This document shows positions 1 through 45,935 of a DNA stretch of 45,935 bases, piece by piece. The number at the start of each line of letters is the position of its first letter. The first letter of the stretch is position 1. Origin of the DNA: an uncultured Clostridia bacterium (GTDB taxonomy: Bacteria; Bacillota; Clostridia; Christensenellales; CAG-314); assembly GCA_947630455.1 (NCBI GenBank), contig CANRHP010000007.1:1-45935 (forward strand), in the 5' to 3' direction. The notes below the pieces were generated by a model. The model ran no database searches. It was not told where the DNA came from and saw nothing but the letters and a program-made list of their open reading frames with translations. A program made the position numbers and the translations under genes.

Positions 1-48
1 ACGCGACCAGCTTGGAAGGCTGGGATTCTACCATTGAACTACACCCGC
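1..48 (-). tRNA. tRNA-Gly (anticodon TCC), 5' part only
   Basis: Read on the minus strand from 48, the sequence starts GCGGGTGT and gives an acceptor 5' strand, a D-arm with AATGGTA, an anticodon stem CCAGC/GCTGG and a seven-base loop CTTCCAA. The anticodon is TCC at 16-14, so this is a glycine tRNA. The T-arm and 3' acceptor strand lie beyond the left edge. It has its own strong promoter, so it is transcribed separately from the operon to its right. Confidence 0.93.
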
Positions 49-65
49 ACTTCAACAGCCCTTTT

Positions 66-94
66 ATTATATCCTACGCGACAAAAACTGTCAA
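66..94 (-). promoter_or_regulatory. sigma-A promoter for the tRNA-Gly gene
   Basis: On the minus strand TTGACA (94-89), a 17-base spacer and TATAAT (71-66) form a perfect consensus promoter. The predicted transcription start near 59 is about 11 bases before the mature tRNA 5' end. A weak hairpin at 116-139 (AGCAAAAT/ATTTTGCT) overlaps the stop codon of the upstream gene and may end that operon. Confidence 0.88.
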
Positions 95-138
95 CAATTT
101 GAAGTCATTTTTTATAGCAAAATAATCAAAAATTTTGC

Positions 139-1332
139 TTATACCAGCTTGCGCTGCTTATACAGTTTTATAAGTAAATTTTGAGTATCCGAAAAACGAA
201 TGACATTGACCACCGGCTTATCGTATTTATCTTTTTCGCCGGTATTTTCCACCTCACCGGGTTTTACGTAACTGTTCGTGCCGCCTTCCTGCTTTTGCAG
301 CTTGAGGTACAAATTATTGAAAAACTCGCCTATTCTATCCAAAGTATCGAATTGGCTCCACACTTCACTGTAATTCTGTCGCTCAACAATTATACCCTCG
401 TCCACTTTAGAACGCAAAATTCTGACCGTATCGCTTGTATCCGGATACTGATCTACAAGGCTGATAGCAGAACTGATACATTGAACCAACGCGCCGTAAC
501 GTATATACGGATCATCGCTGGTAAGACAGACATACTGTCCCACCAAGTCAGCTTCGTATTCGCGCATAACTCCCTTGCCATGTGCCATCTCATGTCCAAG
601 AGTTGCGGGCAAATACAACATAGCGTTGACATTTATATTTGCCTCGCCAAAAGGTGCAAAAAAGACGCCGGTAATGCCCAACTCGCTCATAATCGTTTTG
701 TTTATTATTTTCTTGCCGTGCGGTGTGTAGGAAGAAAAATATTTACTATCCAATTTGCGGTATTCTTTGTCAAGTATATCAGACATTTCCTTGACAGAGT
801 ACGGGAAAACAATATTCCCATTTGAGTCATGTACCGTTGCATGATATGCTTCGTTGGCTTTATCAATAATGTACTCGGCTATTTCTATTGCTTCATCCAC
901 CGTCAAGTCGTCACCGGAGTACTCCTCATATACACTTGTAGGCAGCTCCGCCCTATTGTAAGCAAAGCTTGCCGTTGCCGTATAGATGTTCAAGAAGGAA
1001 AACACGCAAATTGCCACTATTACAAGCGCTGTCAATGATTTATACCACTTATGCTTACATAGCAATATTATTTCTATAACCACAAATGCAATTGCGCCGA
1101 GAATCACCACGATCAAAAACAACTCATAAAAGCTGACGGGTATCCACCCCAATACATTTCCAAAAACAAAAATCCATGCTCGTGATAGCGTCGTAGCGAA
1201 AAATTCACAAATATTTTTGTTTAACGTCAACAGCATCAAAATAGCAAAAAGCACAATCAAAGCGCTCAAAACTATTACACGCCGAATTAAACTTTTTTTA
1301 TGATTATTTTCTTTTTGCGATTCTTTTTTCAT
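139..1332 (-). CDS. DUF3810 family membrane zinc peptidase-like protein
   Basis: This 397-residue protein has a basic N-terminus and three membrane segments (about residues 18-37, 64-92 and 100-120), followed by a domain containing HEMAH at 247-251 and EYEAD at 258-262. That is the HExxH...E arrangement of zincin metallopeptidases, as in the DUF3810 family. The substrate is unknown. The peptidase domain probably faces outward, but topology is an inference. It starts with ATG 12 bases after the hemZ stop codon and is the last gene of the secD-recJ-rel-hemZ operon. The Shine-Dalgarno sequence is weak (GGATGAG), so it may depend on translation of hemZ. Confidence 0.85.
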   Translation of the reverse strand: MKKESQKENNHKKSLIRRVIVLSALIVLFAILMLLTLNKNICEFFATTLSRAWIFVFGNVLGWIPVSFYELFLIVVILGAIAFVVIEIILLCKHKWYKSLTALVIVAICVFSFLNIYTATASFAYNRAELPTSVYEEYSGDDLTVDEAIEIAEYIIDKANEAYHATVHDSNGNIVFPYSVKEMSDILDKEYRKLDSKYFSSYTPHGKKIINKTIMSELGITGVFFAPFGEANINVNAMLYLPATLGHEMAHGKGVMREYEADLVGQYVCLTSDDPYIRYGALVQCISSAISLVDQYPDTSDTVRILRSKVDEGIIVERQNYSEVWSQFDTLDRIGEFFNNLYLKLQKQEGGTNSYVKPGEVENTGEKDKYDKPVVNVIRFSDTQNLLIKLYKQRKLV

Positions 1333-1344
1333 GTTTAGTCGTTC

Positions 1345-2739
1345 TCATCCGAACAGTTGAAATTTTTTGTTGAGATAGTTGTCGCCACGTTCTATATAGG
1401 TAATAACATCTTTGGCATTTGCCGCCCGCTCTATACGATTTTCGGCTGAAAGAATACGTTTGGAAATAGCATTCGCACCGCAGGCAAGAATATCGGATAC
1501 TTCTTCCATTATACCAATGTTGTACAGACAGGCTTTGCCCGGTTTACAATACCCAACATTTTCAAGATTTTCTGCCATATATTTTTGTCTGTACATATAG
1601 TATGGCATATAACCTGCAGCATAAAGCCTTTCTCGAGAATAATCCACCATTCTGCCAACATCGCATGCGCCGTAACTTTGTTCTTTAAGAACACTGCCGT
1701 GTTTTAAAGCAAGCGTATGTACTGTAATATTATCCGGCTGAAGGGCAATTGCTTCATCCACACTGTGGCAGAACATTGCGAAATTCTCCGTTGGCAATCC
1801 CGCAATAAGGTCCATATTTACCACAAAGCCATATTTTTGTGCCAACGCATATTTATCGTAAATATCTGCTACGCTGTGTTTGCGTCCAATAACATCCAAT
1901 ACCGATTGATTGAATGTCTGAGGGTTTATTGATATGCGCTGCACACCGTGGTTCTTCAGTACGGTCAACTTGTCCGTATCTATTGTATCCGGGCGCCCGG
2001 CTTCTACTGTATACTCAACCGGCTTTATTTCTATGCAAGACATCAGCTCGTCCAACTGCAAAGCGCTCAGCGAAGTAGGCGTTCCGCCCCCGAAATACAC
2101 ATTGTTTACGATAATTTTTTTGTTTTGAGCAAATTGGAGCGTTGCCTTTATATCCTGCTTGAGCGCAAGAATATAAGGATCGACGTATTTTCCGAGACGA
2201 CCGATTTCTCCGCTGGTAAAGGAGCAATAACTGCATCGGCTTACACAAAACGGTATACCAACATATAAATCTGCACAACCTTCTCTGTGTTTACGTAATT
2301 CACCTTGCGTGGCAAGTATATCAGCAACAAGATTGGTTTTTGTTTCTGAAACGCCCAATATTTCTATGAAGGTTTTGCGCCAATCAAGCCCTTCGCGTTC
2401 CAATTGATCGGCGAGTTTTGTAGGACGTATACCAGTAAGGCTGCCCCACGGCATTTGTTTTCCCGTAAGTTTAACCAACAGATTGTACATTGACAGCTTG
2501 GCATAACGTTTTCGCAAACGCAATGCCTGCAGCTCGTCGGTATTTGCTGTATCTGTTTGCAGTTTTTCGCTAAGCTCTGCGCTCCGCGCCACATAGAAGA
2601 AAACGCTTCCGTCCTGTTGCTCAATCAACGACAAATCACAGAGCGCGACATCTTCCACCAATATGCTGTCTATAAAAAACAGCTTGACTACGTCATTGAT
2701 TTCAGCAGGAAAGCAAAAATTTGTATATAATTTAGTCAT
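1345..2739 (-). CDS. hemZ: HemZ-type radical SAM protein (coproporphyrinogen dehydrogenase-like)
   Basis: This is a radical SAM enzyme of the oxygen-independent coproporphyrinogen oxidase superfamily. The 4Fe-4S motif CxxxCxxC (sequence CVSRCSYC) is at about residues 165-172 and the GGGTP motif follows. The N-terminal extension carries WGSLTGIRPTK at about 98-108, which is typical of the Firmicutes HemZ subfamily rather than HemN or HemW. I chose the ATG at 2739. It lies one base after the rel stop codon and has AAGG about 7 bases upstream. A longer in-frame start at 2763 would overlap rel and has no ribosome site. The in vivo substrate of HemZ in anaerobes is not settled. Confidence 0.88.
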   Translation of the reverse strand: MTKLYTNFCFPAEINDVVKLFFIDSILVEDVALCDLSLIEQQDGSVFFYVARSAELSEKLQTDTANTDELQALRLRKRYAKLSMYNLLVKLTGKQMPWGSLTGIRPTKLADQLEREGLDWRKTFIEILGVSETKTNLVADILATQGELRKHREGCADLYVGIPFCVSRCSYCSFTSGEIGRLGKYVDPYILALKQDIKATLQFAQNKKIIVNNVYFGGGTPTSLSALQLDELMSCIEIKPVEYTVEAGRPDTIDTDKLTVLKNHGVQRISINPQTFNQSVLDVIGRKHSVADIYDKYALAQKYGFVVNMDLIAGLPTENFAMFCHSVDEAIALQPDNITVHTLALKHGSVLKEQSYGACDVGRMVDYSRERLYAAGYMPYYMYRQKYMAENLENVGYCKPGKACLYNIGIMEEVSDILACGANAISKRILSAENRIERAANAKDVITYIERGDNYLNKKFQLFG

Positions 2740-2740
2740 A

Positions 2741-4930
2741 TCAGCCTTGTGTACGGTACACATTTATAACCGCGGGAATGGCAAGCAGCCTATTCATCAA
2801 CGCATTGGTTTGCTCATGATTTGATATCTCTACCGTTATTGTTGCAACGGCATTTCCTTTACGATCCTTGCGTGCATTTATTGCAACAAACGAAAGCCCC
2901 TCATTGGTTATCACCTTGGTAATATCCGCAAAAACGCCGCCCTTATCCTCTGCAATTATCTCCACAGTGACAGGGAATGTGGTTTTGTCATTCATATTAG
3001 CCCATTCCGCCTTTACTATACGTTCCGGTTCCATATTCTTCAGGGCAGGGCAATCCGCACGGTGTACGCAAACGCCTCTACCGCGCGAAATATAGCCCAC
3101 AATTTCGTCTCCGGGCACAGGTGAACAACACCTGGAAAAACGCACCAAAAGGTTCTCTACGCCCTTTATGATAACAGATTTTTCTTTGTTGCCTCCTTCC
3201 TGTTTTTTGCGGATATTTTGCTGCGTTTTTATTTTTTCCGCAACTTCCTTGTTTCCGGAAATGAGCTTAATAACTACTTGGTTAAGCGATAGGCTTCCGT
3301 ATCCCACTGCTGCATACATCTCATCCACGCTTACAAGCATGTATCTATCGCAGACAGACTGTATAGCTTCGGGCGTCAACAATTCCGAAGGGGTTATTCC
3401 GCGATGACGGATTTCCCTCTCTATCATATTTTTTCCGGTACGAATATACTCATCCTTCAACTCACGTTTGAAAAATTGACGTATTTTTGATTTTGCGGAT
3501 GGGGTTTTTACAATTTTCAGCCAATCGTGCGATGGTCCCTTTGCATTGGGATTGGTCATAACCTCTACCGTATCACCTGTGGAAAGAGGCGTATCCAACG
3601 GCACTATTTTATTGTTTATCTTTATACCTACGCATTTGTTGCCCACTTGACTGTGTATAAGATAGGCAAAGTCCAAACCGGTTGCCTCGGCAGGCAAAAT
3701 TTTGACATCACCGTTGGGAGTAAATACATATACCTCATTGGTATTGGAAATGTCCTTGCGTATAAGGTCCAAAAACTCGGTGCTATCCCTAAGGTCGTCA
3801 TTGTAGGACAGCACTTCCTTAACCCATCCAAGCTTATCATCCATTTCCGTTGCGCCGCTTATACCTTCCTTATACTTCCAATGCGCGGCAATACCGTATT
3901 CAGCCACCTTGTGCATCTCATGGGTGCGAATTTGCACCTCTATAGGATAGGTGTGCGGTCCGATTTCAAAAATGACCGTCGTGTGTAGCGATTGATACAT
4001 ATTCGGCTTAGGTACGGCAATGTAGTCCTTAAAACGCCCCGGCATAGGTTTCCAGCGGGCATGAATCGCACCAAGTACAGCGTAACAATCCTTAATTGTG
4101 TCCACAATGACGCGCACTGCCGTCAAGTCGTATACCTGTTCCAGGGTCTTATTTTGTCGGCGCATTTTTTTGTATATAGAATAAAAATGCTTTGTCCTGC
4201 CGTAAATATCGAAATCTTTTATTTTGTTTGCATTAAGTTCTGACTTGACCTGTTCGATGAAGGAATCAACAATTTCCTCCCGTTCCTGTTTTTTTAATGC
4301 AATTCCATCGCTGATTTCCGTATAAGCATTGTTGTCGAGGTATTTAAGACACAAATCTTCCAGCTCAGTCTTGATGGATGAAATACCGAGTCTTCCCGCT
4401 ATTGGTGCAAAGATATCCAGCGTTTCTCTGGCGATAACTTGCTGTTTTTCGGGAGAAAGATACATAAGCGACCGCATATTGTGCAGTCTGTCCGCAAGCT
4501 TAATGAGCATAACTCTTATATCTTTTGCCATAGCAAAAAACATTTTTCTCATATTTTCCGCTTGCTCTTCTTCCTTGTTGTGAAACTGGATTTTTTCAAG
4601 CTTTGTCACACCTGCGACAAGATTGGCAATTTCATCGCCGAATTTATTGCGCAAATCCTCATCGGTAATATAAGTATCTTCTACTGTGTCGTGCAACAAT
4701 GCTGCGCAAATCGTGGGGACGTCCATGCCCATATCTATCAAAATATCCGCTACGATCACAGGATGAGTAATATAAGGTCTGCCGCTTGCGCGAAACTGCC
4801 CTTGATGAGCCTTGAACGCCACTTGATAAGCGTCCTCTATCCTGTTTATTTCGTACGCATGATAATAATGTTTGACCTTTGATAAGAAATTGTTGATTGT
4901 AACTTCTGCTTTTTCCTGTTCTGTATTCAT
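2741..4930 (-). CDS. rel: bifunctional (p)ppGpp synthetase/hydrolase Rel
   Basis: This 729-residue enzyme makes and degrades (p)ppGpp in the stringent response. The hydrolase domain has its metal-binding residues intact (H56, H80-D81, D147). The synthetase domain spans about 240-360 and contains YQSLHT and EVQIRT. A TGS domain follows at about 405-465 and a C-terminal ACT domain at about 655-729. The full Rel architecture suggests both activities and ribosome-dependent control. It starts three bases after the recJ stop. In many Firmicutes the adenine phosphoribosyltransferase gene apt lies between recJ and rel; here it does not. Confidence 0.96.
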   Translation of the reverse strand: MNTEQEKAEVTINNFLSKVKHYYHAYEINRIEDAYQVAFKAHQGQFRASGRPYITHPVIVADILIDMGMDVPTICAALLHDTVEDTYITDEDLRNKFGDEIANLVAGVTKLEKIQFHNKEEEQAENMRKMFFAMAKDIRVMLIKLADRLHNMRSLMYLSPEKQQVIARETLDIFAPIAGRLGISSIKTELEDLCLKYLDNNAYTEISDGIALKKQEREEIVDSFIEQVKSELNANKIKDFDIYGRTKHFYSIYKKMRRQNKTLEQVYDLTAVRVIVDTIKDCYAVLGAIHARWKPMPGRFKDYIAVPKPNMYQSLHTTVIFEIGPHTYPIEVQIRTHEMHKVAEYGIAAHWKYKEGISGATEMDDKLGWVKEVLSYNDDLRDSTEFLDLIRKDISNTNEVYVFTPNGDVKILPAEATGLDFAYLIHSQVGNKCVGIKINNKIVPLDTPLSTGDTVEVMTNPNAKGPSHDWLKIVKTPSAKSKIRQFFKRELKDEYIRTGKNMIEREIRHRGITPSELLTPEAIQSVCDRYMLVSVDEMYAAVGYGSLSLNQVVIKLISGNKEVAEKIKTQQNIRKKQEGGNKEKSVIIKGVENLLVRFSRCCSPVPGDEIVGYISRGRGVCVHRADCPALKNMEPERIVKAEWANMNDKTTFPVTVEIIAEDKGGVFADITKVITNEGLSFVAINARKDRKGNAVATITVEISNHEQTNALMNRLLAIPAVINVYRTQG

Positions 4931-4933
4931 AAT

Positions 4934-7192
4934 TCACCGTTTTTGAAATGCTTGAAATATCAAGGAATCCGTCAAATTCTTTTTTGTAGTGTTGTCAAAA
5001 GATATATTGTAATTATCCATGATCGTTATTATTTTCAATTCCTCAAACACACGCAGCGCCACAACAAACTGAGCATAGGAAAGCTTCGCTGTCAAATATT
5101 TGTCGTATACAGCCTTTAGATTTTCAAACTTACTTTTTTTTCGCAAAGCCGAATAGACCGCAGTGCAAATATCCCTGGTCAAAACCAACTCGTAAAGCTC
5201 TTTGCGTGCCGGTTTGACTTCTACGTAAATTGCATTTTCAATAATTCGTGTAAAGCCATTTTTTGCAAAATACACCACCTTATCGAACCGGTCGAATGCA
5301 TATCCGTCAAGGGGTGACACAACCACAGCTTTCGACTTGCCGCTATCAAAAAATACATCCACATAAAAGTCTTCCAGCGGCAGCTTGTCAACATAACTCA
5401 AATAGGTTTCAAAATCATCGAAAACCACAGCGACGCTGTCGCCCGAAATCGCCTCAAGAGCGCCGTTTTCGTTTGCGGTTGAACACACAGTCGGCAAAAA
5501 GCTTTTTAGCAAATTCAGCCTGTAAAACTCGTCAAAACACAAGGAATTTTCCAAAGAGATATCCTCTATGATCCCGCAAATATTGTGAGTGTAGCTGTCC
5601 GTTTCAAGAGAACATATCAAATCCACATTGGCTCCATTTTTAATAAACGGAGCATAAACGCCGTATTTGAAAAATCCCTTTATCTCCAACCCGCAAGCTA
5701 GCGTCGCAGATAAATGAGCCGCTTCCTTACCAAACGAATTGGCAAACCTTACGCTGTCGGTAACCCGGCAAACAATTTTATCCTGTGGAAGCATTGGTTG
5801 AAGTTTATTTGTCAAAGATAGGATTTCCTGCGCATTGCAATCTTCACCAAGAACAACGTCGAAATACGGACGAGTTTCAAAAAGTCCCGCGTCACAATCA
5901 TTCAACACCTGCGCGAGCCTTCGATGAAATTCATCAATTCTGCACGCTGCCACACTGAAACCAACCGACGCCCTGTGTCCTCCGAATTTAATCAAACAAT
6001 CCTTGCATTGCGAAAATACATCATACAGATTTATGGCGTCGATACCGCGCGCCGAGCCGACAAAGCTGTCGCCGTCCAAAGTCATGATAATCGCAGGTAA
6101 TTTGTATTTTTCTTTATAACGGGACGCTACAATACCAAGTAATCCATGCGGCCACTTGTCACTGTACAAAAATACCATTCTTTCATGTGCAATAGTTTTT
6201 GCATTGCACATGGCGTCGGATTGCGCGGTAATTTCTTCCAATATCTGTTTACGCTTATCATTAAGCTCCAACAAGCGATTGATCTTGCTTTGTTCAACAC
6301 TGTCTCGCCCGAGCAACACATCCAGTGCAGCACGAGGAGAACCCACTCGTCCGGCGGCATTGATCTTTGGAGCCAAACGCATTGCAACATCATTAGCGGT
6401 AATCTCAGCGGAACAATTGGATTGTTCCGCAAGACGACGAAGACTCTTGTGCCTCATGTTTGCAAGTCCCAATTTTACAAGCGCACGGTTTTCATCCTGC
6501 ATTGGCATGATATCGCCGATAGTACCTACACAAGCCAAATCACTGTAATTGGCAGCAATATCCCTTCCTGCAAGCGCTTCTACCAATTTCCAAGCAACTC
6601 CCGCGCCGGCAAGATACGGAAACGGATACCCCAATTTGGGGTTGACACAAATACAATCCGGCAAGTTGTCGGGAAGCTCGTGGTGATCGGTCACAATAAC
6701 TTCTACACCCAACTCCGATGCGATCCTGTTGACATCTTCTGCGTTGGAAATGCCGCAGTCGACGGTTATCACCAAATCGTAGAAATCCTTCTGAAAAGCC
6801 TGCAAAACGTTGTCCGCATGCAAGCCATAACCCTCGTCGCGCGTCGGAACGATCACGTCGTTGGCAATTCCGTTATCGGAAAAATACAAGGATAAAATAC
6901 TGCTTGCCGTCAACCCGTCCGCGTCGTAATCGCCGTAAATAAGTATTTTGCCTCCACATTCCATAACATAATTGATTGTTTCCACGGCGGTATCCATATT
7001 CGCCATTTCGAAGGGCGAATGAAAAACATCCCTGTCGTTGACAAAATCATCGTAATTCTGTTCGCAAATACCGCGCGAGGCAAGCACCTCCGCAACAGCG
7101 CGCGAAAGTCCTTCGTTTTGCAAATATTTAACGGCTTGTTCATCCACAACGGGACGTTTGACATATTTTTGTTTCATATTTATAGAAAACAT
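4934..7192 (-). CDS. recJ: single-stranded-DNA-specific exonuclease RecJ
   Basis: RecJ is a 5'-3' single-strand exonuclease of the DHH phosphoesterase family acting in recombination and mismatch repair. Motif DYDADG is at 88-93, TDHHE at 168-172 and the DHHA1 motif GGHRASVGFS at 404-413. At 752 residues it is longer than minimal RecJ and carries the C-terminal extension common in Firmicutes. The ATG at 7192 has AGAAGG five bases upstream, but that site lies in the descending arm of a strong hairpin. An internal ATG at 7177 has no ribosome site. The gene sits between the secD-like gene and rel. Confidence 0.95.
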   Translation of the reverse strand: MFSINMKQKYVKRPVVDEQAVKYLQNEGLSRAVAEVLASRGICEQNYDDFVNDRDVFHSPFEMANMDTAVETINYVMECGGKILIYGDYDADGLTASSILSLYFSDNGIANDVIVPTRDEGYGLHADNVLQAFQKDFYDLVITVDCGISNAEDVNRIASELGVEVIVTDHHELPDNLPDCICVNPKLGYPFPYLAGAGVAWKLVEALAGRDIAANYSDLACVGTIGDIMPMQDENRALVKLGLANMRHKSLRRLAEQSNCSAEITANDVAMRLAPKINAAGRVGSPRAALDVLLGRDSVEQSKINRLLELNDKRKQILEEITAQSDAMCNAKTIAHERMVFLYSDKWPHGLLGIVASRYKEKYKLPAIIMTLDGDSFVGSARGIDAINLYDVFSQCKDCLIKFGGHRASVGFSVAACRIDEFHRRLAQVLNDCDAGLFETRPYFDVVLGEDCNAQEILSLTNKLQPMLPQDKIVCRVTDSVRFANSFGKEAAHLSATLACGLEIKGFFKYGVYAPFIKNGANVDLICSLETDSYTHNICGIIEDISLENSLCFDEFYRLNLLKSFLPTVCSTANENGALEAISGDSVAVVFDDFETYLSYVDKLPLEDFYVDVFFDSGKSKAVVVSPLDGYAFDRFDKVVYFAKNGFTRIIENAIYVEVKPARKELYELVLTRDICTAVYSALRKKSKFENLKAVYDKYLTAKLSYAQFVVALRVFEELKIITIMDNYNISFDNTTKKNLTDSLIFQAFQKR

Positions 7193-7221
7193 AGCAGCCT
7201 TCTATTAAGTAGAAGGCTGCT
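7193..7221 (-). promoter_or_regulatory. hairpin enclosing the recJ ribosome-binding site
   Basis: The 12-base arms 7193-7204 and 7210-7221 are perfect reverse complements around a 5-base loop. On the minus-strand transcript the descending arm contains the only recJ Shine-Dalgarno sequence (AGAAGG) and ends exactly at the ATG. The coding sequence that follows begins ATGTTTTC. The hairpin could block ribosome entry, act as a weak terminator after the secD-like gene, or protect processed mRNA ends. Confidence 0.75.
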
Positions 7222-7241
7222 TACATATCGGTTGAATATTG

Positions 7242-8567
7242 TTATTTTCTTGCTTTGGTTCTATTACTCTTCACATCGAAGAAAGGAACAATCAAAAGAG
7301 CAAACAGTCTGTTGAGTCCGAACGTCACAATAAGCGACAGCACCGCGCCATAAACGAATGCGTTGCCCAACGGTGCGGTAACGAGAGTCGGGATTACCCA
7401 AAGAATTATACCCAGTACCAACAACGCGCCATGAGCTATAAGAGATATCAACAAATCCTTGCGGTTGTCACGACTAAATGAAAGCGCTTGATATCTTGCG
7501 ACAGAATAATTTTTGTTACCGTCAACCATCAGCTTGCGTACCTTTTCGAAAGCAAGCGCACTGAACACCGTCATAAACGCATATGCGAGAATAACGCCTA
7601 TACCCATCGCCACATTGAATATCTCAAGGTGTACAAGCGCGCCGAAAAACATAAATACGAACACGGCAAGAGCTTGTGTAATGATGGGGATCAGTCCTAT
7701 CGACTTGTAGCGTACAGCAAAGAAGATAAAACTTGCAAGAACTATTGCACCGAAAACAACCAGATAAATCAAGCCGCCGAGCTTATTTTCGATGGTTTCG
7801 GTACTCCCTTCTTGTGTTAGGGTGGCGTTGAGCGCACCGCTGCTTATGTATGCGTTCATTGCTCTTGCATGTTCTTCGCTTGTAGATTCATCCGTATAAG
7901 CGTAGGTGATTTGCAGCTCGCTTCCCGTCCAATATACCCAGGTTTCAACTGTACCGTCGATTGCCACCGTATAAGGAGTGCTTTCTGCAAGCTCTTCGGC
8001 AAGCTTTGAACCTTCTTTAGTGAGACGAACTCTGCAAATATACAAAGTTACATCCTGATTGATATAGCTGCGAACGCTTGCGCGGCGAAAATGTTCCTGC
8101 GTCAGGACAACGCTGTCTTGCGAATAGCTTGGACTGTTTGAATAGTTGACGTTTAAAATTTCCACCTTACCGTTTACGATAACGTTGTTAAGGATTGTTT
8201 GCGCAGATGGCTTTACACTTGTATTAGTGTTGTCAGATTTGGGAATTTCCACAGTAACAAAGCCGGAAGCTTCATTGTAGTCAACCTTCGATCCATAGTA
8301 GCCGTAGGTTTTTTCAAGACGTGTTTTCAAAGCATTAACAACGCTTTCACCTTTTGTTCCTTCATCGAGCTTTATACTGTATGTTGCTTTAACTGTATCT
8401 GTAAATGCGCCACTCTTTTGTGTAACGGTATACGCCGATTGATAATAATCACCGACTTCATTTACTTCGAAGTTGGGAATAAAGCAAAAAACACCTAATG
8501 TTACCGTAACTGCCAGCACAAGGCAAAGCAGTAACGAAACCAATATTTTCTTTGTTTGTACAGTCAT
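7242..8567 (-). CDS. divergent SecD-like export protein (no SecF partner here)
   Basis: The protein has 441 residues: an N-terminal membrane segment (about 8-30), a long extracytoplasmic region similar to the SecD P1 domain, and five C-terminal membrane segments from about residue 265. It occupies the usual secD position upstream of recJ. SecD and SecF normally work together with SecYEG and YajC to drive protein release. The region of the usual SecD VDANVLIFERI motif reads GVILAYAF...ALAFEKVRK, so the basic end is kept but the acidic residue is lost. No secF follows; the next gene is recJ. AAGGAG precedes the ATG by 8 bases. A retained role in export is inference. Confidence 0.8.
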   Translation of the reverse strand: MTVQTKKILVSLLLCLVLAVTVTLGVFCFIPNFEVNEVGDYYQSAYTVTQKSGAFTDTVKATYSIKLDEGTKGESVVNALKTRLEKTYGYYGSKVDYNEASGFVTVEIPKSDNTNTSVKPSAQTILNNVIVNGKVEILNVNYSNSPSYSQDSVVLTQEHFRRASVRSYINQDVTLYICRVRLTKEGSKLAEELAESTPYTVAIDGTVETWVYWTGSELQITYAYTDESTSEEHARAMNAYISSGALNATLTQEGSTETIENKLGGLIYLVVFGAIVLASFIFFAVRYKSIGLIPIITQALAVFVFMFFGALVHLEIFNVAMGIGVILAYAFMTVFSALAFEKVRKLMVDGNKNYSVARYQALSFSRDNRKDLLISLIAHGALLVLGIILWVIPTLVTAPLGNAFVYGAVLSLIVTFGLNRLFALLIVPFFDVKSNRTKARK

Positions 8568-8605
8568 TGTGAGTCTCCTTGACTTTTGCCTAACTTAACC
8601 ATTTT

Positions 8606-8634
8606 ATTATAGTATCAGTTGGCAAATTAGTCAA
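8606..8634 (-). promoter_or_regulatory. sigma-A promoter of the secD-recJ-rel-hemZ operon
   Basis: TTGACT (8634-8629), a 17-base spacer and TATAAT (8611-8606) lie on the minus strand. The predicted start is about 30 bases before the secD-like ATG, leaving room for its AAGGAG site. Confidence 0.88.
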
Positions 8635-8671
8635 TTGTTTTTTTCAATAATGAATACAATAATTATTTTAT

Positions 8672-8708
8672 AATATAAAAACGGCGCAGTCAAAACCAAC
8701 TGCGCCGT
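8672..8708 (-). terminator. intrinsic terminator after the TIGR04086 gene
   Basis: The arms ACGGCGCAGT and ACTGCGCCGT (8681-8690 and 8699-8708) form a perfect 10-bp stem with an 8-base loop. On the minus strand it is followed by a U-rich run. It separates this transcript from the secD operon promoter. Confidence 0.88.
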
Positions 8709-8767
8709 ACGGAATACTTGTACGAAATTTAAAAATAATATTCAGACTAATGTGTGATGCGACCTTA

Positions 8768-9142
8768 TCACGCAGCTTTGCGGCTTTTTATAAGAGCGAT
8801 CACAATTGCCACTACGAGCGATATTCCCAGATCCAATGCAATTTGTCCGAAATGAAATTGTCCGCCCATAATGGCAAAAAGTGCTAATGAAAGCGCCCAA
8901 AACAATACCGCACCGATGATGGCTTTGAGTAAAAACTTTTCATCCTTTACGGAAATAAGCGTGCCCAATGTTACTGCCGCAATCTTGATTACCTGATTGA
9001 TAATAGGCAAAGCTTTATCACCGATATTACATAATTTGGCAATAAGCGCCAATAACAATATTCCTATGCAGGAAAAAACCAACGACAAAAGTCCCGCTTT
9101 GACGGATTGTAAAACAATAGATTTCTTAGCACTTGCTTCCAT
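8768..9142 (-). CDS. TIGR04086 family (YrzE-like) membrane protein
   Basis: This 124-residue, very hydrophobic protein has four predicted membrane segments and a basic KSRKAA end. Its size, topology and position next to yajC match the TIGR04086 membrane protein family of Firmicutes. The function of the family is unknown; its genomic link with YajC and Sec genes suggests the cell envelope. The ATG at 9142 has GGAGG seven bases upstream, but that site is fully paired in the hairpin described next. It may have its own promoter in the 3' end of yajC. Confidence 0.75.
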   Translation of the reverse strand: MEASAKKSIVLQSVKAGLLSLVFSCIGILLLALIAKLCNIGDKALPIINQVIKIAAVTLGTLISVKDEKFLLKAIIGAVLFWALSLALFAIMGGQFHFGQIALDLGISLVVAIVIALIKSRKAA

Positions 9143-9149
9143 AAAAACA

Positions 9150-9181
9150 CCTCCGAATAGCTAATAAATTCTATTCGGAGG
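9150..9181 (-). promoter_or_regulatory. 5' UTR hairpin burying the Shine-Dalgarno of the TIGR04086 gene
   Basis: The arms CCTCCGAATAG and CTATTCGGAGG form a perfect 11-bp stem with a 10-base loop. On the minus-strand RNA the last five bases of the stem, GGAGG, are the ribosome site, followed by TGTTTTT and the ATG. With the promoter at 9190, almost the whole leader is this hairpin. It may be a thermosensor-like or protein-controlled switch, or a terminator for yajC that also supplies a ribosome site. Confidence 0.75.
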
Positions 9182-9189
9182 AAGCTTGT

Positions 9190-9198
9190 ATTATACCA
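9190..9198 (-). promoter_or_regulatory. extended -10 promoter TGGTATAAT
   Basis: On the minus strand TGG directly precedes a perfect TATAAT, giving an extended -10 element at the yajC stop codon. No good -35 is visible (GTAGAC at 17 bases). The predicted start near 9183 is right at the base of the hairpin before the TIGR04086 gene. Confidence 0.55.
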
Positions 9199-9200
9199 AA

Positions 9201-9605
9201 CTATTTAATTTCGTCTACCTCATTCTCTTTTTCTTTTTCAGCCTGTTCGATAGCTTCAGCCTCGGGAGATCCCGGAGCGGGCGCTACCGAATGAATTGCT
9301 TGACGCAAAAATTGCATTGTGGTTTTGTTTTCGTCGAGACCAGTCAACAGCCAGATATGCGTTTCATCAAGCTGTACAACTTCGCCGACTATGCCGCCTA
9401 TAGTCGTTACGATACTTCCAACGGCAAGCTTAGACATCATTTCCTCCTGACGCTTTTTTTGCTTTCTTTGAGGAAGGATCATCAACAATATCATACCGAC
9501 CAGCAACACGCCGAAAACAACGTAAATACCCCATTGACCGAACCAATTTCCTTCGGCAGCGGTTGCGCCGCTTTCTCCATCAAAAAAATTGAGTAATTCC
9601 AACAT
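9201..9605 (-). CDS. yajC: preprotein translocase accessory subunit YajC
   Basis: The protein has 134 residues from the ATG at 9605, which has AAGGAG at good spacing; a longer frame from 9632 has none. It has a short N-terminus, one membrane segment ending in MILPQRKQKKRQEE, then the YajC domain with VGSIVTTIGGIVGEV, and an acidic Glu/Lys-rich tail. YajC associates with SecDF and SecYEG in the membrane. The only Sec relative nearby is the divergent SecD-like protein at 7242-8567. The gene has its own promoter. Confidence 0.93.
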   Translation of the reverse strand: MLELLNFFDGESGATAAEGNWFGQWGIYVVFGVLLVGMILLMILPQRKQKKRQEEMMSKLAVGSIVTTIGGIVGEVVQLDETHIWLLTGLDENKTTMQFLRQAIHSVAPAPGSPEAEAIEQAEKEKENEVDEIK

Positions 9606-9676
9606 ATATATTCTCCTTGAACAACGCCTCATGGATTTTTACAATTTGCAAAGTAAGGCATTGAAATATTTTTTTT

Positions 9677-9705
9677 ATTATACAGTAAATAAGAAAAAAA
9701 AGCAA
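9677..9705 (-). promoter_or_regulatory. sigma-A promoter for yajC
   Basis: TTGCTT (9705-9700), a 17-base spacer and TATAAT (9682-9677) lie on the minus strand. The weak AT-rich stem just upstream (around 9702-9722) followed by eight U residues could end the tgt transcript, but it is not convincing. Confidence 0.8.
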
Positions 9706-9736
9706 TAGCTTTGGCTTATTTAAAAATAAACGGTGC

Positions 9737-11872
<2,136 letters not shown>

Positions 11873-11886
<14 letters not shown>

Positions 11887-12928
11887 CGTCACTGTCGCCG
11901 TCTACATATATGGACAGCATCTCCATACGTTCCTTAGATAACCTTTTACCAAGGTGCTTGTACGCGTTCGGCATACATACCCGGCCTCGCGGAGTGCGTG
12001 CAATGAAACCCAACTGCAGCAAATAGGGTTCATAAACATCCTCAATAGTCTGAGTATCCTCACCCGTTGCCGACGCAAGAGTATCCAAGCCCACGGGACC
12101 GCCGCTAAATTTGTCGATGATCGTTGTGAGTATATTTTTGTCCACAGCGTCCAAGCCCAACTCGTCTACTTCCATTACCTGCATTGCATGCAAAGTAACT
12201 TCTCGTGTCACTCGACCGTCACCGAGCACCTCGGCAAAGTCTCTGACACGCTTTAGCAATCTATTGGCAATACGAGGAGTTCCTCGACTGCGGCGGGCAA
12301 TTTCGAACGTCGCTTCGCTGTCGATATCCGTCCCCAGCTTTTTCGCAGACTTAAGCACTATCCCCTGTAATTGCTCGGGCGTGTAAAGTACAAGTCTCAT
12401 CTGCATACCGAATCTATCCCTGAGAGGAGCTGCCAGATTGCCTGCCTTTGTGGTTGCACCTATGAGCGTAAACTTTTCCAGTTTGATGTTTACGCTTGTT
12501 GCGCTCGGTCCCTTACCCACAACAAAATCCAAGCGATAATCTTCCATCGCAGGATAAAGTATTTCTTCCAAGCTGCTGTTCAGACGGTGAATTTCGTCTA
12601 TGAACAGCACTTCGTTTGGTTTAAGCTTTGAGAGTATTGCGGAAAGATCGAATTTTCCGGGGATCGCCGAGCCGCTCGTAACGGTGATAGGGACGCCCAT
12701 TTCGTTGGCGATAATATGTGCAAGCGTGGTTTTGCCCAATCCCGGAGGACCATACAAAAGTACATGATCCAAGCTTTCACCGCGAGAAAGAGCCGCACGT
12801 ATATAGACACGCATATTTTCTTTCACCTTGTCCTGACCGACATAGTCATCAAAGGTTTTAGGACGAAGAATATTTTCCGTATCCCGTTCGTATTCTGTCA
12901 ATGTACTAGTAAAAAATTGCTGCTCCAT
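11873..12928 (-). CDS. ruvB: Holliday junction branch-migration ATPase RuvB
   Basis: RuvB is the AAA+ motor of the RuvAB complex. The 351-residue protein carries Walker [10 protein letters not shown] at 60-68, Walker B LFIDEIHR at 108-115, and a C-terminal winged helix with the typical YEPYLLQ and ARTPRGR motifs. It has a short acidic tail (DGDSDDEDE) whose codons overlap queA. It starts 16 bases after ruvA with a weak ribosome site. Confidence 0.97.
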
Positions 12929-12944
12929 ATATTTATCCGTTTTA

Positions 12945-13538
12945 TCAGTTTATTCTAAAAGCCATATTAACAAGCTCTTCTGCAGATACTGCACCAAGCT
13001 TGGACGCTGCTTCCACAAGCTTTTCCGCCTCCGCTTGACTTTTACCCAATGAGCAAAGCACCGCTATAGCGTTTTGCATTTCCTTATTGATAGGCAAATC
13101 GGGGTTTTGTGTGACGGGCAGCACCATTTGAGCTGCGTCAATATAGACCTTTTCTTTGAGCTCAAGGATCAATCTTTCCGCAGTCTTTTTGCCCAAACCC
13201 TTTATTTTGGTCAGCAGTTTTGTATCGCCGTTGAAGATTGCAAGCGCAAGACTGTCGGTATCCATACCGGAAAGTATTCCAAGCGCAACCTTGCAGCCTA
13301 CTCCGGAAACGGAAATCAAACGTGTAAACATGTTTTTTTCTTCAATCGTGGAAAAACCAAACAATGAAATGCCGTCTTCCTTTACCTGCATAAATGTGTA
13401 AAGACGTTGCTTTTGCCCCAATTGACAATCGGCAAGGGTATAACTTGACACGGCAAGTTCAAAGCCAACTCCGCTGACATCTACGGTAACAACTCCGTTT
13501 TGCAAATCTGTCACTACCCCGTTAATATAGCTGAACAT
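12945..13538 (-). CDS. ruvA: Holliday junction DNA-binding protein RuvA
   Basis: RuvA binds four-way junctions as a tetramer and loads RuvB. The 197-residue protein has the N-terminal OB fold beginning [12 protein letters not shown], two helix-hairpin-helix motifs ([14 protein letters not shown] and [14 protein letters not shown]) and a C-terminal RuvB-binding domain rich in Glu/Ala/Lys. The ATG has GAGGCG upstream. It lies directly downstream of ruvC. Confidence 0.96.
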
Positions 13539-13549
13539 AAACGCCTCGT

Positions 13550-14050
13550 TTATTGAATATAAAATTTGTCCGTAAGTCCACCCGTTTGTATGTGAGTGAG
13601 CGCAACCGCAAGCGCATCGGCAGCGTCATCCGGACGCGGCACCTTTTCCAACCCCAAATAAACTTTTACCATTTGCTGTATTTGTTTTTTGTCCGCCCTT
13701 CCGTAGCCCGTCATCGCCTGCTTGATTTGCAGCGGAGTGTACTCATACAATTTGCCACAACTGTGTATTGCAGCCAATAACAATACGCCTCTCGCATGCG
13801 CCACATTTATACCAGTGGTTATATTAGTATTGAAGAAAAGCTCTTCTACGGCTATTTCATCCGGTTTGAATTTTTCGATAAGTTCAGAGACCGATTCATA
13901 CAAAATCGCAAGCCTAACAGGGAAGCTTTCTTCTTTTGGAGTGGTTATTACACCGTAATCTACAATTTTTTTGCGGTTAAAATCTTCAAAATCCATCACC
14001 CCGTAACCAACTATCGCAAGTCCCGGGTCAAAGCCGATCACTCTCTTCAT
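13550..14050 (-). CDS. ruvC: Holliday junction resolvase RuvC
   Basis: RuvC cleaves Holliday junctions. The 166-residue RNase H-fold protein keeps the catalytic acidic residues: D8 in GFDPG, E69 in AVEEL, and D142/D145 in RPDDAADALA, with H153 nearby. The start ATG has AGGTGA upstream. It is the first gene of the ruvC-ruvA-ruvB-queA-tgt operon, with its own promoter. Confidence 0.96.
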   Translation of the reverse strand: MKRVIGFDPGLAIVGYGVMDFEDFNRKKIVDYGVITTPKEESFPVRLAILYESVSELIEKFKPDEIAVEELFFNTNITTGINVAHARGVLLLAAIHSCGKLYEYTPLQIKQAMTGYGRADKKQIQQMVKVYLGLEKVPRPDDAADALAVALTHIQTGGLTDKFYIQ

Positions 14051-14074
14051 ATGTCACCTAATTTTCCAATATAC

Positions 14075-14103
14075 AATATATATCAATATTGAGTAAAAGT
14101 CAA
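14075..14103 (-). promoter_or_regulatory. sigma-A promoter of ruvC-ruvA-ruvB-queA-tgt
   Basis: TTGACT (14103-14098), a 17-base spacer and TATATT (14080-14075) lie on the minus strand, about 18 bases before the ruvC ATG after the predicted start. I see no LexA/SOS box overlapping it. Confidence 0.8.
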
Positions 14104-14110
14104 GTGAAAC

Positions 14111-14143
14111 CAAAAATGAGTTCGGTAGCGAACCGAACTCATT
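14111..14143 (-). terminator. intrinsic terminator after yebC
   Basis: The arms AATGAGTTCGGT and ACCGAACTCATT are perfect complements around a 5-base loop. They are followed on the minus strand by TTTTT. It ends the yebC transcript just before the ruvC promoter. Confidence 0.9.
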
Positions 14144-14159
14144 CTTCAATTATAAACGT

Positions 14160-14900
14160 CTATTCTTCGTCCTCTTCCGGCAGCACCACATTATGATAAA
14201 CTTCCTGAACGTCGTCGTTATCCTCCAAGGTTTCCAACATTTTTTGGAAACGTACGAGATTGTCACCGTCTAAAGTCACCATATTTTGCGGAATCCATTC
14301 CATTTCTGCGGAAATAAGGTTGAGACCCTTTGATACTACCGCGTCGCGCACCCCACTAAGCGCCGAAATACCGCATGTGATTTCCACCATACCGTCGTCA
14401 AGCGAAACGTCATCCGCCCCCGACTCGATTGCCAACTCAAATGCAGAGTCGTCATCCAAGCCTATTGTATTTTCGGCAATTACAATTCCCTTACGGTCAA
14501 ACATGTAGCTAACGCTGTTGGTACCGCCGAGATTGCCTCCGTTTTTGTCAAATGCATGCCGTACATCGCCGGCAGTACGGTTTTTATTATCTGTGAGGCA
14601 CTCTACTATTACTGCGCTGCCACCAACGCCGTACCCCTCATAAGTGATTTCAACATATTCTACAGCCGAAAGCTCTCCGCTCGCCTTTTTTATGCTACGC
14701 TGAATATTCTCATTGGGCATATTGTTTGCTTTTGCCTTTTGAATTACATCATATAGCTTACTATTGGACGAAGGATCGGGACCGCCTGCTTTGACAGCTA
14801 CCGCTATTTCACGCCCTATTTTAGTAAAAACTTGTGAACGAGCAGCGTCTCCCTTTGCCTTTTTGTTTTTTATGTTATTCCATTTACTATGACCGGACAT
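14160..14900 (-). CDS. yebC: YebC/PmpR family protein
   Basis: The 246-residue protein begins MSGHSKWNNIKNKKAK, the hallmark of the YebC/TACO1 family. Members act as transcription regulators or as factors that relieve ribosome stalling; which applies here cannot be told. The acidic C-terminus LPEEDEE is typical. A good GGAGG precedes the ATG. In many bacteria yebC sits next to ruvC, as it does here, but a terminator and promoter separate the two. Confidence 0.95.
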   Translation of the reverse strand: MSGHSKWNNIKNKKAKGDAARSQVFTKIGREIAVAVKAGGPDPSSNSKLYDVIQKAKANNMPNENIQRSIKKASGELSAVEYVEITYEGYGVGGSAVIVECLTDNKNRTAGDVRHAFDKNGGNLGGTNSVSYMFDRKGIVIAENTIGLDDDSAFELAIESGADDVSLDDGMVEITCGISALSGVRDAVVSKGLNLISAEMEWIPQNMVTLDGDNLVRFQKMLETLEDNDDVQEVYHNVVLPEEDEE

Positions 14901-14912
14901 AATAACCTCCGC

Positions 14913-15647
14913 TTATTTATTTTGTGAAAAAATTCGATACATGATCACACTGCCGGCAACAGCCGCATTGAGCGACTCAAAATCGTTGGCCATCGGTAAT
15001 GCCACGGTTTTGGCAACATGCTTACGAACGTAGTCGGACAAGCCGTTTCCCTCATTGCCAACAATTACCGCTACAGGAGCAAGCAGGTCTGTTTCAAACA
15101 GATTGTCACCCCGCATATCCGCAGCGACAGTTGCAATTCCATCCAACGTAGCCAGCACTTCTTCTATATTCGCCTCGTGAAGTTTTACGCAAAAATGTGC
15201 AGACATTGCACTGCGGATAACTTTGGGCGAGTACAAATCTACGCAACCGGCAGCGTATACATCGGAAAAACCGCAGGCTGCCGCAGTGCGAATGAGCGTG
15301 CCGACATTTCCGGGGTCCTGTAGACCATCCAACACCAAACAATTGCCGACGGGCTTGCTCAACTCGGATTTTACCCGATGCACAACGGCACATACCCCTT
15401 GACTGTTGACCGTATCCGACAGCTTGGCGAATACTTTGTCCGATACCACTGTCGCCTTGGGAAAATCAGCAATATCCGCTGCCCCCTCACGGATAAATAT
15501 ATCTTCGAGCTGCGCCCCGTATCTTATAGCGTCACGAACAAGCCGTATACCCTCTATCAAATAATTCATCGTTGACTTTCGATACTTCTTATCCGATAGC
15601 TTTGCGGCTTCCACGATCTTGGGATTGTCTGTGGATGTAATCATCAT
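14913..15647 (-). CDS. TrmH/SpoU family RNA 2'-O-ribose methyltransferase
   Basis: This 244-residue SPOUT enzyme has an N-terminal substrate-recognition domain (about 1-90) and the C-terminal knot with motif 1 LQDPGNVGTLIRTAAA, motif 2 VGNEGNGLS and motif 3 LNAAVAGSVIMY. These indicate SAM-dependent ribose methylation of rRNA, probably a 23S rRNA guanosine (RlmB-like), but the exact site is unknown. The start ATGATG comes right after the U-run of the rplT terminator with no ribosome site. It is followed 12 bases later by yebC. Confidence 0.9.
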   Translation of the reverse strand: MMITSTDNPKIVEAAKLSDKKYRKSTMNYLIEGIRLVRDAIRYGAQLEDIFIREGAADIADFPKATVVSDKVFAKLSDTVNSQGVCAVVHRVKSELSKPVGNCLVLDGLQDPGNVGTLIRTAAACGFSDVYAAGCVDLYSPKVIRSAMSAHFCVKLHEANIEEVLATLDGIATVAADMRGDNLFETDLLAPVAVIVGNEGNGLSDYVRKHVAKTVALPMANDFESLNAAVAGSVIMYRIFSQNK

Positions 15648-15649
15648 AA

Positions 15650-15682
15650 CGAAAAACAGAAAAAGAGCCTGTTAAGGCTCTT
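15650..15682 (-). terminator. intrinsic terminator after rplT
   Basis: The stem AAGAGCCT/AGGCTCTT (15663-15670 with 15675-15682) with a 4-base loop is followed on the minus strand by TTTTCTGTTTTT. The next gene starts only three bases past this region, so termination must be partial or the methylase must rely on readthrough. Confidence 0.88.
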
Positions 15683-15688
15683 ATCGTA

Positions 15689-16042
15689 TTAGTTGAGATT
15701 AGCTTTTGCAGCTTCGGCGAGACTGGCAAAAGTTACTGCGTCGTTGACTGCAATATCCGCAAGAGACTTTCTGTTGACTTCAATATTGGCAAGCTTCAAA
15801 CCATGCATAAGCTTGCTGTACGACAATCCGTTTGCATGTGCCGCAGCATTGATACGTGCTATCCAAAGGCTGCGCATATCACGCTTTCTGCGACGTCTTC
15901 CCACGTATGCATAGTAGCCGCTCTTCATTACCGCTTGACGGGCGAGACGATAGTTTGTGGACTTGAGACCAAAGTAACCCTTGGCAGCTCTAAGTATTTT
16001 TCTGCGTTTTTTTACCGCATTTACACCGCGTTTGATTCTCAT
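15689..16042 (-). CDS. rplT: 50S ribosomal protein L20
   Basis: The 117-residue basic protein begins [17 protein letters not shown] and contains the L20 signature [16 protein letters not shown] and [10 protein letters not shown]20 nucleates 50S assembly. In Bacillus it also represses its own operon through the infC leader, and a leader of that kind is present here. Confidence 0.97.
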
Positions 16043-16058
16043 AACTTATATCCTCCTC

Positions 16059-16253
16059 TTAGTAGGGCAACATGCTCTTTACTGTTCCTTCTTGCGTCTT
16101 GTTGACGTAAGCGGTACTGCGCAAATTGCGTGTTCTTTTGGTTGTCTTTTTACCAAGCTTGTGGTTTTTGTTGCACTGAGCGCGTTTAACCTTGCCGCTT
16201 TTCAGCACGACAAATCTTTTTTTGGATGCGCTATGTGATTTTTGTTTAGGCAT
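16059..16253 (-). CDS. rpmI: 50S ribosomal protein L35
   Basis: The 64-residue protein begins MPKQKSHSASKKRF and is rich in Lys/Arg, as is usual for L35. It lies between infC and rplT, the standard order. A GGAGGA ribosome site precedes the ATG. Confidence 0.95.
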   Translation of the reverse strand: MPKQKSHSASKKRFVVLKSGKVKRAQCNKNHKLGKKTTKRTRNLRSTAYVNKTQEGTVKSMLPY

Positions 16254-16282
16254 ATATTTGTCCTCCGATTGAATTATTTACT

Positions 16283-16789
16283 TTATTTTAGCGGAACAAG
16301 AAACATAGTGATATTTCTGCCTTCCGTTATAGGCTGTTTATCTATTTTAGATACGTCGGCAAGGATTTCGGCAAATTTTTTCATTACTTCCACACCCTGA
16401 TTTGCGTATGCCTGCTGTCTACCGCGCATGCGTATAGTCGCCTTGACCTTGTCTCCGTCTTTAAGAAATTTGCGCGCGATATTGGCTTTTGTATTGAGAT
16501 CGCCAACATCTATTGTCATAGAGAGCCAAACTTCTTTGATCTCCATTGTTTTTTGATTGCGCTTCATTTCCTTTTCTTTTTTATTTTGCTCGTACTTGTA
16601 CTTGCTGTAATCCATCAGCTTGCACACAGGCGGTTGGGATGTGGGCGCGATCTTTACCAGGTCAAGCCCCTGCTCATCGGCAATTTTTTGTGCGTCATAC
16701 GCGGACATTATGCCGATTTTTTGACCGTCCTTGTCAATCAATCTGATCTCCCTGTCTCTTATCTGACCGTTGATCTGAAGCTCTTTTAT
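16283..16789 (-). CDS. infC: translation initiation factor IF-3 (ATA start)
   Basis: IF-3 binds the 30S subunit and proofreads the start codon. Reading the same frame upstream of the first standard start (TTG at 16741) adds the conserved N-terminal stretch IKELQINGQIRDREIRLIDK that all IF-3 proteins have. No ATG, GTG or TTG occurs there. An ATA codon at 16789-16787 lies eight bases after a perfect AGGAGG. IF-3 genes are known for rare start codons such as AUU or AUA that allow self-regulation. From this start the protein is 168 residues, close to the usual length. The C-terminal domain with KATIRMRGRQ is intact. Confidence 0.9.
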   Translation of the reverse strand: MKELQINGQIRDREIRLIDKDGQKIGIMSAYDAQKIADEQGLDLVKIAPTSQPPVCKLMDYSKYKYEQNKKEKEMKRNQKTMEIKEVWLSMTIDVGDLNTKANIARKFLKDGDKVKATIRMRGRQQAYANQGVEVMKKFAEILADVSKIDKQPITEGRNITMFLVPLK

Positions 16790-16803
16790 AAGTGTGTCCT
16801 CCT

Positions 16804-16960
16804 AAAACTTCTGTTTTGATAGTGATAAATAAGCCGAAAAAGTGCGGTATCAAACAAAATACCGCACATTCCAACATACGCCTAACAGACGTTTTTTACT
16901 ATTGGTATACCGACAAACTCATTTATCTGTTCGGTGAGAACGGCAGTTCTGCTTGATTAC
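16804..16960 (-). promoter_or_regulatory. L20-type leader of the infC-rpmI-rplT operon
   Basis: The leader runs from the predicted start near 16960 to the infC ribosome site. It contains a perfect intrinsic terminator and upstream paired segments. Its position and its terminator match the L20 leader of Firmicutes, where L20 binding promotes early termination. I could not trace the L20-binding junction by eye, so the class assignment rests on context. Confidence 0.65.
16837..16867 (-). terminator. leader attenuator upstream of infC
   Basis: The arms GTGCGGTAT and ATACCGCAC form a perfect 9-bp stem with an 8-base loop. On the minus strand it is followed by TTTTT. It lies about 50 bases before the infC start, so it must regulate infC rather than end an upstream gene. 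Confidence 0.88.
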
Positions 16961-16966
16961 GTGATT

Positions 16967-16995
16967 ATTGTAGCAAAATTCAGCCGTCTTGTCAA
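16967..16995 (-). promoter_or_regulatory. sigma-A promoter of infC-rpmI-rplT
   Basis: TTGACA (16995-16990), a 17-base spacer and TACAAT (16972-16967) lie on the minus strand. It is one of the strongest promoter matches in the window, as expected for ribosomal protein genes. Confidence 0.9.
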
Positions 16996-16999
16996 ATGT

Positions 17000-17333
17000 T
17001 TTTTACAAAATAAACGCGCAACGATCGAACGTATGTTGTTGAAAATATATTTGCAGTTGGCGTCGATATACTGCTTGGAGTTGTTTTTCCAGAGTTCGTT
17101 TCCATAGTTCATGTCGTTATATTTGGAGATTTTACCCTGTTCTACACTGAAATATTCTATGCCTTTTTGTTTGATGAACTTTGCCAAAGTTTTCTCCGAA
17201 GAGAAACATAGACTTTGCCGAGTATAAATACCATGCCGACATTGCCCAACTCGAAGCTTACATTTTTCAATGCGTAAACCTTGTGACCGGACTTTGAAAC
17301 AAATTCCTTGCTCACATTCGCTAACCGTATCAT
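17000..17333 (-). pseudogene. decayed ABC-transporter ATPase fragment fused to unknown sequence
   Basis: From an ATG at 17333 the minus strand encodes MIRLANVSKEFVSKSGHK, a short linker VYALKNVSFELG, and GMVFILGK. This is the N-terminus of a MacB-like ABC ATPase up to the first residues of Walker A. The frame then leaves the family and stops at 17157. A second frame (TTG at 17187, running to 16957) continues with 76 residues I cannot assign and even reads through the infC promoter. The pattern indicates a truncated and frameshifted relic, probably of an acquired transporter gene. Confidence 0.6.
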
Positions 17334-17549
17334 AAAACTTCCGCTTTCGGTCCTTTATGTCGACATAGTATTAACCGCAATTTTTTTAGTGACAAATTTT
17401 TGCAATAAAAACAGCTCGACGTTTACATACTGTATTCCCTATTCGGTGTAGCCGCATTTATATTCTTACGGCTGCCGAAATCAAGGATTTATCAATTATA
17501 ACTGTCAATCGCCAAGCTGTTAATATAGAAAATTTTTATATAATTTAAT
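17334..17549. other. intergenic stretch after thrS, no gene recognised
   Basis: This 216-base AT-rich stretch separates the thrS stop from the ABC relic. It contains short motifs resembling promoters (TTGACA near 17505 without a -10 at proper spacing) and a 5-bp inverted repeat AGCCG/CGGCT. No terminator with a U-run is visible behind thrS. It probably belongs to the same decayed region. Confidence 0.5.
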
Positions 17550-19466
17550 TTACATATCGTCGGACTTGCTTTCGATCTCACATTGCAGCTTGGCGACAAA
17601 ATCGTCCAAGCTCATCACTCCGAGATCGCCCTTTTTTCTGTTGCGAACGGCCACGGCGCCGCTTTCTTTCTCCTTTTCTCCCAATACGAGCATATAAGGT
17701 ATTTTTTGCAGCTGAGCCTCACGAATACGGTAGCCCATTTTCTCATTGCGATCATCCACCTCAGCACGTATTCCTTTGTTGATGAGTCTCTCGCACACTT
17801 CATGGGCATAGTCTGCCTGATTTTCCGAAATAGGCACCAACTTGACCTGTACGGGCGCCAACCAAAGCGGAAATGCGCCGGCATAGTGTTCAGTGAGAAT
17901 AGCAATAAATCGCTCGATACTGCCGAATACAACGCGGTGAATCATCACCGGGCGATGCTTTTCGCCGTCTTGACCGACATATGTCAGATCGAAACGCTCG
18001 GGCATCTGGAAGTCCAACTGAATGGTACCGCATTGCCATGTTCTTCCGAGACTGTCCTCAAGGTGAAAATCTATCTTAGGACCGTAAAACGCGCCATCTC
18101 CCTCGTTTATATCATAAGCCTTGCCCAGCTTTTCAAGTGCATTTTTGAGAGCATTGGTTGCCATTTCCCATTGCTCATCAGTTCCCATGCTATCCTCCGG
18201 CCGTGTGGACAGCTCAAGACTGTACTTAAATCCGAATACCTTGTAAAAGCTGTCAATGAGGCGCACAACTCCCTCTATTTCCTCCTCAATTTGCTCCGGA
18301 GTCATAAATATATGAGCGTCATCCTGCGTAAAGCATCTGACGCGCATCAGTCCGTGCAGCGCGCCTGACAATTCGTGCCGGTGCACCAACCCCAGCTCCG
18401 CCATACGTTCGGGAAGATCTCTGTAACTGTGCGGCTTACGCTTGTACACCAACATTCCACCGGGACAATTCATTGGCTTGATAGCGTAATCCTCGTCGTC
18501 GATCTTAACCACGTACATATTATCCTTGTAGTGATCCCAGTGACCGCTGCGGTGCCATAGCTCTTGATTGAGTATCATGGGCGTTTTGATTTCCTGATAA
18601 CCCGCTTTTACATGCTCCTTACGCCAAAAATCCTCTAAGATGTTGCGCAGCACCATTCCTTTAGGAAAGAAAAACGGAAAACCAGGTCCTTCATCGAAGA
18701 TATCGAATAGATCCAGTTCCTTGCCTAACTTGCGGTGATCGCGACGTTTAGCCTCTTCGAGACGCAAAAGATATTCGTCCAGCTCTTGTTTCTTTTCAAA
18801 CGCCGTACCGTATATGCGCGTGAGCATCTTGTTTTTTGTGTCGCCGCGCCAATACGCGCCGGCAATGCTTGTAAGCTTAAAAACTTTAAGCTTGCCCGTC
18901 GAGCTCATATGCGGTCCACGACATAGGTCAACATAGTCGCCTTGGCGATATAACGAAACGGTATCGGCATCCAATTCGGAAAGAATTTCCACCTTGTAGT
19001 TGTCACCGCGCTCACGGAAAAATTCTATAGCTTCCTTTCGAGAAATTTCTTCACGCACGATCGGTAAATCCTGAGCCGCTATTTTTGACATTTCCTTTTC
19101 TATACGTTCAAGATCTTCCGATGCGATAACAGTACCCTCAAAATCAATATCGTAATAAAAACCGTTTTTGATAGCGGGCCCTATTGCAAATTTAGCGTCC
19201 TTCCAAATATGCGAAATGGCTTGAGCCATTAGATGTGCAGTAGAATGTCTGAGAACCTCCAAACCCTCATCACTCTTTAGTGTGTACACCTTAAATTCGC
19301 AGTCGCCGTTTATCATATGGGACATATCGCATTTTACGCCATTCACTTCGGCACAAACTGCATTTCTTGCCAATCCCGCCGATATTGTCTGAGCCACTTC
19401 CATGCAGCTGACTTCTTTGTCAAATTGTTTTGCGCTGCCGTCCGGCAGCTTGATGTTTACAGACAT
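17550..19466 (-). CDS. thrS: threonyl-tRNA synthetase
   Basis: ThrRS charges tRNA-Thr. From the ATG at 19466 (AGGAGG upstream) the protein has 638 residues: TGS domain, editing domain with HSTAH, class II catalytic core with MNCPGG, the motif 2 region RHELSGALHGLMRVR, and a C-terminal anticodon-binding domain. A longer frame reaching back to 19547 would read into the T-box terminator and is rejected. Expression is controlled by the T-box leader directly upstream. Confidence 0.97.
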   Translation of the reverse strand: MSVNIKLPDGSAKQFDKEVSCMEVAQTISAGLARNAVCAEVNGVKCDMSHMINGDCEFKVYTLKSDEGLEVLRHSTAHLMAQAISHIWKDAKFAIGPAIKNGFYYDIDFEGTVIASEDLERIEKEMSKIAAQDLPIVREEISRKEAIEFFRERGDNYKVEILSELDADTVSLYRQGDYVDLCRGPHMSSTGKLKVFKLTSIAGAYWRGDTKNKMLTRIYGTAFEKKQELDEYLLRLEEAKRRDHRKLGKELDLFDIFDEGPGFPFFFPKGMVLRNILEDFWRKEHVKAGYQEIKTPMILNQELWHRSGHWDHYKDNMYVVKIDDEDYAIKPMNCPGGMLVYKRKPHSYRDLPERMAELGLVHRHELSGALHGLMRVRCFTQDDAHIFMTPEQIEEEIEGVVRLIDSFYKVFGFKYSLELSTRPEDSMGTDEQWEMATNALKNALEKLGKAYDINEGDGAFYGPKIDFHLEDSLGRTWQCGTIQLDFQMPERFDLTYVGQDGEKHRPVMIHRVVFGSIERFIAILTEHYAGAFPLWLAPVQVKLVPISENQADYAHEVCERLINKGIRAEVDDRNEKMGYRIREAQLQKIPYMLVLGEKEKESGAVAVRNRKKGDLGVMSLDDFVAKLQCEIESKSDDM

Positions 19467-19487
19467 AATAGCCTCCTGATATTTGAT

Positions 19488-19524
19488 AAAAAAAATCCTT
19501 ACAAGTCCAAAAGACTCATAAGGA
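19488..19524 (-). terminator. T-box terminator of thrS
   Basis: The outer stem TCCTTA/TAAGGA (19496-19501 and 19519-19524) with an inner GTC/GAC pairing region is followed on the minus strand by eight U residues. Confidence 0.85.
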
Positions 19525-19709
19525 CGAAAAAATTTCCGCGGTTCCACCTTATTTTACGGCAATTGCCGTACACTCTTTTTGCTTTGTATCGTCAAGCGAA
19601 CGCGCCAAACCGAGTGGTATCTTACAAGCTCATTTGCGACAATCACACCATCTGTCACTCTCTGGGAAACTACCCTTGTAAAACTTGTCTCAGCTTTTAG
19701 CATATTTAT
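19488..19709 (-). promoter_or_regulatory. T-box leader, threonine specifier ACC
   Basis: The minus strand carries the T-box core AAGGTGGAACCGCGG at 19550-19536, followed by a terminator that competes with the antiterminator. In the 3' side of stem I the sequence GATACCACTCGG places the specifier ACC (19618-19616), a threonine codon, followed by a purine as usual. Uncharged tRNA-Thr(GGT) should therefore permit thrS readthrough. Confidence 0.93.
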
Positions 19710-19715
19710 AAACAA

Positions 19716-19744
19716 ATTTTAGTCCCAATGAAAATTTCTGTCAA
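19716..19744 (-). promoter_or_regulatory. sigma-A promoter of the thrS T-box transcript
   Basis: TTGACA (19744-19739), a 17-base spacer and TAAAAT (19721-19716) lie on the minus strand. It lies 36 bases downstream of the ytxC-like stop codon. Confidence 0.88.
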
Positions 19745-19779
19745 CTCTTTTTTCACAAATTTTCTTAGTATATTCATAG

Positions 19780-20532
19780 TCAATGTACTTCCACGTACTC
19801 CGTATCAAACAACGCGTCCAGCATATTGACAAAATCCGGATTGAGCGGTTGAGAATAATAAATCTTGATATTTTGCGGCTTGAGGAACAGCGCATTAAGC
19901 ATAATCTCTTCTTCACAGGAGGTGTTTTTTGCCAGTGAAAGCGTCGGCTCAAGCACCTTGTTTCCCGTTCCGTAAAGTACAAAATCGTCACCATCCACCG
20001 TTACGGACAACTTTTTAACTTTTGATGGAGTGGATTCCAACAAATATTGCAAAAACTCTGTAATCATTTTACTGTCGGACAGTACGTAAAAATTGTCGCT
20101 CACCAATTTTGTGATCTCCAACCACCTTTTCTTTATTGGTTCGAGACGGAAATTATAATAGCCGTCCATACAAACCGTCTTGTCTATATCCAACAAACGG
20201 CACACCGCCTGCTTGTCGTAATCGTTGTCGAATATGCAAATTGTATTGACTAATACATTTTGATAAAAATTACTTTTGTCAACGTTAAGCAGCTTGCGAA
20301 CATAAACATTTTTGTAACCCAATGCGAGTGCCTGCGACACAACATCCGTTAATCGGCGCTGTATCTGGAATCTATAGGTATCGGCACATGCCAACGAAAA
20401 AAAACTGTAAAACTTTTCTTGATTTTCCGCAGTTATGCCATCCACATCGCCGAGTGTAGGCATCATCTGTCCCTTAACATAGCTTAGCAAATACTCATTT
20501 TCCTTTGCCACACTTACAGTTGCTTCGTACAT
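19780..20532 (-). CDS. YtxC-like putative sporulation protein
   Basis: This 250-residue soluble protein has no signal peptide or membrane segment. Its length, its mixed helical sequence and above all its position immediately upstream of thrS match YtxC, a poorly understood protein conserved in endospore formers. I recognise no catalytic motif. The ATG at 20532 has no clear ribosome site; a possible promoter TTGGCA-16-AATAAT lies upstream (about 20545-20580). The assignment relies on synteny as well as sequence and is moderately sure. Confidence 0.6.
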   Translation of the reverse strand: MYEATVSVAKENEYLLSYVKGQMMPTLGDVDGITAENQEKFYSFFSLACADTYRFQIQRRLTDVVSQALALGYKNVYVRKLLNVDKSNFYQNVLVNTICIFDNDYDKQAVCRLLDIDKTVCMDGYYNFRLEPIKKRWLEITKLVSDNFYVLSDSKMITEFLQYLLESTPSKVKKLSVTVDGDDFVLYGTGNKVLEPTLSLAKNTSCEEEIMLNALFLKPQNIKIYYSQPLNPDFVNMLDALFDTEYVEVH

Positions 20533-20623
20533 ATTTGTAGTTTATGCAACTTTGAGCGGTATTATTTGAAAGCGACAAATATTGCCAAACAATTAGCTAA
20601 CTAAAAAGCAAACTTTGAAGCTA

Positions 20624-21307
20624 TTATTTTATTTTTATACTCCTGGTCCAGGCTTTGTCGGCTGCACTCACGCGAAAGCTGTCTCTCATTTTTTGAAGTG
20701 CTTTGTTATAGGTAGATTTATTAAGTACTTGCCTACCTGTATTTTCCATAAAATAAACCGTCTTATCCCGACATTTGACCATAGCCGTAGCAATAAGCCA
20801 CGCTACACCCATATCGACATAATATTGTCCCCATTGCGTAATTTTGCCTAATTGGGTAAAAATTTTGTCAATATGGGCTTCATCCAAAAAATTGTTCATT
20901 AGATTTACCGTGCCATATCTGCAAACAAACGGTTTGTCACTTGGAAGCAAATCGCAAAAGAACCCAAAATATTGTTCCCGCTCATTTTGAGGTACCTTGA
21001 CGACGGAGCAATCGCATACTGTCCAATTTTCGATGATTTCAGCTAATGACGAAAGGTGCTCAGCCTTCTCCGCAAAGGGCAATTTGCATTTGGAAACGAC
21101 AATTCCACGCAGCAGATCAACTTCATAATATGCATGAACAGGAAAGCTCTCCGCTTCTTTCAAGCTACATTCGGCGGCTAATTTACGTACAAAAGGAATG
21201 GAACAACCAAATGAAGGTACAGCGCTGTTGATGATATTGTCGTTGAAGTTGTAAAGATCCTTGCTGCTGTTTTCTTTCAACGATTGAATAATTTGTTGAT
21301 AAGTCAT
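20624..21307 (-). CDS. AlkD-like DNA alkylation repair protein
   Basis: From the ATG at 21307 this 227-residue protein begins MTYQQIIQSLKENSS. It matches the HEAT-repeat AlkD family, which excises N3- or N7-alkylated bases: short paired helices, the early motif FGCSIPFVRKLA, a WTVCDCSVVK segment in the middle and a WGQYYVDMGVAWLIATA segment. The longer frame up to 21367 runs through the acpP terminator and is rejected. No ribosome site is visible before the ATG, which follows the acpP terminator by only about 10 bases. Confidence 0.8.
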   Translation of the reverse strand: MTYQQIIQSLKENSSKDLYNFNDNIINSAVPSFGCSIPFVRKLAAECSLKEAESFPVHAYYEVDLLRGIVVSKCKLPFAEKAEHLSSLAEIIENWTVCDCSVVKVPQNEREQYFGFFCDLLPSDKPFVCRYGTVNLMNNFLDEAHIDKIFTQLGKITQWGQYYVDMGVAWLIATAMVKCRDKTVYFMENTGRQVLNKSTYNKALQKMRDSFRVSAADKAWTRSIKIK

Positions 21308-21317
21308 TGCGATATTA

Positions 21318-21347
21318 TTAAAAAGCCGAACGCAAAAACGCGTTCGG
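21318..21347 (-). terminator. intrinsic terminator after acpP
   Basis: CCGAACGC and GCGTTCGG form an 8-bp GC-rich stem with a 6-base loop. On the minus strand it is followed by CTTTTTAATAAT. Confidence 0.9.
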
Positions 21348-21367
21348 ATAAATACTGTATTTTGCAA

Positions 21368-21601
21368 TTATTTCTTTTGTTCTTCTATATATTTCACTAT
21401 TGCGCCGACTGTTACAAGATCGTTTGCCGCTTCGTCAGGCACAGTAATGCCGAAATTATCCTCAAGAGACATAAGCATCTCAACCATGTCCAGGCTGTCT
21501 GCACCGAGATCCTGCACAATATTGGATTCCATTGTAATTTTACTCGGATCCTCGATATTGAGAGACTCCGCAAGAAGCTTTTGCACTTTTTCAAAAATCA
21601 T
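21368..21601 (-). CDS. acpP: acyl carrier protein
   Basis: The 77-residue acidic protein carries the phosphopantetheine attachment site DSLD in GADSLDMVEML, so it is the carrier for fatty acid synthesis. A GGGAGG site precedes the ATG. It is monocistronic here: it has its own promoter and terminator and no fab genes nearby, unlike the usual fab cluster location. Confidence 0.96.
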   Translation of the reverse strand: MIFEKVQKLLAESLNIEDPSKITMESNIVQDLGADSLDMVEMLMSLEDNFGITVPDEAANDLVTVGAIVKYIEEQKK

Positions 21602-21626
21602 AGTTATATCCTCCCATAATGGGTAT

Positions 21627-21655
21627 ATTATAGTACACGAAACTCAATCTTTCAA
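21627..21655 (-). promoter_or_regulatory. sigma-A promoter of acpP
   Basis: TTGAAA (21655-21650), a 17-base spacer and TATAAT (21632-21627) lie on the minus strand. Its -35 is five bases from the -35 of the divergent plus-strand promoter. Confidence 0.88.
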
Positions 21656-21660
21656 GCATT

Positions 21661-21690
21661 TTGACAAATTTTGTGCACAACTCATACAAT
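21661..21690 (+). promoter_or_regulatory. sigma-A promoter, divergent from acpP
   Basis: TTGACA at 21661-21666, an 18-base spacer and TACAAT at 21685-21690 form a near-consensus promoter. The expected start (21696-21697) coincides with the ATG of the small Cys-rich frame. Confidence 0.82.
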
Positions 21691-21695
21691 TTAGT

Positions 21696-21923
21696 ATGAA
21701 ATGCTACAGCTCCGGTCGATTTCTAAACGAACAAACCTATCTCAATACAGTATGCAGTCAACGACGAAATAACAATTGCTGCAACGCAAGCCCGCCGATT
21801 TGCAAACAAGGACACAATCTGGAATACACTTATCGCAGTCAATGCGGGAAATTTGTACTTCACTGCGACAACTGCTCATCTAAGGTGAGCATTGAACTGA
21901 GACATCCGCCTCGTTGCAAATAG
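21696..21923 (+). CDS. putative leaderless Cys-rich small protein (75 aa)
   Basis: From the ATG at 21696 the frame encodes 75 residues with nine cysteines (positions 3, 20, 28, 29, 36, 50, 57, 60, 74), including CxxC at 57-60 and a CC pair. This suggests metal binding, perhaps a zinc ribbon. I recognise no family. A strong promoter ends five bases before the ATG and there is no ribosome site, so the mRNA would be leaderless. A hairpin follows the stop codon directly. The alternative is that the promoter makes a small noncoding RNA of about 250 bases and the frame is accidental. Confidence 0.5.
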   Translation: MKCYSSGRFLNEQTYLNTVCSQRRNNNCCNASPPICKQGHNLEYTYRSQCGKFVLHCDNCSSKVSIELRHPPRCK

Positions 21924-21952
21924 AAAGGCTGCCGCACAAACGGCAGTCTTTC
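21923..21952. terminator. bidirectional hairpin between convergent small genes
   Basis: Arms 21923-21934 and 21941-21952 pair over 12 bp with one G-U and a 6-base loop. It starts in the stop codon of the plus-strand frame and ends two bases before the stop of the minus-strand small gene. The T-rich run is mostly inside the arm, so efficiency is uncertain. Confidence 0.65.
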
Positions 21953-21954
21953 GC

Positions 21955-22176
21955 TTACAGATCGTCCACATCTTGGATCGGCTCTGCAAATTTACCCCAC
22001 CCTATGGGGTTGCCCGTGTAACTCCCCTGCGGGTCGCCTTCCTCTTCCTGTGAAGAGGACTTGCTGTTGCGCTTTGCTCCGCCGCAGCAATCGGACGACT
22101 TGTTTTTGCTGTTGCTGCAATCGCTTGTTTTAGTGTTCTTTGCGGGCTTTGTGCCAGTGTTCTTTGTAGATTTCAT
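21955..22176 (-). CDS. small Ser/Lys/Asn-rich protein of unknown function
   Basis: From the ATG at 22176 (AGGAGG eight bases upstream) this is a 73-residue protein. The first 45 residues are low-complexity Lys/Ser/Thr/Asn with a CC pair; the rest is acidic with GSYTGNP and the end PIQDVDDL. The tail looks like a conserved short module rather than random sequence, but I do not know its function. No signal peptide or membrane segment is present. No promoter is clear upstream, so it may belong to the transcript of the glycosyltransferase gene to its right. Confidence 0.7.
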   Translation of the reverse strand: MKSTKNTGTKPAKNTKTSDCSNSKNKSSDCCGGAKRNSKSSSQEEEGDPQGSYTGNPIGWGKFAEPIQDVDDL

Positions 22177-22263
22177 TATTTCTACCTCCTGCTGCAAGTG
22201 TGCCCAATGACGTGAAAAATATTCTTTTCAAATTACAATTTTAAAAAAATCGAACGAATAATA

Positions 22264-23430
22264 CTATATTGTCCGATTTTCATTTGTTATTTTATCATAT
22301 ACAAAGCGAGCGACCTCATCCGCTCCATTTCTGTTTTTGTCTATTTTTTCCTCATTTCTTATATAATTATCCAATACGCCTTTGTTTTCTATGCAGTTTT
22401 CCACAAACTCTCGTGCTTTGTGAGCATGTTCTATCACTACGCCGCAGCCGAGATTTTTAACGAACAATTCTTTTGTTGACCATTCGATCTTATTCGCCCA
22501 GTAGTTTATAACAACGGGTACACGCATAAGAACACTGTCCAGTACGGCATTCGGTCCGGCTTTTGTAATAAACAGATCGCACGCGCAAAATACCTCATAA
22601 ATTTTGTCCACAAACCCCAACGGAACCAGTGTTACGTTGCTCGGCAATTTTCCTTTTAGGCGATCGAATTTGTTTTTCAATTTTTGATTGCGTCCGCAGA
22701 TAGCAACAACGGTGACAGGCTTATCCGTCTTAATCAATTCCTTAACAAAGCCTTCCATTTTTGCTTCGGCGTACACACCGTCGGCTATTTTGACAGCGAA
22801 TTTATCCTGCGGTATACCATATTTTTTGCGATAATATTCTTTACTTTCCTGTACTTCATTGCTTACCCCCCCCCTATGAGAAATAAAGTACACCTGACGC
22901 AATTTTTCCGGCGCAAATCCTTCTTCTAATGCTTGATTGTAGGCGAGTTCGTTGTTTACTATAAAATAATCCACTTGCCGGTACCACCATCCGTGTACAT
23001 AATTATCGGGGTTATAGGTGATTACACAACAATTCGGCTTGAAGTTATCGCGAAATTTCGCAGAGCAGTAAGCTGCAAAATAGTGAGTATCTATAATTAT
23101 ATCGGGATCAATTTTGCACAATTCGTCAACATAGCAGTCTACGTCCTTTTTATAAACAGTAGAATGCACTAAACGTAAAGTATTTTGAGATCCAAGTAAG
23201 TGCATCGAAGCAAGCTGGATGCGAGAGTGAAGAGGATCCTTACTGGCTTTCTTTGTTTCGGCGATCAAAAATTTTTCATATTTCCGCAACGTTTTATTGC
23301 TTTGAAATATATCTCGAATCTCAACCTCCACGTCGTCGCTTTTAAACCGGTTCAACGCTTCGTATATTGCACGGGCTGTTACTATATGCCCCATCCCGGC
23401 TTCAACCAATGTTACCAATATTTTTTTCAT
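22264..23430 (-). CDS. MGDG synthase/UgtP-like glycosyltransferase (GT28 family)
   Basis: The 388-residue protein has two Rossmann-like halves: an N-terminal MGDG-synthase domain (about 1-175, starting MKKILVTLVEAGMGHIVTA) and a C-terminal GT28 domain with GPNAVLDSVLMRVPVVI at about 295-311. Relatives transfer a sugar from UDP-sugar to diacylglycerol at the membrane. It probably makes a glycolipid here; donor and acceptor are inferred. It lies 27 bases after the UPF0104 gene, so the two are co-transcribed. Confidence 0.8.
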   Translation of the reverse strand: MKKILVTLVEAGMGHIVTARAIYEALNRFKSDDVEVEIRDIFQSNKTLRKYEKFLIAETKKASKDPLHSRIQLASMHLLGSQNTLRLVHSTVYKKDVDCYVDELCKIDPDIIIDTHYFAAYCSAKFRDNFKPNCCVITYNPDNYVHGWWYRQVDYFIVNNELAYNQALEEGFAPEKLRQVYFISHRGGVSNEVQESKEYYRKKYGIPQDKFAVKIADGVYAEAKMEGFVKELIKTDKPVTVVAICGRNQKLKNKFDRLKGKLPSNVTLVPLGFVDKIYEVFCACDLFITKAGPNAVLDSVLMRVPVVINYWANKIEWSTKELFVKNLGCGVVIEHAHKAREFVENCIENKGVLDNYIRNEEKIDKNRNGADEVARFVYDKITNENRTI

Positions 23431-23457
23431 ATCATTCTCAGCAAAAAAATTATTTAC

Positions 23458-24675
23458 TCATTCGATATAGTTTTTTTTTCTTTTCGCACGCACCGCAGTA
23501 ACCACTTTCAAAACAATTGTAACCAAAACGCCCAGGATAATATAGGAGTAAAAGCTGTACATACGCCATATCATCATACCCGTAAAACATGTTCCTGCCG
23601 TCAAAATACTACTGAACAAACCATAGAAAGTACCGTCTGCTGCGCCTGAATTGCCGGGGGTAGGAACGATGGTTATTGCGCAGTATATAAAGAATGTTAT
23701 ACGCGTCACCTCAAACCACAATTGCCAGGATGGTACCAAATTTGCCGCTTTCAATGCGTCTGAAAATAAAAGCAGAGTAAAATACGGCATAGAACACTGC
23801 GCCAAATTAAATACAAAGGACAACAGTGTTCCAACTATCAGAATCCGTTTCGATTTGAATATGATAGCCATATTCTTTTTGTTGTTATCAATAGCCGTGT
23901 TGCCTTTTTCGATCCATTTATCCGGATTTTTACATATTCTCATCTTGGTAAGGATTTTCACGCCCCAAGCGATCACCTTGTAACCCGCCTTCGGGAAAAA
24001 TGAAAATACCACCAAAAACAGCGATACCGAAATGTAGCATATCGCGCCGAAATAAGCCAATATCTGTATATAAATCGGCACCACATCAGCATCCACGCCG
24101 ACGATAAACGAAACAACCGCGCAAACAAAAAAAGTAAATTGCGACAAAAACATAGAACCGATCGGAATCGCCCCCGCCGGTCCGCCGGGAACCCCGTTTT
24201 TTGACAAATAATAAATTTGAAACGGCTGCCCTCCCGATCCAAAAGGCGTCACATAGTCGTAAAACTTTCCCAACGCGGCATTGGAAAAAGCTGTACCGAA
24301 CATATATTTGCCGGTTGTCTTTCTTATCATTAAAAAGAACTTGAAGGTTTCTGCCAATATAGTCAGAGAAAACAGTCCCAGTAAAACAAATAAATAATAC
24401 CAGTTATCCCTTATTTGCCTAAATACATTGCCTATGTCGACATTTTCCCCGCTAAAATCTTTAACTGCCGTATAGATAATTACCGCTGCAATTATCACAA
24501 CCAACAAAAGCGTAAGAAGTATTTTTCTTACGCGTTTTTTCTTTGGATTAGTATTTTCTTCTTTTTCAATAGACTTATCGGTATCGACATCAGCTTCAAC
24601 CAAGCTGTCAAGCTCTTCAATTTTATCTTGTTGCGCTATTTGCTGATGCTGACGACTGCTTTCTTTGTTGTCCAT
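23458..24675 (-). CDS. UPF0104/YbhN-like polytopic membrane protein
   Basis: The protein has 405 residues. An acidic, charged cytoplasmic N-terminus of about 48 residues precedes KKKRVRK and about eight membrane segments. The conserved family stretch PFGSGGQPFQIYYL is at about 143-156. The family includes the membrane part of MprF and proteins thought to flip lipids. Its pairing with a glycolipid synthase suggests glycolipid transfer or flipping, which is inference. The ATG at 24675 has no ribosome site and lies about one base from the predicted transcription start. Confidence 0.8.
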   Translation of the reverse strand: MDNKESSRQHQQIAQQDKIEELDSLVEADVDTDKSIEKEENTNPKKKRVRKILLTLLLVVIIAAVIIYTAVKDFSGENVDIGNVFRQIRDNWYYLFVLLGLFSLTILAETFKFFLMIRKTTGKYMFGTAFSNAALGKFYDYVTPFGSGGQPFQIYYLSKNGVPGGPAGAIPIGSMFLSQFTFFVCAVVSFIVGVDADVVPIYIQILAYFGAICYISVSLFLVVFSFFPKAGYKVIAWGVKILTKMRICKNPDKWIEKGNTAIDNNKKNMAIIFKSKRILIVGTLLSFVFNLAQCSMPYFTLLLFSDALKAANLVPSWQLWFEVTRITFFIYCAITIVPTPGNSGAADGTFYGLFSSILTAGTCFTGMMIWRMYSFYSYIILGVLVTIVLKVVTAVRAKRKKNYIE

Positions 24676-24682
24676 ATTTTAT

Positions 24683-24711
24683 ATTCTATACTAATCTTAA
24701 ATTATTGTCAA
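24683..24711 (-). promoter_or_regulatory. sigma-A promoter giving a nearly leaderless mRNA
   Basis: TTGACA (24711-24706), a 17-base spacer and TAGAAT (24688-24683) lie on the minus strand. The predicted start is 24676, next to the ATG of the UPF0104 gene. Confidence 0.8.
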
Positions 24712-24735
24712 ATAACCGTTTATAAACACGGTGTA

Positions 24736-24814
24736 CAAAAAAAGCTTGTTCGAAATGTTCTGTGCACAAACAAATTATATGATTTTGTTGCACACATCCA
24801 AAACAGAACAAGCT
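24736..24814 (-). terminator. terminator after ftsZ with a very long loop
   Basis: AGCTTGTTC (24743-24751) pairs with GAACAAGCT (24806-24814), and on the minus strand the stem is followed by TTTTTTTG. About 54 bases lie between the arms and contain further short complementary pieces (GTGCAC/GTGTGC), so the real structure may be branched. Confidence 0.7.
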
Positions 24815-24828
24815 GTTTTTTGAATCTG

Positions 24829-26037
24829 TCAGTTTTTCATTTTGCGAAGAAACGGCGGAATGGACGGATCACCGTCAACGGAGACATTGCCCGATATGGT
24901 GGACGCCGAAGGCTGCTGAGGCTGGGGCTGAGGTTGTGAGAAAGCCGCGCTTTGCATGGAAATATCACGCATACTGTCGGCATTGCCCAGCGGGTTGCCG
25001 CTTGTGATCGGCTGATTGACAGCATTGGAACGTTGAATATTAGTAGCCGCAACGTGTGTAGCCGCCTCGCTGCTGAAAAAAGCAGCTCTTCCGTCACCCT
25101 TTCCGGAAAAACCGGTAGCAATGAGCGTTACCTGCACTTCATCTTTCATTTCCTCATCGAATCCAACTCCGAACAAAACGTTGGCGTCGGGAGAAATTAC
25201 TTGACGAACAAGATCCACACCCGTCGTAACTTCGTCCAAAGACAAATCCTCGCCGCCGCGGAAATTTACAATCAAACTTGATGCGCCTTGAATCGTAGTT
25301 TCCAGCAAAGGAGAATAAACGGCCTTGCGTATCGCATCTATTGTTTTGTTTTTACCCTTGCCTTCGCCAACACCCATATGCGCCATACCGCTGTTGCGCA
25401 TAACACACTTAATGTCCGCAAGGTCAAGGTTTATACGTCCGTCTTGAACCACTATGTCCGTTATACCGCGTATACCTTGAAGCAATATCTCATCCGCTTT
25501 GGCAAAAGCGTCCATAATAGAGAAATTCTTATCACGGTTAAGCTTTTCATTTTGAACAATAACAAGCGAATCAACATTGCCTTTAAGATTTTCAATGCCC
25601 ATCTCGGCATTTTTCATACGGCGAACCCCCTCAAAGTTGAAGGGCTTGGTAACAACGGCAATTGTGAGGATTTCCAATTCCTTCGCTATTTGCGCAACAA
25701 CAGGAGCTGCACCTGTACCGGTACCGCCGCCCATACCAGCCGCGATAAACAACAAGTCTACGCCTTGAAGCGCATTTTGAATAGCTTCTTTGCTTTCCAA
25801 CGCCGCCGCCTTGCCCACTTCCGGATTAGCGCCGGCACCGAGCCCCTTAGTCAATTTTTCGCCTATCGCCATCTTCTTTGCAGACAACTTTGAAAGTGCC
25901 TGCTGGTCGGTATTAAGCGCCAGGTACTCCACACTGCGAATACCTGCTTTCATCATACTGTTTACGGCATTACCGCCGCCACCGCCTACGCCTACAATTA
26001 AAATCCTTGCTATTCCGCCGTTAGTTTCGTTTTCCAT
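24829..26037 (-). CDS. ftsZ: cell division GTPase FtsZ
   Basis: FtsZ polymerises into the division ring. The 402-residue protein has the nucleotide-binding GVGGGGGNAVN near the N-terminus, tubulin signature GGGTGTG at 103-109, a variable Gln/Pro-rich linker, and the C-terminal tail DPSIPPFLRKMKN that binds FtsA. The ATG overlaps the ftsA stop codon by one base, so translation is coupled. It is the last gene of the dcw cluster. Confidence 0.98.
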   Translation of the reverse strand: MENETNGGIARILIVGVGGGGGNAVNSMMKAGIRSVEYLALNTDQQALSKLSAKKMAIGEKLTKGLGAGANPEVGKAAALESKEAIQNALQGVDLLFIAAGMGGGTGTGAAPVVAQIAKELEILTIAVVTKPFNFEGVRRMKNAEMGIENLKGNVDSLVIVQNEKLNRDKNFSIMDAFAKADEILLQGIRGITDIVVQDGRINLDLADIKCVMRNSGMAHMGVGEGKGKNKTIDAIRKAVYSPLLETTIQGASSLIVNFRGGEDLSLDEVTTGVDLVRQVISPDANVLFGVGFDEEMKDEVQVTLIATGFSGKGDGRAAFFSSEAATHVAATNIQRSNAVNQPITSGNPLGNADSMRDISMQSAAFSQPQPQPQQPSASTISGNVSVDGDPSIPPFLRKMKN

Positions 26038-27200
26038 TATTTATCTCCTTTGCGTAAATTTCTGAACATAGACAGCAATCCACCTTGGCTTTTGCCCGCG
26101 TGTATTGCTTCGTAAATCAAGCCATAGCTTGAGGTGTACTCATTTCTGTTAGTTTGCGGATTGATACTGCGATAAAGGCGAATCGGTTTTTGCAGAGACT
26201 GTGCAAGAGCGTCTACACCGCCGCGCAAATAAGCCAAACCACCGCCCGTCAAAATAATAGGCGTATCCAACGGGACTTCTTTTTCGCACATAGCGAAGCT
26301 TTTCATGACGTATTCGGCAATTTGAGCAATTCGTGCTCTCACAACATCGTTGGTTTGTGCCGCATCAACCATACGTCCGTTTACAGTATAAGCATCCCCT
26401 TGCCGCACTTCGAGATTGAGATTGACTTTTTCCAATATAGTCATTGCAAAATCAAAGTCGCAGCCCAATACCTGACATAAATCACCTGCAAAATAACCGG
26501 ATCCCAATGCAAAAGTACGTTGGAACAGCAATCCATTTCCGCCGCATAAAACAACGTTGGTCGTGATATGTCCGACGTCTATTATGATTGAATAGCCGCT
26601 TTTCAGCATGGTATTTGAAATAAAGCTTGCCTGCGCCTCGCATGCGTTGATATAATGAACTTTGTTGATACCCTTTTCTACCAATATGGGAGCGACAGTG
26701 TTTCGAAAATACTTTTTCATAAATGAAAAAGATACCAAACCGGTAAGCTTGTTTCCTATTACCCCAACAGCATCATCAGTTCGAATAATACCATCCACAA
26801 TGTAAAACACAGGCTTGCCTGTCAGAGAAATGAAGTTGTCATCCGCTTTGAATATATTGGCTTTTTCGATAATTTCCGCAACATCATCTTCATCCATTTT
26901 CTTTTTGGAATGAAAGTTAAGCGACGCTTCACCTGTTACCATAGCGCAAAACGCACCGGGAACGCCGACGTAAATTTCTTTTATGCTGCTTTTCATTTTG
27001 TTTTCGACCTGGCTGATAGCCTGAGCAACAGCATTGTCCAACAATGTAGGCTCGTACCAGGCGTTGTCATCAAAACCGCTGTAAGAAGCCTGTCCTACAG
27101 CTTTAATGACAAACTCACCGTTGTCCGAAACCTTGGTTGCCGCCATACAGGTAACCTTGCTTGAGCCGAAATCCAAAATTGTCACAAAATTGCTTTTCAT
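26037..27200 (-). CDS. ftsA: cell division protein FtsA
   Basis: FtsA is an actin-fold ATPase that tethers FtsZ to the membrane. The 387-residue protein begins with the phosphate-1 motif LDFGSSKVT, has the phosphate-2 motif IIDVGHITTN and adenosine motif ILTGGGLAYLRG, and ends with a short basic stretch that could be the membrane-targeting helix. It lies 27 bases after ftsQ. Confidence 0.94.
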   Translation of the reverse strand: MKSNFVTILDFGSSKVTCMAATKVSDNGEFVIKAVGQASYSGFDDNAWYEPTLLDNAVAQAISQVENKMKSSIKEIYVGVPGAFCAMVTGEASLNFHSKKKMDEDDVAEIIEKANIFKADDNFISLTGKPVFYIVDGIIRTDDAVGVIGNKLTGLVSFSFMKKYFRNTVAPILVEKGINKVHYINACEAQASFISNTMLKSGYSIIIDVGHITTNVVLCGGNGLLFQRTFALGSGYFAGDLCQVLGCDFDFAMTILEKVNLNLEVRQGDAYTVNGRMVDAAQTNDVVRARIAQIAEYVMKSFAMCEKEVPLDTPIILTGGGLAYLRGGVDALAQSLQKPIRLYRSINPQTNRNEYTSSYGLIYEAIHAGKSQGGLLSMFRNLRKGDK

Positions 27201-27227
27201 AATTTCCTCTGTACTGTGCTGTCCGTC

Positions 27228-28013
27228 CTAATTAGAAGGAGTGGTTATTCTGCCGTTTTTGTAAACTGTGATTGTGATGCTGTCATCCTGGAGACGAACC
27301 CATTCATTGTAATAAACGCTGTAAGCTTTTATCAATCTGGTGCCGAGATCCGTTTCGGGCGAATGTACAACGATTTTTCCCTTCAGAGTGGGCATAACAA
27401 TTAAATTTCCATCCTCATCAAATTGAAATACACTGTTCTCGCCCAATACCTGCGTCATATCGGATACTTCCACCATGCATTGCCACGTCGCTTCTATTGC
27501 TTCCAAAACATAGCTAAGACGATTGTTGCTTTCGGGTGATTGAAAAACGAGAGGTTGTCCCACAACATTTTGTTCGACATCGGTGGATTTGAAAGCGCTG
27601 GTTATATCAATAACGCTGTCTTGCTCGGGTTTATCCATAACGTATCCGAAGCAGTCGATATAGACCATTCCGCCTGAGCTCATCAGCTTGGCAACGGCAG
27701 TACGCCTTACAAAATGAATTTCAATAATATTTGGGAATTGCTTGACAACCGCAAAGGCATGCCACAAATGATTTTTTTGATTCAATTCGGACATAAGGTT
27801 TGTCTTTGACAAAAAAACTATACTTTTGCCCTTATAATTTGCCTCTATTTCGTCTTTAGCCCAACCGTCAGATGGAGCTTCAATTTGTGTTCCGTCAAAA
27901 CCGTGATAAACAGGATGAACAACCTTAACGGTAAGTAACGCCGCTAAAACAACAATAATAACAACAACCAGTGCTACTACTGTAAGTGAAATCAGAAGCC
28001 TTTTGCTTTTCAC
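27228..28013 (-). CDS. ftsQ: cell division protein FtsQ/DivIB
   Basis: This 261-residue bitopic protein has a short basic cytoplasmic end, one membrane segment (about 6-30) and an extracytoplasmic region with a POTRA-like part (about 50-120) and a beta domain. It connects FtsL/DivIC to the divisome. The sequence is weakly conserved, but position before ftsA and topology support the call. The start is GTG at 28013 with AGGGGG upstream. It is the first gene of the ftsQ-ftsA-ftsZ unit. Confidence 0.85.
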   Translation of the reverse strand: MKSKRLLISLTVVALVVVIIVVLAALLTVKVVHPVYHGFDGTQIEAPSDGWAKDEIEANYKGKSIVFLSKTNLMSELNQKNHLWHAFAVVKQFPNIIEIHFVRRTAVAKLMSSGGMVYIDCFGYVMDKPEQDSVIDITSAFKSTDVEQNVVGQPLVFQSPESNNRLSYVLEAIEATWQCMVEVSDMTQVLGENSVFQFDEDGNLIVMPTLKGKIVVHSPETDLGTRLIKAYSVYYNEWVRLQDDSITITVYKNGRITTPSN

Positions 28014-28077
28014 TTGTTAATCCCCCTTGGCGACAAGCTTTTGTCACAAAATTTATACGCCGATAATTGTTACATAG

Positions 28078-28106
28078 ATTATACAACTTATTCACGCGTT
28101 AGTCAA
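28078..28106 (-). promoter_or_regulatory. sigma-A promoter of ftsQ-ftsA-ftsZ
   Basis: TTGACT (28106-28101), a 17-base spacer and TATAAT (28083-28078) lie on the minus strand. The leader holds a small hairpin GTGACAA/TTGTCGC (about 28030-28047) right before the ribosome site. Confidence 0.9.
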
Positions 28107-28170
28107 TAAAAATAAAAGCAGAAAATGTAGTATTAGTATATAGTTATTTGAATTATCATAATATACCTAT

Positions 28171-28195
28171 AAAAAAGAGAGGCGGGAGCCTCTCT
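28171..28195 (-). terminator. terminator overlapping the murA stop codon
   Basis: AGAGAGGC and GCCTCTCT form an 8-bp stem with a 4-base loop, followed on the minus strand by TTTTTTATAGG. The first arm begins within the TAG stop of murA. Confidence 0.9.
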
Positions 28196-29435
28196 AATTT
28201 TTTTCGGTGATATCGGCGCCCAGCTTATTTAAACTGCCGGCCAAATCGACATAACCTCTATTGACATGCTCGATACCACCGACAGTGCTTACTCCGTCTG
28301 CAGCGAGAGCGGCTATAACTAAGCCCGCACCACCCCGAAGATCGCTTGCCGCAACGGTCGATGAATGTAATCTTTTTCCAATAACGGTTGCGGCGTTGTT
28401 TTTTACCGTAATATCCGCGCCCATTTTATTCAGCTCTGAAGCATTGTGCTCAAGTCGGTTTTCAAACAAGTTTTCAACAACTATCGTTTGTCCGCGACTG
28501 CATGCTGCAAGCGTCAGCAGCAACGATTGCATATCTGTCGGAAACAACGGATATGGCGCGGTTTCAACTCTGCCATATCCATTTGGTATATTTCGAGAAG
28601 ATAAACTTACCGTGTTTTCGTAGCAGTCAACATCGAAACCTTTGCTCAAAATGTTTACAAATGCGCCCAAATGTTGCGGACGGCAATGCGTTACCGTAAC
28701 GCTACCCAGTGTTGCGGCTGCCGCAGCAAGATATGTTGCGGCTACAATTCTGTCCGGAATAACCGTAAACTCAACACCGTGAAGTTTCTCTACTCCCTCT
28801 ACCTGCAATTCGGAGCTGCCCACACCGCTTATTTTAGCTCCCATCTGCACCAACATTTGCTCAAGCGCAACGACCTCAGGCTCAACAGCACAGTTGACAA
28901 GTGTGCTTGAGCCCTTTGCCATCACGCATGCGCAAAGCATATTTTCCGTTGCTCCGACACTCGCAAAACGAAGTTTGTAGTAGGCGCCCTTGGGAGTGCC
29001 TCTACAACTCACCATATCTCCCGCATTCAACACTTCTACACCAAGCGCCTGTAACCCGTACAAATGAATATCCATCGGGCGAGAACCGATTGCACACCCT
29101 CCCGGAAGGGGCAATGCAATTTGATGGTATCTCGCCACGGTACTTCCCAAAATCAACGCCGAGCCGCGCAGCAAAGTAGCCAATGCCTGGGGCGCACACG
29201 TACTTGTCAATCCACCGCACAATGTTACCGTATCTCCCTGACGTTTAACCTTTTTGCCCATCGACTGCAGCAGCAACAGCATATTAACAACATCAACTAT
29301 GTCTGAACAGTTGTGCAGTACCACGTCATCGTCTGTCAATATAGACGCGCCAAACAGCGCCAATGCACAATTTTTTGCGCCGTAAACGGCAATCTCTCCG
29401 CTTAGGGAATTCCCTCCGCTAATTATGTAATCCAC
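28194..29435 (-). CDS. murA: UDP-N-acetylglucosamine 1-carboxyvinyltransferase
   Basis: MurA makes the first committed step of peptidoglycan synthesis. The 413-residue protein keeps K21 in GAKNCALA, the fosfomycin-target C114 in GGCAIGSRP and D301 in FPTDMQ. The usual GAKNAAL reads GAKNCAL, a small change. Its location inside the dcw cluster between ftsW and ftsQ takes the place where murG or murB often lies. Its start overlaps ftsW. Confidence 0.95.
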   Translation of the reverse strand: MDYIISGGNSLSGEIAVYGAKNCALALFGASILTDDDVVLHNCSDIVDVVNMLLLLQSMGKKVKRQGDTVTLCGGLTSTCAPQALATLLRGSALILGSTVARYHQIALPLPGGCAIGSRPMDIHLYGLQALGVEVLNAGDMVSCRGTPKGAYYKLRFASVGATENMLCACVMAKGSSTLVNCAVEPEVVALEQMLVQMGAKISGVGSSELQVEGVEKLHGVEFTVIPDRIVAATYLAAAAATLGSVTVTHCRPQHLGAFVNILSKGFDVDCYENTVSLSSRNIPNGYGRVETAPYPLFPTDMQSLLLTLAACSRGQTIVVENLFENRLEHNASELNKMGADITVKNNAATVIGKRLHSSTVAASDLRGGAGLVIAALAADGVSTVGGIEHVNRGYVDLAGSLNKLGADITEKN

Positions 29436-30538
29436 AAGCCACCTCTCAAGCCATTGTCATAAACTTTACCTGACAAATTGAGCAATATGCCCATTGCCGT
29501 CATAAATACTACCAGCGAGGTGCCGCCGTAGCTTATGAACGGCAACGGCAAACCGGTTGGCGGTATGCTGCCCGTCACCACGGCAAAATTCAGCAAGGAT
29601 TGAACTGCAACAACAGCGGAAATTCCTCCCGCAAGATAGCAGCTGAATTTGTCACGGCTATTAACAGCAATACGAACACCGCGCAGAATCACCACAGCGT
29701 ACAATGCAAAAATGACGAGACATCCTATCAAACCGGTTTCTTCGCCTATTATCGAAAAGATAAAATCGCTTTCGGCAAAAGGTAAAAAACGATATTTCTG
29801 TCTGCTGTTGAACAATCCTACGCCAAACCAGCCCCCGCTGCCTAACGCATAAAGCGACTGTATCAATTGGTACCCTTCGTCCTTGGGAGAAGCCCACGGA
29901 TCGATAAAAGCAAGCAACCTTTGCAATCGATAAGGTTCCATGACGATCAACAGCGGAACTGCAAGTACAATGGGCACAAGCATAAAAAGAAAGTACTTCC
30001 ATTTCATACCGCCCAAAAACAGCATAATTATCATAAGCATTGCCATACACATTGTGATAGACATGTTCGGCTCTGCAATTATCAGTATGCAAAAAAGCAT
30101 GCCGATCCCTATTGGCAACAGACACCAGCGCAGCTTTGTCATATCGAAACGGGACATACACACTGCGCAAAACAACACATAAGCAAATTTGGCAATCTCT
30201 GATGGCTGCATAGAAAAACTGCCCACGCCTATCCATCGTCTTGCACCGTAATTTTCTATACTCACCCCGGGGACAAATACCAAAAGCAACAATACCGTCG
30301 ATATTACTACGCCAACAATCCAAAGCTTCTTAAGGATGTCGATATTGATATTGATTGCAACAAGCATTGCAACAAGCCCCACAGCCGCACCGATCGCCTG
30401 CTTGGTAAGAAAGAAATATTTGTTGCCATATGTCAACTCGGCGGAATAACTGCTTGCACTGTAAACAAACAACAGTCCTATTCCCACAAGTGCCAGTACG
30501 GCAAACAACAATATGTAATCAATTTTTTTGATTTTCAC
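29423..30538 (-). CDS. ftsW: septal peptidoglycan polymerase FtsW (SEDS family)
   Basis: The 371-residue protein has about ten membrane segments. SEDS hallmarks are YGARRWIG, QPSEIAKF, the large loop ending in AESDFIFSIIGEETG, and PTGLPLPFISYGGTS near the C-terminus. FtsW polymerises lipid II with the class B PBP encoded upstream. The GTG start overlaps murD by 20 bases. Confidence 0.95.
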   Translation of the reverse strand: MKIKKIDYILLFAVLALVGIGLLFVYSASSYSAELTYGNKYFFLTKQAIGAAVGLVAMLVAININIDILKKLWIVGVVISTVLLLLVFVPGVSIENYGARRWIGVGSFSMQPSEIAKFAYVLFCAVCMSRFDMTKLRWCLLPIGIGMLFCILIIAEPNMSITMCMAMLMIIMLFLGGMKWKYFLFMLVPIVLAVPLLIVMEPYRLQRLLAFIDPWASPKDEGYQLIQSLYALGSGGWFGVGLFNSRQKYRFLPFAESDFIFSIIGEETGLIGCLVIFALYAVVILRGVRIAVNSRDKFSCYLAGGISAVVAVQSLLNFAVVTGSIPPTGLPLPFISYGGTSLVVFMTAMGILLNLSGKVYDNGLRGGLWIT

Positions 30539-31811
30539 TCTTGATTTCCTCTACCGCACGCGCAAAATAGGAGCCCCTTTCCTCAAAATCGCGAAATCGG
30601 TCAAAACTTGCACATGCATTGGACATGAGCACCACACCGCCATCATATTTCAGCAAATCAAAACAAAAACGAACAGCTTGTTTTATATCATTCAAAACCG
30701 TAACGCTTATTTCGTATTTATTACCGCACTCTTTGATTGCCTCCGCTGTCTGTCCTACAGCAACGATTGCTTTAATATTGGGCTGTGCTACGCGAAAAAT
30801 TTCACTGTAGTCTTCTCCTTTGTCGGAACCGCCTAAAATAAGCGCCAGTCTTTTGTCAAAACACCTTAGGGCACTGACAGTTGCATGAACATTCGTCGCC
30901 TTGCTGTCATCAATAAAGTCAACTCCGCCGATACTATCTATTTTTTGCAATCTGTGCGGCGGAAAAGTAAAGTCCTTTAGTGAACTTACCGCATCTTGCA
31001 ATGAAACTCCCTCACAGCAGCATGCAAGCACAGCCGCCAAAGCATTTGATATGTTATGATATGCAAAATCCCGTAAATAAATTGCGTCTGCCGATATCCG
31101 TTTGTCACCCATATGCAGGATCACGCTTTTACCGTCGAAATAACAATTTGCCGACGAATCCTTGACGGAATAATAAAGCTTACATACATTACATTCGGCA
31201 GACAATTCCTCAACGGCAGCGTCATCCTTGTTAAAAATCGCAAAGCCTTCCGTCATATGTACAAAATTGTTTTTTTTGGATTCGACATACGCCTTGAAGC
31301 CTCCGTGCCAATTGAGATGATCGGGCGCTAAATTTGTAAAAACGCTTATATGTGGAGCGAAACGTTTGCAATCCGACAGCTGGAAGCTGGAGCTTTCCAA
31401 TACCACTATATCGTTGTAATCTATATCCAATACCTTTTCGGAAAAAGGAACACCGCCGTTTCCCAATAAATACGTACTTATTCCTACGTTCCGAAATATA
31501 TGATATATCATTTCACAAACGGTTGTTTTACCGTTTGTCCCCGTAACCGAAATGCACTTTCCCAAACAATACGGAAAGCAAAATTCAAGCTCTCCAACAA
31601 TATTCGAGCCGACTTTTTTTGCTTCAACAATTCCATTTGCATCCGGTGGTACGCCCGGACTGACAACAACAAGCTCGTCGGCAGTAAACTTACCTACCCC
31701 CTCAAAACCTGTCGCGTCATCGAACGATGTTGCATTTTTATTTAGCCTTTGCAGCATTTTTAGCAGGCTTTTGCCCGTTTTTCCTTTTCCATATACAACT
31801 ATGTCTGACAT
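30519..31811 (-). CDS. murD: UDP-N-acetylmuramoyl-L-alanine:D-glutamate ligase
   Basis: MurD adds D-Glu in the cytoplasm. From the ATG at 31811 (GGAGAA six bases upstream, one base after the mraY stop) the protein has 430 residues. It shows an N-terminal Rossmann domain with YGKGKTGKS, the ATP loop VTGTNGKTT at about 100-108, NLAPDHLNWH and a C-terminal ligase domain with ILGGSDKGEDY. A TTG start four codons earlier is possible but less likely. Confidence 0.96.
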   Translation of the reverse strand: MSDIVVYGKGKTGKSLLKMLQRLNKNATSFDDATGFEGVGKFTADELVVVSPGVPPDANGIVEAKKVGSNIVGELEFCFPYCLGKCISVTGTNGKTTVCEMIYHIFRNVGISTYLLGNGGVPFSEKVLDIDYNDIVVLESSSFQLSDCKRFAPHISVFTNLAPDHLNWHGGFKAYVESKKNNFVHMTEGFAIFNKDDAAVEELSAECNVCKLYYSVKDSSANCYFDGKSVILHMGDKRISADAIYLRDFAYHNISNALAAVLACCCEGVSLQDAVSSLKDFTFPPHRLQKIDSIGGVDFIDDSKATNVHATVSALRCFDKRLALILGGSDKGEDYSEIFRVAQPNIKAIVAVGQTAEAIKECGNKYEISVTVLNDIKQAVRFCFDLLKYDGGVVLMSNACASFDRFRDFEERGSYFARAVEEIKSENQKN

Positions 31812-31812
31812 A

Positions 31813-32805
31813 CTATTCTCCAAAAGCCAATAAAATGAAAGTAATACACACCGTCACAATGCAGTAAAGGACACATATTCGGGTTTCACTCCATTTTTTC
31901 TTCTGCAGGTGATGATGGAAAGGTGCCATGAGAAAAATACGTTTTCCTTTTGTCAATTTGAAATATAACACTTGCATTATTACGGATATGCTGGATACAA
32001 CGAACATCAAACCGACTATAGGTATAAACAAGCTCATACGCGTAAAGATGGCCACACAAGCCACCATTGCGCCGAGAGCCAACGAACCGGTATCCCCCAT
32101 AAACACCTTTGCGTCATTGCAATTGAACAGTAAAAATGCAGCAAGTGCACCGCAACACATGAGACACAATGTAATTACATCCTTGGTTTGATTGTAGGCA
32201 TAAGTGTCACCGACGCTTTCCAAAAGTTGCAGTTCCCTATTCAACAACGCAATCATACCGGCAAGAAAACAAATTGTAGTACTTGCAGCCAATCCATCTA
32301 TGCCGTCAGTCAAGTTTACGCTGTTAGTGCAAGCCAAATATATAAATATAACAAGAGGTACGATCCAGAAACCGATACTTATTTCTATTTCCGTAAAAGG
32401 AATCCGCAGCTTATCGCCAACAGATACCTCGCTGTGTACAAACAATGCTACCAATACAGCTATTGCTAATTGAACGATTATTTTTTGATATGCGTGCAGA
32501 CCCATGTTACGTTTGTACCGTATCTTGATGAAATCGTCCAAAAAACCCACCACTCCGTAAGCAATAAAGACAACGATTGCCACTGCCGTTGCACGATTGG
32601 ACCAATTGCAAAAAAAACCGCTCATAAGAGCAACGGCGAGAATAAAAGCAATTCCTCCCATAGTGGGCGTACCTTGTTTACCGCTGTGTTCCGTAACATA
32701 TTGAAGAATTTCCTGACCTGCCTTGAGACGCTTCAGCACCGGCAGAAGCAAACCGCAAAACAGTAAACACACGGCGAACGTCGTTAAAAAAGATAAAGCC
32801 TGCAT
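31813..32805 (-). CDS. mraY: phospho-N-acetylmuramoyl-pentapeptide transferase
   Basis: MraY makes lipid I at the inner membrane. The 330-residue polytopic protein has TPTMGGIAF, the catalytic region FLDDFIK, TNSVNLTDGIDGLA, FMGDTGSLALG and APFHHHLQKKKWSE, all diagnostic. It lies 27 bases after murE. Confidence 0.97.
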   Translation of the reverse strand: MQALSFLTTFAVCLLFCGLLLPVLKRLKAGQEILQYVTEHSGKQGTPTMGGIAFILAVALMSGFFCNWSNRATAVAIVVFIAYGVVGFLDDFIKIRYKRNMGLHAYQKIIVQLAIAVLVALFVHSEVSVGDKLRIPFTEIEISIGFWIVPLVIFIYLACTNSVNLTDGIDGLAASTTICFLAGMIALLNRELQLLESVGDTYAYNQTKDVITLCLMCCGALAAFLLFNCNDAKVFMGDTGSLALGAMVACVAIFTRMSLFIPIVGLMFVVSSISVIMQVLYFKLTKGKRIFLMAPFHHHLQKKKWSETRICVLYCIVTVCITFILLAFGE

Positions 32806-32832
32806 AATACTCCTTTACCTGCTGGATATGTA

Positions 32833-34260
32833 CTACTCTACGCGAAGCAGCTTGCGCACTACCTCCACATCCGAATACGGAAATTTGCGGCCGCGTATCT
32901 CCTGATATTCCTCCGCGCCCTTACCGAGGATTGCTACCGTATCACAGCCTGTTGCGACGGACAGAGCATACTCTGTCGCCTGAGAACGATTTAGTATCAC
33001 CTTATATTTGCACGTCAACGCTTCCGAAACGTCCCTCGCAATAAGCTTTGGATCCTCATAGCGAGGGTTATCGTTTGTAAGCACGGCAAAATCGGCATAG
33101 CCCGACACAGCCTGTGCCATCAACGGTCGTTTGAATTTATCTCTATTACCGCCGCAGCCGAACACCACAATTAATTTTCCTTCCGTCGTCCGTTTGAGAA
33201 AGCTCAAAATGTTGTGTATCCCGTCGGGAGTATGTGCAAAATCCACAACAATACGCGCTCCGTCTGATCGTACAATTGTTTCGTTTCGCCCTGCAACGCA
33301 CCGTACATCTTCAATAGCAGAAAGTACCGTGTCGATATCCACGCCCATTACTGATGCGCAGGTCGCCGCCGCAAGCGTGTTGTAAATGTTAAATATTCCT
33401 GCAAGATGTGTTTTAACAATTGCCGTTTGACCGAAAAATTCCACTTTATAATTCGATTGTTCTTTACACAAATGGACATCTTTTGCTTGCACATCAGCAT
33501 TGTTAGTTATTCCGTATGTTGCAGACGGAATTAACCCGGCTATTTCTCTACCCAATTCATCATCTGCATTTGTAACTGCATTTTTAACAAACAACGGCGA
33601 AAAAAAACTTTTCTTTACAGCGCGATAGTTGTCCATTGTATGGAAAAAATCCAAATGATCTTGTGAAAAATTGGTAAAAATACCAACCTCGGATACTATT
33701 CCCAACATTTTTCTCAATGCAATAGCGTGGGCAGAAACCTCCATAATTACAATATCTATTTTGTTGAGATACATTTGCCTGAACCATCCGTGCAGTTCTA
33801 TGGGATCGGGCGTGGTTAATGTTCCGGGATATTTTTGTCCGTTAAAAAAAACTCCGTTAGTTCCGATAACAGCTGTTTTGAAGCCGGCTTTTGTAAGTAT
33901 TGCTTCAAGAACATAGGAGGTAGAAGTTTTTCCGTTAGTCCCAACGATCGAGACTACTTTCATTTTGTCTACACAACGGCCGAAAAAATTTTTTGCCGCA
34001 ATACTCATAACGGCACGCACGTCTTCAACAACCAACTGTAAAACCTGCGTTTCCAATGGATGCTCGCATACTATTGCTACAGCTCCGTCGCCAATTGCTT
34101 TGCGAAAAAAATTATGCCCATCGTAATGCAAGCCTTTAACACAAAAAAACAAACATCCAGGCTTCACTGCAGATGTGTCGCAGGCAAGAGATGTTACCTC
34201 CGGATTACCTTCGCCTACAGCATTGTAACTTACACCGTTTAGTATTTGTTGAAGATACAT
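32833..34260 (-). CDS. murE: UDP-MurNAc-tripeptide synthetase, meso-DAP type
   Basis: The 475-residue Mur ligase has the ATP loop VGTNGKTSTS and, in the C-terminal domain, DNPRYEDP. DNPR is the residue set that selects meso-diaminopimelate rather than lysine, so the cell wall is probably of the DAP type. GGGAG lies before the ATG, right after a terminator-like hairpin. In most Firmicutes murF follows murE, but here mraY comes next. Confidence 0.95.
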   Translation of the reverse strand: MYLQQILNGVSYNAVGEGNPEVTSLACDTSAVKPGCLFFCVKGLHYDGHNFFRKAIGDGAVAIVCEHPLETQVLQLVVEDVRAVMSIAAKNFFGRCVDKMKVVSIVGTNGKTSTSYVLEAILTKAGFKTAVIGTNGVFFNGQKYPGTLTTPDPIELHGWFRQMYLNKIDIVIMEVSAHAIALRKMLGIVSEVGIFTNFSQDHLDFFHTMDNYRAVKKSFFSPLFVKNAVTNADDELGREIAGLIPSATYGITNNADVQAKDVHLCKEQSNYKVEFFGQTAIVKTHLAGIFNIYNTLAAATCASVMGVDIDTVLSAIEDVRCVAGRNETIVRSDGARIVVDFAHTPDGIHNILSFLKRTTEGKLIVVFGCGGNRDKFKRPLMAQAVSGYADFAVLTNDNPRYEDPKLIARDVSEALTCKYKVILNRSQATEYALSVATGCDTVAILGKGAEEYQEIRGRKFPYSDVEVVRKLLRVE

Positions 34261-34271
34261 TTTATACTCCC

Positions 34272-34304
34272 AAAAAATAATCCGTACAATTGCTTGTACA
34301 GATT
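34272..34304 (-). terminator. intrinsic terminator between pbp and murE
   Basis: Arms 34279-34289 and 34294-34304 pair over 11 bp with one C-A mismatch. On the minus strand the stem is followed by ATTTTTT and then the murE ribosome site. No promoter is visible between this hairpin and murE, so it may attenuate transcription into murE-mraY-murD-ftsW-murA. Confidence 0.78.
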
Positions 34305-34327
34305 ATTTTATTTACTATACTGAAAGA

Positions 34328-36097
34328 TTATGATTTTTGCCTTTCTTCCAAGGGAGCTATATTCTTGTAGTTGATTATTTCTCTGAATACCAACCCGGCG
34401 TAGGGTGCCGCAACAATAGAACCGTAGCTTTGACCTTGAGGCTCATCTACTATCATCAGCACAAGATATTTAGGTTGACTTGCAGGAAAAAAACCTATGA
34501 AAGAGGACACATATTTCCCCGTAGCCAAGGCGCCATCCACAAACTTTTGAGCCGTTCCCGTTTTACCGCCTATCTGATAGCCTTCGATTTTAGCATTTTT
34601 GCCGCCGCCTTCATCAACAACGCGTTGAAGCATAGCAGCAATTTGTTTACTTGTTTCCTCGCTTATAACTCGGTTGACCACCGTAGGTGTAAAGCGTTTT
34701 ACGGTTTGCCCGGAAATCGGGTCGGATATTTCTTTGACAAGATAAGGCTGCATCAACAATCCGCCGTTTACGGCAGCAGCAGTCGCCATACAAAGCTGAA
34801 GAGCAGTGACGGCTATCGTTTGACCAAACCCAATACGTGCCAGATCTCCGTTGGTAACTGCGCTTTCCGGCACAAGTATTCCTGCCTGCTCTCCGGCAAA
34901 ATCTATACCCGTAACACTGCCATAGCCGAATTTTTCTAGATAATCGTACATGGTTTCTTTACCCAACGATAAAGCAATATCAGTAAAGATCGGGTTGCAG
35001 CTGTTGTTGAGCGCATCGGATAACGTTTGATTTGAATGCTTGCCGTTTGCATGTTTCGTCCAACAGCTGATTTTCGAACCGTCTATTATGCGAGTTCCCG
35101 AAGAGTTGGCAAAAACATGTTGAGCAGAAAAAGCTTTTGGGTTGCCATTGCGATATTCCTCTAAACATGCCGATGCAGTAAGAACCTTAAAGGTTGAGCC
35201 GGGCTCATAAACATCGGTTAACAGCGTATTTTTTGAGTATTTCATCAGATACTCAATATCATCACGCGGAAGATTGTTCAGATCCACGCTCGGTTTAGAC
35301 GCCATTGCCAGTATTTCTCCTGTTGTGACATCTAATACAATACAACGTGCTGCCTGCGGATTTTGCTGGTACATCGCAAGCTCCAAAACATTTTCCACAA
35401 CACTTTGTATAACAGCGTCCACCGTCAAAATCACAGTAAGACCATTGATCGCCGGTACGTAAGTCGTTGAACCGTTATCCAATTCGTCACCCACAAGATC
35501 CGTTTCCGTAAGCAACATGCCGTTTAGCCCTTGCAGATACTTGTCATAGTACGCTTCGATCCCTGTTTGACCGCTTCCGTCAGAAGAGACAAATCCCAAA
35601 ACTTGCGAAAGAAAATCTCCGTAGACATAACTGCGAAGTCCCTCGGATGCAAGATAAATTCCCGGCAAATTGTAACCTCGTATTTCTTCGGCCTTTTCTG
35701 TTGTCAACTGGCGCTTTATCGTAACCTCCGATACACCTCTTTTGGTCAACTTCCCGAAAACGGTTTCGTAATCAATATCCAAAATATCGGATAAAACCCT
35801 TGCCGCGTCTTCGGCGTCATTGACACTTTGCGGTCGGGCATAAACACTGTAACCGGTTTGAGTAGTGGCAAGCAAATTACCGTTAGTATCCACAATGTCA
35901 CCTCGGTATGCACGAATTGGTAAATCGCGCTGCCATTGTTCATTCGCACGAGCTTGCAGAGACTTTCCCCAACCTACTTGTATATACGCCAAGCGAAAAA
36001 ATATGACTGAAAACAAAAAAAATGCCGCCACAACAAGTGACAGCAATCTCTTTTTTGTCAAGTAATAATTATCTTGCAAATTAACCCCCGAAAACAC
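34328..36097 (-). CDS. class B penicillin-binding protein (FtsI/SpoVD type)
   Basis: This septal transpeptidase has one membrane anchor (about 17-38), a dimerisation domain with RAYRGDIVDTNG at about 62-73, and the transpeptidase domain with S301TFK, S366CN and K512TGT. At 589 residues it has no PASTA domains, so it resembles vegetative FtsI more than SpoVD, which usually has one. The start is uncertain: GTG at 36097 overlaps ftsL, while TTG at 36079 has GGGGG five bases upstream and may be the real one (583 residues). Confidence 0.92.
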   Translation of the reverse strand: MFSGVNLQDNYYLTKKRLLSLVVAAFFLFSVIFFRLAYIQVGWGKSLQARANEQWQRDLPIRAYRGDIVDTNGNLLATTQTGYSVYARPQSVNDAEDAARVLSDILDIDYETVFGKLTKRGVSEVTIKRQLTTEKAEEIRGYNLPGIYLASEGLRSYVYGDFLSQVLGFVSSDGSGQTGIEAYYDKYLQGLNGMLLTETDLVGDELDNGSTTYVPAINGLTVILTVDAVIQSVVENVLELAMYQQNPQAARCIVLDVTTGEILAMASKPSVDLNNLPRDDIEYLMKYSKNTLLTDVYEPGSTFKVLTASACLEEYRNGNPKAFSAQHVFANSSGTRIIDGSKISCWTKHANGKHSNQTLSDALNNSCNPIFTDIALSLGKETMYDYLEKFGYGSVTGIDFAGEQAGILVPESAVTNGDLARIGFGQTIAVTALQLCMATAAAVNGGLLMQPYLVKEISDPISGQTVKRFTPTVVNRVISEETSKQIAAMLQRVVDEGGGKNAKIEGYQIGGKTGTAQKFVDGALATGKYVSSFIGFFPASQPKYLVLMIVDEPQGQSYGSIVAAPYAGLVFREIINYKNIAPLEERQKS

Positions 36098-36707
36098 TGC
36101 TTAACCAATCACACAATGAGTCGAACCAATTGGACTCGACAGAAAAATTTTGTGCCGGTCTTGTCTCCAACTCGGTGTAGGTCTGCGTATTGGACATTGA
36201 CGCATCCACGTAACCAAGCTCTATTGCGCGTCTGTTTAACTCTTCAAAGTTCTCTGTCTGCGATTCAACGGTCAAATCGGCAATACTGCTCGCCAGCTCG
36301 CCATATTCAACGCTGCTGCCCAAAGCCACATCAAAACTGTTAGTTACGGATACGCCGCAAATTGTTACAGCGACAATAAGTGCCAATACGACAATTGCGT
36401 AACTGGCAATCATAACCTTTTCCTTTGTGGTGAGTTTCGATGCCGTACGCGTTTTGGTGGCTGCATATTCGCGTTGGTAACTCATCGTAAGCGTCTGCGT
36501 TGAAGGCATCACGTCGGGCGAATTGGAAGTTATATCCGCCTCCTGTGTTGAACTGAGCGAACCAAGCTTTTGCTGAATGCTGGAAAGAGAGAACTCCTGA
36601 TTTTCCGTATTGTCCTGAGTAAATGGATTAGCCGCATAGGATGTCTTTATATCCGCATATACATCCTGCTGCGGTTGTTGAAATCCAACTTCATTATTCC
36701 ATTGCAT
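36081..36707 (-). CDS. ftsL: FtsL-like septum protein
   Basis: From the ATG at 36707 (AAGGTGG eight bases upstream) the protein has 208 residues: a long hydrophilic Gln/Ser/Thr-rich cytoplasmic region (about 1-95), one membrane segment (about 98-120) and a short extracytoplasmic helix. FtsL is usually only about 100-130 residues, so the cytoplasmic part is unusually long. The call rests on position between rsmH and the PBP and on topology, since FtsL sequence is poorly conserved. Confidence 0.75.
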   Translation of the reverse strand: MQWNNEVGFQQPQQDVYADIKTSYAANPFTQDNTENQEFSLSSIQQKLGSLSSTQEADITSNSPDVMPSTQTLTMSYQREYAATKTRTASKLTTKEKVMIASYAIVVLALIVAVTICGVSVTNSFDVALGSSVEYGELASSIADLTVESQTENFEELNRRAIELGYVDASMSNTQTYTELETRPAQNFSVESNWFDSLCDWLSSVFGG

Positions 36708-36731
36708 TGTATTCACCACCTTGCGAATAAA

Positions 36732-37658
36732 TTACTTTTTAACGAACACTCTTAGCTTTGCGCTTTGCGAACGGGGATTTTCCTTTTGCTCCAACGCATT
36801 TGGTACTATCGGTTTTTTGTATAACGTCACTCCCTTAGCGCGATGATTGCACACACATTTGGGAAATGACGGCGGACAGACGCAATCTGTTGCGAAGTCG
36901 TAAAAACACTGTTTCACTATTCTATCTTCCAAACTGTGAAATGTTATTACCGCCAATCTGCCGTTTGGGTTAAGCTTGTCAACAGCTTCTTCCAAAAAGC
37001 TGTCGATACCGTCCAGCTCCTTGTTGACCTCAATACGCAATGCCTGAAATGTACGCTTTGCAGGATGTCCGCTTTTTTTTCGGGAACAATGAGGAACGGA
37101 TTGCTCGATGATATCCACCAATTGTCCGCATGTTGTCAATAGGCGTTTTTGCCGTTCGGCAACTATGTTGCGAGCAATGGATTTGGCAAATTTTTCTTCG
37201 CCGAATTCTCTTATCAATTTGCACAGCTCCGCTTCGGAATAGCTGTTTACAACGTCTCTTGCGGAAAGGCTTTGCGTGGCGTCCATGCGCATATCTAATG
37301 GCGCATCGCTCGTCATGTAGGAGAAGCCCCGTTCGGGATTGTCTATTTGGTAGGAACTCACACCCAAATCGGCGATTATTCCATCCACTTTTTCAATCCC
37401 CAGCTCCCTGAGAACTTCTCCGAGCCGCTTGAAGTCGCTATGAATAAAACTGACGTTACCCTTTAACCTTTTCTTACACACCGTCAGCGCGTCTTCATCC
37501 TTGTCTATTGCTATCAACCTACCGCCTTGGAGCTTGCCCAATATTTTGGCCGAGTGGCCACCACCACCTGCAGTGCAATCAACATATATACCGTTTGGTT
37601 GAACGTTGAGTGCATCAACGGATTCTTCCAAAAGCACGGATTTGTGCTCATAAATCAT
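36732..37658 (-). CDS. rsmH: 16S rRNA (cytosine1402-N4)-methyltransferase
   Basis: The 308-residue SAM-dependent enzyme begins MIYEHKSVLLEE and has the SAM loop DCTAGGGGHS, the motif IADLGVSSYQID, and FHSLEDRIVKQ. It overlaps mraZ by four bases (ATGA), the standard mraZ-rsmH arrangement. Confidence 0.97.
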   Translation of the reverse strand: MIYEHKSVLLEESVDALNVQPNGIYVDCTAGGGGHSAKILGKLQGGRLIAIDKDEDALTVCKKRLKGNVSFIHSDFKRLGEVLRELGIEKVDGIIADLGVSSYQIDNPERGFSYMTSDAPLDMRMDATQSLSARDVVNSYSEAELCKLIREFGEEKFAKSIARNIVAERQKRLLTTCGQLVDIIEQSVPHCSRKKSGHPAKRTFQALRIEVNKELDGIDSFLEEAVDKLNPNGRLAVITFHSLEDRIVKQCFYDFATDCVCPPSFPKCVCNHRAKGVTLYKKPIVPNALEQKENPRSQSAKLRVFVKK

Positions 37659-38104
37659 TCTTTTTTACCAGACTTATCCAAGCTTTCGTAAATTTTGTCG
37701 ATATCTGCGGATGTGGTACCAATACTATTGCGGTATTTGACGTAAGCCTCTTCGCTCCAGATCTCCACCTTTTTGAAAGCGCCGATAATACGAATATCCT
37801 TATCTATTTTTGCAAAATCAATGAGTTCCTGAGGCAACATAAATCTGCCTTGAGAATCAGCGTCCGCAAGACTGCCCATAGACGCAATTATTCTAATTGC
37901 TTCGGCATTGTGAGGATTAAATTCGCCGATATCGTTCATCATTTTTATAAAGTCGCTTTCCGACGAGGCGGGATACAACCAGATACAGCCTTGTGTGCCC
38001 GGAACAAGAATATAGGTACTTCCAAGTATCTCACGAAACTTAGACGGAAGTCGTATTCTCTTTTTGTCGTCCAACGAATGTTGGAAATTGCCGAGCAAAA
38101 TCAC
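37655..38104 (-). CDS. mraZ: transcriptional regulator MraZ
   Basis: MraZ is a ring-shaped DNA-binding protein that controls the dcw cluster. The 149-residue protein has two SpoVT/AbrB-like repeats, seen as DKKRIRLPSKFRE and DSQGRFMLPQEL. The start is GTG at 38104 with AAGAGGT eight bases upstream. Three decamer repeats that look like MraZ boxes lie at its promoter. Confidence 0.95.
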   Translation of the reverse strand: MILLGNFQHSLDDKKRIRLPSKFREILGSTYILVPGTQGCIWLYPASSESDFIKMMNDIGEFNPHNAEAIRIIASMGSLADADSQGRFMLPQELIDFAKIDKDIRIIGAFKKVEIWSEEAYVKYRNSIGTTSADIDKIYESLDKSGKKE

Positions 38105-38134
38105 GAAACTTTACCTCTTGTATTTTGTGTTTCC

Positions 38135-38163
38135 ATTCTACCACAATTGAAAACCATTTTCAA
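38135..38163 (-). promoter_or_regulatory. sigma-A promoter of the dcw cluster
   Basis: TTGAAA (38163-38158), a 17-base spacer and TAGAAT (38140-38135) lie on the minus strand, 31 bases before the mraZ GTG. Confidence 0.85.
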
Positions 38164-38177
38164 CCATTTTTAACCAT
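38152..38177 (-). repeat. three 10-bp direct repeats, candidate MraZ operator
   Basis: ATGGTT occurs on the minus strand at 38157-38152, 38167-38162 and 38177-38172, exactly ten bases apart, with A-rich spacers. MraZ is known to bind tandem short repeats with about one helical turn spacing upstream of its own gene. The repeats cover the -35 box, which fits repression. Confidence 0.75.
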
Positions 38178-38180
38178 TTT

Positions 38181-38413
38181 TTTGTAAAAAATTTTTGAGC
38201 CTGCAAAACTACCATTTTAAACGACCCAAAAAAGAAAATAAGCCAAAATATTTTGCGATTAGACCAACCTCGACAAACATTTTCAAAAGTTGTCATAGAA
38301 AATATAAAATCAAATAAAAATCAATCATTCGTTTGGAATAATTGTATTATAACACCGTTCTTCCATTTTGGCAACAGATTTTAAAATATTTTTCACAAAG
38401 TTCTTATAAGAAA
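38181..38413. other. AT-rich intergenic stretch upstream of the MraZ boxes
   Basis: This stretch is very AT-rich and has no reading frame worth reporting. Near 38398-38415 there is an imperfect palindrome (AGTTTCTTATAAGAACT on the minus strand) after the phosphoesterase stop, without a clear U-run, so the end of that transcript is not obvious. Confidence 0.5.
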
Positions 38414-39109
38414 CTACAAAATTTGTGTTAGCTTGTTGCCGACCAGATCACAGCTTGTCAGATAGAATTCCATACCGAATTTTTTCATATATAAGCTTGC
38501 GCGACAGTCTTTCCCGTGCAGGTGACCGTACACTACTGTCGGAACCTCGGCAATGAGAAACTGTTTGATAAATTCACTGTCATCGTACTTTCCGTTGAAT
38601 GGGGGAAAATGCATGATTGCAATCACCCGATCACCGGGTGTGCGCATTTTTTGCATTGCGGAAAGGGAAAGCTTGAGCCGTTCCAACTCACGTAAATATA
38701 TTTTTTCATCTTCGGCCGAAAGATTGTCTCCGTCGGGACAAACCCAACCGCGCGTGCCGCAAATCAGCACATCGTCGAAACGCAAGCAATCGTTTTGCAA
38801 GGCAAAAAAACCTTTGGGGATCATCGTTCGCACTTGCGTAAGGGTATTCCACCAATAATCATGATTGCCGCGCAATATCACCTTTTGCCCGGGGAGCTTT
38901 GCAACAAGCTCAAAATCGGGAATCGCTTCCTCCATACGCATCGCCCAAGAAAAATCGCCCGGCAAGAGAACCAAATCGTTTTCCGACACTTTGGACTGCC
39001 AGTCAGCGCATATTTCTTCAAAATAATTTTCCCAAGCCTTGCCGAATATATCCATCGGCTTTTCCATCATCGTGGAAAGATGCAAATCGCTGATTGCAAA
39101 AACCTTCAT
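38414..39109 (-). CDS. calcineurin-like metallophosphoesterase
   Basis: The 231-residue protein has the metal-binding motifs of the family in order: DLHL at 8-11, GDFSWAM, GNHDYWW and GHLHG. These bind two metals for phosphoester cleavage. The substrate cannot be predicted; it is a soluble cytoplasmic protein of the kind often annotated as a predicted phosphohydrolase. It lies 32 bases after a zinc-ribbon gene. Confidence 0.9.
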   Translation of the reverse strand: MKVFAISDLHLSTMMEKPMDIFGKAWENYFEEICADWQSKVSENDLVLLPGDFSWAMRMEEAIPDFELVAKLPGQKVILRGNHDYWWNTLTQVRTMIPKGFFALQNDCLRFDDVLICGTRGWVCPDGDNLSAEDEKIYLRELERLKLSLSAMQKMRTPGDRVIAIMHFPPFNGKYDDSEFIKQFLIAEVPTVVYGHLHGKDCRASLYMKKFGMEFYLTSCDLVGNKLTQIL

Positions 39110-39141
39110 ATGGGAATTTTAACACATTTTCCATCGTTTGT

Positions 39142-39366
39142 CTATATGTTGCTGTCCTTTTTGAAACGTTTTGCTCTGCACTCTGCGCACATAATATCAT
39201 CTATCTCTATAGGATTTTTTTCACAATAAGGACAAAGTAATTCCCCGAAATTTTCATCGTCGAATATACTTTTTTTGCCGGTTAACTCATCTATACAAAC
39301 ACTGCAAAGCTGTTGATCCTGCAAAATGTAATTCAAACCGCATCTGGGACACCTTTTGTATTTCAC
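39142..39366 (-). CDS. small protein with two zinc ribbons
   Basis: The 74-residue protein has four CxxC pairs: CPRC, CSVC, CPYC and CAEC. These would form two zinc-binding ribbons, an N-terminal one (6-25) and a C-terminal one (45-63), joined by an acidic linker. The start is GTG with GGAG seven bases upstream. The function is unknown; co-transcription with the phosphoesterase is likely. Confidence 0.8.
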   Translation of the reverse strand: MKYKRCPRCGLNYILQDQQLCSVCIDELTGKKSIFDDENFGELLCPYCEKNPIEIDDIMCAECRAKRFKKDSNI

Positions 39367-39430
39367 ACCGCTTCTCCATTTTACACTTCACACTATGAAT
39401 ATGAACCGACAAGTGTTACTCACTGCAAAC

Positions 39431-39458
39431 AAAAAGGAATCAGATTAAATTCTGATCC
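39431..39458. terminator. intrinsic terminator after the putative surface protein gene
   Basis: GGGATCAGA pairs with TCTGATTCC around six bases, with U-runs on both sides (TTTTTG on the minus strand, TTTTTAC on the plus strand). It can act on both strands; the minus strand use is expected. Confidence 0.85.
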
Positions 39459-39488
39459 CTTTTTACAACATGTTTTGGAAAGGTTAAT

Positions 39489-40136
39489 TTATCCGTTGCC
39501 GCCGCCACTCGGGGTGCGTCCACCGGGGAACAATGGGAGTTCAAAATAACCGGAGCAAACTTCTTCAGTATATTCTTGACAGGGCGGAATGATGGCATAG
39601 CCGTAGCTTGGCACAATTAGCTCTACATCCATTGTAACCTTTAGAATTGCCGTCACGCAGCAGTTAATTATGAAGATATAATACGTGACGCCGTCTATCA
39701 CCTGCGTTTGACTGTACTGTCCTTCGGGACTGACAGCGGAAACGCTTGCTTCAATAGTGTAGGGAATAATTGACGGTTCGGGCAAAAACATCACCACATC
39801 CACAGGAACGGTGACGGTGCCCATACCGCTGCCTTCTTCGTTGTTGCTGTCTATGTAAGTAACCTCCACAGGAACCACTACGTCCGCTTGTACCCGACCG
39901 TATTTGGGGCGCTCGGTAAGCCGCTCGACCACAAGATTTTCGATTATACCCTTTGTGGTTGTGCTTTTGGCGCTGACAAAACGAAGCGGGACCGCAGGCG
40001 ATGTCGGGTTGACATCGGAAATACTTACCGTAATCTGTTGCAAAGTAGTTTGCTTGACGCATGCGTCAAAAACTTTTTTACCCTGGATACATATTTTTTC
40101 ACTGCAATTGTTGCCGTCTAAATTGTTTACAGGCAT
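39489..40136 (-). CDS. unknown beta-rich protein, candidate spore surface component
   Basis: This 215-residue protein has no signal peptide. It starts with a Cys-containing part (CSEKICIQGKKVFDACVKQ), continues with a beta-rich body of Val/Thr/Ile strands, and ends in a Gly/Pro-rich tail (PGGRTPSGGGNG). The pattern recalls spore coat or exosporium proteins of clostridia, but I cannot name a family. The ribosome site AGGAGG is strong. The upstream region carries a mother-cell sigma-type promoter, which supports a spore-layer role. This is inference. Confidence 0.6.
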   Translation of the reverse strand: MPVNNLDGNNCSEKICIQGKKVFDACVKQTTLQQITVSISDVNPTSPAVPLRFVSAKSTTTKGIIENLVVERLTERPKYGRVQADVVVPVEVTYIDSNNEEGSGMGTVTVPVDVVMFLPEPSIIPYTIEASVSAVSPEGQYSQTQVIDGVTYYIFIINCCVTAILKVTMDVELIVPSYGYAIIPPCQEYTEEVCSGYFELPLFPGGRTPSGGGNG

Positions 40137-40161
40137 TGATTACCTCCTATGATAGTCAGTA

Positions 40162-40189
40162 TATTCTATGACGTCATATGTCAAAACGT
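40162..40189 (-). promoter_or_regulatory. candidate sigma-K/sigma-E (mother-cell) promoter
   Basis: On the minus strand AC (40189-40188), a 17-base spacer and CATAGAATA (40170-40162) match the mother-cell consensus AC-N16/17-CATAnnnTA. The predicted start leaves about 20 bases before the ATG with its AGGAGG site. A TTGACA at 40185-40180 has no suitable sigma-A -10. Confidence 0.6.
40167..40178. promoter_or_regulatory. 12-bp perfect palindrome, possible operator
   Basis: TATGACGTCATA reads the same on both strands and overlaps the -10 of the mother-cell-type promoter. It could bind a dimeric regulator such as the TetR protein encoded next door, but no second copy was found at that gene's own promoter. 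Confidence 0.4.
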
Positions 40190-40206
40190 GATTGTGCATT
40201 ATAAAA

Positions 40207-40235
40207 CTAAAAAACACGTACCCTTTGGTACGCGT
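40207..40235 (-). terminator. intrinsic terminator after the TetR gene
   Basis: ACGCGTACC and GGTACGTGT pair over 9 bp with one G-U on the minus strand around a 4-base loop, followed by TTTTTTAG. Confidence 0.88.
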
Positions 40236-40247
40236 TTATTTGATCAT

Positions 40248-40835
40248 TTATTCAAAATCAAAGTGACGGAATCTATCTTTCATGTGCCCGAAGTAAAAAG
40301 TAATCAACTCTCGCGCCTTGCGTTCCAGCAGCTCCTTTGAATCGCCGTTTTTTAAAATTTTGAAAAAGCTTGTCAGGAAACCATTGGCAATCGCTGTATA
40401 GAAATCGGGATTTTCTATTTTATCATCAATTTCAGGAAAAACACTTTGCATCATTTCCTTTATTTTGCCGGAAATAACATCAATTATATAATTTACAAAG
40501 GTATCATAATGAACAGTGTTGCCCTTGCGGATAATCAACAGCTCATCGTTATACTGCATTATAAACGAAATCAGTATTTCGGAGATCTGTTTCATGGTTT
40601 TTTCCGCAAAAGCAAAGTCGTTGTCTACAAACTGTTTTACATTTTCCATGAATGGGTTGATAACGGCGAAATACAGCGCTTCTTTATTTGTGTAGTACCT
40701 GTAAACATTCCCTAAAGAAATCTCGGCATTGTTGGCGATATTGCGTATTGACGCGTCGGCATAGCCCTGTTCCTTAAATTCCTCTACCGCCGCCGCCAGA
40801 ATTCTGTCTCTGATTTCCTTCTTCAAGTACTGCAT
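40248..40835 (-). CDS. TetR/AcrR family transcriptional regulator
   Basis: The 195-residue protein has the TetR N-terminal helix-turn-helix (about 8-55): ILAAAVEEFKEQGYADAS, then IRNIANNAEISLGNVYRYYTN. The helical C-terminal domain for ligand and dimer formation is not recognisable. GGAG precedes the ATG. It has its own sigma-A promoter with an overlapping inverted repeat, so self-repression is likely. No drug pump or other obvious target lies beside it. Confidence 0.9.
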   Translation of the reverse strand: MQYLKKEIRDRILAAAVEEFKEQGYADASIRNIANNAEISLGNVYRYYTNKEALYFAVINPFMENVKQFVDNDFAFAEKTMKQISEILISFIMQYNDELLIIRKGNTVHYDTFVNYIIDVISGKIKEMMQSVFPEIDDKIENPDFYTAIANGFLTSFFKILKNGDSKELLERKARELITFYFGHMKDRFRHFDFE

Positions 40836-40896
40836 AAATTTCTCCGACTGCCGATGTAAATTGCACTGAACCGAGATCTCAACTCAATACACAGTT

Positions 40897-40925
40897 ATTA
40901 TAACATAGCAACCAAAGATTAGCAA
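40897..40925 (-). promoter_or_regulatory. sigma-A promoter of the TetR gene
   Basis: TTGCTA (40925-40920), a 17-base spacer and TATAAT (40902-40897) lie on the minus strand. Confidence 0.82.
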
Positions 40926-40938
40926 CCCATTTCGCTAA
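40919..40938. repeat. inverted repeat over the -35 of the TetR promoter
   Basis: TTAGC and GCTAA are separated by ten bases, and the element GGTTGCTA occurs twice in this region on the minus strand. The position over the -35 box is typical of an autorepressor site, but the arms are short. Confidence 0.4.
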
Positions 40939-40963
40939 CATTTCTACGAAATTTTCATTTTTG

Positions 40964-41698
40964 CTAATAAGCACACTCCAGCAACATTTTGTCAGCCAGC
41001 AATGCGATAAACTCACCATTAGTGGGTTTTTCCGACGAATTGTACACCTTCACTCCGAAAATGTTGTTGATATTTTCAATTTTCCCCCTGTTCCACGCCA
41101 CTTCTATTGCATGACGGATAGCTCTTTCCACCTTGCTCGATGTAGTATTGAAACGACGTGCAATGGACGGATAGAGACTTTTGGTAATAGCATTGATGAT
41201 TGACGGATTGTCTACTGCAAGCTTAATTCCCTCGCGCAAAAATTGGTAGCCTTTTATATGAGCGGGGATTCCCACGCTTACAAAAATATTGCTTATTCGT
41301 TCATCCAACGTTTTTTCCGAAACGCTCTTTTTACGCACCACCTTGCCGCCTAAACGTTCGCCCTCGTACACATTGACGATACGCTGCTCCAACACACTGT
41401 ACTCCACAGGCTTTACAAGATAATATTTTGCGCCCAATTCCAATGCTTTTATAACAAAAACTTCGCTTTTTAGTTCGGATGCAACAATAAATTTTGCATC
41501 TTGATATTTCTCCAATAAAGCGTACCCATCCTCACCGCTCATCACCAATTCTGTAATGACAACGTCGGGCAATTGCTCATCAAGAAAGCGGCGCGCATCT
41601 TTTCCTTCTGCGTCAAACAATATACTGAACTCATCATTTTCCTGCAATTTTTCCTTTAACCCCGGTTGCCCAATCAAGCCTATAGTAATCACTAACAA
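40964..41698 (-). CDS. spo0A: Spo0A homologue with a degenerate receiver domain
   Basis: Spo0A is the master switch of sporulation. The C-terminal half (about 135-244) is very well conserved, including HIKGYQFLREGI, ARRFNTTSSKVERAIRHAIE, WNRGKIENINNIFG and KPTNGEFIALLADK, so DNA binding is expected. The receiver (1-120) is not: where Spo0A has the phospho-acceptor Asp (D56 in Bacillus) the sequence is ITELVM with E50; the acidic pair near residue 10 is replaced by GLIGQPG; the switch Thr aligns with S74; only K96 is kept. The protein may be active without phosphorylation. The start is TTG at 41698 with AAAGGAG close by; GTG at 41692 is an alternative. Confidence 0.93.
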   Translation of the reverse strand: MLVITIGLIGQPGLKEKLQENDEFSILFDAEGKDARRFLDEQLPDVVITELVMSGEDGYALLEKYQDAKFIVASELKSEVFVIKALELGAKYYLVKPVEYSVLEQRIVNVYEGERLGGKVVRKKSVSEKTLDERISNIFVSVGIPAHIKGYQFLREGIKLAVDNPSIINAITKSLYPSIARRFNTTSSKVERAIRHAIEVAWNRGKIENINNIFGVKVYNSSEKPTNGEFIALLADKMLLECAY

Positions 41699-41782
41699 TC
41701 ATCTCCTTTTTCTTTGTACATATATTTTAACACTGTTTAGCACCAAATTTTAGGTAATAAAAAGTGTACTTTTGTAAGAAAA

Positions 41783-41789
41783 AGTCGAA
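41783..41789 (+). promoter_or_regulatory. near-consensus 0A box upstream of spo0A
   Basis: AGTCGAA differs in one base from the Spo0A site TGTCGAA and lies about 85 bases before spo0A. It could allow self-regulation. No convincing sigma-H or sigma-A promoter was seen between it and the gene. A seven-base match in AT-rich DNA is weak evidence. Confidence 0.3.
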
Positions 41790-41809
41790 AAAATGCATTT
41801 TAAGTCCCT

Positions 41810-41836
41810 GAAAAAAAAGAGCGCTGATAGCGCTCT
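41810..41836 (-). terminator. intrinsic terminator after the small membrane protein gene
   Basis: AGAGCGCT and AGCGCTCT form a perfect 8-bp stem with a 3-base loop. On the minus strand it is followed by eight U residues. Confidence 0.92.
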
Positions 41837-41852
41837 GATATCGGACAGCGGG

Positions 41853-42230
41853 TTACTCATAATGCTGTTGTGAGTCTACGTCATCATTTCCAGCTGCTCC
41901 GCCTGTTTCATTTCCCATTTCTTCATCATCTGCCGTATCGTCGTTAGGAAGTACGTCGTGATAACTGCCGAGGTCTGTCAAAATACATATATAAAACGTC
42001 GATCCAAACAATATAATCAAAATTTTGCATAGTGCCCCGATCACTACATTAAATGCAGGTATCCAGCTGAAAAGCATGTTGACAAACGTCAAAGCCATTT
42101 CTACCACGAAACACACGGCATAGATGGGAACCCCGACAATGAGGCAAAGCGTCTTTCCAACACAGTACCAAAAATTTTTGTTTGTGTAGTGAAATATCCA
42201 GTGAAGTCGATTCAGATAATATGTTTTCAT
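41853..42230 (-). CDS. small membrane protein with acidic tail, function unknown
   Basis: The 125-residue protein has a short aromatic-rich N-terminus, two or three membrane segments between about residues 24 and 85, and a C-terminal tail of about 38 residues that is rich in Asp/Glu/Gly (DDTADDEEMGNETGG). I recognise no family. It has its own strong promoter and terminator and is therefore a separate unit. AAGG lies ten bases before the ATG. Confidence 0.7.
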   Translation of the reverse strand: MKTYYLNRLHWIFHYTNKNFWYCVGKTLCLIVGVPIYAVCFVVEMALTFVNMLFSWIPAFNVVIGALCKILIILFGSTFYICILTDLGSYHDVLPNDDTADDEEMGNETGGAAGNDDVDSQQHYE

Positions 42231-42255
42231 ATATCAATACCTTGTATCTATTGAA

Positions 42256-42284
42256 ATTGTACATTAATATGTTCAATTTGTCAA
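42256..42284 (-). promoter_or_regulatory. sigma-A promoter of the small membrane protein gene
   Basis: TTGACA (42284-42279), a 17-base spacer and TACAAT (42261-42256) lie on the minus strand. Confidence 0.88.
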
Positions 42285-42371
42285 CATTTACATAGTGTCG
42301 CAATACATGCTTCGGGCATAGAATAAAACTAAATAAAAGAAAAAAAGTTGTATAAAATTCAGTAAAAATCA

Positions 42372-42400
42372 TTGACACAACGACAAAACAAAACTACAAT
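42372..42400 (+). promoter_or_regulatory. sigma-A promoter of the M-box-mgtE transcript
   Basis: TTGACA at 42372-42377, a 17-base spacer and TACAAT at 42395-42400 lie on the plus strand. The predicted start is about 42407. Confidence 0.9.
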
Positions 42401-42406
42401 AAAGAT

Positions 42407-42623
42407 ATAAATAAATCCGGTAGGTGAGGCTACCATGGGGATACGGATTGCTACCGACATAGCGTGGAGACACGCGCCGTCCGGGCAGCAGGATTTGTCG
42501 AAAAACAAGGCTTATTCTAATGCAATTTCATTGCCCCATGATGCTAAAACTTGTAATGGTTAGACTTTTCCGTCGATAAAGAAACAAATTGTCTATGCTA
42601 TTGCAAGCATAGGCAACTTTTTT
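42407..42623 (+). promoter_or_regulatory. M-box (ykoK) magnesium riboswitch
   Basis: The leader contains the M-box core GTAGGTGAGGCTACC at about 42420-42434, then GGGGATACGG, a GCC-rich stem region and the GCAGCAGG segment. It ends in an intrinsic terminator. It precedes mgtE. High magnesium should stabilise the ligand-bound fold and favour termination. Confidence 0.9.
42589..42623 (+). terminator. expression-platform terminator of the M-box
   Basis: TTGTCTATGCT and AGCATAGGCAA pair over 11 bp with one G-U around a 6-base loop, followed by TTTTTT. It lies 21 bases before mgtE. Confidence 0.9.
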
Positions 42624-42643
42624 ACCTGCCAAAGGGGGTACAA

Positions 42644-44035
42644 ATGGAATATGAAGAATTGCGTGAGCTAAGAGACAAGGTAATTGAACTGCTTTCGGAA
42701 AAAAATTTTCGCGAAATCAAGCGACTGATCAATGAATTGCAGCCACAAGACAGCGCGTTGCTGTTGGATGAAATGAACGAAAAGGATATACTGCCTATTT
42801 TTCGATTGTTGAGCAAAGAAAATGCCGCGGAAACATTCGTGGAGATGTCCTCCGATGGTCAGGAATTGTTGCTGAACAGCTTTACCGATGCCGAATTGAA
42901 AGCAGTGCTCGATGAGATGTTTCTGGACGATACAGTAGATATCATAGAGGAAATGCCTGCCAACGTTGTCAAACGAATAATAAAGCAATCAGACGCTCAA
43001 ACACGCAAGGATATTAATGAAATTCTTAAATATCCCAAAGACAGCGCAGGCAGCATAATGACCGTTGAGTACGTAAGCTTGCGTGAGCAATGGACGGTCA
43101 AAGAATGCTTTGACCGTATTCGCAAAATCGCTGTAGACAAGGAAACCATTTACAACTGCTATGTTACCGACTCAAAACGTAAGCTTATTGGTACCGTTAC
43201 AGTAAGAGATCTGTTGCTGCACGACTACGATATTTCCATCTCCGAATTTATGAAAAGAGAGGTAATATCCGCCGAAGCAAACGATGATAAAGAATTTGTA
43301 GCGCAACAAATTTCTAAATATGACTTGTCCGTTTTGCCTATTGTCGACAGTGAAAATCGAATGGTTGGCATAGTTACCGTAGACGACGTGTTAGATGTCT
43401 TGGAGCAGGAAGCAACGGAAGATATTTCGAAAATGGCGGCAGTCACCCCCTCAACCGATACCTATTTGGAACAATCTGTTTGGCAAATCTGGAAAAACCG
43501 AATACCCTGGCTGTTGATACTAATGGTTTCCGCAACCTTTACAGGCTTGATAATCAATTCATTCGAAGAACGTCTCAATGCCCTTTCCACTGCGTTGTTT
43601 GCTTGTATTCCCATGTTGATGGATACAGGCGGCAATGCTGGCAGCCAAGCATCGGTAACGGTAATCCGCGGACTGGCTCTGGATGAAATACATCCGCGAG
43701 ATACGCTTAAAGTTCTTTGGAAAGAACTGCGAGTCTCCATTCTATTGGCGTTGTGTCTATCTGTCGTCTGCTTCGGCAAATTGTATTTGCTGGACGGAAT
43801 GGTTTTCGGATTTGACTACCAATGGTATATTTGCCTTGCTGTCTCGTTAGCTTTGTTTGCAACCGTGGTAATAGCCAAGTTTGTAGGCTGTATGATGCCG
43901 ATAATTGCCAAGGTTTGCAAGTTGGACCCTGCTGTTGTGGCAAGTCCCTTCATTACCACCATTGTCGACGCATTGTCACTCATCATTTTCTGCTTTATTT
44001 CTTTAGCAATCGTGCCGCCATTTTTACCGGCATAA
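42644..44035 (+). CDS. mgtE: magnesium transporter MgtE
   Basis: MgtE is a magnesium channel gated by cytoplasmic magnesium. The 463-residue protein has the N-terminal helical domain (about 1-125), two CBS domains (about 130-255), a connecting helix and five membrane segments from about 285. The conserved DTGGNAGSQASVTVIRGLA region and the pore-lining DPAVVASPFITT are present. AAAGGGGG lies before the ATG. The N-terminal domain is complete. Control by the M-box makes magnesium import the clear role. Confidence 0.97.
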   Translation: MEYEELRELRDKVIELLSEKNFREIKRLINELQPQDSALLLDEMNEKDILPIFRLLSKENAAETFVEMSSDGQELLLNSFTDAELKAVLDEMFLDDTVDIIEEMPANVVKRIIKQSDAQTRKDINEILKYPKDSAGSIMTVEYVSLREQWTVKECFDRIRKIAVDKETIYNCYVTDSKRKLIGTVTVRDLLLHDYDISISEFMKREVISAEANDDKEFVAQQISKYDLSVLPIVDSENRMVGIVTVDDVLDVLEQEATEDISKMAAVTPSTDTYLEQSVWQIWKNRIPWLLILMVSATFTGLIINSFEERLNALSTALFACIPMLMDTGGNAGSQASVTVIRGLALDEIHPRDTLKVLWKELRVSILLALCLSVVCFGKLYLLDGMVFGFDYQWYICLAVSLALFATVVIAKFVGCMMPIIAKVCKLDPAVVASPFITTIVDALSLIIFCFISLAIVPPFLPA

Positions 44036-44115
44036 TCAAAATACGCGTCTAACGGATGTGTTACTTATGAAATTTCATAAATTTTTTTCAGATAGATTCT
44101 TTAGGCGACCATCAA

Positions 44116-44149
44116 AGAAGTCGGGAGTGACAAGCTTCCGGCTTCTTTT
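44116..44149 (+). terminator. intrinsic terminator after mgtE
   Basis: AGAAGTCGGGA and TTCCGGCTTCT pair over 11 bp with G-U pairs around a 9-base loop, followed by TTTTAT. It lies about 80 bases after the mgtE stop codon. Confidence 0.8.
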
Positions 44150-44833
44150 ATCAACTTTGGCGCGGTTTTATCACCTAATACTTTTATCTACAAATTGAAT
44201 TAATGCTCTTCCTAAAATCTACTGCAAGCTTATTTATACCGCTATAGTGTTCATTTCGGTAAGGATCGACTTCAACTCTATCATTGCAACGCCTTGTATT
44301 TTCCCGAGCTCAGTATAACTCCATAAATTACTGCCATAGATAAGTACAATTTGAATCCCCGAATAGAGAACATCGTCGCCACATACGACCTTTTGTATAA
44401 CGCCTCTTTCCTTGCCAAAGAAGGCGTTGAATATGTTGTGGGACTTGAACACATAATCAACACTTCGGTGGACAGCGAACTGTGCTTTTGTCCGCTTTTT
44501 CCGAAGCTCATATCTCATCTTGATATTGCATGGAAAAAATATCTGGTTTTCTCAAAATGCGCGGTTATTTTTTTGAAAAAACTGCAAGAGATAATCATTT
44601 GATCGTCTCACATTTACATTTGAAAACGTATTTATAAAATTGTTTCGCTTTAAGCGGCGATCCCTTCCTCATCTTCGCAACCATTTCTAATGAGAAATAA
44701 ACAGCAGCGGAATATACCCTTACAAAATTCAGCCACCGTTATTAACACATATATAAATTGAAAGGAATAGATTAAAATATGTGCAAAAAGGGGACAGAAA
44801 ATTGCTGTTTTTGTTCATATATTTGTTTGTACC
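44150..44833. other. decayed accessory stretch between mgtE and the integrase
   Basis: This stretch of nearly 700 bases has no intact gene. It holds the LysR relic described separately, and a 35-codon plus-strand frame at about 44779-44886 that runs into the end of the integrase gene and is not convincing. I saw no terminator directly behind the integrase stop and no repeat that would mark an attachment site. Confidence 0.6.
44327..44602 (+). pseudogene. C-terminal relic of a LysR-type regulator
   Basis: The open frame encodes IVATYDLLYNASFLAKEGVE, then YVVGLEHIINTS, LCFCPLFPKL and IAWKKYLVFSKCA. This is the end of the LysR substrate-binding domain in its usual order. It is blocked upstream by a stop codon at 44324-44326, and no helix-turn-helix domain precedes it. 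The remaining 90 or so codons would not give a working regulator. The overlapping minus-strand frame is a shadow. Confidence 0.7.
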
Positions 44834-45745
44834 TCAATTTAGAAGCTGCCCTACCCTATTCATCATTTCCATCTTGTGCTCCATAAGTGAATGAGCGTAT
44901 CTCTGCAATGTGACAGTAGGATTTCGATGTCCTAAAATTTCCGAAAGCGTTTTTATATCCATTCCGATTTCTAAAGCGCGGGTGGCAAACGTATGCCTCA
45001 GGGCATGAAAGCCTTTACGCTCAATATCAAGCTTTTTAAGTAAATGCTCAAAAGACCTTTGGTATGAACGGATCTGCGCTCCATATTCGCTTTTTGCCGC
45101 AACGACAAATCGAGCGCCCGTCTGCCTGCGTACCAGTTTCAAATACCCTATAATCTGTTTAGGCAAAGGTATCACCCTTTCAGAACTTTGCGTTTTTGTG
45201 GTGTCCAACACCTTTATGTAATGCCCGTTTTCCCAACTGTCGCAACAGGATTTCGAGATAGTAGCCGTGCCTTTTTGAAAATCTATATCCTCCCAAGTGA
45301 GCGCGAGCAGCTCACCAATGCGAAGCCCGGTATATAAGGACAGCAATATACCTATGAGGTACGGTGTGTTATTTGCCAATATATACCCTTCTATTTTTTT
45401 CTGTTCGGTCTTGTCAAAACACATAATTCTTTTTTCCCGTGCTTTCGGGCGAACGACGGCATCTGAATACTGCTTGCGTGCGATTCCAAGAGAGACTGCT
45501 TTTTTCAGCGATGATTTTAAAAGAAACAAAATTCCGTTTATTGTGCTCGCCGCCAATTTTTTCTCCATAAGTGCCGCCGAAAATCTTTGTAATCGCACAG
45601 CCGAAAGCTGGTCCGACTCATATTCGCCCAGTACAGGGATAATGTATCTTTCCGTTTGCAGACGATATTTCTTGTAGGTTCTTTCTTTTGTCGAAACCTT
45701 AACATACAACTCCAACCACTCATTCAACCATTCTTTATACAACAT
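44834..45745 (-). CDS. tyrosine recombinase/integrase
   Basis: The 303-residue integrase has an N-terminal core-binding domain (about 1-100) and a catalytic domain with all active residues: R142 in TGLRIGE, K184 in TKTQ, H247 and R250 in HALRH, H273 in LGHRN and Y283. This is the type used by integrative elements. No excisionase, relaxase or phage gene lies next to it in the window, so it is either the edge of an element extending to the right or an orphan. GGAGG precedes the ATG. Confidence 0.9.
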   Translation of the reverse strand: MLYKEWLNEWLELYVKVSTKERTYKKYRLQTERYIIPVLGEYESDQLSAVRLQRFSAALMEKKLAASTINGILFLLKSSLKKAVSLGIARKQYSDAVVRPKAREKRIMCFDKTEQKKIEGYILANNTPYLIGILLSLYTGLRIGELLALTWEDIDFQKGTATISKSCCDSWENGHYIKVLDTTKTQSSERVIPLPKQIIGYLKLVRRQTGARFVVAAKSEYGAQIRSYQRSFEHLLKKLDIERKGFHALRHTFATRALEIGMDIKTLSEILGHRNPTVTLQRYAHSLMEHKMEMMNRVGQLLN

Positions 45746-45887
45746 TTTGTAACCTCCTGATTTAAGTTAAATTATACGCTGCTTTGACAAACGATGTATC
45801 TGATCCGATGTTCGTTACAAAAAAAATCAGAAAATACATCCCCACTTAATATTCCGAACTTCCTATTTGCTCCATAGGGATAGGACA

Positions 45888-45924
45888 AAAAGAAAAACGA
45901 CGTAACCGTTTCAGTTACGCCGTT
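45888..45924 (-). terminator. intrinsic terminator at the right edge
   Basis: On the minus strand AACGGCGTAAC pairs with GTTACGTCGTT (one G-U) around a 7-base loop and is followed by TTTCTTTTTG. It would end a minus-strand gene lying beyond the window. Between it and the integrase ATG (45746-45887) there is a TATAAT without a good -35, a likely weak integrase promoter. Confidence 0.75.
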
Positions 45925-45935
45925 CGGCTATGTTT

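Follow-up and report, generated by a model that had tools for sequence, protein, structure and literature searches.

Phosphorylation of Spo0A is the accepted gate of endospore formation, and helix α1 contributes to the surface contacted by histidine kinases and Spo0B. The specificity residues of B. subtilis Spo0A are printed as NELLEYD in the part of PMC6136694 considered here, which also reports that 47 of 48 spore-formers carry at least one orphan kinase. In the portion of PMC12090719 considered, the 0A boxes at B. subtilis spo0A are modelled as mainly repressive, thus positive feedback through such boxes should not be assumed. A review of pseudo-receivers (PMC12632262), in the sections considered, gives small residues at T+1 and an acidic DD2 for true receivers and a shift to Ala, Ile, Leu or Val at K+2 for pseudo-receivers; its main text contains no occurrence of 'Spo0A'.

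We analysed the spo0A gene of an uncultured Clostridia bacterium of the order Christensenellales. The window, by which we mean the whole stretch of DNA that was analysed, has 45,935 nucleotides, and the genome to which it belongs measures 1.39 Mb in 53 contigs and is 94.21% complete. The gene product has a pseudo-receiver in front of a Spo0A DNA-binding domain. Among the matches listed for open-licence PMC, no title concerned a pseudo-receiver, degenerate, atypical or paralogous Spo0A of this kind, nor a Christensenellales Spo0A of this kind, and searches of the same collection for a 'D56E' Spo0A and for a TetR gene 'adjacent to spo0A' gave no match.

The gene and its receiver

The gene is the minus-strand open reading frame 41698..40964 (features in Table 1); the plus strand of 40964-41698 is not open and a gene on it was rejected. 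We prefer the GTG at 41692 to the TTG at 41698 as the start, because AAGGAG ends 10 nt before the former and only 4 nt before the latter, and because the resulting N-terminus, MITIGLIGQ, aligns with MIKVGLIEQ and MIKIGLIGQ of relatives. Residues are numbered from this GTG, which turns E50 of the preliminary description into E48.

Table 1. Features of the spo0A region, in window coordinates
Feature	Position	Strand	Basis and remarks
TetR-family regulator	40248..40835	-	Downstream of spo0A; profile matches, adjacency kept in the α1-deleted clade
spo0A coding sequence with pseudo-receiver	40964..41692	-	GTG start, 242 aa; profile matches, start comparison
Spo0A DNA-binding domain, residues 126-239	40976..41317	-	Spo0A_C match, structure match, B. 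subtilis alignment
Pseudo-receiver domain, residues 1-110	41363..41692	-	PF00072 match; predicted (βα)5 fold, α1 of 5 residues
GAA codon, E48, phospho-acceptor position	41549..41551	-	Alignment of relatives
G8-Q9 codons, place of the metal-binding acidic pair	41666..41671	-	Alignment; 5-residue α1 deletion directly after
0A-box-like site TTCGACT	41783..41789	-	91-97 bases upstream of GTG; exact TTCGACA there in most relatives

The full-length product scores 214.6 bits against the NCBIfam Spo0A equivalog TIGR02875 (cut-off 200) and 136.3 bits against Pfam Spo0A_C, and its receiver scores 43.7 bits against PF00072 Response_reg (cut-off 30.2). The predicted fold of the DNA-binding half matches the solved Spo0A C-terminal domains 1lq1 and 1fc3. 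When compared to the B. subtilis sequence, the DNA-binding domain is identical at 63 of 114 aligned residues (B. subtilis positions 150-263) and the receiver at 28 of 110. By the sequence model, then, the protein is the Spo0A of its lineage, and its DNA-binding half is textbook, in line with the earlier view. The nearest relatives with a species name are Candidatus Fimimonas merdipullorum (L051, 81% identity) and Candidatus Limihabitans stercoravium (L053, 70%), and the genus member with the closest Spo0A is genome G016 (94% identical).

The receiver was compared in an alignment of 93 rows, made up of 92 distinct Spo0As from the loci and that of B. subtilis. Twenty of these rows come from genomes of the window's genus, g1, and together with L044 (87% identity to the window protein) they form the 21 genus rows; a further 56 (L057-L112) come from outside the 41 genomes of the family. 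In the window protein the acidic pair reads G8-Q9, the acceptor is E48, the switch residue S72, T+1 is E73, the lysine K94 and K+2 a Val. The genus agrees closely, with Gly at DD1 (21 of 21), Gln at DD2 (20 rows, Glu in the other), Glu at the acceptor in all 21 rows, encoded by both GAA and GAG, Ser at the switch (20 rows, Thr in one), and the lysine and a Glu at T+1 in every row. The acceptor Asp and the acidic pair that a phosphorylation-activated Spo0A needs are therefore absent, as the preliminary description had it, and the alignment puts no conserved Asp at the acceptor in any genus row. The residues that a phosphomimic would use (S72, K94 and the Tyr at K-3) are retained. The same description had also counted the change of the switch Thr to Ser as part of the oddity; the Ser is there, but it is ordinary, being found in 52 of the 56 rows from outside the family genomes, and we dropped it from the list. 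Judged by its residues, the protein belongs with the atypical, pseudo-receiver response regulators rather than with the phosphorylation-activated Spo0As. Glu also stands at the acceptor in three rows elsewhere in the alignment (L061, L063 and L081, outside the clade described below), two of them with an intact Asp-Asp pair.

The changes extend to the docking helix. Residues 12-16 of α1, in B. subtilis positions, are missing from 29 of the 93 rows, including all 21 of the genus. A structure prediction had been suggested, and the AlphaFold2 model (mean pLDDT 87.2) keeps the (βα)5 receiver fold with α1 cut to 5 residues (12-16), as compared to 13 (12-24) in the same kind of prediction for L010, a canonical relative from sister genus g3 (mean pLDDT 88.5). 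An intact α1 docking helix with its specificity residues is thus absent. The first three letters of the printed NELLEYD string can be read, by our own mapping, as N12, E14 and L15, which would put them inside the deletion.

A possible objection is that the altered receiver is a sequencing error or belongs to a pseudogene, given that the assembly is a draft of 53 contigs. However, the 21 genus rows come from separate genomes and all share the acceptor residue, the DNA-binding domain is intact, and receiver pN/pS is about 0.18. Synonymous sites are near saturation, so we relied on pN and pS rather than on dN/dS medians. Over 210 genus pairs the receiver has a mean pN of 0.142 and pS of 0.809, and the DNA-binding domain 0.042 and 0.790. 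Seven small sets of Asp-bearing relatives gave receiver pN values from 0.087 to 0.252 at a lower pS of 0.54 to 0.73, a comparable range, which indicates that the pseudo-receiver is constrained about as tightly as working receivers. Taken together, a uniform Glu and purifying selection speak for neither error nor decay, and we give this objection practically no weight.

Promoters, neighbours and signalling partners

We examined 24 spo0A promoters, those of the 21 genus rows and of L052, L011 and L021. In 20 of them an exact TTCGACA is found some 90-105 bases ahead of the start, two more, including that of the window's genome, have a 0A box with one mismatch, and genus rows L008 and L030 have none. 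At a fixed offset the box is exact in 16 of the 21 genus promoters, where the best of 100 shuffles reached 1. The spoIIA operon gives a similar picture. An exact box stands near -83 in 15 of 18 readable genus promoters, the window genome's included (three of the 21 loci were left out since they had no spoIIAA match), whereas 500 letter shuffles averaged 0.58 boxes and never exceeded 4; the shorter TCGACA is present in 18 of 18. None of the 19 genus spoIIE open frames has an exact 0A box upstream, and a box at a fixed place was found in 0 of 15 spoIIE promoters (4 of the 19 loci were dropped as the script did not find the start) and in 0 of 16 genus spoIIGA promoters; all 30 spoIIGA loci examined in the family held a single exact box, in g10. 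Within the window, exact boxes number 5 against 6.36 expected by chance, so there is no enrichment. Based on these promoter sequences, the link from Spo0A to spoIIA seems to be kept, and the rest of the classical regulon is not demonstrably kept. An exact TTCGACA also occurs inside the spoIIE open frame of five of the 19 genus loci (L219, L222, L224, L225 and L229).

The neighbourhood of spo0A differs with the state of α1. A TetR-family gene adjoins spo0A in 27 of the 29 α1-deleted rows, compared to 0 of 63 rows without the deletion, the compared flanks being limited to about 1.5 kb in g3 and g5 and shorter at contig ends, including g10 row L031. It lies downstream on the same strand in 26 rows (in the row L030/L051 about 0.5 kb off and cut by the contig end), and in the one row L017/L048 it is divergent and upstream, still adjacent; the two g8 rows have no adjoining TetR gene. 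Genera g3, g8 and g10 have TetR orthologues (42-53% identity) on contigs different from that of spo0A. By eye, tetR has its own conserved promoter-like TTGC-TATAAT, so we rejected the idea of one clear operon with spo0A, and no palindromic TetR operator common to the spo0A promoters was seen. An identification as RefZ was likewise rejected, with 45.2 against 180 bits for NF037937 and a match to residues 9-98 only. Given the orthologues on other contigs and the apparently separate promoter, any direct role in controlling spo0A is guesswork. Even so, the TetR protein would be the best candidate for a replacement input, its adjacency having presumably arisen or been kept along with the dismantled receiver.

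Other neighbours can be described briefly. spo0A stands beside mraZ, mraW and mgtE, chromosomal genes conserved in the genus. In g8, spo0A is followed on its own strand by a stand-alone receiver-like frame of about 120 codons (L145:1009-1374 and L146:2278-2640), in the place that tetR takes in other genera. The window also encodes, at 39489-40136, a protein without a Pfam or NCBIfam match whose conservation is 77-98% among the genus loci in which it could be located, and, at 44834-45745 near the contig end, a tyrosine recombinase of the phage-integrase family.

The preliminary description had proposed looking for a second Spo0A, for Spo0F and for orphan sporulation kinases. The window's genome, at 94.21% completeness, has one Spo0A_C match, that of the only full-length Spo0A, and no second, canonical copy was found. 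Pfam HATPase_c, HisKA and Response_reg searches of this 94% complete genome revealed no Spo0F-like protein and no orphan kinase. Its seven HATPase_c matches, named by eye, are three histidine kinases, each adjoining an OmpR-like regulator gene, a SpoIIAB beside spoIIAA and sigF, two GyrB/ParE proteins and a MutL, and its four receivers belong to the three OmpR-like regulators and to Spo0A. We extended the kinase survey to relatives in 60 chosen stretches, some ending at a contig end, counting HisKA kinases only. A separate receiver ORF was present in the stretch for 57 of 62 kinase ORFs, and the other five were four hybrids and one plain orphan (L162 in G031). Genome G016 has two hybrid kinases, and long kinase frames occur in further genomes such as G012, G021 and G024. 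In g3, which has a canonical Spo0A receiver, the HisKA kinases are paired in 7 of 7 stretches, so we rejected the missing orphan kinases as a marker of the pseudo-receiver. Their lack makes phosphorylation less likely, yet it does not single out the pseudo-receiver.

Additional forms of Spo0A occur in the family. A short, receiverless Spo0A_C paralogue with frames of 115-195 aa is present in 23 of 25 genus genomes (L132-L142, L149-L151) and was not found in the window's genome or in G012. It adjoins a leuS-like gene in L142 and L151 among six loci inspected by eye, and therefore looks chromosomal and not phage-borne. A paralogue in g7 (L143:2612-3307) has a half-decayed receiver and could be an intermediate on the way to the receiverless form. 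Five family genomes (G001, G004, G011, G012 and G019) gave no match to a full-length spo0A. The TetR gene is missing there too, with weak general TetR matches in G011, G012 and G019 and none in G004 and G001. The contig of G012 ends at the expected place of spo0A, so its absence there may be an assembly gap; G001 has no spo0A at the syntenic place and also lacks SpoIVA, and a DNA search did not find mgtE in G011 and G019. The spoIIA 0A box is still exact in G011, G012 and G019.

Order of the changes and competing readings

A quick tree, from a short search with the catalytic columns left out and with many open forks and several long branches, unites g1, g4, g6, g7, g8, g9, g10 and g11 as a single clade with 31 rows (SH-aLRT 98). 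Two of these rows, from g10, have a full α1, Ser-Asp where the pair should be and Gln at the acceptor position. The remaining 29 share the α1 deletion, none has the Asp-Asp pair, and the acceptor is Asp in 6 of them (g6, g7, g8 and g9) and Glu in 23. Over the 93 Spo0As at least four changes are needed when D and E only are counted, and five with Q. The rows were picked by similarity to the query and the sample is biased towards it, so this count is uninformative on how frequent such changes are in general. The tree suggests, as the likely order, that the pair and part of α1 were lost first and that Asp changed to Glu later, at least four times. Since sister genera with the α1 deletion and without an intact pair keep their Asp, independence from phosphorylation probably preceded the Glu, which would then not be its origin. 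The exact 0A box at spo0A is already present in three Asp-bearing rows of g7 and g9.

From these comparisons we think it probable that Spo0A in this lineage acts independently of phosphorylation and is controlled, at the promoter, through its amount. With the pocket and part of α1 gone, neither a kinase nor a phosphorelay could charge the receiver any more, and the receiver would sit in a state permissive for dimerisation and DNA binding. The activity of such a permissive, uncharged protein would follow its amount, which may be set at the spo0A promoter with its conserved 0A box, by autoregulation, probably with help from the neighbouring TetR protein as a signal-sensing regulator. E48 would be a late change in a receiver already non-phosphorylatable, one that may help to hold the protein in its active form by way of K94 and S72. 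Control may have moved to expression or to a ligand, as suggested earlier; the 0A box kept at spo0A and the linkage to a TetR gene would be in keeping with such a move. A bolder version, in which the phosphorylation input was dismantled stepwise and replaced by a linked TetR-family sensor, making entry into sporulation a ligand-gated transcriptional switch, is in our view rather improbable. The main doubts about the phosphorylation-independent reading come from the missing Gpr and from incomplete genomes.

It had also been proposed that the Glu may mimic phosphorylation. In its strong form, the proposal is that Glu48 by itself keeps the receiver locked in its active form, and that this substitution freed Spo0A from phosphorylation. 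The uniform Glu with its two codons, the Lys in 21 of 21 genus rows and the Ser or Thr in 21 of 21 are what such a lock would call for, and Glu is the commonest replacement in aspartate-less receivers (26% in the part of PMC4395418 considered). However, the same source notes, in that part, that an Asp-to-Glu change alone is often insufficient and names Spo0A, and the Asp of g6, g7, g8 and g9 and the Gln of g10 sit in receivers already altered elsewhere. We consider this proposal doubtful as the origin of independence, and only its weaker part, a Glu that works with the retained S72, K94 and K-3 Tyr, is compatible with the order above. The earlier interpretation as a whole is borne out in finding a pseudo-receiver on the only full-length Spo0A, and falls short in that the Glu holds as a mimic only in part and the lack of orphan kinases is unspecific.

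Two other explanations turn on what the receiver is for. A non-sporulating or reduced-sporulation lineage may keep Spo0A for another or an abbreviated programme, with a relaxed need for signalling having freed the pocket. A search for Gpr (PF03418), with B. subtilis as positive control, came up empty in all 41 family genomes, SpoIIE has matches in 41 of 41 but none above the curated cut-off, no 0A box was found at the genus spoIIGA and spoIIE promoters examined, and the family genomes are small, at 1.0-2.4 Mb. Against this, SpoIIGA is present in 40 of 41 and SpoIVA in 36 of 41 family genomes, the window's genome has spoIIAA-AB-sigF (named by eye), spoIIE, spoIIGA and spoIVA, and the genus keeps the box at spoIIA. 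Gpr is missing as well in g3, which has a canonical Spo0A, so its absence is not tied to the pseudo-receiver, and we see reduced sporulation as an unlikely cause. It is also conceivable, if again not likely, that a metabolite or protein switches the pseudo-receiver at a conserved α4-β5-α5 face. The β4-α5 part is the most constrained of the receiver, with the lowest mean pN (0.081 at a pS of 0.807), as compared to 0.209 at 0.750 for β1-α1 over the same 210 genus pairs, and the stand-alone receiver-like gene after spo0A in g8 would be a conceivable partner. However, some Asp-bearing relatives likewise have a low β4-α5 pN, which dimerisation alone may explain, and no candidate ligand pocket or partner was found.

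Significance and comparison with known systems

A genus and wider clade with an apparently unphosphorylatable Spo0A, and with early genes and 0A boxes kept, would show that the gate of sporulation can be rebuilt. If the lineage forms spores, it would make the decision otherwise than textbook bacteria do, and the sister genera would provide a natural series of intermediates for studying how the gate was rebuilt. There may be a practical consequence as well. A metagenome survey takes 'spo0A present' as the first sign of sporulation potential (PMC11536998, in the part considered), and surveys relying on this presence would need to inspect the receiver.

When set beside the Spo0A of B. subtilis and Clostridia (TIGR02875), the window protein has the same domain order, Spo0A_C sequence and predicted fold (1fc3, 1lq1), and the genus has 0A boxes upstream of spo0A and spoIIA. 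Unlike canonical Spo0A, it has no acidic pair, a Glu for the acceptor Asp, a truncated α1 and a Glu at T+1. In these respects it resembles the pseudo-receivers and aspartate-less receivers described in the parts of PMC12632262 and PMC4395418 considered, with a receiver fold that has lost key catalytic residues, a Glu at the D position, a non-acidic DD2 and a Val at K+2. It differs from the reviewed pseudo-receivers in that its output domain is Spo0A_C and that part of α1 is deleted too. The receiverless phage homologues of Spo0A (PMC10294663, in the portion considered) offer another likeness, that of Spo0A-type DNA binding without phospho-control, here as predicted from sequence, and they resemble the short paralogue of the genus. 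Unlike those phage homologues, the window's Spo0A keeps a receiver under selection and stands beside the chromosomal mraZ, mraW and mgtE.
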